A stretch of 64,000 nt of DNA from Oscillibacter ruminantium GH1. GTDB lineage: Bacteria > Bacillota > Clostridia > Oscillospirales > Oscillospiraceae. The position numbers were made by a program, and so were the translations under genes. Location: assembly GCF_000307265.1 (NCBI RefSeq), contig NZ_DF158896.1:259253-323252 (forward strand). The letters run 5' to 3'. This document shows positions 1 to 64,000 of the stretch, piece after piece; position 1 is the stretch's first letter; every line of letters starts with the position of its first letter. The notes beneath the pieces were generated by a model that saw nothing but the letters and a program-made list of their open reading frames with translations, ran no database searches and was not told the origin of the DNA.

Positions 1-1308
1 GTGGATATGACGCGGATCATTGTACAGATTCTGCTGCCGCTGAATCTTGCCATCACTTTGCTGCTGGTGGGCGGCGGCGTTGTGCAGAGCTTGAAGTCTG
101 CTGAGACGGTGACGCTGCTTGAGCCTGTCGCCGTCAGCGCGGAGGGTGAAATACTCGAGGATGCGGTTATTGACCTTGCGGCCAAAACCGTCAGCGTGGA
201 CGGTAAAATTGTTTCCGACGCGGAGATTGTGACGGAGCAGTTTGTTCCCCTTGGCCCTGCGGCCAGTCAGATTGCAATCAAGCAGACCGGTACAAACGGC
301 GGCGGTTTTTTTGGCGTCAACTCCGCACATCCGCTGGAGAACCCCAGCGCCTTTACCAATCTGATTGAGATGATTTCCTTGCTGCTGATCCCTGCCGCGC
401 TTTGCTTTACCTTTGGAAAAGCGGTTCAAAACAAAAAACAGGGCACTGCAATTTTTCTGGCCATGTTCCTGATGCTTGCCGCCGCCCTGGGGGTCCTTGC
501 GGTGAATGAACAAAACGCTGCCACGGCACTTTCCGAAAACAGCGCCGTGGATGTGAGCATGGCAGATCAGGCCGGAGGCAACATGGAGGGCAAGGAGTCT
601 CGCTTCGGCATTGTCGCATCTGCAACATGGGCGGCATTTACCACAGCGGCCTCCAACGGCTCGGTCAACTCCATGCACGACAGCTATACGCCGTTGGGCG
701 GGATGGTGCAGATGCTGCAAATGCAGCTTGGCGAGGTCATTTTCGGCGGTGTGGGCTGCGGACTTTACGGTATGCTGGCTTTTGCAATCCTCACGGTCTT
801 TATTGCGGGCCTGATGGTTGGTCGAACGCCGGAATTCCTCGGTAAAAAAATTGAGCCTTACGAAATGAAATGGGCTGTGCTGATGTGCCTTGCAACACCG
901 ATTGCAATCTTGGTAGGCAGCGGCGCTGCGGCAATGGTGCCGGAGGTGGCGCAGAGCCTGAATAATAGCGGCGCGCACGGATTTTCCGAACTGCTTTACG
1001 CTTTTTCATCAGCGGGCGGCAACAATGGCTCCGCTTTTGCGGGGTTCAACGCGAACACCGTTTTCCTGGATGTTTCCCTTGGCCTTGTAATGCTGTTTGC
1101 CCGCTTTCTTCCCATAGCTGGCACGCTGGCGATTGCAGGCAGCTTGGCGGGGAAGAAACGGATCGCCATGACGGCGGGTACGCTTTCCACAACCAATGGA
1201 ATGTTTGTATTTCTGTTGATTTTTGTGGTGCTGCTTATCGGCGCGCTCAGTTTCTTTCCCGCGCTTGCGCTGGGGCCGCTGGCTGAATTCTTCGGCGGCA
1301 TCGCCTAA
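1..1308 (+). CDS. kdpA: Potassium-transporting ATPase subunit A, 5' end cut off by the window
   Basis: This is the K+-selective, channel-like subunit of the high-affinity KdpFABC pump in the cytoplasmic membrane. About 435 residues are visible; KdpA is usually near 560, and the visible part starts at roughly residue 170 of the family, so the gene begins upstream and the first GTG/ATG codons here are not its start. The selectivity-loop motif TNGGGFFGVNSAHP lies near visible residue 97, followed by many hydrophobic segments. The gene is followed after 14 bases by kdpB in the same direction, with a GGAGG ribosome site between them. kdpF, if present, would lie outside the window. Family identity is secure. 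Confidence 0.95.
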   Translation: MDMTRIIVQILLPLNLAITLLLVGGGVVQSLKSAETVTLLEPVAVSAEGEILEDAVIDLAAKTVSVDGKIVSDAEIVTEQFVPLGPAASQIAIKQTGTNGGGFFGVNSAHPLENPSAFTNLIEMISLLLIPAALCFTFGKAVQNKKQGTAIFLAMFLMLAAALGVLAVNEQNAATALSENSAVDVSMADQAGGNMEGKESRFGIVASATWAAFTTAASNGSVNSMHDSYTPLGGMVQMLQMQLGEVIFGGVGCGLYGMLAFAILTVFIAGLMVGRTPEFLGKKIEPYEMKWAVLMCLATPIAILVGSGAAAMVPEVAQSLNNSGAHGFSELLYAFSSAGGNNGSAFAGFNANTVFLDVSLGLVMLFARFLPIAGTLAIAGSLAGKKRIAMTAGTLSTTNGMFVFLLIFVVLLIGALSFFPALALGPLAEFFGGIA

Positions 1309-1322
1309 AGGAGGGTACTTAA

Positions 1323-3392
1323 ATGGTAACAAAAACAAACGGTGCATTTACAGACAAAAGAATGCTCGGCAGGGCCGTGAAAGATTCCTTTGTAAAACTT
1401 GCGCCTAAAACGCAGGCGCAAAATCCGGTGATGCTGCTCGTCTATATTTCCGCGATTTTGACAAGCGTCCTGTGGATCATATCCCTGTTCGGAATTATGG
1501 ACGCGCCCTCTGGCTATACGCTGACCATTGCAATTATTCTGTGGTTCACCTGCCTGTTCGCAAACTTTGCCGAAGCCATTGCCGAGGGGCGCGGCAAGGC
1601 GCAGGCGGATTCCCTGCGGGCGGCAAAAAAGGATGTGGAAGCGCACTGCATCCCGGCTATCAACCGCAAGGAGGACGTGACAACGGTATCCTCGGCTCTT
1701 TTGAAAAAGGGCGACATCGTACTCGTCAAAATGGGAGAACAGATACCTGCGGACGGTGAGGTTGTAGAGGGCGCGGCCAGCATAGATGAAAGCGCCATCA
1801 CCGGCGAGTCTGCTCCGGTCATCCGGGAGGCGGGCGGCGACCGCAGCGCCGTTACGGGCGGGACAACCGTTCTTTCCGACTGGATCGTAGTTCAGGTCAC
1901 AAATGAGGCAGGAGAGAGTTTCCTTGACAAGATGATCGCCATGGTGGAGGGAGCGTCCCGGAAAAAGACACCCAATGAGATTGCGCTTCAGATTTTCCTT
2001 GTGGCGTTGTCTATCATCTTCATTCTGGTCACAGTGTCCCTGTATGCGTACTCTGCTTTTTCAGCGAGACAGGCGGGTATTGCCAATCCAACCTCGCTCA
2101 CAACGCTCGTTGCATTGCTGGTCTGCCTTGCGCCCACGACCATCGGCGCGCTGCTCTCCGCCATTGGAATCGCCGGTATGAGCCGCCTCAATCAGGCAAA
2201 TGTGCTGGCCATGTCTGGCCGTGCCATTGAAGCCGCCGGGGATGTTGATATTCTGATGCTGGATAAGACCGGCACGATCACGCTGGGCAACCGGCAGGCT
2301 TGCAATTTTATCTCCGTGGATGGATCCGACCCCCACGAGCTTGCCGACGCCGCCCAGCTTTCCTCCCTTGCCGACGAGACACCGGAGGGCAGAAGCGTTG
2401 TGGTGCTGGCAAAAGAAAAGTTTGGCCTTAGAGGCAGAACGCTGCAAGACAAGGGGATGCGTTTCATTCCTTTCACAGCGGCCACGCGCATGAGCGGTGT
2501 GGACTATGACGGGCAGGAGATCCGCAAGGGTGCGGCGGATTCTGTTCGAGCTTATGTGGAGGCAAGCGGGGGAATCTATTCCGACGAGTGCGACCAGACG
2601 GTGAAGGAGATATCCCGCCAAGGGGGTACTCCGCTGGTGGTTGCAAAAAACCGGAAAATTCTTGGCGTCGTCCACCTGAAGGATATCATGAAGCAGGGGG
2701 TGCAGGAGAAGTTCGCGGACCTGCGCAAAATGGGCATCAAGACCATCATGATTACCGGGGACAACCCCCTGACAGCCGCCGCCATCGCGGCGGAGGCCGG
2801 CGTAGACGACTTTCTCGCGGAGGCAACACCGGAAGGAAAGCTGACGATGATTCGCGACTTTCAAAGCAAGGGACATCTGGTAGCCATGACCGGCGACGGG
2901 ACAAACGATGCGCCCGCATTGGCGCAGGCCGACGTAGCGGTTGCCATGAACACCGGCACACAGGCGGCAAAGGAAGCGGGCAATATGGTGGACTTGGATT
3001 CCTCGCCGACCAAGCTCATTGACATCGTGCGGATCGGCAAGCAGCTTCTCATGACACGCGGCAGCTTGACCACCTTTTCCATTGCAAACGATGTGGCAAA
3101 ATATTTTGCCATCATTCCCGCATTGTTTATGGGCCTATACCCGGGCCTGACGGCGCTGAATATCATGGAGCTGCATTCCCCGCAAAGCGCGGTGCTGTCG
3201 GCGATCATATACAACGCCCTTATTATCATTGCGCTCATTCCCTTGGCGCTTAAGGGCGTGAAGTACCGTGAGGTGTCCGCCGGGAAATTACTGAGCAGAA
3301 ATCTGCTGATATACGGCCTTGGCGGTCTGGCGGCACCTTTTATCTTTGTGAAGCTCATTGATATGCTTTTGACCGCATGTGGTCTTGCATAA
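1323..3392 (+). CDS. kdpB: Potassium-transporting P-type ATPase subunit B
   Basis: The catalytic subunit of the Kdp pump, 689 residues, which is normal for the family. It hydrolyses ATP through an aspartyl-phosphate intermediate to drive K+ uptake through KdpA. Visible P-type motifs are TGES (residues 160-163, actuator domain), the phosphorylation motif DKTGT (Asp314) and the hinge motif GDGTNDAP (about 524-531). Hydrophobic helices occur near residues 35-80, 220-275 and 580-685. The ATG is preceded by GGAGG. It lies between kdpA and kdpC with gaps of 14 and 12 bases, so one transcript is expected. No key residue is missing. Confidence 0.97.
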
Positions 3393-3404
3393 GGAGGAAC
3401 CATT

Positions 3405-4013
3405 ATGAAAACAGCAAAAGAAATCTTATCCCGTGCGGCGGGGCTTTTCCTGATTTTCACGCTGCTGTGCGGCGTGGCGTACACCGGGATTGTAACAGGT
3501 TTTGCACAGGTTTTGTTTCCCAATCAGGCAAACGGCAGCATCATTGAGGCAGACGGCGTAAAATACGGGAGCGAGCTGCTTGGACAAACCTATACCGACG
3601 ACGCCCATCTGTGGGGACGCATCATGAATCTGGATGTAACTACTTATCAGGATGCCGATGGCGATACGCTCCTGTATTCCGCGCCCTCTAACCTCAGTCC
3701 CACGAGCGAGGAATATGCCGCGCTTATAGCGGCGCGGGTTGAAAAAATACGTGGGGCAAATCCCGCTATGGATGAAAAAGCCATACCCGTAGACCTTGTG
3801 ACCTGTTCCGGCAGCGGACTCGACCCGCACATTTCTCCGGCGGCGGCTGAATATCAGGTGGCACGTATCGCTGCGGCCTCCAACAAAAGTGAGGCGAAAA
3901 TTCGGGAGATCATTGCCGCGTGCACAACCGGAAAATTTCTCGGTATTTTTGGAGAGGAAACAGTCAACGTGCTGGAGACGAACCTGATGCTGGATGGGAT
4001 ATTGCCCGCATAA
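3405..4013 (+). CDS. kdpC: Potassium-transporting ATPase subunit C
   Basis: A small accessory subunit of the Kdp complex, 202 residues, normal length. It has one N-terminal membrane helix (about residues 10-32) and an extracytoplasmic domain thought in the family to stabilise the KdpA-KdpB assembly and raise ATP affinity. The central NQANGS segment and the C-terminal conserved stretch beginning GSGLDPHISP are typical of KdpC. A GGAGG ribosome site precedes the ATG. It closes the kdpABC part; a 140-base gap without an obvious terminator follows before ktrB. Confidence 0.96.
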   Translation: MKTAKEILSRAAGLFLIFTLLCGVAYTGIVTGFAQVLFPNQANGSIIEADGVKYGSELLGQTYTDDAHLWGRIMNLDVTTYQDADGDTLLYSAPSNLSPTSEEYAALIAARVEKIRGANPAMDEKAIPVDLVTCSGSGLDPHISPAAAEYQVARIAAASNKSEAKIREIIAACTTGKFLGIFGEETVNVLETNLMLDGILPA

Positions 4014-4153
4014 CGGAACTCCCTCAGAGCCCATCTTAATGCGACCTTAATGTACCTTCCTATTCGCTTACGCCGTCTTTGTGCGGCTGCTTGCATAATT
4101 AAGATACGATAAAGAGGCATTAAAGCGAGAGTGTCGTCAGGAGGCTTAAGGGC

Positions 4154-5512
4154 ATGGGGCTACAGGGTTTGCTTTTAAAAAAGAGAAGGTTATCGTCCTT
4201 TCAGATTATCCTATTTGGTTTTCTGCTGGTGATCCTATTCGGTGCGCTGCTGCTCACGCTGTCCTTCGCCACGCGGGACGGGTTGGGAGCATCCTTCTCT
4301 GATGCGCTTTTTACATCCACCTCTGCCGTGTGTGTGACCGGACTGGTAATCCACGACACGGCCTCTTATTGGTCGCTGTTCGGGCAGGCGGTCATTTTGC
4401 TGCTGATTCAGATCGGCGGTATGGGGGTCGTGACGGTGGCAATATCCATTGCCATCGTGTCCGGAAAGAAAATCGGCCTTATGCAGCGCAGCACGATGCA
4501 GGAGGCCATCGCCGCGCCGCAGGTGGGCGGTATTGTGCGGCTCACAGGCTTTGTCTTAAAAACTACCTTTGCCGTTGAGCTGATCGGCGCGGCGGTCATG
4601 GCTCCCGTGTTCATCCGGGACTTTGGCGCGGCAAAAGGAACGTGGTATGCGCTGTTTCATTCCATTTCCGCTTTTTGCAACGCCGGATTCGATTTAATGG
4701 GGCTGAAAGCGCCGTTTTCGTCCTTGACCGCCTATTCGGCAAACCCCGTTGTCAGTCTGACTATTCCCACATTGATCGTGGTCGGCGGTATCGGGTTTTT
4801 GACTTGGGATGATATCAAGACAAACAGGCTGCATCTTTCAAAATACCGGATGCAGAGCAAGGTGATCCTGAGCACAACAGCGGCGCTGATTATACTCCCG
4901 GCATTATACTTCTATTTCGTTGAGTTCGCCGCTCCTGTCTGGGCGGATATGCCCACAGGCGAGCGGGTGCTTTCCTCGGTTTTTCAGTCCATTACCCCGC
5001 GGACGGCTGGGTTTAACACCGTGGACCTCACCGCTCTCAGCGAGCCGGGGCAGATACTATTGACGATTTTGATGCTGATCGGCGGCTCTCCCGGCTCCAC
5101 CGCGGGCGGCATGAAAACCACAACGCTGGCTGTGCTGCTGTTCACCGCGTTTGCGGTGTTTCACAAGCGGGACGATACCTGCTGCTTCGGGCGGCGGATC
5201 GCGAGCGAAACGGTCAAATATGCGGCGGTCGTCTCCATGATGTATCTTCTGCTTTTTCTTCTGGGCGGTTTTTTGATTAGTTCTATGGAGGGATTGCCCA
5301 TGCTGACCTGCCTGTTTGAAACGGCCTCGGCCATCGGCACAGTGGGGCTGTCGCTGGGGATTACGCCGGGGCTTGGCCCTGCGTCAAGGCTCATCCTGAT
5401 TCTGCTGATGTATTTTGGCAGAGTGGGCGGACTTACCTTGATCTTTGCTGTTCTATCTGGCACAAAGGAAAATGTCTCCAAACTGCCTCAAGAAAAAATA
5501 ACGGTTGGATAA
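4154..5512 (+). CDS. ktrB: TrkH/KtrB-type potassium uptake channel subunit
   Basis: An ion-translocating membrane subunit of a Ktr/Trk potassium uptake system, 452 residues, close to the KtrB length. The sequence is almost entirely hydrophobic helices with the repeated pore regions of the superfamily; conserved pore-type segments include TSTSAVCVTGL (near 55), SAFCNAGFDL (near 173), SITPRTAGFNTVD (near 278) and ETASAIGTVGLS (near 393). AGGAGG lies nine bases before the ATG. It pairs with the regulatory subunit ktrA, which starts 11 bases after its stop. A second, constitutive-type K+ system placed inside a kdp cluster is notable. Confidence 0.93.
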   Translation: MGLQGLLLKKRRLSSFQIILFGFLLVILFGALLLTLSFATRDGLGASFSDALFTSTSAVCVTGLVIHDTASYWSLFGQAVILLLIQIGGMGVVTVAISIAIVSGKKIGLMQRSTMQEAIAAPQVGGIVRLTGFVLKTTFAVELIGAAVMAPVFIRDFGAAKGTWYALFHSISAFCNAGFDLMGLKAPFSSLTAYSANPVVSLTIPTLIVVGGIGFLTWDDIKTNRLHLSKYRMQSKVILSTTAALIILPALYFYFVEFAAPVWADMPTGERVLSSVFQSITPRTAGFNTVDLTALSEPGQILLTILMLIGGSPGSTAGGMKTTTLAVLLFTAFAVFHKRDDTCCFGRRIASETVKYAAVVSMMYLLLFLLGGFLISSMEGLPMLTCLFETASAIGTVGLSLGITPGLGPASRLILILLMYFGRVGGLTLIFAVLSGTKENVSKLPQEKITVG

Positions 5513-5523
5513 GGAGCTGCGCG

Positions 5524-6171
5524 ATGAGATCAATATTGTTAATAGGCTTGGGCCGATTTGGGCGGCATATAGCCCTGAAGCTCAAGGAATTGAACAATCA
5601 GGTAATGGCTGTGGACAAATGCGAGGAGAGAATCGACGAGATACTGCCCTATGTCACCAACGCGCAGATCGGGGACAGCACAAACGAGGCGTTTCTAAAA
5701 TCCTTGGGCATTCGCAATTTCGACGTGTGTATCGTTGCCATAGGAAACGATTTTCAAGGCTCTTTGGAAACGACCTCGCTGCTGAAGGAATTGGGCGCGA
5801 AGCTCGTTGTGTCCCGCGCGGCGCGGGATGTGCAGGCCAAGTTTCTCCTGCGAAATGGCGCAGACGAGATTGTGTACCCGGAAAAGCAGCTTGCCACATG
5901 GACGGCAATCCGGTACAGCTCCGAGCATATTTTCGACTACATAGAATTAAACGACACCCACTCTATTTTTGAAATCGCAATCCCGGAAAGCTGGGTGGGC
6001 AAGACCATAGGCGCGGTGGATATTCGGCGAAAGTATAGTGTCAACATCATGGCGCTGAAAAGAAATGGACAGCTTGAAATGTCGATAACATCCGACACCC
6101 GCTTGCCTGCCGACGCAACCATGCTGGTACTGGGAAGCAATCGGGATATTCAAAAATGCTTTCATATTTGA
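5524..6171 (+). CDS. ktrA: KtrA/TrkA-type nucleotide-gated regulatory subunit
   Basis: A cytoplasmic regulator of the adjacent KtrB channel, 215 residues, as expected for KtrA. The N-terminal RCK_N Rossmann fold shows GLGRFG at residues 8-13 and the acidic residue of the second strand (VDKCEERID) that binds the ribose of ATP/ADP or NAD(H). The C-terminal part (about 140-215) fits an RCK_C domain that binds a second ligand. The ATG follows a GGAG site 11 bases after the ktrB stop, so the pair is co-translated. A purine-rich site then leads to the next gene 30 bases on. Confidence 0.93.
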   Translation: MRSILLIGLGRFGRHIALKLKELNNQVMAVDKCEERIDEILPYVTNAQIGDSTNEAFLKSLGIRNFDVCIVAIGNDFQGSLETTSLLKELGAKLVVSRAARDVQAKFLLRNGADEIVYPEKQLATWTAIRYSSEHIFDYIELNDTHSIFEIAIPESWVGKTIGAVDIRRKYSVNIMALKRNGQLEMSITSDTRLPADATMLVLGSNRDIQKCFHI

Positions 6172-6201
6172 CCGGTTGATGCTGCAAGGGGGGAGCGTAT
6201 T

Positions 6202-6738
6202 ATGCAGGACATCGGATTGCTTCTCGGCGTCGCTGCGGTTTTTTCGTTTGGGTGGTTCGTCATGAAGCGGCTGGACGCCTTTTTAAAACGCAATGCACAG
6301 GAGATTCAAGAAAGAGCGGCTGGTGGGGCACATGCCTTGCGCATCGCCTTTTCTGACCCTATGGCTGCGGGTGCGGTTTCGCGGACCTTGGAGCTGATCT
6401 GCAAAGCACATCCCGATACTGCGGTCTATCTTTACACGGCGGACGCCAATATCATTCTTGCGCGGCTGCATGGCGGGCAATTGGATGCTGCGATAATCCC
6501 CTGTGAGACGGCTGGCCAAAAATCCTCTCAATACGGCAGGGAGGATGTTTTGGTCAGACCCAGCGCCGTGCTGGTAAAAGACGCCGCTCTGCCGCTATGC
6601 CCCCTTGAAACAAAAGGGGTTTTGCAGCAGCTTGTTTGGGTAAAAGGGGCTTGTAATGGCGTGGCTGAGGATTTTGCAGCGCAAGCCGCACATGATTTAC
6701 AGCAACAGGCTGGAAATGCGTGCTGGGAAAAGGTATAA
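6202..6738 (+). CDS. Membrane-anchored protein with a LysR-effector-domain-like region, unknown role
   Basis: 178 residues. Residues 3-22 form one hydrophobic helix, followed by a charged stretch and then, from about residue 45, a segment that reads like the start of a LysR/periplasmic-binding type II fold (LRIAFSDPMAAGAV, then an alternating helix and strand pattern up to DAAIIP near residue 98). There is no helix-turn-helix domain, so it is not a LysR regulator. It lies between ktrA and kdpD in the same direction, preceded by a GGGGGAG site. An accessory or ligand-sensing partner of KdpD or Ktr is an inference from position; I do not know a function. The assignment to the fold is by eye and needs a profile search. 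Confidence 0.7.
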   Translation: MQDIGLLLGVAAVFSFGWFVMKRLDAFLKRNAQEIQERAAGGAHALRIAFSDPMAAGAVSRTLELICKAHPDTAVYLYTADANIILARLHGGQLDAAIIPCETAGQKSSQYGREDVLVRPSAVLVKDAALPLCPLETKGVLQQLVWVKGACNGVAEDFAAQAAHDLQQQAGNACWEKV

Positions 6739-6767
6739 TTGCTTTGCAACAGGAAGAAGGTGAATCT

Positions 6768-9464
6768 ATGACGCTGCAAAGGCAAGATCCCGATAAGCTG
6801 CTGGCCGCAATCGCGCGGGAGGAACAGCCGCAGCATAAAGGCCACCTCAAAATATTCTTCGGATACGCCGCAGGCGTGGGAAAGACCTACGCCATGCTAA
6901 AAGCCGCGCACGCTGCAAAAAAGAGCGGCATTGACGTGGCCGCAGGCTATGTGGAGCCCCACGCAAGACCGCAAACTTCTACACTTTTGAATGGCTTGGA
7001 GCAGCTTCCCTGCTTGAAGATACAGCATAACGGCATTCTTTTGCGCGAATTTGATCTGGACGCCGCAATGAAGAGAAAGCCCCAGCTTATTCTGGTAGAC
7101 GAACTTGCCCATACCAACGCGGACGGCTGCCGGCATGCAAAGCGTTATCAGGACGTGGAGGAATTGCTGAACGCGGGCATCGACGTCTATTCCACAGTCA
7201 ACGTCCAGCATATTGAGAGCTTGAACGATATTGTGGCGTCCATAACCGGCGTCACGGTGCGGGAGCGAATCCCGGACTCTGTGTTTGACAATGCCAATCA
7301 GGTGAAGCTGATTGACATAGAGCCGCAGGAACTGCTGGAAAGATTAAGCGGCGGCAACGTATATCAGGATGAACAGGCCGAGCGCGCGGCACAGAACTTC
7401 TTCACGGTGGAAAACTTAACCGCGCTCCGGGAATTGGCTCTGCGCCGGTGTGCCGACCGCATGAATCTTCTGACGGAAAGCGCGCGGGTACAGGCAAACG
7501 GCGACTATCGTACCGATGAGCATATTTTGGTCTGCCTTTCCTCGGCTCCGTCCAATGCGAAAATTATCCGCACGGCTGCGCGCATGGCCGCCGCTTTTAA
7601 GGGGGCGTTTACGGCGCTGTTTGTAGAAACGCCCAACTTTTCCGCCATGAGTGACGAAAACAAAAAGCGGCTGCAAACCAATACGCGACTGGCCCAGCAG
7701 CTTGGCGCACAAATTGAAACGGTTTTCGGGGACGACGTGCCGCTGCAAATTGCTGAGTTTGCGCGGCTTTCCGGCGTTTCTAAGGTCGTGATAGGAAGAA
7801 GCACGGCAACGCGCCGATGGTTCTTCGCAAAGCCCACCCTGACAGAACGGCTGATTGCAAATACGCCGAGTCTCGATGTTCATATCATCCCGGACAGCGA
7901 GACAGGCGCGGACTATCGGGAGCGAAAAGCAAAACGGACAAAGAACGTCCTTTCCCTTGGAGATATCGCAAAAACCATTGGCGTTTTATTTTTGGCAACA
8001 CTGGCCGGATTGCTGTTTTACAAACTGGGCTTTACCGAGGCCAACATCATCACGGTATACATCCTTGGGGTTCTCATTATTTCGATCATCACAACGAATC
8101 GGGCTTACAGCCTGGTGGCCTCCGTTGTCAGCGTGATGGTGTTTAACTTCTTCTTCACAACGCCGCGGTATACCTTTCAGGCGTATGACAGCAGTTATCC
8201 CGTTACGTTTGCCGTCATGTTCACGGCTGCGTTCATTATGGGCTCTCTTGCGGCAAAGCTGAAAGAACACGCCAAAAAGTCGGCGCAGGCCGCCTACCGC
8301 ACCAAGATTTTGTTCGACACCAATCAGCTCTTACAACAGGCAAAAGACAGCGCGTCCATTCTATCGGCCACGGCTGAGCAGCTTGTAAAGCTGCTAGGTA
8401 AAAACATCATAGCCTATCCCCTGGAAGGCGGGGAACTTGGCAAGCCGCATATGTTTTTTGTGGAGAAGGATTCCTGTGACGATAGCTGCATGACCGAAAA
8501 TGAAAGAGCTGTGGCGGTTTGGGTATCCGAGAACAACAAACACGCAGGAGCGACCACGGACACACTCTCCGGTGCAAAATGCCTCTATCTCGCTATCCGC
8601 GTCAATCAAAGCGTATATGGCGTGGTGGGGATTGAGATCGGGGAACGGCCTTTGGATGTATTTGAAAACAGTGTGGTGCTCTCTATTCTCGGCGAGTGTG
8701 CCCTTGCCCTTGAAAACGAAAAAAACGCGCGGGAAAAAGAGGAAGCGGCGGTCGCCGCAAAGAACGAGCAGCTCCGGGCAAATCTTCTTCGGGCGATCTC
8801 ACACGACCTGCGTACACCGCTGACCTCTATATCCGGCAACGCCAGCAACCTGCTTTCAAACGGCGACTGCTTTGATGAGGACACGAAAAAGCATATTTAC
8901 TCGGACATTTACGACGACTCCATGTGGCTGATCAACTTGGTGGAGAATCTTCTGTCTGTCACCCGGATTGAGGAAGGCCGGATGAATTTGAACCTAACGA
9001 GCGAGCTGATGGACGAAGTGATTGCCGAAGCGCTGTGTCATGTGAATCGCAAATGTGTCCAGCATACCATCATCACGAAAAGTGCGGAGGACTTCATTCT
9101 CGCCAAAATGGACGCGAAGCTGATTGTTCAGGTGGTCATCAACATTGTGGATAACGCAATCAAATATACACCTGCGGGGTCTACAATCACCATTTTTACA
9201 GAAAAAAAGGAACATCAAGTTCTTGTCAGCATCGCGGACGACGGGCCCGGCATTTCAAACGACGTAAAGAAGCGTGTATTCGATATGTTTTACAGCGGGA
9301 ATAACCGGGTTGCCGACAGCCGCCGCAGCCTTGGCTTGGGGCTTTCTCTCTGTAAATCCATCATTCAGGCGCACGGCGGAAAAATATCCGTCTCGGACAA
9401 TGTGCCGCAGGGGACAGTATTTGTATTTTCACTGCCGATAGGGGAGGTAACCTTGCATGAATAA
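6768..9464 (+). CDS. kdpD: Sensor histidine kinase KdpD
   Basis: The sensor kinase for K+ limitation and turgor, controlling kdp through KdpE. With the ATG at 6768 (preceded by AGGAAGAAGG) it has 898 residues, normal for KdpD; an in-frame upstream ATG at 6720 lies inside the previous gene and lacks a ribosome site. Domains in order: KdpD N-terminal domain with a P-loop (GYAAGVGKT, 32-40) and DELAHTN; a universal-stress-protein-like domain around 250-370; four membrane helices around 400-500; a GAF-like region; a HisKA domain with the phosphorylated His679 in ISHDLRTPL; and an HATPase with DNAIKYTP and DDGPGI. The stop overlaps the kdpE start by eight bases. Confidence 0.95.
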   Translation: MTLQRQDPDKLLAAIAREEQPQHKGHLKIFFGYAAGVGKTYAMLKAAHAAKKSGIDVAAGYVEPHARPQTSTLLNGLEQLPCLKIQHNGILLREFDLDAAMKRKPQLILVDELAHTNADGCRHAKRYQDVEELLNAGIDVYSTVNVQHIESLNDIVASITGVTVRERIPDSVFDNANQVKLIDIEPQELLERLSGGNVYQDEQAERAAQNFFTVENLTALRELALRRCADRMNLLTESARVQANGDYRTDEHILVCLSSAPSNAKIIRTAARMAAAFKGAFTALFVETPNFSAMSDENKKRLQTNTRLAQQLGAQIETVFGDDVPLQIAEFARLSGVSKVVIGRSTATRRWFFAKPTLTERLIANTPSLDVHIIPDSETGADYRERKAKRTKNVLSLGDIAKTIGVLFLATLAGLLFYKLGFTEANIITVYILGVLIISIITTNRAYSLVASVVSVMVFNFFFTTPRYTFQAYDSSYPVTFAVMFTAAFIMGSLAAKLKEHAKKSAQAAYRTKILFDTNQLLQQAKDSASILSATAEQLVKLLGKNIIAYPLEGGELGKPHMFFVEKDSCDDSCMTENERAVAVWVSENNKHAGATTDTLSGAKCLYLAIRVNQSVYGVVGIEIGERPLDVFENSVVLSILGECALALENEKNAREKEEAAVAAKNEQLRANLLRAISHDLRTPLTSISGNASNLLSNGDCFDEDTKKHIYSDIYDDSMWLINLVENLLSVTRIEEGRMNLNLTSELMDEVIAEALCHVNRKCVQHTIITKSAEDFILAKMDAKLIVQVVINIVDNAIKYTPAGSTITIFTEKKEHQVLVSIADDGPGISNDVKKRVFDMFYSGNNRVADSRRSLGLGLSLCKSIIQAHGGKISVSDNVPQGTVFVFSLPIGEVTLHE

Positions 9465-10158
9465 ACCGTTGGTATTAGTCGTTGAGGATGATGCGCCGGT
9501 TCGTAACCTGATTACAACCACGCTCAGAGCGCATGATTATCGTTTTCTCTCCGCGAGTTCGGGCGATGGGGCGATTCTTGAAACTTCTTCCCATAATCCT
9601 GAAATTGTGCTGCTTGATTTGGGCCTGCCGGACATGGACGGGGTGGAGGTTATCAAGAAAATCCGCACATGGTCGAACCTCCCTATCATCGTCATCAGCG
9701 CCCGGAGTGAGGATACGGATAAGATAGACGCGCTGGACGCCGGCGCGGACGATTACCTGACCAAGCCTTTCTCCGTTGAGGAGCTGTTGGCGCGGCTGCG
9801 CGTGACTCAGCGGCGGCTTGCGGTCATGCAGGGGGAAACCCTTGCATCCAATGCCATGTTTACGAATGGTAATCTGAGCATCGACTATGCCGCCGGCTGC
9901 GCCTATCTCAATAAGGAGGAGCTGCACCTGACGCCGATTGAGTATAAGCTGCTTGTTCTACTTGCCAAAAACGTTGGAAAGGTGCTGACCCATAGGTTTA
10001 TTACGCAAAGGGTTTGGGGCAGCAGCTGGGACAACGATGTTGCCTCCCTGCGCGTATTTATGGCGACGCTCAGAAAAAAACTGGAGAAAGATACAAACGC
10101 ACCGCAGTACATTCAAACGCATATCGGCGTGGGGTACCGAATGATGAAGGTGGAGTGA
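9457..10158 (+). CDS. kdpE: Response regulator KdpE
   Basis: An OmpR/PhoB-type response regulator, 233 residues. The receiver domain has the acidic pair D11/D12, the phosphoacceptor Asp54 in LLDLGLPDMDG, and the conserved Lys in LTKPF. The C-terminal winged helix contains LTPIEYKLL and a recognition helix followed by HIGVGYRM. It starts inside the end of kdpD (8-base overlap), the typical coupled arrangement. In the family it activates the kdp operon under K+ limitation; its target promoter would lie upstream of kdpA, outside the window. It is the last gene of the cluster. Confidence 0.95.
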   Translation: MNKPLVLVVEDDAPVRNLITTTLRAHDYRFLSASSGDGAILETSSHNPEIVLLDLGLPDMDGVEVIKKIRTWSNLPIIVISARSEDTDKIDALDAGADDYLTKPFSVEELLARLRVTQRRLAVMQGETLASNAMFTNGNLSIDYAAGCAYLNKEELHLTPIEYKLLVLLAKNVGKVLTHRFITQRVWGSSWDNDVASLRVFMATLRKKLEKDTNAPQYIQTHIGVGYRMMKVE

Positions 10159-10352
10159 TAGAAAGCCGCGATCTGATTGCATGAAGGAAACCGGCTGCTA
10201 TCTCCAAACTGCAAGAATATGAAGTGCTTGAGGATGTAAGACGGCTGGGAGTGATATCTTTTTCCGTGCTGCTTACCACCAACCTCGCTTTGCCAACGCA
10301 ACATTTCCCGCCTATCCAGCCTTCATCAGTAGGGAAGTGAAACGCACAAGAT
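10159..10352. other. Gap between kdpE and the tRNA-Arg terminator, no gene recognised
   Basis: No convincing gene lies here. A short open stretch on the plus strand (about 10200-10335, reading KLQEYEVLEDVRRLG in the middle) has no start or ribosome site and I do not recognise it; it may be a decayed fragment. The gap separates the potassium cluster from the 3' end of tRNA-Arg, the place where integrating elements commonly insert. Confidence 0.4.
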
Positions 10353-10402
10353 AAAAGCAACGCCCAAAGCCTTGTAAAATCAAGGCTTTGGGCATTGCTT
10401 TT
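10353..10402. terminator. Bidirectional intrinsic terminator between kdpE and tRNA-Arg
   Basis: A near-perfect inverted repeat: GCCCAAAGCCTTG (10362-10374) pairs with CAAGGCTTTGGGC (10381-10393) around a six-base loop, and the flanks AAAAGCAA and TTGCTTTT extend the stem and give T-runs on both strands. It can end kdpDE transcripts on the plus strand and tRNA-Arg transcripts on the minus strand. Confidence 0.85.
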
Positions 10403-10404
10403 GG

Positions 10405-10478
10405 CGTCCCCGAGCGGATTCGAACCGCTGGCCTTCCGCTTAGGAGGCGGATGCTCTATCCAGCTGAGCTACGGAGAC
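10405..10478 (-). tRNA. tRNA-Arg, anticodon CCT
   Basis: Read on the minus strand, a 74-base cloverleaf: acceptor arm GTCTCCG pairs with CGGGGAC, D arm GCTC/GAGC, anticodon stem TCCGC/GCGGA with loop CTCCTAA (anticodon CCT, reads AGG), variable loop, and T arm AGCGG/CCGCT around TTCGAAT. The discriminator base is G and CCA is not encoded. Its 3' end faces the kdp cluster. A decayed copy of its 5' half lies 93 bases upstream. Confidence 0.95.
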
Positions 10479-10528
10479 ATATCCAATTTCGGAGTGCATG
10501 GACGATGCAGAAAAGAAAACACAGCAGG

Positions 10529-10573
10529 TCCTTTTGAAAGCGGACGCTCGGTCAAACTGAATTACAGAGACAT
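10529..10573 (-). pseudogene. Decayed partial copy of tRNA-Arg (5' half)
   Basis: On the minus strand the sequence begins GTCTCTGTAATTCAG, matching the real gene's GTCTCCGTAGCTCAG, and continues through the D arm and the 5' side of the anticodon stem (GAGCGTCCGC versus GAGCATCCGC). After that the anticodon stem no longer closes and no T arm is present. The copy sits 93 bases from the intact gene in the same direction. It is best read as an old tandem duplication that has lost function. Confidence 0.7.
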
Positions 10574-10809
10574 AGCGTGTGATGCAGGATGGATAAGCAT
10601 TCGGTGCAAAGTACACCGTTCCAATCAAAAAATGCGGGAAAAACAGGACCAATTGGTATTGTACCCGCTTTCCACCCCGCTGTCAATCGGAAAGCGGGAG
10701 AACTTTGCCATTGGCGCAGCCTGAGAATGCGCGTGCGGCACGCGCCGCTTTTACGCGCTGAACAGAGCGTATCGTGGACGCGAGCTGCTCTGAGGACTGC
10801 GAATGTGGG

Positions 10810-10838
10810 TTGCAGTTACGGGAAAAAGTATTTATAAT
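10810..10838 (+). promoter_or_regulatory. Probable sigma-70-type promoter of the fabG-like gene
   Basis: TTGCAG at 10810-10815, a 17-base spacer, and a perfect TATAAT at 10833-10838, about 60 bases before the TTG start at 10900. The -35 box is weak. The remaining stretch 10574-10809 holds no gene I can support. Confidence 0.55.
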
Positions 10839-10899
10839 AGCATCAATGTGATTTAGAACCCGGGCCGCTTGACGGGCGGGAAGAAGGGAGCGGGAGACT

Positions 10900-11637
10900 T
10901 TGAAAAAAGTAGCGCTGGTTACCGGCGGCGGACGGGGTATTGGACGGGCAATTGCCCGAAAGTTGGCAGAACAGGGATACGATGTGGCTGTGAATTACCA
11001 GCAGAGCCGCGCGGTAGCGGAGGAGTTGGTAAATGAACTGCGGCAGGCAGGCTGCCGCGCTGGCGCGTTTCAGGCAGATGTGGCAGAGCCGAATGCGGTA
11101 AAAGCTATGCTTCACGCCGTGGAGACGGAATTAGGCCCGGTGGAGACGTTGGTGAACAATGCCGGAATCGCTTTGCCGGGAGGGCTGTTTCAGGATGTGG
11201 ACGACGAAACTTGGAACAGGGCTTTTGCCGTGAATGTAGGTGGAATGCGCAATGTGATTCGGGCGGTGCTGCCCCACATGCTGCATGAAAAGCGGGGGAG
11301 CATCGTTAATCTCTCCTCTATCTGGGGGCTGCGCGGCGCCTCCTGCGAGGTGACTTACGCCTGCACAAAGGCCGCCGTGGTGGGGCTTACCCGATCTCTG
11401 GCGCTGGAACTGGCTCCATCGCATATTCGGGTGAACGCCGTGGCTCCCGGCTGCATCGACACGGACATGGTTAGCTCTTTGGGGCGGGAAACGATGGATG
11501 CTCTGGCGCAGGACACGCCTCTGGGCCGCTTGGGAACGCCGGAGGATATCGCGGCGGCGGTGGCGTTTTTGGCAGGAGAGGACGCCTCCTTCATTACCGG
11601 ACAGGTCCTGACCGCCGACGGGGGATTTATCGGCTGA
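10900..11637 (+). CDS. fabG: Short-chain dehydrogenase/reductase, FabG-like (3-oxoacyl-ACP reductase family)
   Basis: A 245-residue classical SDR. The cofactor motif TGGGRGIG (8-15) and NNAG, and the catalytic Ser in NLSS, Tyr153 and Lys157 (YACTK) are all present. The start is TTG with a GGGAG site in front. FabG reduces 3-oxoacyl-ACP with NADPH in fatty-acid synthesis, but here the gene stands alone, far from fab genes, with its own promoter and terminator, so another NAD(P)H-linked alcohol/ketone substrate is equally possible. Family assignment is secure; substrate is not. Confidence 0.85.
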   Translation: MKKVALVTGGGRGIGRAIARKLAEQGYDVAVNYQQSRAVAEELVNELRQAGCRAGAFQADVAEPNAVKAMLHAVETELGPVETLVNNAGIALPGGLFQDVDDETWNRAFAVNVGGMRNVIRAVLPHMLHEKRGSIVNLSSIWGLRGASCEVTYACTKAAVVGLTRSLALELAPSHIRVNAVAPGCIDTDMVSSLGRETMDALAQDTPLGRLGTPEDIAAAVAFLAGEDASFITGQVLTADGGFIG

Positions 11638-11673
11638 AGCGGGGAAACGGATTTCCTGCGGAAGAACAGCTTG

Positions 11674-11719
11674 CCGGGGTCGCGCCCTTCCGAGAGGAAG
11701 AAGCGCGGCCCCGGATTTT
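11674..11719 (+). terminator. Intrinsic terminator after the fabG-like gene
   Basis: CCGGGGTCGCGC (11674-11685) pairs with GCGCGGCCCCGG (11703-11714), with a short ATTTTA tail. The U-run is short, so strength is uncertain. Confidence 0.6.
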
Positions 11720-11794
11720 AGCCCATGGAAGTGCCGAACCCTTCACGGTTTCTCAGGTTGTGCAATCTGTGAGGAGATTCTAATCGCGGCGCAC

Positions 11795-11834
11795 AAAAAA
11801 GGTTTGCCCGGCTGCAAAAGCAGCCGGGCAAACC
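11795..11834 (-). terminator. Intrinsic terminator of ilvE
   Basis: A perfect 15-bp stem, GGTTTGCCCGGCTGC (11801-11815) with GCAGCCGGGCAAACC (11820-11834), followed on the minus strand by TTTTTT. It lies 22 bases past the ilvE stop codon. Confidence 0.9.
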
Positions 11835-11855
11835 GCATATGGAAAGGGAGAACAA

Positions 11856-12941
11856 TCAGCCGTTGCAGACAGGAACAATCCAGCCCTTGGTGTCGGGGAT
11901 TTTGCCCCACTGGATGCCGGTGAGGGTATCATACAGCTTCTGGGTCAGTTCACCGATCTCGCCGTTGCCGATGAGCGCGCTCTGATCCTCGTAGTCCAGC
12001 TTTTTGACGGGGGAGACGACAGCGGCGGTGCCGGTGCCGAAAACTTCCTCCAGCTTGCCTTCCTTGGATGCCTTCATGATATCGTCAATGGCCAGCTTGC
12101 CCTCGATAACCTCGTAGCCCCAGTCCTTCAGCAGTTCAATGATGGAGCGGCGGGTGACACCGGGGAGCACGGTACCGTCCTTGTCCTGTGCCAAAGCGGT
12201 ATAGAGCTTGCCATTAATCTTAAAGAAGATGTTCATGGCGCCCACTTCTTCCACATACTTGCGCTCCACGCCGTCCAGCCACAGAACCTGACTGTAACCC
12301 TTCTCCTCGGCAATCTTTCCGGCCAGCAGAGACACGGCGTAGTTGCCGCCGCACTTGGTAAAGCCGGTGCCGCCCGGGCAGGCACGGACATAGGTGTCCT
12401 CCACATAGATGTCGATAGGAGCCAGACCTGCGGCATAATAAGCGCCGGAAGGAGCACAGATGATGATGAACTGATAGCTGCTGGAGGCATGAACGCCCAG
12501 TTGGGCCATGGTGGCAATGGTGAAGGGACGGATGTACAGGGAAGCGCCGTCAGCGTGGGGAACCCAATCCTTCTCAACCTCGACCAGAGCCTTAACGGCC
12601 TGCACAAAGTCCTCCACGGGGATTTCGGGGATGCACAGACGATCCTGCGTGTTGTTCATGCGGCGGGCGTTGCAGTCCGGGCGGAACAGCTGGATCTTGT
12701 TCTCGGCGGTGCGATAGGCCTTCATGCCTTCAAAGCACTCCTGTGCATAGTGGAATACCACGGCAGAGGGGTCCAGAGAGATGGGGGCATAGGGGACGAT
12801 GCGGGCGTCGTGCCAGCCTTGGCCCAGGGTATAGTCCATAATAAACATATGGTCGGTAAAGGTCTTGCCAAAACCCAATTTGGACTCATCGGTGGGTTTC
12901 GCCTTGGGGGAAGTGGTTTTGGTGATCTTGATATTCAGCAT
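11856..12941 (-). CDS. ilvE: Branched-chain amino acid aminotransferase
   Basis: A fold-type IV PLP enzyme that interconverts Leu, Ile and Val with their 2-oxoacids using 2-oxoglutarate/glutamate. The start is taken at the ATG at 12941, which has a GGGAGAG ribosome site; an in-frame ATG 42 bases upstream lies in the T-box terminator region and has none. The 361 residues fit the longer BCAT group. Visible motifs are the PLP-lysine segment TKCGGNYAVS and the GTGTAA phosphate-binding turn near the C terminus. It is preceded by its own promoter and T-box leader and lies just downstream of the 2-oxoacid oxidoreductase operon in the same direction. Confidence 0.95.
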   Translation of the reverse strand: MLNIKITKTTSPKAKPTDESKLGFGKTFTDHMFIMDYTLGQGWHDARIVPYAPISLDPSAVVFHYAQECFEGMKAYRTAENKIQLFRPDCNARRMNNTQDRLCIPEIPVEDFVQAVKALVEVEKDWVPHADGASLYIRPFTIATMAQLGVHASSSYQFIIICAPSGAYYAAGLAPIDIYVEDTYVRACPGGTGFTKCGGNYAVSLLAGKIAEEKGYSQVLWLDGVERKYVEEVGAMNIFFKINGKLYTALAQDKDGTVLPGVTRRSIIELLKDWGYEVIEGKLAIDDIMKASKEGKLEEVFGTGTAAVVSPVKKLDYEDQSALIGNGEIGELTQKLYDTLTGIQWGKIPDTKGWIVPVCNG

Positions 12942-12981
12942 TTTAAGACTCTCCCTTACATATTTTTTGAAGTTATAAAAC

Positions 12982-13267
12982 AAAAGGCTCTCGCCAACCT
13001 GTTAAACAGGGAGACGAAAGCCAAACTTCCGTGGTACCACTCTCTTTGCCGCGTTCTGCGGCCACTTCTGCACGCTTTCGCGTACTGTCCCGCTATCGGA
13101 GGGCTTCCGTTGCCGCTTAACAGGGAAAAACTCCCCTTAGGCGGGACCGCTCCCAGACCAGACCGGCGGGCCGCGTCCGCTGCCTCGCACCATGCGGCAG
13201 CTCTCTGAAGCGGCGATCCCGACGGCAATTTCCGTTCATCGCGTTATGCTATTCAGTTAAAGGATTA
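12982..13267 (-). promoter_or_regulatory. T-box riboswitch controlling ilvE (probable Leu specifier)
   Basis: The minus-strand leader shows the T-box sequence AGAGTGGTACCACGG (13043-13029) followed by a terminator hairpin (13022-12986) ending in TTTTG. Upstream, stem I shows the conserved distal loop region (AGAGAGCTGC, then ATGGTGCGAGGCAGC). By alignment with the asnB leader in this window, the specifier would be CTG at 13161-13159, followed by the expected purine, i.e. leucine; GTC (valine) directly beside it is the alternative. In this class, uncharged tRNA binding stabilises an anti-terminator so that ilvE is expressed when the amino acid is scarce. Confidence 0.92.
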
Positions 13268-13273
13268 AATTTA

Positions 13274-13302
13274 TTTATACCCCGTCTGGAATAGAAAGTC
13301 AA
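13274..13302 (-). promoter_or_regulatory. Promoter of the ilvE T-box transcript
   Basis: On the minus strand TTGACT (13302-13297), a 17-base spacer and TATAAA (13279-13274), just upstream of the T-box leader. Spacing and both boxes are close to the sigma-70/sigma-A consensus. Confidence 0.85.
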
Positions 13303-13334
13303 TCGTAATTTTGCACGAAAGTATGTGGGAGGTC

Positions 13335-13364
13335 GCCCGACCGCCGGTTTTCCGACGGCCGGGC
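13335..13364 (-). terminator. GC-rich hairpin after the oxidoreductase operon, weak terminator
   Basis: CCGACGGCCGGGC and GCCCGACCGCCGG form a 13-bp stem with two wobble or mismatched pairs, 24 bases past the gamma-subunit stop. No U-run follows, so it may slow rather than end transcription before the ilvE promoter. Confidence 0.4.
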
Positions 13365-13387
13365 AATTGATCGTCCGGGAAATTGGA

Positions 13388-13924
13388 TTACTGAATGCAG
13401 GCCATACCGCGATGGAACGCTTCAATATTCAGCGGAATAAATTTTGCCTTGGCACCGGCAAACATTTCCTGAATCATGTTCTCGATGGCTTCGGGCTTGA
13501 GCACCTTTGTGGCAGCCACATACGCGCCCAGCATGACCATGTTGCCCACCTTGGGATTGCCCACTTCGTCGGCAATTTTGGCACAGGGGACATAATAGGC
13601 CTTCAGGTCTGCGCGGGACACCTTGTCGGTGACCACGTCGCTGTTGACAAACACGGTGCCGCCGGAAACCACGCCCGCCTCAAACTTCTCCAGAGAGGGG
13701 GCGTTCAGGGCGATCAGCTCGGTGGGATGGTTGAAGATGGGGGAACCCACCGGCTTGTCAGAGAGGACCACGGAGCAGTTGGCCGTGCCGCCGCGCATCT
13801 CGGGACCATAGGACGGGGCCCAAGTGACGTTCATGCCCTCGGCCATGCCGGCTTCCGCCAGATTCTTGCCGATGGCCAGACCGCCCTGACCGCCAAACCC
13901 GGAAATAATGATTTCTTTCTTCAT
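13388..13924 (-). CDS. 2-oxoacid:ferredoxin oxidoreductase, gamma subunit
   Basis: 178 residues of the pyruvate/ketoisovalerate oxidoreductase catalytic (gamma) domain, PF01558. The N terminus IIISGFGGQGG is the family signature, followed by APSYGPEMRGGTANC. The enzyme oxidatively decarboxylates a 2-oxoacid to the acyl-CoA, passing electrons to ferredoxin. It is the last gene of the set, one base after the beta-subunit stop. The same subunit occurs in 2-oxoglutarate (Kor), ketoisovalerate (Vor) and indolepyruvate enzymes; sequence alone does not settle the substrate here, and the neighbouring ilvE makes a branched-chain substrate attractive. Confidence 0.9.
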   Translation of the reverse strand: MKKEIIISGFGGQGGLAIGKNLAEAGMAEGMNVTWAPSYGPEMRGGTANCSVVLSDKPVGSPIFNHPTELIALNAPSLEKFEAGVVSGGTVFVNSDVVTDKVSRADLKAYYVPCAKIADEVGNPKVGNMVMLGAYVAATKVLKPEAIENMIQEMFAGAKAKFIPLNIEAFHRGMACIQ

Positions 13925-13925
13925 C

Positions 13926-14675
13926 TTATTTCACCTCCGCGCTGGTATCCTTGATGACGCCGAGGGGATAGTAGGGGATCATGTTCTCCTTCAGCCAATC
14001 AATGGATTTCAGTGCCGTCATGCCCCAGTTGGTGGGGCAGGTGGACAGGACCTCCACAAAGGTAAAGCCCTTGCCCTCCATCTGAAGCTGGAACGCCTTC
14101 TTGATGGCCTTTTTGGCCTTGTTCAGGTTGGCGATATCCGTGACGCAGACGCGCTCGGCGTACACGCAGCCGTCCAGCGTGCTCAGCATCTCGGACACGC
14201 GGATGGGCATACCGGCCTGCTCCTGCGTCCGGCCCAGCGGGCAGGTGGTGGCCTTCTGGCCGATCAGGGTGGTGGGGGCCATCTGGCCGCCGGTCATGCC
14301 GTAAATGGCATTGTTGATAAAGATGGTGGTAAACTTCTCACCCCGCATAGCGGCATGAACGATCTCAGCTGCGCCGATGGAGGCCAGGTCGCCGTCGCCC
14401 TGATAGGTGAAGACCGGCTGGGTGGGATGGGTGCGTTTGATTCCGGTTGCAACAGCGGGAGCGCGGCCGTGGGCGGCCTCCTGCATATCGCAGCTGAAGT
14501 AGTTATAGGCGAACACGGAGCAGCCCACGGGGCACACGCCGATGGCGTCGTCCAGCAGACCCAGCTCATCCAAAGACTCGGCCACCAGCTTGTGGATGAT
14601 GCCGTGGTTACAGCCGGGGCAATAGTGAAGTTCCTTATCCGTCAGTCCCTTGGACTTCTGATAGACCACTGCCAT
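13926..14675 (-). CDS. 2-oxoacid:ferredoxin oxidoreductase, beta subunit (TPP-binding)
   Basis: 249 residues. It carries the thiamine-pyrophosphate site: a GDGDLASIG motif followed by NNAIYGMTGGQ, typical of the family, and an N-terminal CPGC that helps bind a cluster or the cofactor. Together with the alpha subunit it forms the active site where the 2-oxoacid is decarboxylated. The ATG lies one base after the alpha stop, with GGAGG inside the end of alpha, so translation is coupled. Length matches the four-subunit type of enzyme. Confidence 0.93.
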   Translation of the reverse strand: MAVVYQKSKGLTDKELHYCPGCNHGIIHKLVAESLDELGLLDDAIGVCPVGCSVFAYNYFSCDMQEAAHGRAPAVATGIKRTHPTQPVFTYQGDGDLASIGAAEIVHAAMRGEKFTTIFINNAIYGMTGGQMAPTTLIGQKATTCPLGRTQEQAGMPIRVSEMLSTLDGCVYAERVCVTDIANLNKAKKAIKKAFQLQMEGKGFTFVEVLSTCPTNWGMTALKSIDWLKENMIPYYPLGVIKDTSAEVK

Positions 14676-14676
14676 G

Positions 14677-15747
14677 TTACTCTGCCTCCTTCAGGGCCTT
14701 TTTGCCCGCTTCTACCATTTCCTCAACGGTGGGGATCACGCCGCCGGCATGGCCCAGATAGCTGATGGGCTTCTGGCCCTCCACGCTCAGGCGCACGTCG
14801 TCGATCATCTGACCGTCGATGCTCATTTCTACGTCCAGAATCGCCTTAATATGGCTCTCGCCCGCCAGATCGTGCAGCGCCTTCTCCGGGAAGGGCCACA
14901 GGGTAATGGGGCGGAAGAGTCCGGCCTTGATGCCCGCAGCGCGGAGCTGCTCCAGCGCGGTCAAAACGATACGCGCGGGAGTACCGTAGGCCGTGATCAA
15001 AAGCTCGGCATCCTCGGTGTCCTTCGTGTCGTAACGAACCTCGTTTTCCTTAATGGTCTGATACTTCTTGGCAAGATGCGCGTTAAAATCATCACACTCG
15101 TCCGGGTCCATATACAGGGAGTTGATGACGTTGTGGTGGCCGCGGCCGTGAAGGCCGGTGGCGGCCCAATCCTTGGCGGGGAGGGTGCGCTTGGGGATCT
15201 CGTGCCATTCGATGGGCTCCATCATCTGGCCGATCAGACCGTCCGCCAGCACCAGAACGGGGTTGCGGTACTGGTCGGCGATGTCAAACGCCTCCTGCAC
15301 AAAGTCCACGGCTTCCTGAATGTTGGAGGGAGCCAGAACAAGGGTGCGGTAGTCGCCGTTGCCGCCGCCGCGGGTAGCCTGAAAATAGTCGCCCTGAGCC
15401 GGCTGGATGGTCCCGAGGCCGGGGCCGCCGCGCATGCAGTTGACGATGACGGCGGGAAGCTCCGCGCCGGCGAGATAGGTGATGCCCTCCTGCTTCAGGG
15501 AAACGCCGGGAGAGGAGGAGGAGGTCATAGCTCGCATACCGGAGCCGGCAGCGCCGTACACCATGTTAATAGCGGCTACTTCGGACTCGGCCTGAACGAA
15601 AACCTTGCCGTGCTGGGGCATATGTAACGAAAGATATTCCGGCACCTCGCTCTGCGGGGTGATGGGATACCCGAAGAAGCAGTCGCAGCCGCCGCGAATC
15701 GCGGCCTCCGCAATCGCTTCGTTGCCTTTCCACAATTCCTTTTCCAC
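14677..15747 (-). CDS. 2-oxoacid:ferredoxin oxidoreductase, alpha subunit
   Basis: The pyrimidine-binding and core domains of the enzyme (POR_N), followed by a transketolase C-terminal-like domain. The GTG at 15747 is taken as the start because AAAGGAGG lies ten bases before it; it gives 356 residues and the usual beginning WKGNEAIAEAAIRGG. An upstream in-frame ATG at 15780 would overlap the ferredoxin gene. Conserved segments include YPITPQSE and SSSPGVSL, both typical of Kor/Vor alpha subunits. Substrate cannot be read from these motifs. Confidence 0.93.
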   Translation of the reverse strand: MEKELWKGNEAIAEAAIRGGCDCFFGYPITPQSEVPEYLSLHMPQHGKVFVQAESEVAAINMVYGAAGSGMRAMTSSSSPGVSLKQEGITYLAGAELPAVIVNCMRGGPGLGTIQPAQGDYFQATRGGGNGDYRTLVLAPSNIQEAVDFVQEAFDIADQYRNPVLVLADGLIGQMMEPIEWHEIPKRTLPAKDWAATGLHGRGHHNVINSLYMDPDECDDFNAHLAKKYQTIKENEVRYDTKDTEDAELLITAYGTPARIVLTALEQLRAAGIKAGLFRPITLWPFPEKALHDLAGESHIKAILDVEMSIDGQMIDDVRLSVEGQKPISYLGHAGGVIPTVEEMVEAGKKALKEAE

Positions 15748-15766
15748 GAAAACTCGACCTCCTTTA

Positions 15767-15988
15767 TCAGAACTTTTCAACAGTGATGATGGAATCCGGG
15801 CAGATCTTGGCGCAGCTGGCGCAGGCGATGCACGATGCGATGTCCGTCACGCCGGCGGGGTGATAGCCCTTGCGGTTGATAGAATCCATGTCGATGGCGA
15901 CGATGTGCTTCGGACAGACGGAAACGCACAGTTCGCAGCCCTTGCACCGGTCCCGGTCAAATGTTACCTTTGCTGTCATGATACTCAT
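15767..15988 (-). CDS. 2-oxoacid:ferredoxin oxidoreductase, delta subunit (2x[4Fe-4S] ferredoxin)
   Basis: A 73-residue ferredoxin-like subunit. Two CxxCxxCxxxCP sites are visible: CKGCELCVSVCP near residue 15 and CIACASCAKICP near residue 53, for two [4Fe-4S] clusters that carry electrons out of the enzyme. A GGGAGG site lies three bases before the first ATG; a second ATG nine bases later (MTAKVTF) has a more usual distance and may be the true start. It is the second gene of the operon. Confidence 0.93.
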   Translation of the reverse strand: MSIMTAKVTFDRDRCKGCELCVSVCPKHIVAIDMDSINRKGYHPAGVTDIASCIACASCAKICPDSIITVEKF

Positions 15989-16015
15989 TTGCCTCCCTTC
16001 GTTTAAAAACCTTTT

Positions 16016-16705
16016 TTACAGTTCCCACGGTTTTTTCATATAAATGTCAATGGGAAACAGGTTCAGTTCCGCGAGGCTCTCCTCGCCGGTGAAGCGCTGC
16101 TCCGCCACATGGCACACAACAGGAATTCCGGCCTCCTTCGAGACCGCCTCGGCCAGCTCCGCGCCTTTTAGAATTTCGTGGGGCGTTGTCTCGCCGCATA
16201 GATGGGTGTTGTTCACAATGCCGCCGCAGGTGAGGCCGGTGACAGCCTCAATGCTCCTGAGATACAGCAATGCAGACTCCACCGTCCGCACTTCCGGACG
16301 GTTGGCGTTCAGAACGAACAGGAGGTTATAGTCCTCTTGAACAATCTTGGGCTGGAACCGGGCCAGAACCCGGGCGCCCACCGGGTCGCCGCCCACGTCC
16401 AAAACGCCGCGGACTTCCCGGTTTTCGAGAATGGTTAAAATCTCTGCCGGCAGGGCGGGCACGTCCGCATCGGTACAAGCCTGCGAGGAGCAGATGACCC
16501 GGACCCCTGCGCTTTCCAGCAGCTCCTTCCGCTCCCGGGAACGGAAGTAAGGATTGACGATGTCCACGTCCGCCAGCATGGCGGTATGGCCTGCGTGAGC
16601 CAGCGCCAGCGCATAGTTCACGGCAAACTCGGTTTTCCCGGTTCCATAATGCCCGCACACAAGGACAACGCGGTTGGAACAAACCTGATCAGCAGATGCT
16701 ATCAA
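16016..16705 (-). CDS. P-loop ATPase of the CobQ/MinD/ParA type, partner of the oxidoreductase operon
   Basis: 229 residues. A deviant-type Walker A GHYGTGKTE lies near residue 18-26, followed by DVDIVNPYFRSRERKELLE and, further on, LDVGGDPVGARVL, which fits a Walker B/switch region; NANRP and NNTHL follow. Such proteins are SIMIBI-class ATPases, in several cases involved in metal-centre assembly. The start is TTG after a GAGGG site. It is the first gene after the promoter and lies 27 bases before the ferredoxin subunit, so a role in cluster insertion or enzyme maturation is a reasonable inference, not shown. Confidence 0.8.
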   Translation of the reverse strand: MIASADQVCSNRVVLVCGHYGTGKTEFAVNYALALAHAGHTAMLADVDIVNPYFRSRERKELLESAGVRVICSSQACTDADVPALPAEILTILENREVRGVLDVGGDPVGARVLARFQPKIVQEDYNLLFVLNANRPEVRTVESALLYLRSIEAVTGLTCGGIVNNTHLCGETTPHEILKGAELAEAVSKEAGIPVVCHVAEQRFTGEESLAELNLFPIDIYMKKPWEL

Positions 16706-16762
16706 AGCGGACCCTCGCTTTCAAATGCTCAAAAAAGAGTTGTATTATTTTAATATGCGTTG

Positions 16763-16800
16763 TATGATGTCAGTATAACTGATTCGACATCATATGTCAA
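16763..16800 (-). promoter_or_regulatory. Promoter of the oxidoreductase operon with overlapping GntR-type operator
   Basis: On the minus strand TTGACA (16800-16795), a 17-base spacer and TATACT (16777-16772). Two nested palindromes cover it: a 13-bp inner one TCAGT-ATA-ACTGA (16770-16782) with the GT-N3-AC core seen in FadR-subfamily operators, lying exactly on the -10 box, and an outer pair TATGATGTC (16763-16771) and GACATCATA (16786-16794). The divergent gntR gene 120 bases away is the obvious regulator. Confidence 0.7.
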
Positions 16801-16919
16801 GAGAAGTTCTTGTGCTTTTCGCCGAACGCATATCTGATATAGTATGGGTAATACGCGTAAGGAATGGAAATGATGGGAAAAAGAGGTGTGCGTTGCATGC
16901 GCACCGGAGGAGGAACGCA

Positions 16920-17603
16920 ATGGAAGAACCGAAAAAAGCCAAGCTGTCCGAACAGGCGGCGGAACAGCTGTTGGATATGATTACAGAGGAGCATCGCTAT
17001 GAAAGCGGCAGCAAGCTGCCCAATGAAAATGAATTAAGCGATCTTTTGGGAGTCAGTCGCACCACGCTGCGGGAGGCGATCTCGTTTCTGGTGGCGCAGG
17101 GTGTGCTGGAGATCAAGCGGGGAAAAGGGACGTTTGTGGCAAAGGAACTGCCCCGTTTCCCGGTGGATATGACGACTCTGAGCGATTTAAAGTCCCGCGC
17201 CAGAGCCAAGGACCTGTTTGAAATGCGGCTGATTTTTGAGCCGGCAACGGTGGCGCTGGCCTGCCTCCGGGCCAGCGACGAAGAGCTGGAGCAAATTCGC
17301 CGCAAGGCGGAACGGATGGAGCAAATCGCCGCCGCCGGGGGGGACTGGCCCGCGGCGGATCAGGACTTTCACTTGAGCATCATCCGGGCATCCCACAATG
17401 AATACATGCGCCGTTTGTACCCCATCATCAATGACGCTGTCAGCGAGATTCTGCAAATTTCCGAGAACCGCCAGCACATGCAGGAAGTGGCTGTGGCGGA
17501 CAACCGAATGATTTTAGAATTTTTGCTGCGGCGGGACGATGTGGGTGCGCGCCACGCGATGAGCATTCACATGAAGCATCTGATCCACACGTTAAGAGTG
17601 TGA
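16920..17603 (+). CDS. GntR-family transcriptional regulator, FadR subfamily
   Basis: 227 residues from the ATG at 16920, which has a strong GGAGGAGG site; the frame stays open upstream but without one. The N-terminal winged helix shows YESGSKLPNENELSDLLGVSRTTLREAI, quoted here only as the region 21-48, with the following beta-wing GVLEIKRGKGTFV. The C-terminal FCD domain (about 85-225) has the helical metal/effector-binding pattern with D, H and H residues (DQDFHLSI, SIHMKHLI). It is divergent from the 2-oxoacid oxidoreductase operon and probably represses it in response to a carboxylate. The 3' end of the gene is partly duplicated downstream. Confidence 0.9.
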   Translation: MEEPKKAKLSEQAAEQLLDMITEEHRYESGSKLPNENELSDLLGVSRTTLREAISFLVAQGVLEIKRGKGTFVAKELPRFPVDMTTLSDLKSRARAKDLFEMRLIFEPATVALACLRASDEELEQIRRKAERMEQIAAAGGDWPAADQDFHLSIIRASHNEYMRRLYPIINDAVSEILQISENRQHMQEVAVADNRMILEFLLRRDDVGARHAMSIHMKHLIHTLRV

Positions 17604-17742
17604 ACGATAATCGAAACTTTCTTAACGGACCTCGCTGTGCATACGATTCATCTATTATGATAGAACGATTCATTTGGAACATTTGATCGATGCGTTAAGA
17701 GCGTAAACGGAAAATGGACTTTTTTTAACAACCTGCGGCGCG
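17559..17742 (+). repeat. Imperfect tandem duplication of the gntR 3' end (103-bp period)
   Basis: The last codons of gntR (SIHMKHLIHTLRV, stop at 17601-17603) are echoed 103 bases later by a frame reading TIHLEHLIDALRA with a stop at 17704-17706. The similarity continues about 36 bases past both stops (GTTAAGAGTGTGAACG versus GTTAAGAGCGTAAACG). Copies: about 17559-17639 and 17662-17742. This is a relic of either a duplicated gene end or a second FadR-type gene. The rest of the gap 17604-18096 holds the terminator and promoter listed separately and AT-rich DNA with no gene. Confidence 0.7.
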
Positions 17743-17769
17743 CCCTGGATTCAGGGCGCGCTTTATTTT
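17738..17769 (+). terminator. Intrinsic terminator after gntR
   Basis: GCGCGCCCTG (17738-17747) and CAGGGCGCGC (17752-17761) form a 10-bp perfect stem with a four-base loop, followed by TTTATTTT. Confidence 0.9.
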
Positions 17770-18018
17770 GTGCAAAAAAGTTACCAATTACGCAAATAAC
17801 GGCATAGGAGTTCGCCTTTTTTCACTCAAAATACAGACCTGCGAAATGATGCCTGCATATCTATATTAACAAATCATATGGTAAAATTAAATAAAAATAT
17901 CTATAATTTATTGTTGAAAAAGCGGACATACAACTTAGCAGTCACAGGAGTTTATTGCTAATTTCTACAATTTTATAGGTCCTATTCACAAATTGTACAC
18001 AAATTTAAGAAAACCCCC

Positions 18019-18047
18019 TTAACAAACAAAACATGGACGTGTATAAT
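18019..18047 (+). promoter_or_regulatory. Promoter of the cstA operon
   Basis: TTAACA (18019-18024), 17-base spacer, perfect TATAAT (18042-18047), 50 bases before the first gene, in an AT-rich region. Confidence 0.75.
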
Positions 18048-18096
18048 GGCATTGTAATTAGAATTGAGAAAATTGTGAGACAAGGTAATCGATATT

Positions 18097-18618
18097 ATGG
18101 AAAATGCCCAATTGCAGGAAAATCTGGAAAAGCTGCTGAAGGCCTACGCTTACTACTTTGATGTGGAACGTGACGTAGAGGTGGAAGGCGGCTCTTTTTC
18201 CGCTGCGGCGGACTATCACTTCCGCGAGGAAAATTATGTGGCAACCCGCGCCCACACGGTTTACGCGTCGGAGCAACATGAGTATGTTTACTTTTATTTA
18301 ACGGAGCATCTGGATCTTGAAACCCTGAAAAAGGAGATTGATCTCTCGCGGGAGGCGGGCGCCAAAAAGGTGAACCCTCACGGTGAGCACATGTTCTCCT
18401 ATGTGACGCTGGTGATTCTGGCGGACACCATCGACGAGGACGCAAAAAAGGCCCTCAAGCGGTATCGGTACCGCAAGAACTTTTGGCTGACACTCCGTGG
18501 CTGGATGGAGTATCACATAGCGGCAATGGAAACTTCGAGCATGACCTTCCTCAGCAATCCAGCCGGCAAGGAAGCCCGCAAAAATCTCGAGCGCAATTTC
18601 CAACCCAAGGCAAATTAA
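18097..18618 (+). CDS. Conserved hypothetical protein encoded with cstA
   Basis: 173 residues, no signal peptide and no membrane helix, rich in charged and aromatic residues. The N-terminal half (about 1-75) reads as alternating strands with many Tyr, Glu and Val residues; the C-terminal half is mainly helical and ends in a basic region. No catalytic motif is recognised. It starts at an ATG with only a weak upstream purine run and lies 16 bases before cstA, so the two share the promoter at 18019. A cytoplasmic partner or regulator of the transporter is possible from position only. Confidence 0.8.
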   Translation: MENAQLQENLEKLLKAYAYYFDVERDVEVEGGSFSAAADYHFREENYVATRAHTVYASEQHEYVYFYLTEHLDLETLKKEIDLSREAGAKKVNPHGEHMFSYVTLVILADTIDEDAKKALKRYRYRKNFWLTLRGWMEYHIAAMETSSMTFLSNPAGKEARKNLERNFQPKAN

Positions 18619-18634
18619 GAAGGGAGAGTACTGT

Positions 18635-20374
18635 ATGAACTCACTGGTTATCCTGCTGATCAGCATCGTTGTTCTTGTCTGCGGTTACTTGTTCTATGGC
18701 AAGTGGCTGGCAAAAGAATGGGGTGTTGATCCCTCTCGCGAGACCCCGGCCCACACCTTGGCCGACGGCCTCGACTACTGCCCCGCGAAGGCCCCCGTCC
18801 TGCTGGGCCATCACTTCGCCTCCATCGCCGGCGCAGGCCCTATCAACGGCCCCATTCAGGCAGCTGTGTTCGGCTGGGTCCCCGTCCTGCTGTGGATCCT
18901 CGTCGGCGGCGTCTTCTTCGGCGCCACGCATGACTTTGCTGCTCTGTTCTCCTCCATCCGTCACGAGGGCAAGTCCATCGGCCATGTGATTGAGGTCAAC
19001 ATCGGCCGCCGGGGCAAGAAGCTGTTCCTGGTGTTCGCTTATTTGACTCTGCTGCTGGTGGTTGCTGCTTTCGGCTCCATCGTGGTGGGCACCTTCGCTT
19101 CCGGCGCTGCGGGAAGCGACGCTTATAACATCGCCAACGGTCGCACCGCTTCCATCTCCTTGCTGTTCATCGTGCTGGCTGTCGCGTTCGGTTTCTTTGT
19201 CTATCGCCGCAACGCGCCTCTGGGCGTGTCCACGGTGATCGGCGTTGCCGCGCTGGTGCTGTGCATTGTGCTGGGCTACAACTTCCCCATTCACATGGGT
19301 GCCAACTTCTGGAACGTGTTCGTTCTGGCTTACATTCTGATCGCTTCCGTCACCCCTGTGTGGATTCTGCTCCAGCCCCGTGACTACCTGAACAGCTTCC
19401 TGCTGTACGGCATGATCGCGCTGGCCTTTATCGGCATTCTGGTGGCTCATCCCTCCATGGCTCTGCCTGCGGCCACGGGCTTTAGCGGCATCAACGGCAA
19501 CAGCCAGCTCTTCCCCGTGCTGTTCATCACTGTGGCTTGCGGCGCAATCTCCGGCTTCCACTCTCTGGTGGGCTCCGGCACCACCGCTAAGCAGCTGGAC
19601 AACGAGAAGGACGCCATGGCCATTGGTTACGGCGGCATGCTGATCGAGTGCGGTCTGGCTGTGATCTCCCTGATCTGCGTGGGCGTTCTGTTTGGCAACA
19701 GCGATGCGCTGGCCTCTGTGGGCAGCAGCATGGCTCTTGCTGAGAGCGGTATGCCCTCCGGCTCTCCCACCGCCGTGTTTGCTACCGGCGTTGCATTCAT
19801 GCTGACTAAGGTTGGCATGCCCTACGATGTGATGTATTCCGTGCTGATTCTGGCTGTGTCCGCTTTCTGCCTGACTTCTCTGGATACTGCCACTCGTCTG
19901 GCCCGTTACATGCTGCAGGAGTTCTTCGTGGACGAGGGCGAGGATGTCAAGAACCTCACCGGCTTCAAGAAGCTGATCTCCAATCCCTTTGTCTCCACCC
20001 TCATTACCGTCATTCTGGGCGGTATGCTGATGCTGGGCGGTTACGACAAGATTTGGCCGCTGTTCGGCGCTGCCAACCAGCTGCTGGCTGCTCTGGCTCT
20101 GCTGGCTTGTGCCGCATGGCTGGGCAACGTGGGCAAGAACAACAAGATGTTCTATATCCCCATGGTCTTCATGCTGCTCGCAACTTTGACTTCTCTGGCC
20201 ATTACCTTCAAGACGAAACTCGGTCGGCTGATGAATCCCCCCGAGGTTCCCACTGTGCCTGCCGACGTGCTGCAGGTGCTGTTCTCCGCAGTGCTGTTTG
20301 TGCTGGCCTTCATTCTGGTGGTTGAGGGTTGGAAGACCCTGACCAGCAAGAAGCCTGCTGAGTCTAAGAAGTAA
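18635..20374 (+). CDS. cstA: Carbon starvation protein A family transporter
   Basis: 579 residues, a polytopic membrane protein with about 15 or more hydrophobic helices. Family segments are visible: HFASIAGAGPINGPIQAA near residue 68 and GATHDFAALFSSIRHEGKS near 98. Members of this family (CstA, BtsT) import pyruvate or, in some reports, peptides, under nutrient limitation. The protein is shorter than the 700-residue enterobacterial forms, as usual in clostridia. AAGGGAGAG precedes the ATG. The gene is GC-rich with C-ending codons compared with the AT-rich upstream DNA, suggesting high expression. A terminator follows. Confidence 0.92.
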   Translation: MNSLVILLISIVVLVCGYLFYGKWLAKEWGVDPSRETPAHTLADGLDYCPAKAPVLLGHHFASIAGAGPINGPIQAAVFGWVPVLLWILVGGVFFGATHDFAALFSSIRHEGKSIGHVIEVNIGRRGKKLFLVFAYLTLLLVVAAFGSIVVGTFASGAAGSDAYNIANGRTASISLLFIVLAVAFGFFVYRRNAPLGVSTVIGVAALVLCIVLGYNFPIHMGANFWNVFVLAYILIASVTPVWILLQPRDYLNSFLLYGMIALAFIGILVAHPSMALPAATGFSGINGNSQLFPVLFITVACGAISGFHSLVGSGTTAKQLDNEKDAMAIGYGGMLIECGLAVISLICVGVLFGNSDALASVGSSMALAESGMPSGSPTAVFATGVAFMLTKVGMPYDVMYSVLILAVSAFCLTSLDTATRLARYMLQEFFVDEGEDVKNLTGFKKLISNPFVSTLITVILGGMLMLGGYDKIWPLFGAANQLLAALALLACAAWLGNVGKNNKMFYIPMVFMLLATLTSLAITFKTKLGRLMNPPEVPTVPADVLQVLFSAVLFVLAFILVVEGWKTLTSKKPAESKK

Positions 20375-20412
20375 TTAGGCTCTGATGGTTCCCTGATTAC
20401 CGCTGTCAGCAA

Positions 20413-20446
20413 GTCCGCCCCGGCTTAAGCCGGGGTGGACTTTTTT
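20413..20446 (+). terminator. Intrinsic terminator after cstA
   Basis: GTCCGCCCCGGC (20413-20424) and GCCGGGGTGGAC (20429-20440) pair with one wobble around TTAA, followed by TTTTTT. Confidence 0.92.
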
Positions 20447-20613
20447 GATGCCTGCATACTGATGATGAGGGACCGAATGATGGAACCCGGCAAATAGAGA
20501 AGGGGCCCAAACGGAAGGCACTGCTTACCCGAAAACAGGGATGATTTCTTTTGCCCTGTCTGCGGACGCGAAGCGGCTTCGGTCCAAAAACGAACCGAAC
20601 CGAAAACTGGCGC

Positions 20614-20655
20614 AAAAACCCCGAACCTTCGCCGCAAGACGAGGGTCCGGGGTTT
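20614..20655 (-). terminator. Intrinsic terminator at the end of the aro operon
   Basis: On the minus strand AAACCCCGGACCCTCG pairs with CGAAGGTTCGGGGTTT (one mismatch and a wobble), followed by a T-run. It lies 13 bases past the aroQ stop codon. The 167 bases between this and the cstA terminator contain no gene. Confidence 0.85.
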
Positions 20656-20668
20656 CATGGTTACTGGT

Positions 20669-21094
20669 TTATTTACCGCAGAGGAACCGCAGCGCTTCCA
20701 CATAGCCGGAAAGGCCGTGGCCTTTGATGGTTTTGACGCAGGCCGCACGAATGTAAGAGATTTTGCGGAAATCCTCTCGGGTGTCCGGGTCGGAGATATG
20801 AACCTCCACCGTGGGAATGCCAACGGCCTTCACCGCGTCCAGCAGGGCTACGCTGGTGTGGGTGTAAGCGCCGGGATTGATCACAATACCGTCCATCATC
20901 CCATAGGCCCGCTGGATGGCGTCCACCAGTCCCCCCTCGTGGTTGGACTGGTAAAACTCCACACCCACGTCAAGGTGACTCGCCTCCTTCTGGATCATGG
21001 AGCACAGATCGTTATAGGTTTCGTGCCCGTAAATCTCCGGCTCCCGGATCCCCAGCATGTTCAGATTAGGTCCGTTGAGAATCAGTATCCGCAC
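20669..21094 (-). CDS. aroQ: 3-dehydroquinate dehydratase, type II
   Basis: 141 residues. It removes water from 3-dehydroquinate to give 3-dehydroshikimate. Type II signatures are present: LNGPNLNMLGIREPEIYG at the start, NPGAYTHTS around residue 73, and VEVHISD near 98. The start is the GTG at 21094, with GGAGGG six bases upstream, inside the end of the aroE-aroK gene (29-base overlap), so it is translationally coupled. An upstream in-frame ATG would add 18 unrelated residues. It is the last gene of the operon. Confidence 0.93.
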   Translation of the reverse strand: MRILILNGPNLNMLGIREPEIYGHETYNDLCSMIQKEASHLDVGVEFYQSNHEGGLVDAIQRAYGMMDGIVINPGAYTHTSVALLDAVKAVGIPTVEVHISDPDTREDFRKISYIRAACVKTIKGHGLSGYVEALRFLCGK

Positions 21095-22319
21095 AAAAAT
21101 CCCTCCAAATCCGCTCGGCGGCGTCTTGAGGCGCGCCGTTGTTGTCAATCAATGCGTCCCGGAACCGCCGGTACAGCGGGGCGCGCTCCGCCGCCATAGT
21201 GGCGAGGTCTGCCCCTTGAGACAGGGGACGACCGTCGGTGGGGAGCTTTTCAAGGCAGCGATCCAGCTGGTAAATTCGGCCGTTCTGGTGAAGGAATCCG
21301 TAATTCTGAGGGGACTTTACAATCCCACCGCCGCAGATCAGAATTTTCTTGCTCTCCCTTCCGAATCGCTCTGCCGCCTGCTGCTCCAGAGCCCGAAAAG
21401 CGGGTTCGCCGTCCTGTGCAAAAATATCGGGAATGGACTTTCCGGCGGTCTTCACGATTTCCGCGTCCAAGTCCACCGCCCCCCGCCCGGTCAAGGCGGC
21501 TAATTCCGCACCCACGGTGGATTTTCCGCAGCCGGGCATCCCGATTAAAACAATGTTCTCCATCTCTCGGCGCAAAAGAGCCAAAATGCGCTCGTTTTCG
21601 GCAGGATTTATTTTCCGGTCGAAGAAATACTCCTCCGCCGCCGTGGCCTGAAAGACCAGCATGGGCAGCCCGTCGGAGCAGGGAAGGCCCAGCGCCTCCG
21701 CCTGAAGCAGCAGCGCCGTCCTCCGGGGGTTGTACACCACGTCCAGCACGCCCTGACAGGCGGGAAACCTTGTCAAATCGGCGGCAGATTCTCCGGTGTG
21801 AGGGTACATGCCCACCGGCGTGGTGTTTACCACGATCTCTGCGTCGCCATGGCGGCTGAGATTGTCATAATTATCCGCGCCGTGGCGGGAGACGACCACG
21901 ATTTCCCGCGCGCCGCAGGCCCGAGCTGCCGCCTGCGCCGTAAGAGAGGTTCCGCCGCTGCCAAGGATCATCACTTTACGGTCCTTCATCTCCACGCCCG
22001 CCCGGCGAGCCATGTACAAAAAGCCGGAGATATCCGTGTTCCAAGCGTAGAGTTTTCCATCCGGACGGCGCACCAGCGTATTCACACTGCCGATGGCCTG
22101 TGCGGCAGGGTCGATCACGTCACAGTAAGCCATCACGTCCCGCTTGTAAGGAATGGTGACGTTCAGTCCGCCGATATCGGGGCGTGCCAAAAAGGCGGGA
22201 AGCTCCTCCGGCTCCAACTCGATCAATCGATAGCCCTGATTGCCCACCGCCGCGTGGATGGAAACGGACCAGCTGTGGCCCAGCGTTCGGCCCAGCAGGC
22301 CGTAAATCTTCTCCGGCAT
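21066..22319 (-). CDS. aroE-aroK: Bifunctional shikimate dehydrogenase / shikimate kinase fusion
   Basis: 417 residues with two enzymes in one chain. Residues 1 to about 253 are shikimate dehydrogenase: the substrate loop LGHSWSVSIHA, NVTIPYK with its catalytic Lys, GSVNT, and a Rossmann turn LGSGGTS. Residues from about 254 are shikimate kinase: P-loop GMPGCGKSTVG, the DLDAEI acidic pair, a glycine-rich GGGIV, GRPLS and the lid/Arg region ERAPLYRR. Together they convert 3-dehydroshikimate to shikimate 3-phosphate with NADPH and ATP. No stop or frameshift separates the halves. It lies four bases after pheA. Confidence 0.93.
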   Translation of the reverse strand: MPEKIYGLLGRTLGHSWSVSIHAAVGNQGYRLIELEPEELPAFLARPDIGGLNVTIPYKRDVMAYCDVIDPAAQAIGSVNTLVRRPDGKLYAWNTDISGFLYMARRAGVEMKDRKVMILGSGGTSLTAQAAARACGAREIVVVSRHGADNYDNLSRHGDAEIVVNTTPVGMYPHTGESAADLTRFPACQGVLDVVYNPRRTALLLQAEALGLPCSDGLPMLVFQATAAEEYFFDRKINPAENERILALLRREMENIVLIGMPGCGKSTVGAELAALTGRGAVDLDAEIVKTAGKSIPDIFAQDGEPAFRALEQQAAERFGRESKKILICGGGIVKSPQNYGFLHQNGRIYQLDRCLEKLPTDGRPLSQGADLATMAAERAPLYRRFRDALIDNNGAPQDAAERIWRDFCADTDSQRT

Positions 22320-22323
22320 CGGC

Positions 22324-23460
22324 TCACACTTCCGCGTAGTTGCCCAGGAAGTGGAAGCTCTGGCAGGAGCGCTCCATCTCCTCCAGCATGGGCAGAACGC
22401 CCGGATCCTTCAAATCGGCCTCCAGCTCAATGAAGAAGATGAACTCAAAATTCCGGCCCGTGACGGGGCAGCTTTCCAGTTTCGTCATGTTGATGCCCAA
22501 AGCCGCGGGCTTGGAGAGAATGTCATACAGTGCGCCGGGCTTGTTGTCGCAGGCGAAGATCAGACTGATCCGGCTGGCACCCGCGTAGATGGCGGGGTCC
22601 TTGGTGACGCAGATGAAGCGGGTGTAATTGTTGTCGCTGTCCTGCACATCCTCTTTCAAAACGCTGAGGCCGTACAGCTCCGCGCAGGCATGAGAGGACA
22701 AAGCTGCCACATGGGGGTCTTTGCACTGGGACACCATCTGGGAGGCGGAGGCGGTGTTGTCGCAGGGAATCACTCGTACGCCGGAAAGACTCTCCAGAAA
22801 ATGCCCGCACTGGCCGATGGCCTGCGGGTGGGAGTAAATTTCCGTCAGATCCTCCAGTTTTGCGCCGGGAAGGCCCAGCAGCTCGTGGCGGATGCAAAGG
22901 CGGGTGCTGCGGACAATGGAGAGGTGCTTGGTTTGCAGCAGGTCATATACTGCGCGAACCGAGCCGTTGGAGCTGTTTTCAATAGGAAGAACACCGAACT
23001 TGCACAACCCGGACTGCACGGCGGAAACCACCGCCTCAAAACTCTTCACATAGACGATGTTGCCCCGAGGCAGAAGGCGGTCGCAGGCGGCCTGAGAGTT
23101 GGCGCCCTCCATGCCCTGACAGGCCACAAGACCCGTCTGGGGGAAGACCTCGCCCCCTGCTTCCAAAGAGGCCCGCACCCGCGCCGCCACCTGCGTGGGC
23201 GCGCCGGTGAGTTCCGCCTGCCGCGCACGGGAAAGGTGGAACAGTGTGGTGAAGAGGTGATAGGCGTAGCGCTCCTTGTCTCCGGCCTCTGCGGTTACCT
23301 TGGCCAGAATCTCCCGTTCCCGCGTCCGGTTGGAGATGGGCAGTCCTTGTTCAGCCTTGGCGGCGGCAACGTCCTCAGAGAGAGCCATGCGCTCCAAAAA
23401 CAGCTTCAGCAGGGCCTCGTCCGCCGTGTCGATTTTTTCCCGAATCTCAGAAAGTTCCAT
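22324..23460 (-). CDS. pheA: Bifunctional chorismate mutase / prephenate dehydratase (P-protein)
   Basis: 378 residues. Residues 1-85 are an AroQ-type chorismate mutase (EIREKIDTADEALLKLF); residues about 110-285 are prephenate dehydratase with the NYTRF motif; residues about 296-378 are an ACT domain that in the family binds Phe for feedback inhibition. The ACT motif PGALYDIL is kept, but the conserved ESRP reads ESCP (residues 329-332, Cys331 in place of Arg), which could alter Phe sensitivity. The product phenylpyruvate is the Phe precursor. The gene has GGAGG before its ATG and lies 14 bases after aroC. Confidence 0.95.
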   Translation of the reverse strand: MELSEIREKIDTADEALLKLFLERMALSEDVAAAKAEQGLPISNRTREREILAKVTAEAGDKERYAYHLFTTLFHLSRARQAELTGAPTQVAARVRASLEAGGEVFPQTGLVACQGMEGANSQAACDRLLPRGNIVYVKSFEAVVSAVQSGLCKFGVLPIENSSNGSVRAVYDLLQTKHLSIVRSTRLCIRHELLGLPGAKLEDLTEIYSHPQAIGQCGHFLESLSGVRVIPCDNTASASQMVSQCKDPHVAALSSHACAELYGLSVLKEDVQDSDNNYTRFICVTKDPAIYAGASRISLIFACDNKPGALYDILSKPAALGINMTKLESCPVTGRNFEFIFFIELEADLKDPGVLPMLEEMERSCQSFHFLGNYAEV

Positions 23461-23474
23461 ATGTGGGCCTCCTT

Positions 23475-24554
23475 TTAATTTTCATCCAGTAAAATGTCCA
23501 GCAGGACTGTGGCGACCACGGCCTCTACCACCGGAACGGCCCGGTGGGCAATGCAGGGGTCGTGTCGCCCGGAGATGACCAGCTCCGTCTCCTCCATGCG
23601 GCTCAGACGCACGGTCTGTTGGGGCTTTGCGATGGAGGGCGTAGGCTTGAACGCCGCCCGCAGTGTCAAAGGCATCCCGTTGGTGATGCCCCCCAAAATT
23701 CCGCCGCAGCGGTTCCGGGTGGTTTCCACTCGTCCGTTTCGGATGCAGAAGGGGTCGTTGTTAACGCTGCCCCGCAGGGCTGCGGCCTCGAACCCCGCGC
23801 CGAATTCCAGCCCCTTCATGGCGGGGATGCCGAACAGCACCGCAGCCAGACGATTTTCCATTCCGCCGAACATCGGCTCGCCAAGGCCCGCGGGCAGGCC
23901 GACTGCCGCGCACTCTACCACGCCGCCAACGCTGTCTCCCTCTTGAGACGCGGCCATGATCACGCCTTTCATCCGTTCACCGCACACGTCGTCCAGCACG
24001 GGAAAGGACTTTGCGGAAACCTCTTCAAAAAGAGCCGATGTGGGCCGGGAGGGAAAGGGAATGTCGCCCTCCTCGCCCACGGAGAGCAGGTGCGCACCCA
24101 CGTAGACGCCCCGCCGAGCCAGAATCTGCTTGGCGATCCCGCCGATCACGCACAGCGGCGCGGTGAGACGGCCGGAAAAATGCCCGCCGCCCCGCATGTC
24201 CGCCTTGCCGCCCCATTTAACCCATGCGGTGTAGTCCGCGTGGCCGGGACGGGGGGTATCCGACAGCGCGGCATAGTCCCCGGAGTGCTGATCCCGGTTT
24301 TCGATGACTGCACACAGCGGAGAGCCGCAGGTTACGTTGTCCTGAAGTCCCGAAAGAAAGGCGGGGATATCCGTCTCCTGCCGCGCGGTGGAAAGCGCGT
24401 TCTTTCCGGGGCGGCGGCGCGCCATGAAATGAGCCAGTTCATCCATGTTGACGGACTCGCCGGCGGGCAGACCGTCTGCCACCACGCCGATGGCCGCGCC
24501 GTGGGATTGCCCGAAAATGCTGACGCGCAGGTTGTTTCCAAATTCAGACGCCAT
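23475..24554 (-). CDS. aroC: Chorismate synthase
   Basis: 359 residues. It makes chorismate from 5-enolpyruvylshikimate 3-phosphate using reduced FMN. Signatures: FGQSHGAAIGVVADGLPAG near the N terminus, RRRPGKN, GGGHFSGRLTAPL in the middle and RCGGILGGITNG near residue 282. The ATG at 24554 is chosen because AGGAGGTGA lies eight bases upstream; a GTG nine bases earlier is part of that ribosome site. It overlaps the aroA end by 11 bases, implying coupled translation. Confidence 0.95.
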   Translation of the reverse strand: MASEFGNNLRVSIFGQSHGAAIGVVADGLPAGESVNMDELAHFMARRRPGKNALSTARQETDIPAFLSGLQDNVTCGSPLCAVIENRDQHSGDYAALSDTPRPGHADYTAWVKWGGKADMRGGGHFSGRLTAPLCVIGGIAKQILARRGVYVGAHLLSVGEEGDIPFPSRPTSALFEEVSAKSFPVLDDVCGERMKGVIMAASQEGDSVGGVVECAAVGLPAGLGEPMFGGMENRLAAVLFGIPAMKGLEFGAGFEAAALRGSVNNDPFCIRNGRVETTRNRCGGILGGITNGMPLTLRAAFKPTPSIAKPQQTVRLSRMEETELVISGRHDPCIAHRAVPVVEAVVATVLLDILLDEN

Positions 24555-25773
24555 GTACGTCACCTCCTAAAGCGAGATAGTCTTCAAAAAACGAGGGATA
24601 GGACTTGTTGATCGCCTCGGAACCCAAAATGGTGACGGGGCCGGCGCAGCGGGTGGCGGCAATCGCCGCGGCCATAACGATGCGGTGGTCGTTGGCTCCG
24701 TCCACCGTGCCACCGGAAAGATGAGGGACGCCGCGAATCATAAGACTGTCCGCTCCCTCTTCCGCATCGCCGCCCAAGGCGGTCAGCATGGCGGCGGTGG
24801 TTTTCAGCCGGTCACTCTCCTTCAGCCGGAGCCGGGCAGCGTTGGTCAAATGGGTAGTACCCTGACGCACGGCCGCCATCACCGCCAGCGGCGGGACAAG
24901 GTCGGGGCAGCCGGATACGTCGATGGAGACGTCGCCGGGGCGGGACAGGGTGCGGGCGTATTCCGACACAGCCATGTCGCCTTGCGCGGAGCAGGCGTTC
25001 AGCCCGTTAATTTGGAGATCGCCGCCCAAAACGTTTGCAGCGTACCAAAAAGCGGCTTGAGACCAGTCAGCCTCCACCGTGGCGTTAAAGGGCCGATAGG
25101 CGCCGGAACGCACCTGATAGAGGCCCTGTTCAGGGCGGCCCACCGCCGTGATTCCGGCGGCGCGAAGCGCCTCCAACGTCATGGAAATATAGCCGGAGGA
25201 CTCCAGCGTTGTGGTGCTTACCAGCGTACTGTTCCCCGCAAGCAAAGGCAGAGCAAACAAAAGACCCGTGAAAAACTGGCTGGAAACATTGCCGGGAAGC
25301 CGATATTCTCCGCTGGGCAAAGCACCCTGAACGGTCAGCACGCCCTCGTTCCATTCGTGAACAATGCCCCGTTCATCAAACAGGTCGAAATAGGGCTGCT
25401 GAGGCCGCTCCATCAATCGGCCCTGTCCGGTGAAGACCCCGCCTCCCGCTGTCGCAAGGGCAATGGGAATCAAAAACCGCAGCGTGGAACCGGATTCCCC
25501 GCAGTCAAAGCGGGGCAGCGGACTATTTCGCTTCGGCAGCTTTCCGCCGATTCCCCGGATGCGGATCACGCCTGCCTCTGGCTGCTCCCATGTGCTGCCC
25601 AGAGCCGCCACGCACCGGAGCGTGGCGGCAATGTCTTGAGAAAGGGCCACATTGCACACGGTACTCACGCCGTTTGCCAGCGCGGCGGCGATCAGCAGGC
25701 GGTGGGCCATGGATTTGCTGCTTGGCGGCGTTACCGTGCCGCCAAGGGGCTTGGGGTTGATGCGGATGTCCAT
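24544..25773 (-). CDS. aroA: 3-phosphoshikimate 1-carboxyvinyltransferase (EPSP synthase)
   Basis: 409 residues from the ATG at 25773, which has GGGAGG seven bases upstream; the frame is open much further back but that stretch is the shadow of aroB. It joins shikimate 3-phosphate and phosphoenolpyruvate. The N-terminal PPSSKSMAHR (substrate Lys-Ser-Arg), DCGESGSTLRFL and LKESDRL are characteristic. The motif DCGESGST replaces the E. coli-type LGNAGTA, suggesting a class II-like or divergent Firmicute enzyme; this is an inference. The start codon shares one base with the aroB stop (TGATG). Confidence 0.94.
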   Translation of the reverse strand: MDIRINPKPLGGTVTPPSSKSMAHRLLIAAALANGVSTVCNVALSQDIAATLRCVAALGSTWEQPEAGVIRIRGIGGKLPKRNSPLPRFDCGESGSTLRFLIPIALATAGGGVFTGQGRLMERPQQPYFDLFDERGIVHEWNEGVLTVQGALPSGEYRLPGNVSSQFFTGLLFALPLLAGNSTLVSTTTLESSGYISMTLEALRAAGITAVGRPEQGLYQVRSGAYRPFNATVEADWSQAAFWYAANVLGGDLQINGLNACSAQGDMAVSEYARTLSRPGDVSIDVSGCPDLVPPLAVMAAVRQGTTHLTNAARLRLKESDRLKTTAAMLTALGGDAEEGADSLMIRGVPHLSGGTVDGANDHRIVMAAAIAATRCAGPVTILGSEAINKSYPSFFEDYLALGGDVHGV

Positions 25774-26846
25774 CAGCGGTCCTCCCACCCAGCGGCGAAG
25801 ATGGACTCCAGCTCCCCGACGGGGACGGTCTTCATCTCGCACGTTCCGATTTTTCGGGGAATCACCAGAGATATTTCGCCGCCCCGGCGCTTTTTGTCCG
25901 CCAGCGCCGCCTGCGCCAGCTGCGCGGGGGAATACTCCGTTCCGGTGGGAAGTCCGTTGCGCCTGAGCACGCCGCAAATCCGCGCCGCACAGGGCGCTTC
26001 TGTCCAACCAAGCGCTTCTGCCGCCCGGGCAATGATTGCAAGACCCGCCGCCACGGCGTGCCCGTGGTGGATGGCGTAAGCACTGCACTTTTCGATGGCG
26101 TGACCGGCGGTATGCCCCAGATTCAGCGTCCGTCGAAGACCGTTGTCCAGCTCGTCCTGCTCCACCACGGAGCCTTTGAAGGCAATGCACCGCGCCACAA
26201 TCTCTCCGAGGTCGGCGGTGAAATCGTCCGTGTCAAACAGGGAAAACAGTCCCTCGTCCGAAAGAACGCCGGTCTTGATGGCCTCAGCGGCTCCGTCCGC
26301 CCGCTCCAGCGGGGGAAGGGTTTTAAGACAGTCCGTGTCGCAGACAACGGCGGAGGGCTGCAAAAAAAGTCCCGCCAGGTTTTTCCCATGCTGAAGGTCC
26401 ACGGCGGTTTTGCCGCCCACGGAGGAATCCACCGCGGAGAGCAGCGTGGTGGGAAGCTGAACGTAGTTCACGCCCCGCAGATAGCAGCCCGCAGCAAAGC
26501 CCGCCATATCGCCGCACACACCGCCGCCCAGAGCCGCCACGCAGTCGCTGCGGGTGAGCTGCTCCTCCGCCAGAAACTCCAATACCTCAGAGAGGGTGGA
26601 GAGGTTTTTGTGCGCCTCCCCGGCGGAAAAAACGTGGGTACAGACGGAAAACCCCGCCGCCTGAAGACTCTGCGTCACTTGGGGCAGATAGAGCTTTGCA
26701 ACGTTGCTGTCCGTCACCACGGCCACGCGGCAGGGGGGCAGTGCGGAGGCAATCAGCTCTCCGCATCGGCCCAGAAGCCCCGGGCCGATGGAGACGGTGT
26801 AGTCCGGGTGTGTTTTGATCGGTATGGTTCGGATGGTGTTTGCCAT
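25773..26846 (-). CDS. aroB: 3-dehydroquinate synthase
   Basis: 357 residues from the ATG at 26846 (GGGAGG six bases upstream). It cyclises DAHP to 3-dehydroquinate with NAD+ and a divalent metal. The NAD-binding GGGVCGDMAGF and the following PTTLLSAVDSSVGGKTAVD, plus the metal-ligand segments NLGHTAGHAIE and HGHAVAAG, are intact. The frame is open upstream through the 122-bp repeats, but this extension has no ribosome site and encodes repeat-derived residues. A 314-base gap containing that repeat separates it from tyrA. Confidence 0.95.
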   Translation of the reverse strand: MANTIRTIPIKTHPDYTVSIGPGLLGRCGELIASALPPCRVAVVTDSNVAKLYLPQVTQSLQAAGFSVCTHVFSAGEAHKNLSTLSEVLEFLAEEQLTRSDCVAALGGGVCGDMAGFAAGCYLRGVNYVQLPTTLLSAVDSSVGGKTAVDLQHGKNLAGLFLQPSAVVCDTDCLKTLPPLERADGAAEAIKTGVLSDEGLFSLFDTDDFTADLGEIVARCIAFKGSVVEQDELDNGLRRTLNLGHTAGHAIEKCSAYAIHHGHAVAAGLAIIARAAEALGWTEAPCAARICGVLRRNGLPTGTEYSPAQLAQAALADKKRRGGEISLVIPRKIGTCEMKTVPVGELESIFAAGWEDR

Positions 26847-26889
26847 AACGGCCTCCCGTCGTTTAAAATGTTTTGGATTCCTCGCAATG

Positions 26890-27155
26890 GCGAGGGATAT
26901 GGAGCTTGCGGAACGCATCCCCCGTCCTAGCTCCGGGGCAAACCAGCAAAGCGTTTGCACCGGAAGAGAGAGACGCCGCGAAAAGAGGGAGCTATGGCCC
27001 ATCGGGCCAAAGCGAGGGATATGGAGCTTGCGGAACGCATCCCCCGTCCTAGCTCCGGGGCAAACCAGCAAAGCGTTTGCACCGGAAGAGAGAGACGCCG
27101 CGAAAAGAGGGAGCTATGGCCCATCGGGCCAAAGCGAGGGATATGGAGCTTGCGG
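26890..27155. repeat. 122-bp tandem repeat between tyrA and aroB
   Basis: Two complete and apparently identical units (26890-27011 and 27012-27133) and the first 22 bases of a third (27134-27155). The unit begins GCGAGGGATATGGAGCTTGC, contains the self-complementary pairs AGCTCC...GGAGCT and GCAAAC...GTTTGC, and ends in the palindrome GGCCCATCGGGCC. 122 is not a multiple of three, so it is not selected as protein coding. It fills most of the only long gap inside the aro operon (26847-27160). Confidence 0.93.
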
Positions 27156-27160
27156 CTCTC

Positions 27161-27997
27161 TCAATTGCCGCCTGCGGTCGCCTTCCGATCCCGGCCCTCT
27201 TTCAGGAGACTGCGCAGCGTTTCCGCGTCCCGGCTCTGCAAAGCGCCCAGATATTGATTCAGGTGTTCAATGAGAATGTCCAATTCCTCCGTGAGGTAAT
27301 CCGCGTTGTCCAAAAACAATTCGGTCCACATGGCCTCGTCCAGCCGAGCCACCCGGGTCATGTCCCGGAAACTCCCGGCAGAAAATCCCCGGCGCTTCTG
27401 CGCCTCCGGCGACTTCACGTATGCGCTGGAAGAGATGTGAGCCAGCTGAGAGGTGTAGGCAATGATGCGGTCGTGCTCGTCAGGGGTGGAGAAGGTGAGA
27501 TTGGCAAAGCCAATATCCAAAAAGAAGGCTTTCAACGTTTCCAGCAGCTGCATGTCCGTCCTCTTATCGGGTGTTAGGATCATGGAGGCCCCGTCATAAA
27601 GACCGGCGCTGGAATTGACAAAACCACCCCGTTCCAAGCCCGCCATGGGATGCCCGCCGATATAGGCGAAGCCGCGTTTTTCCGCAATGGGTGCGATTTT
27701 TTCGACGACTGCCCGCTTCACCCCGCAGAGATCCACCAAAATGGCGGACTTTGCAATTTTCTCTGCGTGCGTCTCCACCCACGCAATCGCCGCGCCGGGA
27801 CGGACGGCGGCCAGAATCAGATCACACTGAGGCAGGTTCTCGTCGGTCAGCGTTCCGTCAATGGCGCCGCAGATGCGGGCCAGCGTCATGGTTTCGGCGT
27901 CTGTGTCAAGGCCCCAAACGGTGTGGGCCGTGCGGGCCTTCACACTTTTTGCCATGGACCCGCCGATCAGGCCCAGACCGATGATGCCAACGTTCAT
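27161..27997 (-). CDS. tyrA: Prephenate dehydrogenase
   Basis: 278 residues from the ATG at 27997, four bases after the aroF stop. It oxidises prephenate to 4-hydroxyphenylpyruvate with NAD(P)+. The Rossmann motif GIIGLGLIGGSMA (3-15), GGHPMAG near residue 134 with its catalytic His, and the C-terminal helical dimer domain are present. No chorismate mutase or ACT domain is fused, so feedback control by Tyr would have to come from elsewhere. The frame ends within 6 bases of the tandem repeat. Confidence 0.94.
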   Translation of the reverse strand: MNVGIIGLGLIGGSMAKSVKARTAHTVWGLDTDAETMTLARICGAIDGTLTDENLPQCDLILAAVRPGAAIAWVETHAEKIAKSAILVDLCGVKRAVVEKIAPIAEKRGFAYIGGHPMAGLERGGFVNSSAGLYDGASMILTPDKRTDMQLLETLKAFFLDIGFANLTFSTPDEHDRIIAYTSQLAHISSSAYVKSPEAQKRRGFSAGSFRDMTRVARLDEAMWTELFLDNADYLTEELDILIEHLNQYLGALQSRDAETLRSLLKEGRDRKATAGGN

Positions 27998-28001
27998 GGC
28001 C

Positions 28002-29015
28002 TCAGCCCTCCAAGGCGGCACAGAAGTTATGCATCTTGAGCAGCTTCTTTGCCAGCGTGTCAAACGCCTCGGGCTTAAGGGACTGTGCGCCGTCGCACAA
28101 AGCGTGGGCCGGGTCGTTGTGAACCTCGATCAAAAGACCGTCCGCTCCGGTGGCTACCGCGCCCACCGCCAAGGGGTCCACCAGCCAGCTTTTGCCGGTG
28201 GCGTGGCTGGGGTCGATGATGATAGGCAGGTGGGTCAGCTTGCGCAAAACGGGAATGCAGGCCAGATCCAGAGTGTTGCGGGTGTAGCTTTCAAAGGTAC
28301 GGATGCCCCGCTCGCAGAGAATCACGTCCTGGTTGCCGCTGGCCATGACGTATTCAGCGCTCATGAGCCACTCTTCATAGGTGGCAGACATGCCCCTCTT
28401 GATCATAATGGGCTTATCCAGCTTGCCGACTTCTTTTAAAAGGTTGAAATTCTGCATGTTCCGTGCGCCGATCTGAATCACGTCCACGTCGTCAAACAGC
28501 GGGATTTGGGAGATATCCATCAGTTCGGTGACGATGGGCAGACCCGTTTCCTGCCGGGCGACCTTGAGAAATTCCAGTCCCTGCGCGCCAAGACCTTGAA
28601 AGGAGTAGGGAGAGGTGCGGGGCTTGAACGCGCCGCCGCGGAGCATGGTGGCCCCGCTGGCCTTCACGGCTTTGGCAATGGAAACGACCTGCTCCTCGCT
28701 TTCCACAGAGCAAGGCCCCGCCATAATCGTGAGCGTGCCGCCGCCGATCTGGGTGTCTCGCACCTTCACCACCGTGTCTTCGGGATGGAATTTGCGGTTG
28801 GCGTTTTTGTAAGGCTCCTGCACCCGCTTCACGTCGTCCACGATGTCCAACGCCGCGATCAGGTCGATGTCCAGCTGAGAGGTGTCGCCCACCAGACCTA
28901 AAATGGTGTGGGACTCGCCGATGCTGGTGTGGATGGTGATGCCTTTTTCCTGAAGCCAATTGATAAGACTCTCCAACTGTTCGCGGTTGGGATTGCTCTT
29001 GAGAATGACGATCAT
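28002..29015 (-). CDS. aroF: 3-deoxy-7-phosphoheptulonate synthase, type I-beta
   Basis: 337 residues. It condenses phosphoenolpyruvate and erythrose 4-phosphate, the first step of the shikimate pathway. Residues 1-68 are the ferredoxin-like N-terminal regulatory domain (DAHP_snth_FXD); the TIM barrel follows with AGPCSVES, KPRTSPYSFQG and IDPSHATG, giving the metal and PEP ligands. The ATG has AGGAGG before it. It is the first structural gene after the attenuator, so pathway entry is the step most directly controlled by the leader. Confidence 0.95.
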   Translation of the reverse strand: MIVILKSNPNREQLESLINWLQEKGITIHTSIGESHTILGLVGDTSQLDIDLIAALDIVDDVKRVQEPYKNANRKFHPEDTVVKVRDTQIGGGTLTIMAGPCSVESEEQVVSIAKAVKASGATMLRGGAFKPRTSPYSFQGLGAQGLEFLKVARQETGLPIVTELMDISQIPLFDDVDVIQIGARNMQNFNLLKEVGKLDKPIMIKRGMSATYEEWLMSAEYVMASGNQDVILCERGIRTFESYTRNTLDLACIPVLRKLTHLPIIIDPSHATGKSWLVDPLAVGAVATGADGLLIEVHNDPAHALCDGAQSLKPEAFDTLAKKLLKMHNFCAALEG

Positions 29016-29039
29016 AGCGTTTTCCTCCTAAAAATGGTA

Positions 29040-29072
29040 CAAAAAAGACCCGCAGCCGGTTGGCTGCGGGTC
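29040..29072 (-). terminator. Attenuator terminator of the aromatic amino acid operon
   Basis: On the minus strand GACCCGCAGCC (29072-29062), loop AACC... and GGCTGCGGGTC (29057-29047), followed by TTTTTT. It stands between the leader peptide and aroF. Its 5' arm and loop (CAGCCAACC, 29066-29058) can pair instead with GGTTGGGCTG inside the leader peptide codons 25-28 (29132-29123), one bulged G, giving an anti-terminator. Confidence 0.93.
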
Positions 29073-29099
29073 GTCATGTACTGATAGTTCCTGACAATA

Positions 29100-29204
29100 T
29101 CAGTCGCACAAACACTCGTTTTCAGCCCAACCAAAATAAGCCTTACCAAAATAATAGGTAAAGCTAAAGTAACGGTATTCAGCTGCAAAAGTGAAAGTGG
29201 ACAT
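29100..29204 (-). CDS. Aromatic-rich leader peptide of the aro/phe/tyr operon
   Basis: A 34-residue reading frame, too short for normal gene calling: ATG at 29204 with GAGGAGAC five bases upstream, TGA at 29102-29100. It contains six Phe (positions 4, 6, 13, 15, 19, 24), five Tyr (10, 12, 17, 18, 23) and one Trp (26), i.e. 12 aromatic residues in 34, 11 of them clustered between 4 and 24. A small hairpin (CTGATA/TATCAG) covers its stop codon and an intrinsic terminator follows. This is the arrangement of ribosome-stalling attenuation: lack of charged tRNA-Phe/Tyr would stall the ribosome and free the anti-terminator. Confidence 0.9.
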   Translation of the reverse strand: MSTFTFAAEYRYFSFTYYFGKAYFGWAENECLCD

Positions 29205-29241
29205 AAATAGTCTCCTCATTGTGATGCTTTAAATTACTGAG

Positions 29242-29250
29242 ATCATACCA
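29242..29250 (-). promoter_or_regulatory. Extended -10 promoter of the aromatic operon
   Basis: TGGTATGAT on the minus strand (29250-29242) fits an extended -10 element (TG-N-TATAAT type); no good -35 box lies 17 bases upstream. The start site would be about 30 bases before the leader peptide ATG, leaving only a short 5' end. Confidence 0.6.
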
Positions 29251-29324
29251 TGCCCGATGTTAAAAGAACAGGGGCAAAATAGCCAAATAATTACAAATAC
29301 ACCACTAAAAATTGGACAAATCCA

Positions 29325-29891
29325 TCAAACTGCTGCCAGAATCGGTTCCGGCAAAACGCCGCTCATCAGCAGGCTTGTGGCCTCAATGATATAGCGCACG
29401 TCCCGGCGCATGTCCGCTCCGGCATCCATATACTGCTGGTGCAAGGCTTGCAGGCAGTCCGCCAAATCCTCACCGGCGGGGTGAGCGGGGCGCAACCCCC
29501 AGACCTTTAGATAAGAGCTGAGATATTCCCGCAGCGCGTCTTCATACCGCCGATGCTCCATCAGGGAATCGGGGTAGTTCTCGTTGTGGGGATAGGTAAA
29601 AGCGTCCGCCAGATAGTGCGTGAGCTTGCCCAGCGTATAATACTGCCAGCAGGTCCAGTTTTTATTCCGGTGCTGGAGCCGCCCGATGCGGCTGGCAATA
29701 TACTGGTCGGAATTTGTATAATTATGTCCGCGAAACGTATAGCTGCGAATAGATCCTTTCAGATAAGAGAGGGGGTTACAGTCCGGTTGAAAAGAGCCGA
29801 ACAGAAAAGCGAGTTCAAATCGTTTTCGCTGAAATCCGTTCTGAGCCTCCAGCAGAGTGGACGCCAAGAGCTTATGACTGCGTTTCTGCAA
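29325..29891 (-). CDS. Zinc-dependent phospholipase C family protein
   Basis: 188 residues matching the bacterial zinc-dependent PLC fold (PF00882-type) by its His/Asp pattern: SHKLLA near the N terminus, GHNYTNS, and GKLTHYLADAFTYPHN near residue 88-103, the metal-ligand helix. No signal peptide is seen, so it is probably cytoplasmic, as in many clostridial homologues of unknown substrate. The start is TTG with AGGAGGT six bases upstream. Its promoter (29949-29978) is divergent from that of the CoA-transferase. Phospholipase activity is family-based, not shown. Confidence 0.8.
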   Translation of the reverse strand: MQKRSHKLLASTLLEAQNGFQRKRFELAFLFGSFQPDCNPLSYLKGSIRSYTFRGHNYTNSDQYIASRIGRLQHRNKNWTCWQYYTLGKLTHYLADAFTYPHNENYPDSLMEHRRYEDALREYLSSYLKVWGLRPAHPAGEDLADCLQALHQQYMDAGADMRRDVRYIIEATSLLMSGVLPEPILAAV

Positions 29892-29948
29892 AGTGTACCT
29901 CCTGTTTGGGATGGCGGCGAAAAAGCACGCCTCCTGAAAAGTGCCTTC

Positions 29949-29978
29949 ACTATATCACGGATGCCGTTTGAATTACAA
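29949..29978 (-). promoter_or_regulatory. Probable promoter of the phospholipase-like gene
   Basis: On the minus strand TTGTAA (29978-29973), an 18-base spacer and TATAGT (29954-29949), about 58 bases before the TTG start. Confidence 0.55.
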
Positions 29979-30023
29979 GTGTATAAATCTTAAAAGAGTG
30001 TGAATTTCAGCGATTTTTTTGCC

Positions 30024-30052
30024 TTGCGCTTTTTTTAGCCCCATGCTATGAT
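30024..30052 (+). promoter_or_regulatory. Probable promoter of the CoA-transferase gene
   Basis: TTGCGC (30024-30029), 17-base spacer containing a T-tract, TATGAT (30047-30052), 52 bases before the GTG start. Confidence 0.55.
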
Positions 30053-30104
30053 AAAAACATCATACAACGGGACTTGTTGTCATACCACAAAAGGAGGAAG
30101 AGCC

Positions 30105-31460
30105 GTGAAAGAACTGCAACCCACGCGCCGGGGCCGCCTGACGGGGCAGATGGACTGGAAGGCCCAGTATCAGGCGCTGTTGACCGATGCGGAGAAAGCT
30201 GCCGCTCAAGTTTCCCTTGACGGTCCCATTGCCATCAGCGGAGCGTCCAACTGGCCGGAGAAATTTGACGCGGCGCTGGCAAACCGTCTGCTTCGGGAAA
30301 ACGGGCACATTGAGCTGGACGCGCTGTTCATGCTCCACCCCACGGCATTGATGGGTCCGGACTGCCGGGATCATGTGACGTGCAATTCGGATTTCTTTAC
30401 GCTGGAGCGCAAATTCGCGGCGCAGGGCAACCTGCATTTTGTGCCCGCGCATCTGGGTAAGACCGGGGCCTGGATGGCGTCCCGAAGCCCCAAGACGGTG
30501 GTGGCGGCCGTGTCACCGCCCAACGCCGAAGGATGGATGAGTCGGAGCCTTTGGAGCGGGACGCTGAACCGGTGCGTCTTTGAGCGGCCCGATGTCCGGC
30601 TGATCGTTGTGGTGAACCGGAATCTGCCGTACATTTGCAGCGATGGGGAGGAACACGCGCTGATCCATGTGTCCGAGGTAGATGGGATTATTGAGGATGA
30701 TTTTCTTCTCACAGAATCCACCGTGGCCCCCGCCGACCAGACGGATCAGGCCATCGCCGGATATATCGCGGAGATGGTGCCGGACGGAGCCTGTGTCCAG
30801 TTTGGACTGGGGGGTCTTGCCAACGCCGTAGGCTCGTGCCTTGCCCACGCGGGAAAGCGGGATCTGGGCCTGCACACGGAGGTTTTGACCAACTGCGTGA
30901 TGGAACTGGTGGAAAAGGGGGTCATCACCGGGGCGAAGAAACAGCTGCTGCCCGGCCGCTTGGTCACCAGTCATATTGTGGGAGACAAAGCGCTGTGGCG
31001 CTTTGCGGCGGATAACCCGGCTGTTTGCCTGAAGGAAGTCAGCTGGACCAACGAACCGCGCAACATCTGCCAAAACGACAAGGTAGTCTCCATCAACAAC
31101 GCCATGGAGATTGACCTCACGGGACAGGTCAACGCCGAGACTGTGGGTGCAAAGCAGTATTCCGGTACCGGCGGACAGTTGGAATGGGTGATCGGCTCCC
31201 AGTGGTCCCGGGGTGGCAAAAGCGTGATCGCGCTGCGATCCGCCTATCGGGATCGGGACGGGCAACTTCGTTCCAAAATCGTCCCCACGCTGGCGCTCGG
31301 CGCGGCGGTCACCACGCCCCGCACCTTTGTGCAGTATGTGGTGACGGAATACGGCGTGGCGGATCTGCGCTACAAGAGTACGCTGGAGCGGGCCAAGGCG
31401 CTGATTTCCATTGCACACCCGGATTTTCGGGAGGAACTGAAAAAATCCATGCCGTTTTGA
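30105..31460 (+). CDS. Acetyl-CoA hydrolase/transferase family CoA-transferase
   Basis: 451 residues from the GTG at 30105, which has AAAGGAGGAAG before it; an ATG at 30048 lies in the promoter's -10 box. Both halves of the acetyl-CoA hydrolase/transferase family are present; GLHTEVLTN (around residue 280) holds the catalytic glutamate that forms the glutamyl-CoA thioester, and GLGGLANAVG is a CoA-binding glycine loop. Relatives use acetate, butyrate, 4-hydroxybutyrate or succinate as acceptors. In a fermenting anaerobe, transfer of CoA to acetate is likely, but the substrate cannot be read here. It stands as a single-gene unit. Confidence 0.88.
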   Translation: MKELQPTRRGRLTGQMDWKAQYQALLTDAEKAAAQVSLDGPIAISGASNWPEKFDAALANRLLRENGHIELDALFMLHPTALMGPDCRDHVTCNSDFFTLERKFAAQGNLHFVPAHLGKTGAWMASRSPKTVVAAVSPPNAEGWMSRSLWSGTLNRCVFERPDVRLIVVVNRNLPYICSDGEEHALIHVSEVDGIIEDDFLLTESTVAPADQTDQAIAGYIAEMVPDGACVQFGLGGLANAVGSCLAHAGKRDLGLHTEVLTNCVMELVEKGVITGAKKQLLPGRLVTSHIVGDKALWRFAADNPAVCLKEVSWTNEPRNICQNDKVVSINNAMEIDLTGQVNAETVGAKQYSGTGGQLEWVIGSQWSRGGKSVIALRSAYRDRDGQLRSKIVPTLALGAAVTTPRTFVQYVVTEYGVADLRYKSTLERAKALISIAHPDFREELKKSMPF

Positions 31461-31477
31461 CGCGGCAGTGGCAAACA

Positions 31478-31515
31478 GCACAGAGCCTTCCTGCATTGTG
31501 GGGAAGGCTCTGTGC
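31478..31515 (+). terminator. Hairpin after the CoA-transferase gene, probable terminator
   Basis: A perfect 14-bp stem GCACAGAGCCTTCC / GGAAGGCTCTGTGC with a 10-base loop, followed only by TTTCC. Strong stem, weak U-run. Confidence 0.6.
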
Positions 31516-31552
31516 TTTCCGCTGAAAATGAACGGGAAGACCACGGTTCCGT

Positions 31553-31582
31553 TTGACATTCCCCCGGAATCGACCGTAAAAT
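31553..31582 (+). promoter_or_regulatory. Promoter of lrgAB
   Basis: TTGACA (31553-31558), an 18-base spacer and TAAAAT (31577-31582), 39 bases before the lrgA ATG. Confidence 0.75.
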
Positions 31583-31621
31583 AGAAACATTGCATTACTT
31601 TAAAGAGAAAGGTCGGTTCCT

Positions 31622-31984
31622 ATGAAAATTTTAAAGCAGGTGGCGATTCTCTTCGGCTTGTGCTGGATCAGTCTGCTGATTGAAAAGCTGCTGCCCATTA
31701 CCTTCCCATCCAGCGTCATTGCACTGGTGCTTTTGCTGATTTTGCTGCTGGTGAGAGTTGTGAAGGTGGATCATGTGCGGGAGAAGTCCGATTTTTTGCT
31801 GGGGAACCTCCCCTTTTTCTTCATTCCCGCCACCGTGGGCATCATCCAATATAAAGAGACTGTTTTGAGCAACGCCACCGCGTTTTTGGTGGTCTGTGTG
31901 GTCAGCATGATAGCTACCTTTGCCGCTACCGCTTGGGCCGTGCAGCTGACGATGAAGCTGATCGACAGGAGGAACCGAAAATGA
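31622..31984 (+). CDS. lrgA: CidA/LrgA family holin-like membrane protein
   Basis: 120 residues with four hydrophobic helices (about 7-22, 28-46, 62-77, 87-112) and a charged C-terminal tail, the usual LrgA layout; the conserved FPSSVIAL and NLPFFFIPATVGI segments are visible. LrgA/CidA proteins affect murein hydrolase export and, with LrgB, have been linked to pyruvate uptake and overflow metabolism. The stop overlaps the lrgB ATG (ATGA), so they form a co-translated pair. Confidence 0.9.
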   Translation: MKILKQVAILFGLCWISLLIEKLLPITFPSSVIALVLLLILLLVRVVKVDHVREKSDFLLGNLPFFFIPATVGIIQYKETVLSNATAFLVVCVVSMIATFAATAWAVQLTMKLIDRRNRK

Positions 31985-32673
31985 TGATGGAATTGACCTC
32001 CTCGCCGCTTTTCGGTGTGACGCTGACGATTGCGGCCTATTGGATCGGCATGGCTATCCAGAAAAAAGTGAACAAGGTGATCTGCAACGGAATGCTGATC
32101 GCGGTGGTGCTGGTGATCCTGACGCTGACGGTTTTGCAGATTCCCTATGAAAATTATTATCAGGGCGGAAGCCTGATTAACCTGTTTCTGGGGCCTGCCA
32201 CGGCCTGTCTCGCCGTGTCGATCTATATGAAGATCGACCTTTTGAAAAAATATTGGTTGCCTGTGGTGGTGGGCTGTTCGGTGGGAACCGTCACCTCTAT
32301 CGGCTGTGTATACGGCCTGTGCCGCCTGTTTGGGCTGGACCGGGAACTGACCATGTCCCTGCTGCCAAAATCCGTTACCACACCCATCGCCGCGGCGGTG
32401 GCTGGCGGTCATGGCGGAATCGTCTCTCTGGCGGTGGCGGCGGTGTGCTTCACCGGAATTATAGGAAATCTGTGCGCTCCGCTGATGATCCGGCTGTTCC
32501 GCGTGCGGGAGCCGCTGGCGGCGGGCTTGGGCATCGGTGCGTGCAGCCACGCCATGGGAACCGCCAAGGCGCTGGAATTGGGCGAGACGGAGGGGGCCAT
32601 GAGCGGCCTTGCCATCGGACTGTGCGGCTTGCTCACCTCGCTGCTGTCGCTGATCTTTGACCTGCTGCCCTAA
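31981..32673 (+). CDS. lrgB: LrgB family membrane protein
   Basis: 230 residues, polytopic, matching LrgB/CidB. It shows the conserved segments LLPKSVTTPIA near residue 126, GNLCAPLM, and GTAKALELGE near residue 195. The start is the ATG at 31981, within the lrgA stop and preceded by AGGAGGAACC; an ATG 48 bases upstream lies inside lrgA and lacks a ribosome site. It forms the standard two-component partner of LrgA in the cytoplasmic membrane. No LytTR or LytSR regulator is adjacent. Confidence 0.92.
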   Translation: MMMELTSSPLFGVTLTIAAYWIGMAIQKKVNKVICNGMLIAVVLVILTLTVLQIPYENYYQGGSLINLFLGPATACLAVSIYMKIDLLKKYWLPVVVGCSVGTVTSIGCVYGLCRLFGLDRELTMSLLPKSVTTPIAAAVAGGHGGIVSLAVAAVCFTGIIGNLCAPLMIRLFRVREPLAAGLGIGACSHAMGTAKALELGETEGAMSGLAIGLCGLLTSLLSLIFDLLP

Positions 32674-32684
32674 CTTTTCCGTCC

Positions 32685-32720
32685 AAAAGCCCCCTGACGC
32701 AATCGCGTCAGGGGGCTTTT
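32685..32720. terminator. Bidirectional terminator between lrgB and glnN
   Basis: AAAAGCCCCCTGACGC (32685-32700) and GCGTCAGGGGGCTTTT (32705-32720) form a perfect 16-bp stem with T-runs on both strands, serving the two convergent units. Confidence 0.93.
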
Positions 32721-32781
32721 TGCGCCGGTGCGCCGATTTCTGCGCTTGCTCTCGCAATCTGCGCACCCGGAGGAAATTTGA

Positions 32782-34881
32782 TTACATATAGAACAGCAGA
32801 TCGCTGTACACGGGGAAGGGCCAATATTCCTTGGCAGTGGCAGTCTCCAGTTGGTCGGCCAGCTTCCGGGCGGTGGACATGTCGCCCAGCAGAGTTTTGT
32901 GGATGTAGTCCATGGCCTTTCTGGATTCGCTGGGAACCTTGCTCAGATCCTGTTCCAGCTTCTCCGCGGCATCCATCAGCTTGTCGGTCAGATCGGCGAT
33001 CTTCTTAGCCGTGACGGTTTCAAACTTGCAGGACACGCCCGAAGCGTCCTTGTGATAGATCCGCTGGCACAGATGGTCGGCGTAGTTGCTGACGGCGGGG
33101 AGAATCTGATGCTGGATCATATCCACCATGGTGTTGCCCTCAATGGTGAGGGTGGTGACATAGTTCTCCATGTGAATCTCGGCACGGGCCTCGATCTCGC
33201 TCTTGGTGTAGATGCCGTGTCTGGTGAACAGGTCGATGTTCTTCTTGGCGGTATAGGCGGGCAGGGCGTCGGCAGTGGAGGTCAGGTTGGAAAGACCCCG
33301 CTTTTCCGCCTCCTTGATCCAAGCGTCTTCATAGCCGTTGCCGTTGAAAATAATGCGCTGATGCTCGGTGAGGGTCTTGCGGATCAGAGCCTGCAATTCG
33401 CCGGTGAAGTCCTTGGCCTTCTCCAGCTGGTCGGCAAACTCCTCCAGCTGTTCTGCCATCATGGTGTTCAGCGCGATATTGGGGCCGGAGACAGACTGGG
33501 AGGAACCCAGCATCCGGAATTCAAACTTGTTGCCGGTGAAGGCCATGGGAGAGGTGCGGTTGCGGTCGGTATTGTCCTGCCGAATGGAGGGGAGCACATC
33601 CACGCCCACTTCCAGCGTCCGCTTGCCCGCGTCGGTATACTTCGTGCCGTTGATGATGGATTCCACAACGGCGTTCAGCTCATCGCCCAAGAAAATGGAC
33701 ACCACCGCGGGAGGCGCTTCCTGCGCGCCCAGACGGTGATCGTTGCCCGCAAAGGCAACGGTGGCACGCAAAAAGTCCTGATATTCGTCCACTCCCTTAA
33801 TAAAAGCGGCCAAGAACAGCAGGAACTGCGCGTTCTGGCTGGGGGTGGAGCCGGGCTTCAGAAGGTTTTTGCCGGAGTCGGTGCTCAAGGACCAGTTGTC
33901 GTGCTTGCCGGAACCGTTCACACCGGCGAAGGGCTTTTCATGGAGCAGGCAGACCAGACCGTGGCGGTCGGCAACCTTTTTCATCAGCTCCATGGCCAGC
34001 TGATTGTGGTCGCAGGCGGTGTTGGCGTCGGTATAGATGGGGGCCATCTCGTGCTGGCAGGGAGCCACCTCGTTGTGCTTGGTCTTGGAGAGAACGCCGA
34101 CCTTCCACAGCTCCTCGTCCAGCTCCTGCATGTAGGCGGCAACCCGGGGACGGATGGCTCCGAAATAGTGATCCTCCAGCTCCTGCCCCTTGGGGGGCTT
34201 GGCGCCGAACAGTGTCCGGCCGCACATCCGCAGGTCCTCGCGCTGTTTATAGCCCTCTTTGTCGATCAGGAAATATTCCTGCTCCGCCCCTACCTGCGGG
34301 ATGACGCGCTTAGTTTCCGTATCGCCGAACAGACGCAAGATGCGGACGGCCTGACGGCTGACCTCGTCCATGGAGCGCAGCAGCGGCATTTTCTTATCCA
34401 GCGCCTCGCCGGAATAAGAGCAGAAAATCGTGGGAATGCAAAGGCTGCCGTCCTTGATGAAAGCAAAGGAGGTGGGGTCCCAAGCGGTATAACCACGGGC
34501 CTCAAAAGTGGCCCGCAGACCGCCGGAGGGGAAGGAGGATGCGTCCGGCTCACCCCGGACCAGTTCCTTGCCGGAGAACTCCATCACGATCTTTCCGCCG
34601 CCGATGGGGGAGACGAAGCTGTCGTGCTTCTCGGCGGTCACCCCGGTCATGGGCTGGAACCAGTGGGTAAAGTGGGTTGCGCCATGCTCCACGGCCCACT
34701 GCTTCATGGATTCGGCAATCTCATTGGCGATGGAGATGTCCAAGGAGGTGCCGTCGGTAATGCACTTTTTCCAGGCCGCGTAGGAAGCAGGAGACAGACG
34801 CTGCTGCATCGTCTCCTCGTTAAAGACGAGGCTGCCGAACAGTTCGGGCATGGTAGTCGGGGTGGTAATCATATCATTCAT
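32782..34881 (-). CDS. glnN: Glutamine synthetase type III
   Basis: 699 residues, the length of the GSIII class, far longer than GlnA type I. It makes glutamine from glutamate, ammonia and ATP. GSIII landmarks visible are the N-terminal substrate region FSGKELVRGEPDASSFPSG (in the first 150 residues), GAEQEYFLID, NEVAPCQHEMAPI, and VNGSGKHDNWS in the catalytic barrel. Two start codons nine bases apart share one AGGAGG; the second (MITTPTTMP) has the better spacing. It lies 75 bases downstream of asnB on the same strand, so it may share the Asn T-box transcript; no terminator is seen in the gap. Confidence 0.94.
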   Translation of the reverse strand: MNDMITTPTTMPELFGSLVFNEETMQQRLSPASYAAWKKCITDGTSLDISIANEIAESMKQWAVEHGATHFTHWFQPMTGVTAEKHDSFVSPIGGGKIVMEFSGKELVRGEPDASSFPSGGLRATFEARGYTAWDPTSFAFIKDGSLCIPTIFCSYSGEALDKKMPLLRSMDEVSRQAVRILRLFGDTETKRVIPQVGAEQEYFLIDKEGYKQREDLRMCGRTLFGAKPPKGQELEDHYFGAIRPRVAAYMQELDEELWKVGVLSKTKHNEVAPCQHEMAPIYTDANTACDHNQLAMELMKKVADRHGLVCLLHEKPFAGVNGSGKHDNWSLSTDSGKNLLKPGSTPSQNAQFLLFLAAFIKGVDEYQDFLRATVAFAGNDHRLGAQEAPPAVVSIFLGDELNAVVESIINGTKYTDAGKRTLEVGVDVLPSIRQDNTDRNRTSPMAFTGNKFEFRMLGSSQSVSGPNIALNTMMAEQLEEFADQLEKAKDFTGELQALIRKTLTEHQRIIFNGNGYEDAWIKEAEKRGLSNLTSTADALPAYTAKKNIDLFTRHGIYTKSEIEARAEIHMENYVTTLTIEGNTMVDMIQHQILPAVSNYADHLCQRIYHKDASGVSCKFETVTAKKIADLTDKLMDAAEKLEQDLSKVPSESRKAMDYIHKTLLGDMSTARKLADQLETATAKEYWPFPVYSDLLFYM

Positions 34882-34956
34882 CCTCCTATTTTCTGTCTGA
34901 TGACATTATCACAATTATAATCGCCGAGATCGGGAGCCGGAAATCCCGGAATATCC

Positions 34957-36537
34957 TTATTTGCCGCTCTGGCCGTAGTTGGAAAGGACGCGGGCAGAGG
35001 GGTCATCCACATTGCAGCCCTCCCAAGTCTTGTTTGGCATCCAAAAATCCTTGATCATTTTGGCCTGACCGGGATAGGACTGTTCAAACAGCTCCCGATA
35101 AAGGAGGCTCTCCTTCGTGAAAGGCATACAATGGTCGTATTTGCGGCGCTTGCAGTCAAATTCCTCATCGGTATATACCGATGAGGCATAGGCCTTTAAA
35201 TCGTCCACCATGGAGTGGCCCACGGCGTCGGAGAAGGCTGCCTTCTGCCGCCACAAAATGTCGTCCGGCAGCAGATGGTCCTTTTCAAAGGCGTGGCGCA
35301 GGAGGTACTTGCCCATGTCATAGGTGTTGAGCTTCATGGCGGGGTCAATGCCCATCACGTACTTAACGAAGTCCAGATCGCCAAAGGGGACGCGGGCCTC
35401 GATGGAGTTGGCGGAGATGCAGCGGTCGGCCCGGAGCACGTCGTACATATAGAGTTCATCAACCCGCTTTTTGGATTCCTGCTGGAACGCCGCGGCGGAG
35501 GGGGCGAAATCCGTGTATTTATAGCCGAACAGTTCGTCGGAAATCTCGCCGGTCAACAGAACCCGAACGTCGGTCTGCTCGTGGATGGCTTTGCAGCAAA
35601 GGTACATGCCCATGCTGGCGCGGATGGTGGTGATGTCCCAAGTGCCCAAAAGGGCGATTACATCAGGGAGTGCCTTGATTACATCGTCCCGGGTCATATA
35701 AATCTCGGTGTGGTCCGATCCGATGAAATCGGCGGCCTCCCGGGCGTACTTCAGGTCGATGGCGTCTTTGTCCATACCGATGGCAAAGGTCCGAATCTTC
35801 TTACCTAAAACCACGGAGCTGATGGCGCAAACCAAAGAGGAATCAAGGCCCCCGGAAAGGAGAAAGCCCAGCGGGGCGTCCGCATCCAGCCGCTTATCCA
35901 CGGCGGCAATCAGCTTGTTGCGGATGGTTTTGCAGGTGGTTTCCAGATTGTCCCGGGTGTAGGATTTCACGCTGGTGATGTCGGCGTACCGGATAAATTT
36001 GCCGTAGGCATAGTAGCAGCCGGGAGGGAAGGGACAGACCTCGTCACATAGACCGATCAAATTTTTCGCCTCACTGGCGAAGACGATGGAACCAACCGCA
36101 TCGTACCCGTAGAACAGGGGGCGGATGCCGATGGGGTCCCGGGCAGCAATCAGAGAGTCGGTCATGGAATCGTAGATAATCATGGAGAATTCCGCGTCCA
36201 ACCGGGAGAACATGGAAAGACCGTATTCATGGAACATGGGGAGCAGAATCTCGCAGTCGCTCTCGCTCTTGAACGCATAGTGCTCGCTCAGTTGGCGGCG
36301 GAGAGGGCGGAACCCGTAAATCTCGCCGTTGCAGACCACGCAATCCCCCTCCAGCTCGAAGGGCTGCATCCCCGCCTCGTTCAGCCCCATAATGGCCAAA
36401 CGGTGGAAGCAGAGATAGCCGGATTTTGTCTCAACGATGCGGCTCATATCGGGGCCGCGGGAAAGGGTGCGGTCAAAATAGACGCGCAGCTCTTCCTGTG
36501 TCAGCACTTTGCTGGAAAAACCCATGATGGAACACAT
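34957..36537 (-). CDS. asnB: Asparagine synthase (glutamine-hydrolysing)
   Basis: 526 residues from the ATG at 36537, chosen because Cys follows directly (MCSIMGF), the N-terminal nucleophile of the Ntn glutaminase domain (residues 2-185). The C-terminal synthetase domain carries the pyrophosphate loop SGGLDSSLV near residue 233. It converts aspartate to asparagine using glutamine and ATP. GGAGGTG lies upstream. Regulation is through an Asn-specific T-box leader directly before it. An upstream ATG four codons earlier would displace the nucleophile and is rejected. Confidence 0.95.
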   Translation of the reverse strand: MCSIMGFSSKVLTQEELRVYFDRTLSRGPDMSRIVETKSGYLCFHRLAIMGLNEAGMQPFELEGDCVVCNGEIYGFRPLRRQLSEHYAFKSESDCEILLPMFHEYGLSMFSRLDAEFSMIIYDSMTDSLIAARDPIGIRPLFYGYDAVGSIVFASEAKNLIGLCDEVCPFPPGCYYAYGKFIRYADITSVKSYTRDNLETTCKTIRNKLIAAVDKRLDADAPLGFLLSGGLDSSLVCAISSVVLGKKIRTFAIGMDKDAIDLKYAREAADFIGSDHTEIYMTRDDVIKALPDVIALLGTWDITTIRASMGMYLCCKAIHEQTDVRVLLTGEISDELFGYKYTDFAPSAAAFQQESKKRVDELYMYDVLRADRCISANSIEARVPFGDLDFVKYVMGIDPAMKLNTYDMGKYLLRHAFEKDHLLPDDILWRQKAAFSDAVGHSMVDDLKAYASSVYTDEEFDCKRRKYDHCMPFTKESLLYRELFEQSYPGQAKMIKDFWMPNKTWEGCNVDDPSARVLSNYGQSGK

Positions 36538-36582
36538 AAATAAAAGCACCTCCGGATTTTTTTACCTCTCGCTGGGAGAGGG

Positions 36583-36890
36583 TATAAAAACGCAGCTATA
36601 TCCTAAAATTTTAGGACGAATAGCTGCTATCCGCGGTGCCACCTAACTTACTGTAAAAACAGTCACCTTCAAGGCTCCAACAAGCCCGTGCGAGATAACG
36701 ATCGCAACTCGTCTTTCTTATTAGCGGGAATCCCGCGTTCAGATCGCAGCTCCGGAGTGTTCTTCGCGCGGACTCTTGTACAGGCTTTCCACTGCCGCCT
36801 GCTCACTTTGACCGATTTTCCGCGGTACTTTTCTCCATCAACGCCATTGCCGATGTTTCAATTGTTTGGTACGACCCTTTTGGATTCGAT
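36583..36890 (-). promoter_or_regulatory. T-box riboswitch controlling asnB (Asn specifier AAC)
   Basis: On the minus strand the T-box motif AGGTGGCACCGCGG (36644-36631) precedes a terminator, GCAGCTAT...ATAGCTGC (36627-36592) with GTTTTTAT. Stem I has the conserved GGAGAAAAGTACC element and distal loop, and the specifier loop reads AAC-A-CTCCGGAG with AAC at 36761-36759, i.e. asparagine, matching the regulated gene. Uncharged tRNA-Asn would relieve termination. Confidence 0.95.
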
Positions 36891-36896
36891 GGTGAA

Positions 36897-36925
36897 AGTT
36901 TATCATTCGCGGGGCGGACTGTCAA
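36897..36925 (-). promoter_or_regulatory. Promoter of the asnB T-box transcript
   Basis: TTGACA (36925-36920), 17-base spacer, TAAACT (36902-36897) on the minus strand, at the 5' edge of the T-box. The rest of the gap, 36926-37082, holds no gene. Confidence 0.88.
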
Positions 36926-37082
36926 CGTCAAAATAGACGAATATCCATAGCGGATTTCTGCAATTTTTCTAATTGCGGTGTCATAATCCACAAAGAAGTG
37001 CGCTGGATGGCGGACGGATGTTGCCGGACGGGGTACTTTGTGCAGCTGAATGAAAAAAAGCTTCCCTCTGTGGAGATAAAGG

Positions 37083-37109
37083 GGGCGGACCGGCACAGCC
37101 GGTCCGCCC
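37083..37109 (-). terminator. Intrinsic terminator of purA-purB
   Basis: GGGCGGACCGGC and GCCGGTCCGCCC form a perfect 12-bp stem with a three-base loop, seven bases past the purB stop; a short TTTAT follows on the minus strand. Confidence 0.7.
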
Positions 37110-37115
37110 GGACAA

Positions 37116-38534
37116 TTAAAGGTTGATCTCTACGTTTTCCGCCGACGCGCCCGCAAACACGGGGCGAGCCTGCGCCAAAAATGCGTCCACCTGAGCGGGG
37201 CAGCGGCCAATGTAGAGCTTTGGGTCCAAAATAGCCTCAATCTCCGCAGGGGTCATCTTGAATGCCGGCTCCTTGGTCAGCCGCTCCATCAGGTCGCAAG
37301 GCTCACCCTGCTTCATTCTGGCGGTGGCGGCCATGGAGTTTTCCCGAATGATCTCGTGGAGCTGCTGGCGGTCTCCGCCCCGCTTCACAGCCTCCATCAT
37401 CAAATTCTCCGTGGAAATAAAGGGGAGATACTCCCGCACCGTCCGGTCCACGATTTTCTCGTTGACGTGGAGCCCGTCGGTGACGTTCGTCATCAGGCGC
37501 AAAATCGCATCGGCGCAGAGAAAGCCCTCGGGAAGGCTGATGCGCCGATTGGCGGAGTCGTCCAGCGTCCGCTCCAGCCACTGGACGGAGGCGGTCATGG
37601 AGGCGTTCATGGCATCCGCCATCAGATAACGGCTCAAAGAGCAGATGCGCTCGGAGCGCATTGGGTTGCGCTTGTAGGGCATGGCGGAGGAACCGATCTG
37701 ATTCTTTTCAAAAGGCTCCTCCAGCTGCCGGTCGTGCTGCAAAAGCCGCAGGTCGTTTGCGAACCGATAGCAGCTCTGCGCAATCGAGGAGAGGACATTC
37801 AGCACTCGGCTGTCAAACTTTCGGGGATAGGTCTGACCGCACACGGCAAAGCACTTGTCAAAGCCAAATGCGGCGGCGATGCGGCGATTCATCTCGTCGA
37901 TTTTGGCCCCGTCGCCCTCGAACAGATCAAGGAAGCTGGCCTCCGTGCCGGTAGTGCCCCGGCAGCCCAAAAACTTCATGTTGTCCACCACAAAGTCCAG
38001 CTCTTCCAGATCGGCCAGAAGATCCTGCATCCAGAGGGTGGCCCGCTTACCCACGGTGACCAGCTGCGCGGGTTGATAGTGGGTGTAGCCCAGAGTGGGC
38101 ATGGCCTTGTAGGTTTCAGCGAACTTGCCCAAATTCCGCAGCACCGCACACAACTCGCCCCGGAGATAGTTCAGCCCGTCCCGATAGATCACGAGGTCGG
38201 CGTTGTCGGTGACATAGCAGCTGGTTGCGCCCAGATGGATAATGCCTGCGGCGGAGGGCGCGGCCTGTCCATAAGTGTAGACGTGAGCCATCACGTCGTG
38301 GCGGACTTCCTTTTCCCGCTTGGCGGCGCAGTCATAGTCGATGTCGGAGATGTGAGCGGAAAGCTCCTCCACCTGTGCCGCCGTTACCGGCAGTCCCAGC
38401 TCGTGTTCTGCCCGGGCCAGCTCCACCCAGAGCTTCCGCCAAGTCTGGAACTTTGTGTCGGGGGAGAACAAATGCAGCATATATTCCGAGGCGTACCGCG
38501 ACGCCAGCGGGGATTCATAATGATCTTTGGACAT
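37116..38534 (-). CDS. purB: Adenylosuccinate lyase
   Basis: 472 residues, fumarase/aspartase superfamily. It acts twice in purine synthesis, releasing fumarate from SAICAR and from adenylosuccinate. The superfamily signature appears as SSAMPYKRNPMRSE near residue 282, and the second active-site region as TLGYTHYQPAQLVT near residue 153 and GATSCYVTDNAD near residue 103. It follows purA after 65 bases in the same direction. The ATG is preceded by AGAGG. All expected catalytic segments are present. Confidence 0.95.
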   Translation of the reverse strand: MSKDHYESPLASRYASEYMLHLFSPDTKFQTWRKLWVELARAEHELGLPVTAAQVEELSAHISDIDYDCAAKREKEVRHDVMAHVYTYGQAAPSAAGIIHLGATSCYVTDNADLVIYRDGLNYLRGELCAVLRNLGKFAETYKAMPTLGYTHYQPAQLVTVGKRATLWMQDLLADLEELDFVVDNMKFLGCRGTTGTEASFLDLFEGDGAKIDEMNRRIAAAFGFDKCFAVCGQTYPRKFDSRVLNVLSSIAQSCYRFANDLRLLQHDRQLEEPFEKNQIGSSAMPYKRNPMRSERICSLSRYLMADAMNASMTASVQWLERTLDDSANRRISLPEGFLCADAILRLMTNVTDGLHVNEKIVDRTVREYLPFISTENLMMEAVKRGGDRQQLHEIIRENSMAATARMKQGEPCDLMERLTKEPAFKMTPAEIEAILDPKLYIGRCPAQVDAFLAQARPVFAGASAENVEINL

Positions 38535-38599
38535 AGGTCAACCTCTTTCTGTTTCGTGATGAAGCGGAACAAGAGGGGCAAAGCCCCTCTTGAAGCGCG

Positions 38600-39874
38600 T
38601 TATCGAAGGATGATAGAGTCCCGCTCCGGACCCACGGAGACATATCCGATGTGGCAGCCGATGGCCTTTTCCACCATCTCCACATAATCCCGGGCGGCCT
38701 TGGGCAGATCGTCCCAGTTGCGCACACCGGAGATGTCGCACTTCCAGCCGTCCACATATTCCGTCACCGGCTTTGCGTCAGCCAAAACGGCGGGGAAGGG
38801 GAATGCGTCGGTCTGCTTGCCGTCCAACTCATAGTGGGAGCACACGGGGATTTTATCCAGATAGCTGAGCACATCCAGCTTGGTCAGGGCAATGTTGGTG
38901 GCGCCCTGAACCTCCACGCCGTAGCGGGTGGCGACCAGATCAATAGGGCCGACCCGGCGGGGCCGTCCGGTCTTCGCGCCGTACTCATTTCCGGCTTCCC
39001 GCAGCTTTTCAGCCTCGTCGCCGAACCACTCGCAGGTGAAAGGACCCTCGCCCACGCAGGAGGAATAGGCCTTTACCACGCCCACGACCTCGTCAATCTT
39101 CGCCCAAGGCGCGCCGGAACCAACGGGGGCATAGGCCGCGATGGCGTTGGAGGAGGTGGTGTAGGGGTAAATGCCGTAGTCCAGATCCCGCAGAGAGCCC
39201 AACTGGGCTTCAAACAGGAATTTCTTCCCCTCGCTCTGGGCCTGACGCAAAAATGCGCCGGTGTCGCACACGAAGGGCTTCAGTTTTTCGCCGAAATCGT
39301 TCACCCACGCCATTAAATCATCCAAGGTATAGGGCTTTGCACCATATACTTTTTCAATGGTGAGGTTTTTCCACTCCAGAAGGTCGGCAAGGTGAGCCTT
39401 CAGGTGCTCGGGATACAAAAGCTCCCCGGCCTGAATGGTCTTCTTCTGGAACTTATCGGAATAGAAGGGGGCAATGCCCTGCTTGGTGGAGCCGTATTTC
39501 TTGTCCTTCAGGCGGGCTTCCTCCAGCCCGTCCAGCAGACGGTGCCAAGGCAGCAGCAAAGAGGCCCGGTCGCTGATCTTCAGGTTTTCCGGTGTAATGG
39601 AAACGCCCTTGGCGCGCACGTCCTCCATCTCCGACCACAGGCTCTCACAGTCCACGGCCACGCCGTTGCCCAGAATATTGACCACGCCCTTGCGGAAGAT
39701 GCCGGAGGGCAGCAGGTGCAGAGCAAACTTGCCAAACTCGTTCATCACGGTGTGTCCGGCGTTGCCGCCGCCCTGATAGCGGATGACCACGTCGTATTGG
39801 TCGGTGATGAGGTCCACCATCCGACCCTTTCCTTCGTCGCCCCAGTTGATGCCTACAATCGCGCAGTTAGCCAT
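38600..39874 (-). CDS. purA: Adenylosuccinate synthetase
   Basis: 424 residues, normal length. It joins IMP and aspartate with GTP hydrolysis, the first committed step to AMP. The GTP/IMP loop GDEGKGRMVD lies at residues 12-21 and GGGNAGHTV at about 35-43; near the C terminus TGRPRRVGPIDLV is the family signature. A GGGAGG site precedes the ATG by nine bases. With purB downstream it forms a compact AMP-branch operon with its own promoter at 39950-39978. Confidence 0.96.
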   Translation of the reverse strand: MANCAIVGINWGDEGKGRMVDLITDQYDVVIRYQGGGNAGHTVMNEFGKFALHLLPSGIFRKGVVNILGNGVAVDCESLWSEMEDVRAKGVSITPENLKISDRASLLLPWHRLLDGLEEARLKDKKYGSTKQGIAPFYSDKFQKKTIQAGELLYPEHLKAHLADLLEWKNLTIEKVYGAKPYTLDDLMAWVNDFGEKLKPFVCDTGAFLRQAQSEGKKFLFEAQLGSLRDLDYGIYPYTTSSNAIAAYAPVGSGAPWAKIDEVVGVVKAYSSCVGEGPFTCEWFGDEAEKLREAGNEYGAKTGRPRRVGPIDLVATRYGVEVQGATNIALTKLDVLSYLDKIPVCSHYELDGKQTDAFPFPAVLADAKPVTEYVDGWKCDISGVRNWDDLPKAARDYVEMVEKAIGCHIGYVSVGPERDSIILR

Positions 39875-39949
39875 AGCGCCAGCCTCCCAAAAGTTTCATT
39901 CGTTTTGGTTGGGGAAAATCTTCTTCAGTGAAGACCCACAACCTTATTA

Positions 39950-39978
39950 ATTATACAGGTGAAACGGGCATAAGTAAA
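39950..39978 (-). promoter_or_regulatory. Promoter of purA-purB with flanking AAAACGAAT repeats
   Basis: On the minus strand TTTACT (39978-39973), 17-base spacer, perfect TATAAT (39955-39950). The nonamer AAAACGAAT occurs twice in the same orientation, at 39906-39898 and 39989-39981, on either side of the promoter, and resembles the core of Gram-positive PurR boxes. No purine riboswitch was recognised. Confidence 0.6.
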
Positions 39979-40022
39979 GGATTCGTTTTTAATGTCGAAT
40001 ATCAATTTTACAAATACCGCGT

Positions 40023-40742
40023 TTACTGGACGTATTTTGTGTTCCGGGGATGATAGGGGCACCGCCGCCCCAAACACTGGGCGTTTTCCGGAAAAAAGGA
40101 GCAGGTCACCTGTTCCGGTGCCTCCATGCGCACGCCCAGATGTTGCTCGGAAAATTCAATTGCCGCCAAAACGGCGGTAAAGGAATCCCGCTTGCAGCAC
40201 CGCGGCCCGCCAAGCGATCCGATGCGGTCCAGCGCCAGCGCCGTCATGCGGTTGGCAAGGCCCCAAGCCTCGCCGGACAGGGGCGTGGCTCCAGCGGCGA
40301 TGCTGACGAACATCCCGGCGGATACCGCTGCTCCGCAGCAGCCCCAAAAGCCGCAGGTTCCCCCGGGAACTTTTTGCCCGCGGCGGATCATTTCCTCCAG
40401 CGCATCCGGCCAGTCCAACGCTCCGCCGGAATTGCGATAGGCGCTCAACAGCGCCGCGCCCACCAGAATGTGGTGCTCCGGGCCGTGCATATAAATGGCG
40501 GGTAATTCCATGATGGAGTACATGAGAGCCACGGGATCTCGCTCGCAGCTGGAAAGGCAGACCTCCCGGATGACAGCCACGCCTTGCGCTTCGTGGCACC
40601 CGTCGCAGACAAAGTGTCCGTTTTCGCAATCGGCGTTGGCGGGAAAATGCTTGTGGCAGACGGCGCATTCAAATTCCCGCTCCCGTTCGTAATACCGCAG
40701 CGGCGCACCGCAGAGCAGACAGGCATTGGGCGTTCTCGACAT
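40023..40742 (-). CDS. Cysteine-rich DUF5714-type protein
   Basis: 239 residues with numerous Cys. An N-terminal zinc-ribbon-like part has CLLCGAPL, CAVCHKHF and CDGCHE pairs (residues 8-50); the rest (about 60-235) fits the DUF5714 family by the segment HGPEHHILVGAALLSAY and the GGTCGFWGCCGAA loop, with a C-terminal CLGRRCPYHP. Function is not known; the family is often near radical SAM or methyltransferase genes, but none is adjacent here. Its stop lies 45 bases past the promoter of purA, so it is a separate minus-strand unit upstream of purA. Assignment to the family is from memory of the conserved pattern. Confidence 0.75.
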   Translation of the reverse strand: MSRTPNACLLCGAPLRYYEREREFECAVCHKHFPANADCENGHFVCDGCHEAQGVAVIREVCLSSCERDPVALMYSIMELPAIYMHGPEHHILVGAALLSAYRNSGGALDWPDALEEMIRRGQKVPGGTCGFWGCCGAAVSAGMFVSIAAGATPLSGEAWGLANRMTALALDRIGSLGGPRCCKRDSFTAVLAAIEFSEQHLGVRMEAPEQVTCSFFPENAQCLGRRCPYHPRNTKYVQ

Positions 40743-41180
40743 GGTTCGGCCCCCTCGTCAAATATGGTTTTCCGGCTGTGCCAGTCCGGCGCGAGAAAAA
40801 AACCACGCCGACGGCCTAAAATGGGAAACAAGTGGTCGGATAATGCGCTGATATCAAAATTGTATCCGGCTCCGGCCGGGAAGTCAACCGTTCCGACGCG
40901 CTTTCCGGTAAAAAAGAGGAAGTGCGCTTTTCAAAAGACAATGTTCGTGGTAGAATAACCATGAGCGGCTATTTTGCAGATGGATATCATTTACTACAAC
41001 GGCGCTCTGCGCCTTTGGCAAACTATCCGGATGTCGGCCGCTTTACAGACAGACCATCGCTTTCTCCTCCGCTTTGCGGAGGATCGAAGGAACGTCTGCC
41101 GCTATCATGTCCGGACAGCGGAGATGGGATACCTTTATTATATAGAAAACAGTGAAAAAACGCGGGAGGGGACGCGCAAC
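40743..41180 (+). other. 438-base gap before the DUF1846 gene
   Basis: The gap between divergent genes holds a possible promoter, TTTTCA (40928-40933), 17 bases, TAGAAT (40951-40956), and a short perfect hairpin TCCTCCGC/GCGGAGGA (41065-41083). An in-frame extension of the DUF1846 gene back to 40974 lacks a ribosome site and does not resemble the family. I see no other gene. Confidence 0.5.
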
Positions 41181-42665
41181 ATGGAAAACATCGGATTTGA
41201 CAACGAAAAATATTTAAAACTCCAGTCGGAACATATCCGCCGCCGAATCGGGGATTTTGGGGGAAAGCTCTATCTGGAATTCGGCGGAAAACTTTTTGAC
41301 GATTACCACGCTTCCCGGGTGCTGCCGGGCTTTGCACCGGACAGCAAAGTGCGGATGCTTCAGCAGCTTTCAAGCGATGTGGAGATTGTCATCGCCATCG
41401 CGGCGGGGGATATCGAAAAAAATAAAATTCGGGGCGATCTGGGCATTCCTTATGATGAGGATGTTTTGCGCCTGATTGATAATTTCCGAGCGCTGGGACT
41501 GTACGTGGGCAGCGTGGTCATCACCCGGTGGGAGGGACAGGACGCCGCCGAGAGCTTCCGCTACCGGTTGGAGAGTCTGGGCGTGCGGTGTTACCGCCAC
41601 TATCCCATTGCAGGCTATCCTGCGGATGTGGAGCATATCGTCAGTGACGGAGGACTGGGGAAAAACGATTTCATCGAGACAAGCCGTTCTCTTGTGGTGG
41701 TGACGGCTCCCGGCCCCGGCAGCGGGAAAATGGCCACCTGTCTCAGCCAGCTCTATCATGAGCACAAGCGGGGCGTGCAGGCGGGATACGCGAAATTCGA
41801 GACGTTCCCCATCTGGAACCTGCCGCTGAAGCACCCGGTAAACGTGGCCTATGAGGCCGCCACGGCGGACCTTTCCGACGTGAATATGATCGACCCCTTC
41901 CATCTGGAGGCCTATGGCAAAACAGCGGTGAACTACAACCGGGACGTAGAAATCTTCCCGGTGCTGGACGCCATGTTCCGCAAGATTCAAGGCTCCTCGC
42001 CCTACAAGTCCCCCACGGACATGGGGGTCAATCAGGCGGGCAACTGCATTGTGGATGACGAGGTGTGCCGTTTGGCATCCCGGCGGGAGATTTTGCGGCG
42101 GTTTTACACCGCAAAGGCAGATGCGGCCCGGGGCCGGGGAGATGCGGAAGCGGTTCGAAAGCTGGAGCTTTTAATGAATCAGGCCGACGTGACGCCGGAG
42201 GTTTGTCCTGCGGTGGGAGCGGCCCTTGCCAAGGCGGAGGACACCGGCGCGCCCGCCGGAGCCATGCTTCTGCCGGACGGACGCATCGTCACGGGTAAGA
42301 CCTCCGCCACGCTGGGGGCGGCGTCGGCCTTGCTGCTGAACGCGCTGAAAACGTTGGGCGGCATCGCCGATCAGCTGGAGCTGATCTCCGCGCAGGTGCT
42401 GGAGCCGGTATGCCGCCTGAAAACGGAATATCTCAGCCACAAAAACCCCCGCCTCCACACGGACGAGGTGCTCCTGGCACTGACCATCTCCGCGTTGACC
42501 AACCCGCTGGCGGAGCTTGCCCAGCAGCAGCTGCCAAAGCTGCGGGACTGCGAGGCACATTTCACCGTGATTCTCTCCCCGGTGGACGAGCAGCTGCTGC
42601 GGCGGTTGGGAATCCGGGTGAGCTGCGAGGCGAAATTCGGCAGCGGAGCGCTGTATCATAAATAA
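41181..42665 (+). CDS. DUF1846 (UPF0371) family protein
   Basis: 494 residues, the usual family length, from the ATG at 41181 with GGAGGGG upstream. The N terminus IGFDNEKYLKLQSEHIR and the FGGKLFDDYHASRVLPGF segment are characteristic. TAPGPGSGKMATCLSQLY (about 173-190) is a P-loop-like stretch. A structure of a streptococcal member is known but its biochemical role remains uncertain. It sits 36 bases upstream of tex on the same strand. Confidence 0.9.
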   Translation: MENIGFDNEKYLKLQSEHIRRRIGDFGGKLYLEFGGKLFDDYHASRVLPGFAPDSKVRMLQQLSSDVEIVIAIAAGDIEKNKIRGDLGIPYDEDVLRLIDNFRALGLYVGSVVITRWEGQDAAESFRYRLESLGVRCYRHYPIAGYPADVEHIVSDGGLGKNDFIETSRSLVVVTAPGPGSGKMATCLSQLYHEHKRGVQAGYAKFETFPIWNLPLKHPVNVAYEAATADLSDVNMIDPFHLEAYGKTAVNYNRDVEIFPVLDAMFRKIQGSSPYKSPTDMGVNQAGNCIVDDEVCRLASRREILRRFYTAKADAARGRGDAEAVRKLELLMNQADVTPEVCPAVGAALAKAEDTGAPAGAMLLPDGRIVTGKTSATLGAASALLLNALKTLGGIADQLELISAQVLEPVCRLKTEYLSHKNPRLHTDEVLLALTISALTNPLAELAQQQLPKLRDCEAHFTVILSPVDEQLLRRLGIRVSCEAKFGSGALYHK

Positions 42666-42701
42666 GGGAAACGTACAAATCTGAAGATAAGGACGAGATC
42701 T

Positions 42702-44864
<2,163 letters not shown>

Positions 44865-44884
44865 CAAATAGGAGGCGGATTCCT

Positions 44885-45310
44885 GTGACCATGCTGACCT
44901 TTGACGAGACGGGCGACGCGCTGGATGAGATTGCCGAGCAGTTTCCGCAGGCTTTGTTCCGGGGACTCAACGGCGGGGTGAATCTGCTGGAGGACGCGGT
45001 GGAGGACCCGGAATTTCCCGGCGGAGAGCTGTACATCATGGGGGAATTCTGCGACGACTGCTTGGGGAAGTATATCAACCTTTACTATGGGTCTTTCGCC
45101 GCTCTGGCCCAAAAAGAGGAGTGGACGGAGGAGGACTGGTCCGATGAACTTTGGACCACCCTCTCCCACGAGCTGACCCACCATATGGAGGGCCTTGGCG
45201 GACTGCACGGACTGGATGACCGGGACGAAGAGGAGATGGCGGAATTTCGCGAGGAATACCGCCGCCGGGAGCAAGCGAGGCGCCCCGCCAAGGAAGATAC
45301 GGACTGCTGA
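44885..45310 (+). CDS. Small zincin-like metallopeptidase family protein
   Basis: 141 residues, starting at the GTG at 44885 with GGAGGCGG nine bases upstream. The HExxH zinc motif appears as SHELTHHME near residue 100, followed by GGLHGLDD with a possible third ligand; the protein is very acidic with a basic, charged tail. This resembles the small cytosolic zincin families (PF06262-like, often annotated only as metallopeptidase). It probably shares the tex transcript. Substrates are unknown. Confidence 0.75.
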   Translation: MTMLTFDETGDALDEIAEQFPQALFRGLNGGVNLLEDAVEDPEFPGGELYIMGEFCDDCLGKYINLYYGSFAALAQKEEWTEEDWSDELWTTLSHELTHHMEGLGGLHGLDDRDEEEMAEFREEYRRREQARRPAKEDTDC

Positions 45311-45365
45311 GGGGCCGCCCGACGGTGTGTGGGGGAATATTTACCTAAAAATTGCAAACCCCCCT

Positions 45366-45392
45366 TATATTTTGTATCGTTTTTGCCGATAA
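45366..45392 (+). promoter_or_regulatory. Sigma-28 (SigD/FliA)-type promoter of the chemoreceptor gene
   Basis: TATATTTT (45366-45373), 11 bases, and a perfect GCCGATAA (45385-45392), matching the flagellar sigma consensus TAAAGTTT-N11-GCCGATAA at 14 of 16 positions. It is 90 bases before the chemoreceptor ATG. This implies that the organism is motile or keeps a flagellar regulon, although no flagellar gene is in the window. Confidence 0.85.
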
Positions 45393-45482
45393 GTAGAATG
45401 GTATCTGAAGACGCGTGTCCTGCGGATATGCGTCCCACCAGAATAAAAAGAAAAATAGAGAAATACCGGTGGGAGGAACAAG

Positions 45483-47522
45483 ATGAAGAAGAAAAAGGTG
45501 AGCGGCGTCGCTGAAAAAAGCGACGCCAGCAAGAACAGCGCTAAGAAGAACGGTGCCAAGAAGGAAAAGCGGGCAAAGGTGACCACACTGCGCAGTCAGA
45601 TGATTGCCGCGGTGACATCCATTTTTCTCGTTACCATTGTTTTGACCGTGGCGGCGGGGATCATTTCCAGTACATACGCCATTAAGAACAACGTCCGCGA
45701 GGATATGGGTGCCATAAGTCAGGTGGCGGAGAAGGCAGTGTCCAGCGAGATTCGAAATTTGAAGAGCAACGCGGAATCTATGGCGCGGATTTATGACGCG
45801 GCGGAGACGGACGGACAGATGTCTGCGTTCATTCGGGTGAAAAAGTCGCTTGCGGATTATGGTTTTTCCGATGCGGCAATTATTTTTGGGCAAAATGTAT
45901 TAAAAACGGACGAATTTCTCTCCAATGCCGACCTGCTGTCTGACCCGTGCGTGCAGCAAGCGAAAAGCGGCAAGGCTGCTATGAGCACCACCCGAAAGCT
46001 GAAAGACGGCTCAGTGCGGTTTTTTGTCGCTGCGCCCACCAGCACCGGCTGTGTGCTCCTGACGGTGGACGCGCAGTATTTCAGCGACCAAATCAAGGAT
46101 GTGGTGGTTGGAACCAGCGGCAACGTCTTTATGATTGACGCTGATGGTGTGATGATCGCCAGTAAGAATCCGCAGCTTGTGGAAGAACAGCAGAATTTCA
46201 TTGAAAAAGGCAAGACGGACCCGGGCTATGAGGCCACGGCCGCGGTGTACACCCGCATGATCAACGGCGAAACCGGCGTGGATGAGTACAGCTACGAGAC
46301 GGGGGCGCGCATTTGCGCATTCCGCCCGGTAACGGAGGCCGAAGGCTGGTCGGTGGGTGCGGTGGCGCCCATGCGGGAAATGACCGCATCGATTGTGTAT
46401 ATCGTTATGACGCTGCTGCTCTGCTCCATCGTGTGCATGGTGGTGGGCGTGATTCTGGTGGGAAAGTATGTTACCAGCGTGGCCAATCCCATCCGCGAGG
46501 CGACAGAGCGGATGTATCGGCTGGCGCAGGGCGATTTGAGCAGCGAGGTGAAGGTTTCCAAGCGCAAGGACGAGATCGGAACGCTCACCGGAGCGTTTTA
46601 CGAAACAGTGGAGGCTCTGAAATCCTATATTAAGGATATTGACAACGTCCTGCGGGAGATTTCCAAAGGAAATCTTCTCGTAATGCCGCAGGCGGATTTC
46701 CGAGGCGAGTTCACAGAGATCCGAAAGTCCATGGATCAGATTTTGGATTCTTTGAACGAGACGTTCCATGAATTCCTGAATGCTACCTCTCAGGTGTCCA
46801 GCAGCGCCGCCCAGTTCTCTGCCGGAGCGCAGACGCTGAGTCAGGGCGCGACCGAGCAGGCTTCCTCTGTGGAGGAACTGGCGGCAACGATCAATGAAAT
46901 CAACGATTCAATTTCCTCCAGCGCCAACAGTGCGGTGCAGGCCAACCAGCGCGTATATGCCGTGGGCCAAGAGGCGGAGGAGAGCAACCGTCAGATGAAC
47001 GAAATGCTTCAGGCCATGACGGATATCAAAACTGCGTCCGACCAGATCGACAAGATTATCAAAACCATTGAGGACATCGCTTTCCAGACCAACATCCTCG
47101 CGCTGAACGCCGCTGTGGAGGCTGCCCGCGCCGGCAGCGCTGGCAAGGGCTTTGCCGTTGTGGCGGACGAGGTGCGAAACCTCGCCGGAAAGAGCGCGGA
47201 AGCATCCAAGGATACGGCGGCGCTGATTGAAAACGCGTTGAACGCGGTGCATCGCGGCACGGGTATCGCGGATAAAACTGCCCAGTCGCTGATGCGCGTG
47301 GTAAACGGCGTGAACGAAGTCAACAAGACGGTGACCGAGATCTCGGACAACGCCGCGCAGGAGGCATCCTCCGCCGCACAAATCAATCAGGGCATCGAGC
47401 AGATCTCCGGCGTTGTGCAGACCAACTCCGCCACAGCGGAGGAGAGCGCCGCCACCAGCGATGATCTGCTGCGGCAGGCGCAGACCCTGTTGGAACTCAT
47501 GCAGAAATTTAAAATTCGCTGA
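45483..47522 (+). CDS. Methyl-accepting chemotaxis protein
   Basis: 679 residues. A basic N-terminal tail, a membrane helix (about 37-62), an extracytoplasmic dCache-like sensor domain (about 65-300), a second helix (about 303-328), HAMP (about 329-385) and a long cytoplasmic coiled coil with the signalling hairpin core [20 protein letters not shown] near residue 530. It transmits ligand signals to CheA/CheW. No C-terminal CheR pentapeptide is present. The start ATG has GGGAGG upstream. The N-terminal Lys/Ala/Asn-rich stretch of about 35 residues before the first helix is unusually long. Confidence 0.95.
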
Positions 47523-47559
47523 GCAAAGGTCCCGGGGGCCTGCCTGCTTGGAATGGTAA

Positions 47560-47589
47560 GACGCCCGCGCCGAATTGGGCGCGGGCGTC
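47560..47589 (+). terminator. GC-rich hairpin after the chemoreceptor gene
   Basis: GACGCCCGCGCC and GGCGCGGGCGTC form a perfect 12-bp stem with a six-base loop. No T-run follows, so termination is uncertain. Confidence 0.45.
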
Positions 47590-47611
47590 ATGACAGAAAG
47601 GAAGATCAACT

Positions 47612-48142
47612 GTGAACGAGACGGTAAAAACTCTTCTGGAGCGCAGAAGTATCCGCAAGTATCAGCCCCGTCAGGTGGAGGCTGCGGCCCTTGAGGAGAT
47701 TTTGAAGGCCGGAACCTATGCCCCCAGCGCGATGGGCAAGCAGTCCGCCACCATTGTTCTGGTGCAGGACCCGGAGACAATTGCCCAGCTTTCCCAGCTC
47801 AACGCCGAGATTCAGGGCAATTCCGGCGCGGACCCGTTTTACGGCGCGCCCACCGTGGCGGTGGTGCTGGCGGACCCCACGCTGACTAACGAGGCCAACG
47901 CCCGGTGCGACGGGGCGCTGGTAATGGGCAACCTGATGAACGCGGCGGCAGCGGAGGGCGTTGGCTCCTGCTGGATCAACCGGGCAAAAGAAACCTTTGA
48001 ACGGCCCGAGGGTAAGGCTCTGCTGAAAAAGTGGAATCTTCCCGAGACGCTGATCGGCGTTGGCAACTGCGTTCTGGGTTATGTGGCGATGGAGCCTAAC
48101 GCGCCCGCGCCTCGTAAGGACGGCTATATCGTCCGGGTTTGA
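47612..48142 (+). CDS. Nitroreductase family protein
   Basis: 176 residues of the FMN-dependent nitroreductase fold. The N-terminal LLERRSIRKYQ with its FMN-phosphate Arg/Ser residues, YAPSAMGKQ, and the C-terminal GYVAMEPNAPAPRK are typical. Such proteins reduce nitroaromatics, quinones or flavins with NAD(P)H; the natural substrate is unknown. The start is GTG with AAAGGAAG upstream. It lies nine bases before mtnA. Confidence 0.9.
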   Translation: MNETVKTLLERRSIRKYQPRQVEAAALEEILKAGTYAPSAMGKQSATIVLVQDPETIAQLSQLNAEIQGNSGADPFYGAPTVAVVLADPTLTNEANARCDGALVMGNLMNAAAAEGVGSCWINRAKETFERPEGKALLKKWNLPETLIGVGNCVLGYVAMEPNAPAPRKDGYIVRV

Positions 48143-48151
48143 GGAGTGGAC

Positions 48152-49225
48152 ATGACTGAACTTCAAAGCGTGATACACGCGCAAAACATCCGTTATGACC
48201 GAAAAGCGGAAGCCCTTTATATCATTGACCAGACCTTGCTTCCGGGCGAGGAAAAGGAAATCCACCTTCAAACGGCGGAGGAGATGTACGACGCCATTCG
48301 GACGCTGAAGGTCCGGGGCGCGCCCGCCATCGGCATCTGCGCAGGATATTGCATGTATGTGCTGGCCAAGTCCATCCGGGGCGAGGATCAGCAGGTGTTT
48401 TTCAAAAAACTCAGCGACTACGGCGAATATTTGGATTCCTCCCGTCCCACGGCGGTGAATCTGAACTGGGCAATTCGCCGGATGCTGCGCACAGCCCTTG
48501 AACATGTGGGCTGCACCCGGGGACAGATGCTGGATGCGCTGTATGAAGAGGCGGTGGCGATCCACGAGGATGACATTGCCAAGTGCAAGGCCATCAGCGA
48601 ATACGGCTTGACGTTGGTAAAGGACGGGGACGGTATCCTGACACACTGTAATGCGGGACCACTTGCCACCTCCCGGTACGGAACGGCTCTGGGTCCCATT
48701 CTGCTGGGAACGGAGCGGGGAATGAAGTTTAAGGTCTACTCCGACGAGACACGCCCTCTTTTGCAGGGCGCGCGGCTCACCAGCTATGAGTTGCAGCGCT
48801 CCGGCGTGGATGTGACGCTGATCTGCGACAATATGGCCTCCATTGTGATGAAAAACGGCTGGGTACAGGCCTGCTTTGTGGGCTGTGACCGCATTGCCGT
48901 CAATGGCGACACCGCTAACAAAATCGGGACCTCCGGCGTGGCGATTTTGGCCAAGCATTACGGCATTCCGCTCTATGTGTTAGGCCCCACCTCCACCATC
49001 GATATGGACTGTCCCGATGGGGAGCACATTCCCATCGAACTGCGGGACCCGGAGGAGATCAAGAACCTGTGGTACGAAAAGCCCATGGCTCTGCCCGAGG
49101 TGAAGTGTTATAACCCGGCCTTCGATGTGACGGATCACACGCTGATTTCCGGCATTGTTACAGAGCAGGGCGTGTGCCGCCCTCCGTATACCAAATCCCT
49201 TGCGGCACTGTTCAAGGGAAACTGA
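48152..49225 (+). CDS. mtnA: S-methyl-5-thioribose-1-phosphate isomerase
   Basis: 357 residues, eIF2B-like isomerase family. It converts methylthioribose 1-phosphate to methylthioribulose 1-phosphate in methionine salvage. Conserved segments: VRGAPAIG near residue 52, [11 protein letters not shown] near residue 167 with the catalytic Cys, and [16 protein letters not shown] near 245 with the Asp. GAGGAG lies five bases before the ATG; a GTG two codons earlier is part of this site. The following gene deoD provides a purine nucleoside phosphorylase, which could cleave nucleosides feeding the pathway. No other mtn genes are in the window. Confidence 0.93.
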
Positions 49226-49303
49226 TTTAATCTTCACAAATTTTAAAGATTTCGACAACAAAACGGAGTATTCAGCAAATAATATTACAAGGAGGAATCA
49301 ACT

Positions 49304-50026
49304 GTGGCGACTCCTTCCGCCTGCAATGAGGCAAAGCCCGGCGAAATCGCAAAGGCAGTTTTGATGCCCGGCGATCCTCTGCGCGCCAAATATGTGGCCG
49401 AACACTATCTGGAAAACCCGGTCTGCTTCAACATGGTTCGCAGTATGCTGGGCTACACCGGCACCTATCGGGGCAAACAGATATCCGTCATGGGACACGG
49501 GATGGGCGTGCCCTCCATTGGGTTGTATACCTACGAACTATATCATATGTATGATGTGGATTCCATCATCCGCATCGGCTCTGCGGGGGGCGTGGGGGAC
49601 AGCGTCCGCGTCCGGGATGTGGTGATCGCGCTGGGCGCTTCCACCAATTCCCACTTTGCCGATCAATACGGCTTTCCGGGCCAGCTGGCTGCCACGGCCA
49701 GCTATCCGCTGCTGAAAGACGCGGTGGCGGCGGCGGAATGTCTGGGTGTGCGGGCGGACGTGGGTCAGGTGTTTACCGCCGATCAATTTTACAACGACAA
49801 CGCCGCCGCGGGCGAGATGTACCGCAAGTTCGGTATTCTGGCGTTGGAGATGGAGACGGCGGGGCTTTACTGGACTGCCCAGCGGGCCGGAAAGCAGGCG
49901 CTGTCCATCCTGACCATCTCCGACCACATCTTTACCGGCGAGGCCCTATCCCCTCAGGAACGGCAGGATTCCTTCCACGAGATGATGGAGATTGCGCTGG
50001 AGACGGCGTGGAAGTCTCTGAATTAA
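49304..50026 (+). CDS. deoD: Purine nucleoside phosphorylase, DeoD type
   Basis: 240 residues of the hexameric PNP-I family. It cleaves purine (deoxy)nucleosides with phosphate. MPGDPLRAK (near residue 22), GHGMGVPSIGLYTYEL (near 65), RIGSAGG (near 86) and the C-terminal EMETAGLYW followed by SDH (catalytic Asp) are all present. The start is GTG with AAGGAGGAAT upstream, 78 bases after mtnA. Confidence 0.95.
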   Translation: MATPSACNEAKPGEIAKAVLMPGDPLRAKYVAEHYLENPVCFNMVRSMLGYTGTYRGKQISVMGHGMGVPSIGLYTYELYHMYDVDSIIRIGSAGGVGDSVRVRDVVIALGASTNSHFADQYGFPGQLAATASYPLLKDAVAAAECLGVRADVGQVFTADQFYNDNAAAGEMYRKFGILALEMETAGLYWTAQRAGKQALSILTISDHIFTGEALSPQERQDSFHEMMEIALETAWKSLN

Positions 50027-50031
50027 CTAAG

Positions 50032-50095
50032 GCAGCGCCGCACAATGCGCCTGCGGCCCTTTGCAAATCATCCTTGCCGAGTTGCGCGGCGTTGC
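50032..50095. repeat. Imperfect 64-bp inverted-repeat element after deoD
   Basis: GCAGCGCCGCACAA (50032-50045) and TTGCGCGGCGTTGC (50082-50095) are complementary at 12 of 14 positions and flank a GC-rich middle. The layout resembles a short REP or MITE-like intergenic element. No second copy is seen in the window. Confidence 0.5.
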
Positions 50096-50120
50096 TCAAA
50101 AAACAGAATAAATTTTCAGT

Positions 50121-50160
50121 ATACACGCAGGTGTGAATATTTCACATCTGCGTGTATATT
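50121..50160 (+). terminator. Terminator-like hairpin after deoD
   Basis: ATACACGCAGGTGTGAA (50121-50137) and TTCACATCTGCGTGTAT (50141-50157) form a 17-bp stem with one G-T pair, followed by ATTTGTATA. The remaining DNA to 50296 is AT-rich without a gene. Confidence 0.7.
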
Positions 50161-50296
50161 TGTATATAAGAGATGCGATATAATAAAAAACCATCTATAA
50201 ATGTATAACTATTGAAAATATACATTTTACAAAGAATAAAACATCAATAAATGCAAAAGCACCCAAAGTTTGGTAAAATCTTTGTGCAGGATTACA

Positions 50297-50327
50297 CTTG
50301 AATAAATATCCGATAGTACCGTATAAT
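50297..50327 (+). promoter_or_regulatory. Promoter of the arg operon with a possible ARG box
   Basis: TTGAAT (50298-50303), 18-base spacer and perfect TATAAT (50322-50327). The stretch TTGAATAAATATCC over the -35 box fits the ARG-box pattern TGAATWWWWATTCA at most positions, and a second AT-rich candidate (CATCAATAAATGCAA) lies about 55 bases upstream. ArgR control is an inference; no argR gene is in the window. Confidence 0.65.
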
Positions 50328-50364
50328 AAACCCATCAAAAATGTTCGATGGAGGAATTCCTGTT

Positions 50365-51588
50365 ATGAAAGATAAAAAAGATATCAAGAAGATCGTGCTG
50401 GCATACTCCGGCGGTTTGGATACGTCCATCATCATTCCTTGGCTGAAGGAGAACTACAACGACCCTGAGATCATTGCCGTTTCCGGCAACGTGGGGCAGG
50501 CGGACGAGCTGGAGGGCTTGGAGGAGAAGGCCAAGAAGACCGGCGCGTCCAAGCTGTACATCGAGGATCTGACCGACGAAATGGTGGACGAGGTGATTTT
50601 CCCGTCCATGAAGATGGGCGCGACTTACGAGCAGTATTTGCTGGGTACCGCCTTTGCCCGTCCTATCATTGGCAAGCGGCTGGTGGAGATTGCCAAGAAG
50701 GAGCACGCCGACGCCATCTGTCACGGCTGCACCGGAAAGGGCAACGATCAGGTCCGGTTTGAACTGGCCATCAAGCGCTTTGCGCCAGAAATGACCATCA
50801 TTGCCCCTTGGCGTGAATGGGACATCAAGGGCCGTGATGAGGAAATCGACTATGCCGAGGTCCACAATGTCCCCCTGAAGATCAGCCGCGAGACAAACTA
50901 CTCCAAGGACAAGAATCTGTGGCATCTCTCTCACGAAGGGCTGGATTTGGAAGACCCCGCCAACGAGCCAAAGTATGAACAGCCGGGCTTTTTGGAAATG
51001 GGCGTCAGTCCGGTGGACGCGCCCGACGTACCGACCTATGTGACCATCGGTTTTGAAAAGGGCGTTCCCGTCTCCATCGACGGCGAAAAGATGAAGGGCA
51101 GCGATATTGTCCGCAAGTGCAATGAACTGGGCGGAAAGAACGGCATCGGCCTTTTGGACATTGTGGAAAACCGTTTGGTGGGCATGAAGGACCGGGGCGT
51201 TTACGAAACCCCGGGCGGCACGATTTTATATCATGCTCACGCGGCCCTGGAGATGATCACCGTGGATAAAGACACCGCCCACATGAAGACGAAGCTGGCG
51301 GTGGACTTTGCGGATCTGATCTATAACGGCAAGTGGTTCAGCCCTCTGCGGGAGGCCCTCAGCGCCTTTGCCGACAAGACGCAGGAGCATGTCACCGGCG
51401 AGGTGAAGCTGAAGCTCTACAAGGGCAACATCATCAACGCGGGGATTACCTCTCCTTGCAGTCTGTATTCCGAAAATCTGGTGACGTTTGAGGAAAGCGA
51501 CTACAACCAAAACGATGCCACCGGCTTCATCAACCTCTGGGGCCTGCCGGACACCGTGCAGGCGCTGAGAGAGCAGCACAAGCTGTAA
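50365..51588 (+). CDS. argG: Argininosuccinate synthase
   Basis: 407 residues from the ATG at 50365, ten bases after GGAGG. It joins citrulline and aspartate with ATP. The N-type PP-loop AYSGGLDTS lies near residues 14-22 and [13 protein letters not shown] near residue 125 is the second family signature. It is the first gene of the arginine operon, placing the last two biosynthetic steps before the early ones. A hairpin in the 143-base gap before argH may tune downstream expression. Confidence 0.96.
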
Positions 51589-51677
51589 TCCAAACTGATT
51601 TTCGCCTCCCGGCGAAATGAAGTTCCGCCGGGAACCACCGGGACGGTCCCCCGGCCCGGCGGCCCCTCTGAAATTAC

Positions 51678-51715
51678 AGAAATCGGGCGGGAGCCTTTTA
51701 CTCCCGCCGATTTCT
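51678..51715 (+). terminator. Hairpin between argG and argH, possible partial terminator
   Basis: AGAAATCGGGCGGGAG and CTCCCGCCGATTTCT form a 15-bp stem with one bulged G and an eight-base loop, followed by ATTAAGGAGC, which is the argH ribosome site rather than a U-run. It may be a processing or partial termination site within the operon. Confidence 0.45.
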
Positions 51716-51731
51716 ATTAAGGAGCAAGATT

Positions 51732-53117
51732 ATGAAACTCTGGTCCGGACGATTCGGAAAGGAAACCGACGCGCTGGTGAACGACTTCAACGCCTCCATC
51801 CAATTTGACCAGCGGCTTTACAAGGAGGATATCACCGGCAGCCTTGCCCACGCGAAAATGCTGGGGGACTGCGGCGTGATCTCCCAAGAGGACGCAAAAG
51901 CCATCTCCGAAGGCCTGAAGGCCATTTTGGCGGATATCGAGGCGGGCAAGGTGGAATTCACCGCCGACAACGAGGATATCCACATGAATGTGGAGGCGCT
52001 GCTCACCGCCCGCATCGGCGACGCGGGAAAACGGCTCCACACCGCCCGCAGCCGCAACGATCAGGTGGCGCTGGACTTTCGGATGTACGTCCGGCGTGAG
52101 ATTCCTGCCATCATCGCGCAGCTGCTGGACTTCCAGTCCGTCCTTGCAAAGCAGGCGGCGAAGTACCAGACCGTGGTGATGCCCGGATACACCCATTTGC
52201 AGCGAGCCCAGCCCATCTCCTTTGCCCAGCATCTGCTGGCCTATGCGGCGATGTTGAGCCGGGACGTGACGCGGCTGGAGGACTGCAAAAAGCGCCTGAA
52301 TGAATGCCCCCTCGGTTCCGGCGCGCTGGCGGGAACCACTTATCCCATCGACCGGTGGGAGACAGCCAAGGCACTGGATTTTGACGCTCCCATGGGAAAC
52401 TCGCTGGACGGCGTCTCCGACCGGGATTACGCGCTGGAGCTTTTGTCGGCCCTGTCCATTTTGATGATGCACCTCTCCCGTTTTTCCGAGGAGGTCATCC
52501 TCTGGTGCAGCTGGGAATTTAAATTCATTGATTTGGACGACGCGTATGCCACCGGATCTTCCATCATGCCTCAGAAGAAGAACCCGGATGTGGCGGAGCT
52601 GGTTCGGGGCAAGACCGGGCGGGTATACGGCGATCTGATGGGTCTGCTCACCGCCATGAAGGGCTTGCCTCTGGCCTATAACAAGGACATGCAGGAAGAC
52701 AAGGAGCCGGTGTTCGACGCCATCGACACCGTGGAGATGTGTCTCCCCGTGTTTACCGCCATGATCGACACAATGACCGTTCATCCGGAAAATATGCGCA
52801 AGGCTGCCGGCCATGGTTTCATCAACGCGACAGACTGCGCCGACTATCTGACGAAAAAGGGGATGCCCTTCCGGGATGCGTACACCGTGGTGGGGCATCT
52901 GGTGGCCTTGTGCGGCCAGCAGGGGAAGACGCTGGAAGAGCTGAGTCTCAAGGAGCTGAAAACGGTTTCGCCTCTTTTTGGAGACGATGTATACGATGCG
53001 CTGAGTCTTGAAACCTGCATGGGTCAGCGATCCAGCTACGGCGGGCCTGCCGTGGCGGAAACTGCCCGGCAGATCAAGGCGGTGGAGGACTTTGTAAAGG
53101 CCCGAAGCATGCAGTAA
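51732..53117 (+). CDS. argH: Argininosuccinate lyase
   Basis: 461 residues, fumarase superfamily. It splits argininosuccinate into arginine and fumarate. N-terminal [14 protein letters not shown], the [13 protein letters not shown] region near residue 100, [10 protein letters not shown] near residue 153 and the superfamily signature [12 protein letters not shown] near residue 275 are intact. The ATG is preceded by AAGGAG. It is followed by argC after 15 bases. Confidence 0.96.
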
Positions 53118-53132
53118 AAAGAGGGTGCTTTT

Positions 53133-54068
53133 ATGAAACCAAAGGTCTATATCGACGGACAGTCCGGCACCACCGGATTGCAGATTTGGGAGCGGCTGGA
53201 GGGCCGGGAAGACATCCAGCTTCTCCGCATCGACGACGAGAAGCGCCACGACGATGAGGAGCGGAAGAAATTTCTGAACGCGGCGGATGTAGCCTTTCTC
53301 TGCCTTCCCGACGACGGGGCGCGGCAGGCTGTGGCGTTGGTGGAAAACCCCAACACCTGTATCATTGACGCTTCCACCGCCCACCGCACAGCCCCCGGCT
53401 GGGTCTATGGCTACCCGGAACTGTCCGAGGAGCAGCGCGCCGCCATCAAGGGTGCAAAGCGCATTGCAAATCCCGGCTGCCACGCCACCGGCCTGATCTC
53501 CTCCGCCGCGCCGCTGGTGCGGATGGGGATTCTCCCATCTGACTATCCCCTGACCTGCTTTTCCCTCACCGGCTATTCCGGCGGGGGAAAGCAGATGATC
53601 GCGGAGTATGAGGCGGAGGATTCGGACGGGCTGCTTGCATCCGAGCGGATTTACGGGCTGAACCAGAACCACAAGCACCTGCCGGAGATGGAACAGATTT
53701 GCGGACTGACACATCCGCCGATCTTTGTCCCGGTGGTGGGCGATTTTTATAAGGGAATGGCCACCACGATTATGCTTCAGAGGGATCTGCTGACCCGAAA
53801 ACTGTCCGGGCGGGAACTGCGGGATGCGCTGGCATCGTACTACGCGGAACAGAAATTTGTTTCTGTTGCCCCTTACGGCGGGGATGGGCCGGTGCTGTTT
53901 GCCGCCATGCTGGCGGGGACGAATCAGCTGAAGTTGGAGGTGGCCGGAAACGACGAACAGATCACCGTGACGGCGCTGTTCGATAATCTGGGAAAAGGCG
54001 CCTCCGGCGCGGCGGTGCAAAACATGAATCTGGTGCTGGGCTTTGACGAAGGCGCGGGGCTGGAGTAA
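53133..54068 (+). CDS. argC: N-acetyl-gamma-glutamyl-phosphate reductase, short (type 2) form
   Basis: 311 residues, the length of the short AGPR class; the long class is near 340. It reduces N-acetylglutamyl phosphate to the semialdehyde with NADPH. YIDGQSGTTGLQIWERL is the N-terminal cofactor region, and NPGCHATG (near residue 112) holds the active-site Cys. The nearby NHKHLPEM segment with His residues is also typical. It lies between argH and argJ. Confidence 0.94.
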   Translation: MKPKVYIDGQSGTTGLQIWERLEGREDIQLLRIDDEKRHDDEERKKFLNAADVAFLCLPDDGARQAVALVENPNTCIIDASTAHRTAPGWVYGYPELSEEQRAAIKGAKRIANPGCHATGLISSAAPLVRMGILPSDYPLTCFSLTGYSGGGKQMIAEYEAEDSDGLLASERIYGLNQNHKHLPEMEQICGLTHPPIFVPVVGDFYKGMATTIMLQRDLLTRKLSGRELRDALASYYAEQKFVSVAPYGGDGPVLFAAMLAGTNQLKLEVAGNDEQITVTALFDNLGKGASGAAVQNMNLVLGFDEGAGLE

Positions 54069-54158
54069 CGCAGCGGCGCGTGTGCGCCGTACAAGTCAAA
54101 TCAGCGGAGGCCCCCGTTTGGCCCGCCAACTGGGGAACAGGAATAAGGAGAGAATCAG

Positions 54159-55382
54159 ATGAAATTGATTGATGGCGGCGTTTGCGCCGCGCAGGGCTTT
54201 CGCGCATCCGGCCTTCACGCGGGCGTTAAGACCCATAATTTACAGAAAAAGGACGTGGCGCTGATCGTGTCCGACGTGGATTGTGCGGCGGCGGCGGTTT
54301 TTACAAAAAATGTGGTAAAGGCGGCCCCCATCCATGTGGACAAGGCCCACCTGACCGACGGCAGGGCCCGGGCCATCATTGCCAACAGCGGCAATGCCAA
54401 CGCCTGCGCCCCCATGGGCAAGGAAAACGCTGAGGCGGAGTGCGCCGCCGTTGCAAAGGCGCTGGGGATTCCGGCAGAGAATGTGCTGGTGTCCTCCACC
54501 GGCGTGATCGGTCAGACCCTGCCGGTAAAGGTCATTGAGGATGCGGTGCCAGAGCTGGTAAAAAACCTTACCGCCAGCGCGGAAGGCTCCGATGCGGCGG
54601 CCTGCGCCATCATGACCACCGACACGGTCAAAAAGGAAGTGGCGGTGGAAACAAGCGTGGGCGGAAAGACCGTTCGCATGGGCGGCATTGCCAAGGGCAG
54701 CGGCATGATTCACCCCAACATGGGTACCATGCTCTGCTTCCTCACCACCGACTGTGCCATTTCTTCGGAGATGATTCATGCCGCGCTGCTGGACACGGTG
54801 GGGGTCAGCTTCAACCGCATCAGCGTGGACGGAGACACCTCCACCAACGATACCTGCTGCGTTCTGGCCAACGGCTTGGCGGGCAATGAGCTGATTACCG
54901 AGAAAAATGCCGCTTACGGCGAATTTTTAGAGGCGCTTCAGACTCTTGCTATCGCCTTGGCGAAGAAGATGGCAAGCGACGGCGAGGGAGCCAAGCATCT
55001 GGTGACCTGCACGGTTACAGGCGCAGCGGATGAGAAGACCGCCGAGACGGTGTGTAAGTCTGTCATTTCCTCCACGCTGACCAAAGCGGCTGTCTTCGGC
55101 GCGGACGCTAACTGGGGCCGGGTGCTGTGCGCCATGGGCTATTCCGGCGTGGAATTTGACCCGGAAAAGGTGAATGTCTGGTTTGCCAGTACGGCGGGCA
55201 GCATCGAGGTCTGCCATCAGGGCCGGGGCTTGGATTTTGACGAGATGCTGGCAAAAACCATCCTCACGGAGCACGATGTGGAGATCAATGTTCAGATGGG
55301 CGAGGGCAAGGCCGCTTGCACCTGCTGGGGCTGCGACATTACATATGATTATATCAAGATTAACGGGGACTACCGCACTTGA
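54159..55382 (+). CDS. argJ: Bifunctional ornithine acetyltransferase / N-acetylglutamate synthase
   Basis: 407 residues. It recycles the acetyl group from acetylornithine to glutamate; in many species it can also use acetyl-CoA. The self-cleavage site is visible as MGTMLCFLTTD near residue 190, with Thr as the nucleophile of the mature beta chain, preceded by KGSGMIHPN. TVGVSFNRISVDGDTSTND follows in the beta chain, and ends with the typical C-terminal YIKINGDYRT. With argJ present no argE is needed. The next 194 bases hold no gene. Confidence 0.95.
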   Translation: MKLIDGGVCAAQGFRASGLHAGVKTHNLQKKDVALIVSDVDCAAAAVFTKNVVKAAPIHVDKAHLTDGRARAIIANSGNANACAPMGKENAEAECAAVAKALGIPAENVLVSSTGVIGQTLPVKVIEDAVPELVKNLTASAEGSDAAACAIMTTDTVKKEVAVETSVGGKTVRMGGIAKGSGMIHPNMGTMLCFLTTDCAISSEMIHAALLDTVGVSFNRISVDGDTSTNDTCCVLANGLAGNELITEKNAAYGEFLEALQTLAIALAKKMASDGEGAKHLVTCTVTGAADEKTAETVCKSVISSTLTKAAVFGADANWGRVLCAMGYSGVEFDPEKVNVWFASTAGSIEVCHQGRGLDFDEMLAKTILTEHDVEINVQMGEGKAACTCWGCDITYDYIKINGDYRT

Positions 55383-55576
55383 CTCGTCGGCGCAAAGTCC
55401 GCCGCGCTTCGTTTCCGCCTTGCTGGCGAAAACTGCGCTTCGCTCCCTTGCGCCTCCTCTTCCGAAAAAAGCGGGGGCTTTCCGCGAGACGAACGGGGAG
55501 AAGGGAAGATAGGAGCAAAATCCCTGCCACTGATTCCTGCCGCGAGACGGCAATCTACACAAGGAGCTGAACATCC

Positions 55577-56437
55577 ATGGCATCACATGAACAGCAGGCC
55601 CGCACACTGGTGGAGGCACTGCCCTATATTCAAAAGTTCACCGGCAAAACCATCGTGGTGAAATACGGCGGAAACGCCATGATCTCGCAGGAACTGCGGC
55701 GGGCGGTGATGAGTGATATCATCCTTTTGAGCCTTGTGGGTATCCGGGTAGTAGTGGTGCATGGTGGCGGCCCGGAGATCGGCGCCATGCTGAAAAAACT
55801 GGGCAAGGCGTCCAAATTTGTGGACGGTCTGCGTTACACCGACGAAGAGACGATGGACGTGGTTCAGCAGATCCTCTGCGGCAAGGTGAACAAGGACCTC
55901 GTCTCTCTGGCGGAGCGGCTGGGCGGACACGCGATTGGCCTGTGCGGTCTGGATGGCGGTCTGTTTCAGGCGAAGCTGCTGGATGAAAAATACGGTCTGG
56001 TAGGCGAGATCACGACCGTGAATCCAAAACCGGTGGAGGACGCGCTTGCCGCCGGATACATTCCCATCGTCTCCACCGTGGCACAGGGGACGGACGCGGA
56101 CACCGCCTATAACATCAACGCGGACACCGCTGCCGCCAAGCTGGCGCAGGCGCTGAAAGCCGAAAAGCTGATTTTGCTCACCGACGTCAGGGGATTGCTT
56201 CAAGACCCTCATGACGACGAAACCTTGATTCGTGTGGTTCACACGCAAGAGGTGGCGGCGCTGGTCGCAGACGGCGTGATCTCCGGGGGCATGATCCCCA
56301 AGATGGAGTGCTGCGTGTCGGCGATTTCCGGCGGCGTGGAGCGGGTTCACATTCTAGACGGACGAATTCCCCATTCCATACTAATTGAACTGCTTTCAGA
56401 TGCCGGAATCGGCACCATGCTGAAAAAGGAGGACTGA
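55577..56437 (+). CDS. argB: Acetylglutamate kinase
   Basis: 286 residues, amino acid kinase family. It phosphorylates N-acetylglutamate. IVVKYGGNAM near residues 27-36 and VVVHGGGPEIG near residue 58 are the phosphate and substrate loops, and GGMIPKM near residue 238 is the C-terminal signature. The N-terminal helix before the kinase core is long enough (about 23 residues) to be the extra helix of arginine-inhibited enzymes, an inference. AAGGAG precedes the ATG. It is followed directly by argD. Confidence 0.95.
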   Translation: MASHEQQARTLVEALPYIQKFTGKTIVVKYGGNAMISQELRRAVMSDIILLSLVGIRVVVVHGGGPEIGAMLKKLGKASKFVDGLRYTDEETMDVVQQILCGKVNKDLVSLAERLGGHAIGLCGLDGGLFQAKLLDEKYGLVGEITTVNPKPVEDALAAGYIPIVSTVAQGTDADTAYNINADTAAAKLAQALKAEKLILLTDVRGLLQDPHDDETLIRVVHTQEVAALVADGVISGGMIPKMECCVSAISGGVERVHILDGRIPHSILIELLSDAGIGTMLKKED

Positions 56438-56440
56438 GTG

Positions 56441-57619
56441 ATGACTTCTCAGGAGATTAAAAGCCTTACCAATCAATATGTAATGAATACCTACGGCCGC
56501 TTTGACGTGGTGATCGACCACGGTAAGGGCGCGAGGCTTTACAGCCCGGAGGGCAAAGAGTACATCGACTTTACCAGCGGCATCGGCGTGTGTGATCTGG
56601 GCTATGGCAATGAGCTTTGGGCTCAGGCTGCTTTCACGCAGGCGAAAAAGGCAGGGCACACGTCCAACCTGTTTTACACGGAGCCGTGCGCCCGCCTTGC
56701 GGAAAAGCTCTGCAAGCGCACCGGAATGAGCAACGTCTTCTTTGCAAATGGCGGCGGCGAGGCCAACGAGGGCATGATTAAGCTGGCGAGAAAATACAGC
56801 TTTGATAAGTACGGCAAGGGCCGAGCCACGATCATCCCCCTGAAAAACTCCTTCCACGGGCGCACCATGGCCACTCTGACCGCTACCGGGCAGGATCAAT
56901 TCCATAACTATTTCTTCCCCTTTGTGGAGGGCTTCAAATTTGCCGAGGCCAACAGTCTCGACTCTCTGAAAGCCGTTGCCGGAGACGATACCTGCGCCGT
57001 GATGATGGAGCTGGTACAGGGCGAGGGCGGCGTGCTGCCGCTGGACAAGAACTATGTGCAGGCGGTTGCAAAGCTCTGCGCGGAGAAGGACTGGCTGCTG
57101 CTGGTGGATGAGGTGCAGACCGGCGTGGGCCGTACCGGCAGTCTGTTCACGTTCCAGCAGTACGGGATTCTGCCGGATGTATGCTCCTTTGCCAAGGGCA
57201 TTGCGGGCGGTCTTCCCATGAGCGGCATCATGGCCAACGAGAAATGCCGGAACGTCTTGGCCCCCGGCACCCACGCCACCACCTTTGGGGCAAACCCCGT
57301 GTGCGGCGCGGCGGGTCTTGTGGTGCAGGATGTCCTGTCTGACGAGTTTTTGGCGCAGGTGCGGGAAAAGGGCGAGTACCTGCGCGCCCAGATCGAGACG
57401 CTGTGCCTGCCCTGCTTCGGCAAGACCCGTGGTTTGGGACTGATGATCGGCATTGAGATGGCTGAGGGGTACAGGAACGGCGAAATTGCCAACAAGCTGG
57501 TAGAGGCCGGACTGCTGGTGCTGACGGCCGGGCCGGGGATGCGTCTGCTGCCTCCGCTGGTCATCACCAAAGAGGAGATGGATGCGGGCATCGCCATCAT
57601 GAAAAAGACGCTTGGCTGA
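56441..57619 (+). CDS. argD: Acetylornithine aminotransferase
   Basis: 392 residues, class III PLP aminotransferase. It converts N-acetylglutamate semialdehyde to acetylornithine with glutamate. [24 protein letters not shown], the Schiff-base region VQTGVGRTG and [13 protein letters not shown] (Lys near residue 248) are intact. GTG and ATG are adjacent at the start; the ATG at 56441 has the better distance to AAAGGAGG. It overlaps nothing but follows argB by three bases. Confidence 0.95.
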
Positions 57620-57638
57620 GAGAAAGAGAGGAAGCAAC

Positions 57639-58622
57639 GTGAACGGACATACCCACTTTTTAAAGCTGCTGGACTTTACTCCTGAGGAAATTCAGGAGTT
57701 TTTGGATACCGCCGCCGATTTTAAGGCGAAAAAGAAAGCGAACGTTCCTCACCAATATCTTGCGGGGAAAAACGTGGCTCTGATTTTTGAAAAGACCTCC
57801 ACCCGCACCCGCTGCGCTTTTGAAGTGGCGGCGCAGGATTTGGGAATGGGCAGCACCTATTTGGCACCGACCGGCTCTCAGATCGGCGTGAAGGAGTCCA
57901 CCGCAGACACCGCGCGGGTGCTGGGGCGGATGTATGACGGCATTGAGTACCGTGGTTTTGGCCAGGACATTGTGGAGGAACTGGCGCAGTATGCCGGAGT
58001 CCCCGTGTTCAATGGGCTGACCAACGAATTTCACCCTACGCAGATTTTGGCCGATTTCCTCACGGTGCAGGAGCATTTCGGAAAGCTCAAAGGCGTGAAG
58101 CTGGTGTATCTGGGGGATGCCCGGTACAACATGGGAAACTCTCTGATGGTGGGCTGCGCAAAAATGGGGATGCACTTTGTCGCCTGCGCCCCCAAGGCGT
58201 ACTTCCCCGATCAGGCGCTGATTGACCAGTGCCAGGCCATTGCCGAAGAGACGGGCGCAACGCTGGAATTTGAAGAGGACCCTATGGTTGCCACGAAAAA
58301 TGCCGACGTGCTCTACACCGATGTGTGGGTGTCCATGGGCGAGCCGACCGAAGTTTGGGCGGAGCGTATCGCGGCCCTTGGTCCCTATCAGGTTACCAAA
58401 CAGCTGATGGATAACGCCGGGCCACAATGCCGCTTTATGCACTGCCTGCCCGCCTATCACGATCATAAGACCAAGGTAGGCAAGGAGATGGGGGAAAAGT
58501 TTGGGCGGGAGGCCATGGAGGTGACCGACGAGGTGTTTGAGTCTCCCCAGTCTATCGTCTTCGACGAGGCGGAAAACCGGATGCACACCATTAAGGCGAT
58601 CATGTACTGCCTGATGAAATAA
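57639..58622 (+). CDS. argF: Ornithine carbamoyltransferase
   Basis: 327 residues from the GTG at 57639 (GAGAGGAAG upstream); an in-frame start at 57612 lies inside argD. It makes citrulline from ornithine and carbamoyl phosphate. The carbamoyl-phosphate loop STRTRCAFE (near residue 52), HPTQILADF and the ornithine-binding MHCLPAYHD (near residue 268) are present. It is the last gene of the operon and is followed by a strong terminator. Carbamoyl phosphate synthase is not encoded nearby. Confidence 0.96.
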
Positions 58623-58625
58623 AGC

Positions 58626-58664
58626 AAAGCCGCGCCGTGTTCACACGGCGCGGCTTTGGCCTTT
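58626..58664 (+). terminator. Intrinsic terminator of the arg operon
   Basis: AAAGCCGCGCCGTG (58626-58639) and CACGGCGCGGCTTT (58644-58657) form a perfect 14-bp stem with a four-base loop, three bases past the argF stop, followed by TTT and GGCCTTT. Confidence 0.88.
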
Positions 58665-58679
58665 GCGTATCTCCCGTTC

Positions 58680-58708
58680 TTGACATCCGACAGGGGATCG
58701 CATAAACT
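58680..58708 (+). promoter_or_regulatory. Promoter of malQ
   Basis: Perfect TTGACA (58680-58685), 17-base spacer, TAAACT (58703-58708), 38 bases before the malQ ATG. Confidence 0.85.
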
Positions 58709-58746
58709 GAGTATCTGAATTCATGTTGAAAAGCGAGGGCTTGCCA

Positions 58747-60216
58747 ATGGAGCGCACTGCCGGCATTTTAATGCCAGTCTTTTCCCTGCCGTCCCCCTAT
58801 GGAATCGGCTCTCTGGGCCAAAGTGCCCGGGATTTTGTGGATTTTCTCCGCCGCGCGGGCCAGACTTGGTGGCAGATTCTTCCGGTGGGACCTGCGGGGA
58901 ACGGAGACTCCCCCTATCAAAGCGTCTCTACCCACGCCGGAAATCCGGTGTTCATTGACCTTGACCTGCTGGCGGAGGACGGACTTCTGACGGCGGAGGA
59001 GCTGGCCTCGATTCCGGCGGGAGACAGTCGGGCAGTGGACTATCCCGCCGTCAACGCCAGCCGCGTCCGCTTGCTGCGGCTGGCCTTTTCCCGAGCGCGC
59101 GACCGGGACAGCGCGGCGGCGTTTGCCGCCCAGCGTCTGTGGCTGCGGGACTATGCGGCCTATCAGGCAATCAAGGATTCCTTTGGCGGCCTGCCGTGGC
59201 AGGACTGGCCGGACGAGGGCTTGCGCCGCCGGGAGCCTTCTGCGGTGGAGCGCTGGCAGGCGGAGCATGGGGAGGATTTAGCGTATCAGATTTGGGTGCA
59301 GTATGTGTTTTCAAAGCAGTGGACCGCCTTGAAAACCTATGCCAACGCCGCGGGCGTCAGAATCCTGGGGGACCTGCCCATCTATGTCTCGCTGGATTCT
59401 GCCGACGTGTGGGCGGAGCGGGAGCAGTTTTTGCTGGACGGGGAGGGTCGTCCTGCCGCTGTGGCGGGCGTTCCGCCGGACTATTTCTGCGCCGAGGGCC
59501 AGCTGTGGGGAAATCCCCTGTATAACTGGCCCTACATGAAAGCGGACGGCTTTGGCTGGTGGATTCGCCGGGTGGAGCGGGCGGGGGAGTTGTTCGACGC
59601 CATCCGCATCGACCACTTCCGGGCGCTGGCAAGCTATTGGTCCGTCCCAGCCGGAGCATCTATTGCCAAGGAGGGCCGCTGGGAAACCGGCCCCGGCATG
59701 GATTTGGTGGGCGTGCTCACCAGCTGGTTTCCCCATTTGCGGTTTATCGCAGAGGATTTGGGGATGCTGACGCCGGATGTGGGCGAGCTGCTGAAAGCAT
59801 CCGGCCTGCCGGGGATGAAGGTACTGGAATTCGCGTTTGACGGCCCGGAAAACGGTTATCTGCCTCACAACTGCGTGAAAAACTGCGTTTTGTATACGGG
59901 GACGCACGACAACGCTCCCGCCGCCGCTTGGACGGCGGACGGGACGGAGACGGTTTACGCCAAACGGTATCTGGGCGCAAAAACACCGGAGGAACTGCGC
60001 CGCCGCCTGCTTTTGGCGGGGCAGACCAGCGTGGCAGACACGTTCATCGCCCAGATGCAGGATTATCTGGGGGATACCGGCCGGATCAACGTCCCCGGAA
60101 CCGCCAACGGAAACTGGCGCTGGCGCATGGTTTCGGACGTGGATTTGAACGCGCTGGCAGACGAAATCTATCAGCTCACGCTGGACGCGGGCCGCTGCCC
60201 GCCCCGGATCGGCTGA
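58747..60216 (+). CDS. malQ: 4-alpha-glucanotransferase
   Basis: 489 residues, GH77 family, normal length for the short form. It transfers glucan chains between maltooligosaccharides or glycogen. The N-terminal TAGILMPVFSLPSPYGIGSLG, DLPIYVSLDSADVW near residue 215, RIDHFRAL near residue 290 with the catalytic Asp, EDLG near residue 337 and the C-terminal TGTHDNAPAAAW with its Asp are all present. The ATG at 58747 has GAGGG upstream; an earlier ATG at 58723 lies near the transcript start. No glg or mal neighbours. Confidence 0.94.
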   Translation: MERTAGILMPVFSLPSPYGIGSLGQSARDFVDFLRRAGQTWWQILPVGPAGNGDSPYQSVSTHAGNPVFIDLDLLAEDGLLTAEELASIPAGDSRAVDYPAVNASRVRLLRLAFSRARDRDSAAAFAAQRLWLRDYAAYQAIKDSFGGLPWQDWPDEGLRRREPSAVERWQAEHGEDLAYQIWVQYVFSKQWTALKTYANAAGVRILGDLPIYVSLDSADVWAEREQFLLDGEGRPAAVAGVPPDYFCAEGQLWGNPLYNWPYMKADGFGWWIRRVERAGELFDAIRIDHFRALASYWSVPAGASIAKEGRWETGPGMDLVGVLTSWFPHLRFIAEDLGMLTPDVGELLKASGLPGMKVLEFAFDGPENGYLPHNCVKNCVLYTGTHDNAPAAAWTADGTETVYAKRYLGAKTPEELRRRLLLAGQTSVADTFIAQMQDYLGDTGRINVPGTANGNWRWRMVSDVDLNALADEIYQLTLDAGRCPPRIG

Positions 60217-60250
60217 TGGACGGCGAATGATGTGAATGGAGGAATCGGAT

Positions 60251-60718
60251 ATGGAAAACGATGCGTTGTTTATGAAAGAGGCGGTCCGTCTGTCTGAATT
60301 GGCGGTAGCTCACGGGAACGAACCCTTTGGGGCGGTTCTGGTGAAGGATGGGGAGGTTGTATACAGCAACGAAAACCAGATTTATACTTGTACTGATCCC
60401 ACCTTTCACGCAGAGGCGGGGCTGCTGCGGCGCTTTTGCGGAGAAACTGGGGTCACGGATCTGCGCTCGTATACGCTTTACTCCAGCTGCGAGCCTTGCT
60501 TCATGTGCTGCGGGGCCATGGTGTGGACAAAGCTGGGCCGTTTGGTATACGGCGCCAGCGATATCGACCTGTGCAAAATTTTGGGGGAGACGGGCGCGGA
60601 ATGCTGCCGGCTGGTTTTTGAAAACTCCGGCTGGAAGCCGGAGGTCACATCCGGCATACTTCGAGAAGAGAGCCTGAAAATTTTGACAGCTTATTTTTCA
60701 AAAAACGGCAAGGGCTGA
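60251..60718 (+). CDS. Nucleoside deaminase (cytidine/guanine deaminase superfamily)
   Basis: 155 residues. The zinc site is clear: HAE in TFHAEAGLLRR (near residue 57, with the catalytic Glu) and PCxxC in SSCEPCFMCCGAM (near residue 87). The layout is that of the tRNA-adenosine/guanine deaminase-like family of small, single-domain enzymes; the extra Cys residues and lack of the TadA RNA-binding tail argue for a free nucleobase or nucleoside substrate. GGAGGAA lies upstream of the ATG. It follows malQ by 34 bases. Confidence 0.85.
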   Translation: MENDALFMKEAVRLSELAVAHGNEPFGAVLVKDGEVVYSNENQIYTCTDPTFHAEAGLLRRFCGETGVTDLRSYTLYSSCEPCFMCCGAMVWTKLGRLVYGASDIDLCKILGETGAECCRLVFENSGWKPEVTSGILREESLKILTAYFSKNGKG

Positions 60719-60746
60719 GATTGGACTTTGGGTCAAAATCGGGCGG

Positions 60747-60775
60747 TTGACGAAACTGAAAAAGCGTGCTATGAT
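60747..60775 (+). promoter_or_regulatory. Promoter of the TM1266-ABC operon
   Basis: TTGACG (60747-60752), 17-base spacer, TATGAT (60770-60775). The next gene start is more than 220 bases away, which leaves a long structured leader. Confidence 0.85.
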
Positions 60776-60781
60776 TTTCCC

Positions 60782-60943
60782 GTGAGCGGAAAGATGCGTT
60801 CTGCCCGCCCACCTTTGAATGATCTGTTCATCTGATTGGCAAGGATATGTTCCGAGCCGGAAGACGGAGGAGGAAGCGCAGGGATGACCTGCGCACCGTT
60901 GTGGTACGTTCTCCCCTCTGCCTTTTGGCAGAGGGGATTTTTT
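60782..60943 (+). promoter_or_regulatory. Structured leader RNA with terminator, unassigned (possible riboswitch)
   Basis: About 160 bases lie between promoter and terminator without a reading frame. Hairpins are visible: TTCCG-AGC-CGGAA (60850-60862), then GCGCAGG-GATGA-CCTGCGC (60876-60894) enclosed by ACGG/CCGT, giving a multi-branched fold. It ends in an intrinsic terminator, CCCCTCTGCC/GGCAGAGGGG (60913-60936) with TTTTTT. A purine-rich GGAGGAGG (60867-60874) could pair with the terminator's 5' arm. No known class was recognised with certainty. Confidence 0.7.
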
Positions 60944-61002
60944 AGCGCAAAATAATGCCTTTAGCCGGTTTGAACGGCAGAAATTGGGAAGGAGCTGGTT
61001 TT

Positions 61003-61269
61003 TTGGACAGCCGCGTGGCGGTGATCGCCATTTTGGTCCACAACCCGGATTCTGTGGAGGCGCTGAATGGCCTTTTGCACGAATTTGGGCAATCTATCAT
61101 CGGGCGCATGGGAGTGCCTTATCCCAAGCGGGGAATCAACATCATTTCCGTGGCGGTGGATGCACCGCAGGAGACGGTGTCCGCGCTGTCGGGGAAAATC
61201 GGAAGGCTGCGCGGCGTCACTGCGAAGACCGTCTATGCTCCAGCTGAAAAGCTGGAAGAAAATCACTGA
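61003..61269 (+). CDS. TM1266-type (putative iron-only hydrogenase system regulator) ACT-like protein
   Basis: 88 residues from the TTG at 61003 (GGAAGGAG eight bases upstream). The pattern RVAVIAILVHNPDSVEALNGLL, given here as residues 3-24, then IIGRMGVPYPKRGINIISVAVDAP and a final GRLRGVTAKTVYA, is that of the small ferredoxin-like ACT-type proteins named after Thermotoga TM1266, often annotated as iron-only hydrogenase system regulators. It is the first gene of an operon with an ABC importer and no hydrogenase gene is near. A ligand-sensing role is inferred only from the fold. Confidence 0.8.
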   Translation: MDSRVAVIAILVHNPDSVEALNGLLHEFGQSIIGRMGVPYPKRGINIISVAVDAPQETVSALSGKIGRLRGVTAKTVYAPAEKLEENH

Positions 61270-61284
61270 AAAGAGGAAGAAACG

Positions 61285-62304
61285 ATGAAAAGAACAAAAA
61301 TCTCCGCGATGCTTTTGGCTCTGGTCATGGCGTTGAGTCTGGCCGCCTGCGGGGGAAATAACGGCGCGTCCTCCGGTTCGGTCTCCGCCCCGGGAGACGG
61401 CACCTACACGCGGGAGAGCTATTCCGTTGCCGCGCTGAAAGGCCCCACCGCTATGGGCCTTGTCAAGCTGATGGACGACACGGACAAGGCTGGCGGGACT
61501 GGCAACGATTATACCTTTACGCTGGCGGCGTCCCCGGATGAGATCACCCCCAAGCTGATTCAGGGCGAGCTGGACATGGCTTGTGTCCCGGCGAATCTTG
61601 CCTCTGTGCTGTACAACAAGACCGAAGGACAGATCGTGACGCTGGCGGTGAACACGCTGGGCGTGCTCTACCTCGTGGAAAACGGCAATGCGGTGCAGTC
61701 TGTGCGCGACCTCACGGGCATGACCATTGTGGCGGCGGGAAAGGGTTCCACCCCGGAATATGCGCTGCGGTATCTGCTGAGTGAAAACGGCGTGGACCCG
61801 GATAGGGATGTGACCATCGACTGGAAGAGCGAGCATAGCGAATGCGTCAGCGCGCTGGCATCCGGCGAGGCGACCGTGGCGCTGCTGCCCCAGCCCTTTG
61901 TCACCGTGGCCCAGAGCAAGCTGGCCGACCTGCGGGTGGCGCTGGATCTGACGGCGGAGTGGGACGCGCTGAATAACGGTTCCTCTCTTATCACCGGCGT
62001 GGTGGTGGCCCGGAAAGAAGTTGTGGAGAAAAACCTCGGTGCGGTCAACGCATTTTTAAAGGATTATGCCGCTTCTGTGGATTGGGTGAATGCCAACGCG
62101 GCGGATGCAGCCCAGCTGATCGGCTCCTATGACATCGTGGACGCGGCGGTGGCGGAAAAGGCGCTGCCCGCCTGCAACATCGTGTGCTTGACGGGACCGG
62201 AGATGAGCGGAAAGCTCTCCGGCTATCTTACCGTGTTGTTCGACCTGAACCCCGCGTCCGTGGGCGGGGCCTTGCCAAAAGATGATTTCTACTTCGGCGC
62301 GTAA
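61285..62304 (+). CDS. ABC transporter substrate-binding lipoprotein (SsuA/TauA/NMT1-like)
   Basis: 339 residues. A lipoprotein signal peptide ends at the lipobox LAAC (Cys near residue 23). The mature part fits a type II periplasmic-binding fold of the NMT1/SsuA kind: LKGPTAMGLVKLMD at the start, QGELDMACVPANLASVLY near residue 95, and TIVAAGKGSTPEYALRYLL near residue 150. Relatives bind sulfonates, taurine, thiamine precursors, or other small organic anions; the ligand is unknown here. The stop overlaps the permease gene by 23 bases. Confidence 0.88.
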   Translation: MKRTKISAMLLALVMALSLAACGGNNGASSGSVSAPGDGTYTRESYSVAALKGPTAMGLVKLMDDTDKAGGTGNDYTFTLAASPDEITPKLIQGELDMACVPANLASVLYNKTEGQIVTLAVNTLGVLYLVENGNAVQSVRDLTGMTIVAAGKGSTPEYALRYLLSENGVDPDRDVTIDWKSEHSECVSALASGEATVALLPQPFVTVAQSKLADLRVALDLTAEWDALNNGSSLITGVVVARKEVVEKNLGAVNAFLKDYAASVDWVNANAADAAQLIGSYDIVDAAVAEKALPACNIVCLTGPEMSGKLSGYLTVLFDLNPASVGGALPKDDFYFGA

Positions 62305-63106
62305 ACCGCAAAAAAAGAGAACAGGGGACCGCCGTCTTTTTGACGGCGGTCCCCGTCCTGCCCAAAAGGGCGGCGCCCGGGTCTGGGCCGTGGCATTCTG
62401 GCTGGGATTGTGGCAGTTGGGGGCCTTAGCGCTGGGGCAGAGGCTGCTGCTGCCCTCTCCGGCGGAAGTCTTGGTCTGCCTTGTCCGTCTGGCGGTCACC
62501 GCCGACTTTTGGCATTCGGTGGGCTGGTCCGCCGCCCGGATTCTGGGGGGCTTTCTCACGGCCTGCGCGCTGGCAGTGGTACTGGCGGCCCTCGCCGCCC
62601 GGTTCCGCCCCGTACGGGAGCTGCTGGCCCCGCTGGTAACAGCGGTAAAGGCGGTGCCGGTAGTGTCATTCATTATTTTGGCGCTGGTGTGGCTGCCCTC
62701 CCGTCACCTTTCGTGGTTTATTTCCGCGCTGATGGTGTTTCCAACGGTGTATCTAAATCTCCTAGAGGGCGTGGATCGCACAGACCGGGCGCTTTTGGAG
62801 ATGGCATGGGTGTTCCGTGTCCCGCTTTCCCGGCGGCTGCGCGATATTTATCTGCCCCAGGTGCTGCCGTGGTTTCGCTCCGCCTGTTCGCTGGGACTGG
62901 GCCTTTGCTGGAAGTCCGGCGTGGCGGCGGAGGTCATCGGCCTGCCCCCTATGTCCGTGGGCGAGCGGCTCTACACCGCGAAAATTTATCTGGAAACACC
63001 GGAATTGTTTGCCTGGACGGTAAGCATTGTGGCGGTGTCCGCTGTTTTTGAGCGTCTGGTTCTCTGCCTGCTGGACCGGCTGAGCGCAAGGGGGGAGAAG
63101 TCATGA
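62282..63106 (+). CDS. ABC transporter permease
   Basis: 274 residues with a basic N-terminal stretch of about 40 residues and then about six membrane helices. The EAA loop that contacts the ATPase is visible as LLEMAWVFRVPLSRRLRDIY (near residue 174). It belongs to the SsuC/TauC-like BPD_transp_1 family. The ATG at 62282 lies inside the end of the substrate-binding gene with no clear ribosome site, so translational coupling is likely; a later start cannot be excluded. The stop overlaps the ATPase ATG (ATGA). Confidence 0.88.
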   Translation: MISTSARKPQKKRTGDRRLFDGGPRPAQKGGARVWAVAFWLGLWQLGALALGQRLLLPSPAEVLVCLVRLAVTADFWHSVGWSAARILGGFLTACALAVVLAALAARFRPVRELLAPLVTAVKAVPVVSFIILALVWLPSRHLSWFISALMVFPTVYLNLLEGVDRTDRALLEMAWVFRVPLSRRLRDIYLPQVLPWFRSACSLGLGLCWKSGVAAEVIGLPPMSVGERLYTAKIYLETPELFAWTVSIVAVSAVFERLVLCLLDRLSARGEKS

Positions 63107-63696
63107 CCGTGGAAATTCAAAATCTTACGAAGAGTTACGGCGGCACGCCGGTGCTGCAAGGCGTCAGCTTGACGCTCCGCCCCGGCGTAACTTGCCTGAT
63201 GGCTGCTTCCGGTGGGGGAAAAACTACGCTGGTACGTATTCTTCTGGGACTGGAACAGCCGGACGGCGGCACAGTCATGGGGCTGGAAAAGGCCCGCCTT
63301 TCCGCCGTGTTTCAAGAAGACCGCCTGCTGGATCGGCTGGATGCGGCCGGCAATCTCCGCTTTATTCTGGGCGGGGACTACGAGGAAAAGGCGGCCGCGG
63401 AGCTTTTGGCGGAGCTGGGTCTGGACCTTGGGGAGAAAAAGCCCGCCGGGGAGTATTCCGGGGGCATGAAGCGCCGTCTGGCGCTGGCCCGGGCACTGAG
63501 CGTCCCCTTTGACTTTTTGGTACTGGATGAGCCGTTTACGGGACTGGACGAGGAAAATCGAAAACGGGCCATCACCTGCATCCGCCGCCGCGCGGCGGGG
63601 AAGACGGTTTTGCTGGTGACCCACGACCGGTCTGACGCGGCGGGACTGGAAGCCAGAATCGTGGGGTTGGAATTGGAAAGGATAGACGCGCCCTAA
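63103..63696 (+). CDS. ABC transporter ATP-binding protein
   Basis: 197 residues, short for the SsuB/TauB family (about 240-250), lacking the C-terminal tail. Walker A MAASGGGKTTL (about 35-45), Q-loop, signature YSGGMKRRLALARAL (about 119-133), Walker B FLVLDEPF and the switch His in LVTHD are all intact. GGGGGAGAAG precedes the ATG, which overlaps the permease stop. It energises import of the unknown substrate. A strong terminator follows. Confidence 0.92.
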   Translation: MTVEIQNLTKSYGGTPVLQGVSLTLRPGVTCLMAASGGGKTTLVRILLGLEQPDGGTVMGLEKARLSAVFQEDRLLDRLDAAGNLRFILGGDYEEKAAAELLAELGLDLGEKKPAGEYSGGMKRRLALARALSVPFDFLVLDEPFTGLDEENRKRAITCIRRRAAGKTVLLVTHDRSDAAGLEARIVGLELERIDAP

Positions 63697-63717
63697 TGGG
63701 CGGGTCGTGTATTGCAG

Positions 63718-63750
63718 AACCCGATGTGGCCTAGGCCACATCGGGTTTTT
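63718..63750 (+). terminator. Intrinsic terminator after the ABC operon
   Basis: AACCCGATGTGGCC (63718-63731), loop TA, and GGCCACATCGGGTT form a perfect 14-bp stem ending in TTTTT. Confidence 0.95.
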
Positions 63751-63769
63751 GAGAGATTTATATAGAGTG

Positions 63770-63798
63770 TTGAATTTTTACCGGACAGTGTGTATACT
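63770..63798 (+). promoter_or_regulatory. Promoter upstream of a gene beyond the window, first
   Basis: TTGAAT (63770-63775), 17-base spacer, TATACT (63793-63798). The 300 bases from 63697 to the end contain no gene I can support; they hold this promoter, the next, and the terminator above. Confidence 0.65.
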
Positions 63799-63924
63799 CT
63801 GTAATAGAATACCTGTAAAGGGAAATCTGATTTTACGGATAACGTTTGATAGGAAACGGCCCGCCTGCGCAGCAGGGGGGATCGTGCGCCGCCGCGGAGG
63901 ATATATTGCGGCTGCGCCGCAACC

Positions 63925-63953
63925 TTGAAATTTCGGGCAAGCTATGATAAAAT
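63925..63953 (+). promoter_or_regulatory. Promoter upstream of a gene beyond the window, second
   Basis: TTGAAA (63925-63930), 17-base spacer, TAAAAT (63948-63953), 155 bases downstream of the first promoter and in the same direction. Confidence 0.55.
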
Positions 63954-64000
63954 GAATCTTATTTTAAAATGCGCCATGCCGCTTGCGGATATATGGGATA

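Follow-up and report, generated by a model that had tools for sequence, protein, structure and literature searches.

Introduction

In the enterobacterial attenuators (trp, pheA, his), a leader ORF with control codons, an antiterminator and a terminator are placed before the first gene of the operon. T-box leaders (RF00230) bind tRNA directly and need no leader ORF. What T-boxes sense is tRNA charging, which is also what the leader described here would sense.

Leader peptides are already known from Firmicutes, as are uORFs with Phe and Tyr codons at shikimate genes. For the S. aureus ilv operon, the excerpts available describe a leucine-rich attenuator peptide before ilvD, supported by mutational evidence, and cite leader-peptide predictions in Lactococcus and Streptococcus (PMC5794164). 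The histidine leader peptides found ahead of hisZ and of a hisS paralogue in Bacilli carry His codons, and the excerpts of that paper name no aromatic leader (PMC2965389). Upstream of aroF itself, the uORFC-13-1 motif is described, in the part of the text consulted, from Acholeplasma and environmental sequences (24 representatives; PMC8632094). A figure legend names two uORF motifs encoding Phe and Tyr at shikimate genes, one of which could be the leader family reported here (PMC6429828). The excerpts of PMC1262725, PMC2864571 and PMC4833913 hold nothing nearer to the aroF leader, and the last of these cites a 2010 comparative attenuator study (Lopatovskaya and others) that could cover Firmicutes. 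A literature search confined to open-licence papers, and weak for that reason, returned neither an Oscillibacter aroF leader nor a shared scaffold with exchanged codons.

Here we describe the leader upstream of aroF in Oscillibacter ruminantium GH1, lying within a stretch of 64,000 nucleotides (contig NZ_DF158896.1, positions 259,253 to 323,252) that we refer to as the window and number from its first letter. Like the enterobacterial attenuators, the locus has a leader ORF with control codons, an antiterminator formed between the leader and the terminator arm, and a terminator ahead of the first gene; it differs from them in that the window's 1:2 stem finds no support across relatives, whereas a separate hairpin inside the ORF, P1, does. 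With S. aureus ilv it would have Firmicute leader-peptide attenuation in common, although the codons there are Leu and the gene ilvD (PMC5794164, excerpts), and the Bacilli leaders differ in using His codons. As far as uORFC-13-1 can be likened to it by description, both place a terminator and a uORF containing one or more Phe codons ahead of aroF (PMC8632094, in part). The novel part of our analysis is the proposal that one scaffold has been retargeted between genes.

A leader open reading frame rich in Phe and Tyr codons precedes aroF

The features of the locus, all on the minus strand of the window, are as follows.

29242..29250, minus: tentative extended -10, promoter-like, TGGTATGAT, seen by eye about 37 nt ahead of the leader ATG
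29216-29212, minus: ribosome-binding site AGGAG of the leader ORF, 7 nt ahead of the ATG
29204-29100, minus: leader ORF, 34 codons plus TGA, with 6 Phe, 5 Tyr and 1 Trp, read from the sequence
29204-29202, minus: start ATG of the leader, encoding the peptide MSTFTFAAEYRYFSFTYYFGKAYFGWAENECLCD, with the stop TGA at 29102-29100
29165-29157, minus: 5′ strand of the P1 hairpin, AGCTTTACC, codons Ser-Phe-Thr (SFT)
29147-29139, minus: 3′ strand of the P1 hairpin, GGTAAGGCT, codons Gly-Lys-Ala (GKA)
29132-29123, minus: region 2, the antiterminator 5′ strand, GGTTGGGCTG, codons 25-28, covarying with the terminator arm and loop
29066-29058, minus: region 3, the antiterminator 3′ strand, CAGCCAACC, within the terminator 5′ arm and loop
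29072-29041, minus: intrinsic terminator, an 11-pair stem (29072-29047) followed by six T (29046-29041)
29029-29024, minus: ribosome site of aroF
28002..29015, minus: aroF, DAHP synthase (PRK08673 / DAHP_synth_Bsub type), the first gene, over curated NCBIfam cut-offs
20669..28003, minus: tyrA, aroB, aroA, aroC, pheA (chorismate mutase-prephenate dehydratase), fused aroE-aroK and aroQ, some starts approximate

An original prediction, made from the letters of the window, had placed here a 34-codon frame with a ribosome site and 12 aromatic codons, an intrinsic terminator just ahead of aroF, and an alternative pairing of codons 25-28 with the terminator 5′ arm and loop. All three are present where they were predicted on the minus strand, the terminator as an 11-pair stem with six T and the alternative pairing as a duplex of GGTTGGGCTG with CAGCCAACC in which one base is bulged. 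P1, a 9-pair hairpin inside the leader ORF, had been overlooked; it lies just ahead of region 2, without overlap, both in the window and in the alignment of aroF leaders described below. The locus thus holds a leader ORF with its ribosome site, control codons (11 Phe or Tyr of 34), a terminator and a mutually exclusive antiterminator. Both strands of the window together contain 807 ORFs between 20 and 50 codons long, and the leader ORF is alone among them in having at least 30% Phe, Tyr or Trp codons, a count that uses the first start of each ORF, which for the leader is an in-frame ATG at 29219 giving 39 codons. This upstream ATG, also missed in the prediction, is the less likely start: it overlaps the AGGAG, and our script sees no ribosome site for it. 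The leader RNA (185 nt) folds at -64.4 kcal/mol, whereas 200 dinucleotide shuffles average -41.1 (sd 3.5), which puts the leader 6.6 sd below them, with 0/200 shuffles as low.

Evidence for a promoter is mixed. The tentative TGGTATGAT has no good -35, a consensus scan of the leader strand of the window found no promoter, and the best score upstream of the window's leader, 8, is not above shuffles. Among relatives (72 of 73 representatives scored), promoter scores upstream of the leader are raised, with a mean of 10.2 against 8.1 for shuffles and a score of at least 10 in 44 of the 72. Further upstream, a 188-aa protein (29328-29891, minus) has no NCBIfam match at E≤0.001.

NCBIfam matches support this gene order in the operon, with aroB, aroA, aroC and aroQ over cut-offs and tyrA, pheA and aroE-aroK scoring below the cut-offs of the models shown. 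As the operon carries both tyrA and pheA, the control codons fit its products. In the tyrA-aroB gap inside the operon there is a perfect 122-bp unit in 2.2 tandem copies (window 26890-27155).

T-boxes occur elsewhere in this genome, in 18 candidates of which 11 are over cut-off. Among those over cut-off are the ones before tyrS, glyS, leuS and an asparagine synthase gene (36609-36850, minus), and matches below cut-off lie at pheS, trpB and hisS and, more weakly, before the branched-chain aminotransferase gene ilvE (about 13007-13248, minus). Over the aroF leader itself, an Rfam 15 search of the window placed no family at gathering score and no leader family; the window's two matches, a T-box and a tRNA, are both away from it. 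T-boxes at the synthetases and the leader peptide at the operon may therefore both report on charging of tRNA-Phe and tRNA-Tyr. When 40 loci were given to Rfam, three from one order (L160, L162, L163) had a T-box upstream of aroF, which argues that leader peptide and T-box can replace each other at this gene there; the leader loci L001, L031 and 12 others returned no family.

A candidate attenuation mechanism

The aroF leader is very probably a ribosome-mediated transcription attenuator that senses Phe and Tyr, as read from its sequence and from folding models. As RNA polymerase makes the leader RNA, a ribosome would follow, translating the 34-codon frame. With charged tRNA-Phe and tRNA-Tyr in ample supply, the ribosome would pass codons 10-24 and mask region 2 (codons 25-28) before it reaches the stop, so that the terminator arm would find its own partner and transcription would stop before aroF. 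Under a shortage of Phe or Tyr, it would instead stall among codons 4-19, leaving region 2 free beyond the ribosome to pair with the terminator 5′ arm and loop once these are made; no terminator would form, and aroF-tyrA-aroB-aroA-aroC-pheA-aroEK-aroQ would be transcribed. Codons 23, 24 and 26 (Tyr, Phe, Trp) count against this scheme, in that a ribosome stalled at them would sit on region 2 and so promote termination. By pausing or timing, the P1 hairpin probably keeps the polymerase coupled to the ribosome, although this is a guess. That the frame is translated, that ribosomes stall in it and that transcription terminates are inferences from sequence, as are the part played by P1 and the control of all eight genes, the last being suggested by gene order.

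Conservation of the leader upstream of aroF

Relatives of the leader were gathered from an AroF search in 99 genomes (match in 80), from a search in named-species genomes of which the best 80 of 583 loci were kept, and from further stretches, giving 166 upstream regions, 152 of them distinct. Among the best 80 of 583 loci, the nearest AroF is that of Oscillibacter valericigenes (94%). By our script, 131 of the 152 distinct regions have a frame holding 5 or more aromatic residues and 131 have a terminator. Both occur together in 126, or 125 once L162, a T-box, is removed; because the script selects the most aromatic frame, some of the 125 leaders are weak. The 27 remaining regions include truncated L047 and L093 (terminator missed by the script, seen by eye). 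A terminator kept by relatives that have lost the frame had been named as the outcome that would speak against attenuation, and it is not the rule: the script gives a terminator without a leader in 5 of 152 regions (L110, L134, L156, L160, L163), two of which are T-boxes. The representatives drawn from this set share phylogeny and are not independent. Searches over 40 genomes used strict filters and give lower bounds, and many hosts are metagenome bins, such that the cross-phylum cases L069, L078 and L093 may be binning errors.

At the level of the genus the peptide has the core AEYRYFSFTYFYGKAYFGLAE. Variants of it come from other families, from Anaerovorax odorimutans (L090) and from bins that carry the labels Fretibacterium (L069, L078) and Flexilinea (L093). 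Phe plus Tyr make up 29% of frame 0 in 74 representatives, against 7% and 16% in the other two frames. Codon by codon, the aroF leaders (73 representatives) hold 16.5% Phe, 12.0% Tyr and 0.6% Trp; in the set of 74, Trp amounts to 0.7%, with any Trp in 12. The Trp codon of the window sits within the antiterminator segment, at a position that is usually Leu in genus-level relatives, and from these sequences it is probably incidental. Sensing of Trp was rejected because Trp codons are not conserved among the relatives' leaders. Of the three kinds of aromatic codon in the leader, Phe and Tyr are borne out by conservation and Trp is not, which leaves a sensor of Phe plus Tyr.

In five loci (L066, L070, L072, L073, L075) the ORF ends straight after the GKA codons and the segment GGTTTGGCTGAAA is retained past the stop. 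Region 2 is retained in four of them, L066, L070, L073 and L075, where the ORF stops before reaching it.

Covariation and pairing of the alternative stems

Compensatory changes were followed in an alignment of 57 aroF leader sequences. P1 is paired in 98.8% of cells, with two-sided changes in 4 of 9 pairs, and the terminator has two-sided changes in all 11 of its pairs. Together, P1 and the terminator are paired in 97.5% of cells, with 119 two-sided cells against 26.8 in shuffled alignments and a covariation of 0.358 against 0.165; 0/500 shuffles reached any of five measures. The antiterminator is paired in 88.8% of cells and has 26 two-sided cells where shuffles give 7.4 (0/500), four of the five measures being reached by 0/500 shuffles and the fifth by 7/500. 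When its partner is slid by -1, 8 pairs show two-sided changes against 7 in the true register, but only 44.8% of cells are paired. The frame, its Phe and Tyr codons and both alternative stems are thus conserved with compensatory changes, the outcome that the prediction had looked for in an alignment of relatives. An outer 1:2 stem (AEYR:GLAE) was rejected as a conserved element, its covariation across relatives being no better than in shuffles.

An alignment-free comparison of each leader's own duplex with swapped partners (74 representatives) gives a mean of -14.1 kcal/mol for own pairs and -10.5 (sd 0.31) for permuted ones (0/10000), with the own region 2 duplex beating the mean swap in 66 of 74, although shared ancestry inflates tests of this kind. 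The window's own duplex was equalled or beaten by 25 of 73 swapped partners. Some distant leaders have different yet complementary pairs, for which the number of swaps as good, of 73, is 0 in L137, 1 in L086, 7 in L102 and 19 in L090.

Folding with a masked ribosome

The window RNA made up to the terminator loop was folded with the ribosome masked, taking the mean antiterminator pair probability as read-out. This probability is 0.07 with no ribosome and 0.83-0.88 with the A site at codons 4-20, after which it falls to 0.76 at codon 21, 0.55 at codon 22 and 0.12 at codon 23, and to 0 from codon 24 to the stop. The contrast between the free RNA and the stalled states favours attenuation, for which folding with and without a ribosome had been proposed as a check. 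For the complete window RNA at equilibrium the terminator has a probability of 0.998-0.999 even with a stalled ribosome, and at least 0.97 in every state. Since the terminator wins on the complete RNA, antitermination must be kinetic, with the choice made during transcription, as is accepted for trp attenuation.

Of 73 representatives, 18 form 5 or more antiterminator pairs with no ribosome present, 65 do so with a ribosome at the best Phe or Tyr stall, and 2 with it at the stop. Stall positions that free the antiterminator make up 77% of 621 Phe or Tyr codons against 51% of 1491 other codons, in a calculation that takes the best-matching stretch as region 2, which favours pairing and puts it in the first half of the ORF in 7 of 73. 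The description of the locus as a classical attenuator is only partly right, in that the 1:2 stem that would hide region 2 lacks covariation across relatives. By folding, region 2 is hidden in the window, where the antiterminator reaches 0.07 without a ribosome, but the antiterminator is formed without one in the 18 representatives just mentioned.

Possibly related leaders at other amino acid genes

We propose, with confidence that is about evenly balanced, that one homologous scaffold (in-ORF P1, region 2 and terminator) has been retargeted in Clostridia and related classes by swapping its control codons, with P1, region 2 and the terminator maintained through compensatory changes, making up a modular family that trades places with T-boxes and whose pheA branch may be leaderless. 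Its types seem to be Phe/Tyr at aroF, Phe at pheA, Leu at leuA, and Ile/Val/Leu or Val at ilvB. The proposal started from a covariance model built from aroF leaders alone (R1), which at E≤0.001 matched 26 of 391 genomes of the class in 28 places. Eighteen of these places adjoin aroF, and three of the other ten precede other amino acid genes: leuA, with the leader MKSQFSAQLNLLNLALLLQG (E 7.2e-9); ilvB, with MSKQYSHNFIVVLINLISLVIIGEANKAYCGCAERA (E 1.2e-4); and a pheA-like gene, with MTRNIFTAFDFFFGFAFFFGKTLKVLTA (E 5.3e-4). Genes were named by NCBIfam, the pheA match having 210 bits, slightly short of the 219 that its cut-off demands. The remaining seven places look like chance. A second copy in the genome of the window (G000 contig 6, L183; 33.7 bits, E 1.9e-4) was read as chance; by eye it lies after a gene end and has a terminator and no aromatic-rich frame. 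The same reading was given to L205, L206, L210, L212, L214, L215 and L315-L317, at which no matching leader plus biosynthetic gene was seen.

Relatives of the three non-aroF cases were then compared. For pheA (26 examined of 30 fetched), a Phe-rich leader is present in 25 of 26 and a terminator in 22 of 26; for ilvB (23 examined of 30), leader and terminator are found in 8 of 23; and for leuA, where 6 of 30 were examined and the rest are remote homologues, in 1 of 6. At E≤0.01, R1 matched 31 of 36 other-gene leader loci and 0 of 21 same-gene loci where no leader was found, with the limit that three of the 36 were those to which R1 had led in the first place and most others are relatives of these. 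A combined covariance model (R2) matched 33 of 391 genomes of the class, including further pheA-like and ilvB cases. On 398 genomes of the phylum it matched 12 genomes in 14 places, 9 at aroF and 3 by chance, the other two being L313 at ilvB, with a Val-rich leader, and L319 at leuA, with a Leu-rich leader. Genome G985 has the last of these together with a Phe/Tyr leader at aroF (L314). In another genome (G876 contig 1, 739454-739752), two tandem attenuators, L318 and L312, each with its own terminator, precede one aroF.

Leader codons differ with the gene. At pheA (21 distinct leaders) they are 32.7% Phe and 0.2% Tyr; at ilvB (8 distinct leaders), 12.8% Ile, 12.5% Val and 8.8% Leu, or 34% for the three together; and at leuA (2 distinct leaders), 32.7% Leu, the starts of L250 and L279 in this set being taken by hand at a later ATG than the script's. 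P1 has been rebuilt along with the codons, by eye, from AGC-TTT-ACC/GGT-AAG-GCT at aroF to AGC-GTT-GTA/TAC-AAC-GCT in the Val type, L313, and the ilvB sequence AATAAGGCTTATTGCGGTTGTGC can be compared with GGTAAGGCTTATTTCGGTTGTGC of the aroF leader L010. Against partners from other gene classes, own duplexes were not better for ilvB (8 loci) or leuA (1), and were better for pheA (22); by eye, some bases in the 3′ arm of the terminator belong to the ilvB antiterminator but were omitted by the script. To judge from the sequences, homology is most convincing for ilvB and leuA and weaker for pheA, for which convergence on one plan is possible.

The Phe-only leaders at pheA (L276-L294 and L296-L301, genus g94 of family f67) have a further peculiarity. 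In all 25, a perfect TATAAT ends 6-10 nt upstream of the leader ATG, and a ribosome-site-like sequence is seen in 1 of 25. Because the TATAAT is so close to the ATG and the ribosome site is nearly absent, these leaders are probably carried on leaderless mRNA, which would be an unusual way to start an attenuator peptide.

Alternative explanations

The conservation of the leader could have another cause. In nascent-peptide arrest, of which TnaC, responding to tryptophan, is an example, the peptide itself would arrest its ribosome when a free aromatic amino acid or a metabolite is present, and the strong conservation of the core AEYRYFSFTYFYGKAYFGLAE in the genus is what such a peptide would show. 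This conservation can largely be accounted for by RNA pairing and by Phe and Tyr codons, however, with SFT and GKA forming P1 and GLAE forming region 2. For 9 of the 73 representatives, the best match to region 2 starts where the ORF ends or past it, region 2 is kept though untranslated in the four loci with an early stop, and at other genes the leader residues switch with the regulated amino acid, which together make arrest by the peptide improbable. Nor is the RNA likely to act by binding a ligand or protein (as a riboswitch, TRAP-like element or other) beside an incidental short frame, an explanation that we consider more improbable still. The leader does fold far below shuffles and P1 is conserved, as they would be in such an RNA; yet no Rfam family matches it, frame and codons are conserved with a codon content that tracks the gene, and in L313 the P1 sequence is, by eye, almost wholly replaced with pairing kept, unlike a binding pocket.

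That the aroF operon is under T-box control has in its favour the abundance of T-boxes in this genome and the three relatives with one at aroF. At the sensitivity of the searches run, the window's aroF has no T-box match, a T-box or other Rfam family at the leader was rejected on that ground, and we regard this explanation as extremely improbable. Just as remote is an ordinary terminator of the upstream gene standing beside a chance or unrelated small protein gene: a lone intergenic terminator would appear identical, but here the terminator arm covaries with a leader segment and the unit stays ahead of aroF in many families.

Significance

As a ribosome-mediated attenuator, the aroF leader would add a switch sensing Phe and Tyr at the entry to the shikimate pathway in Oscillibacter-like bacteria, in a genome otherwise rich in T-boxes, and it suggests a way for an operon that supplies two end products to answer to each of them. 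If the retargeting of the scaffold is real, it would provide a natural set of leaders that differ chiefly in their control codons, and with it a direct test of what sets the amino acid specificity of an attenuator, as well as a test of how leader peptides and T-boxes replace one another at the same gene.
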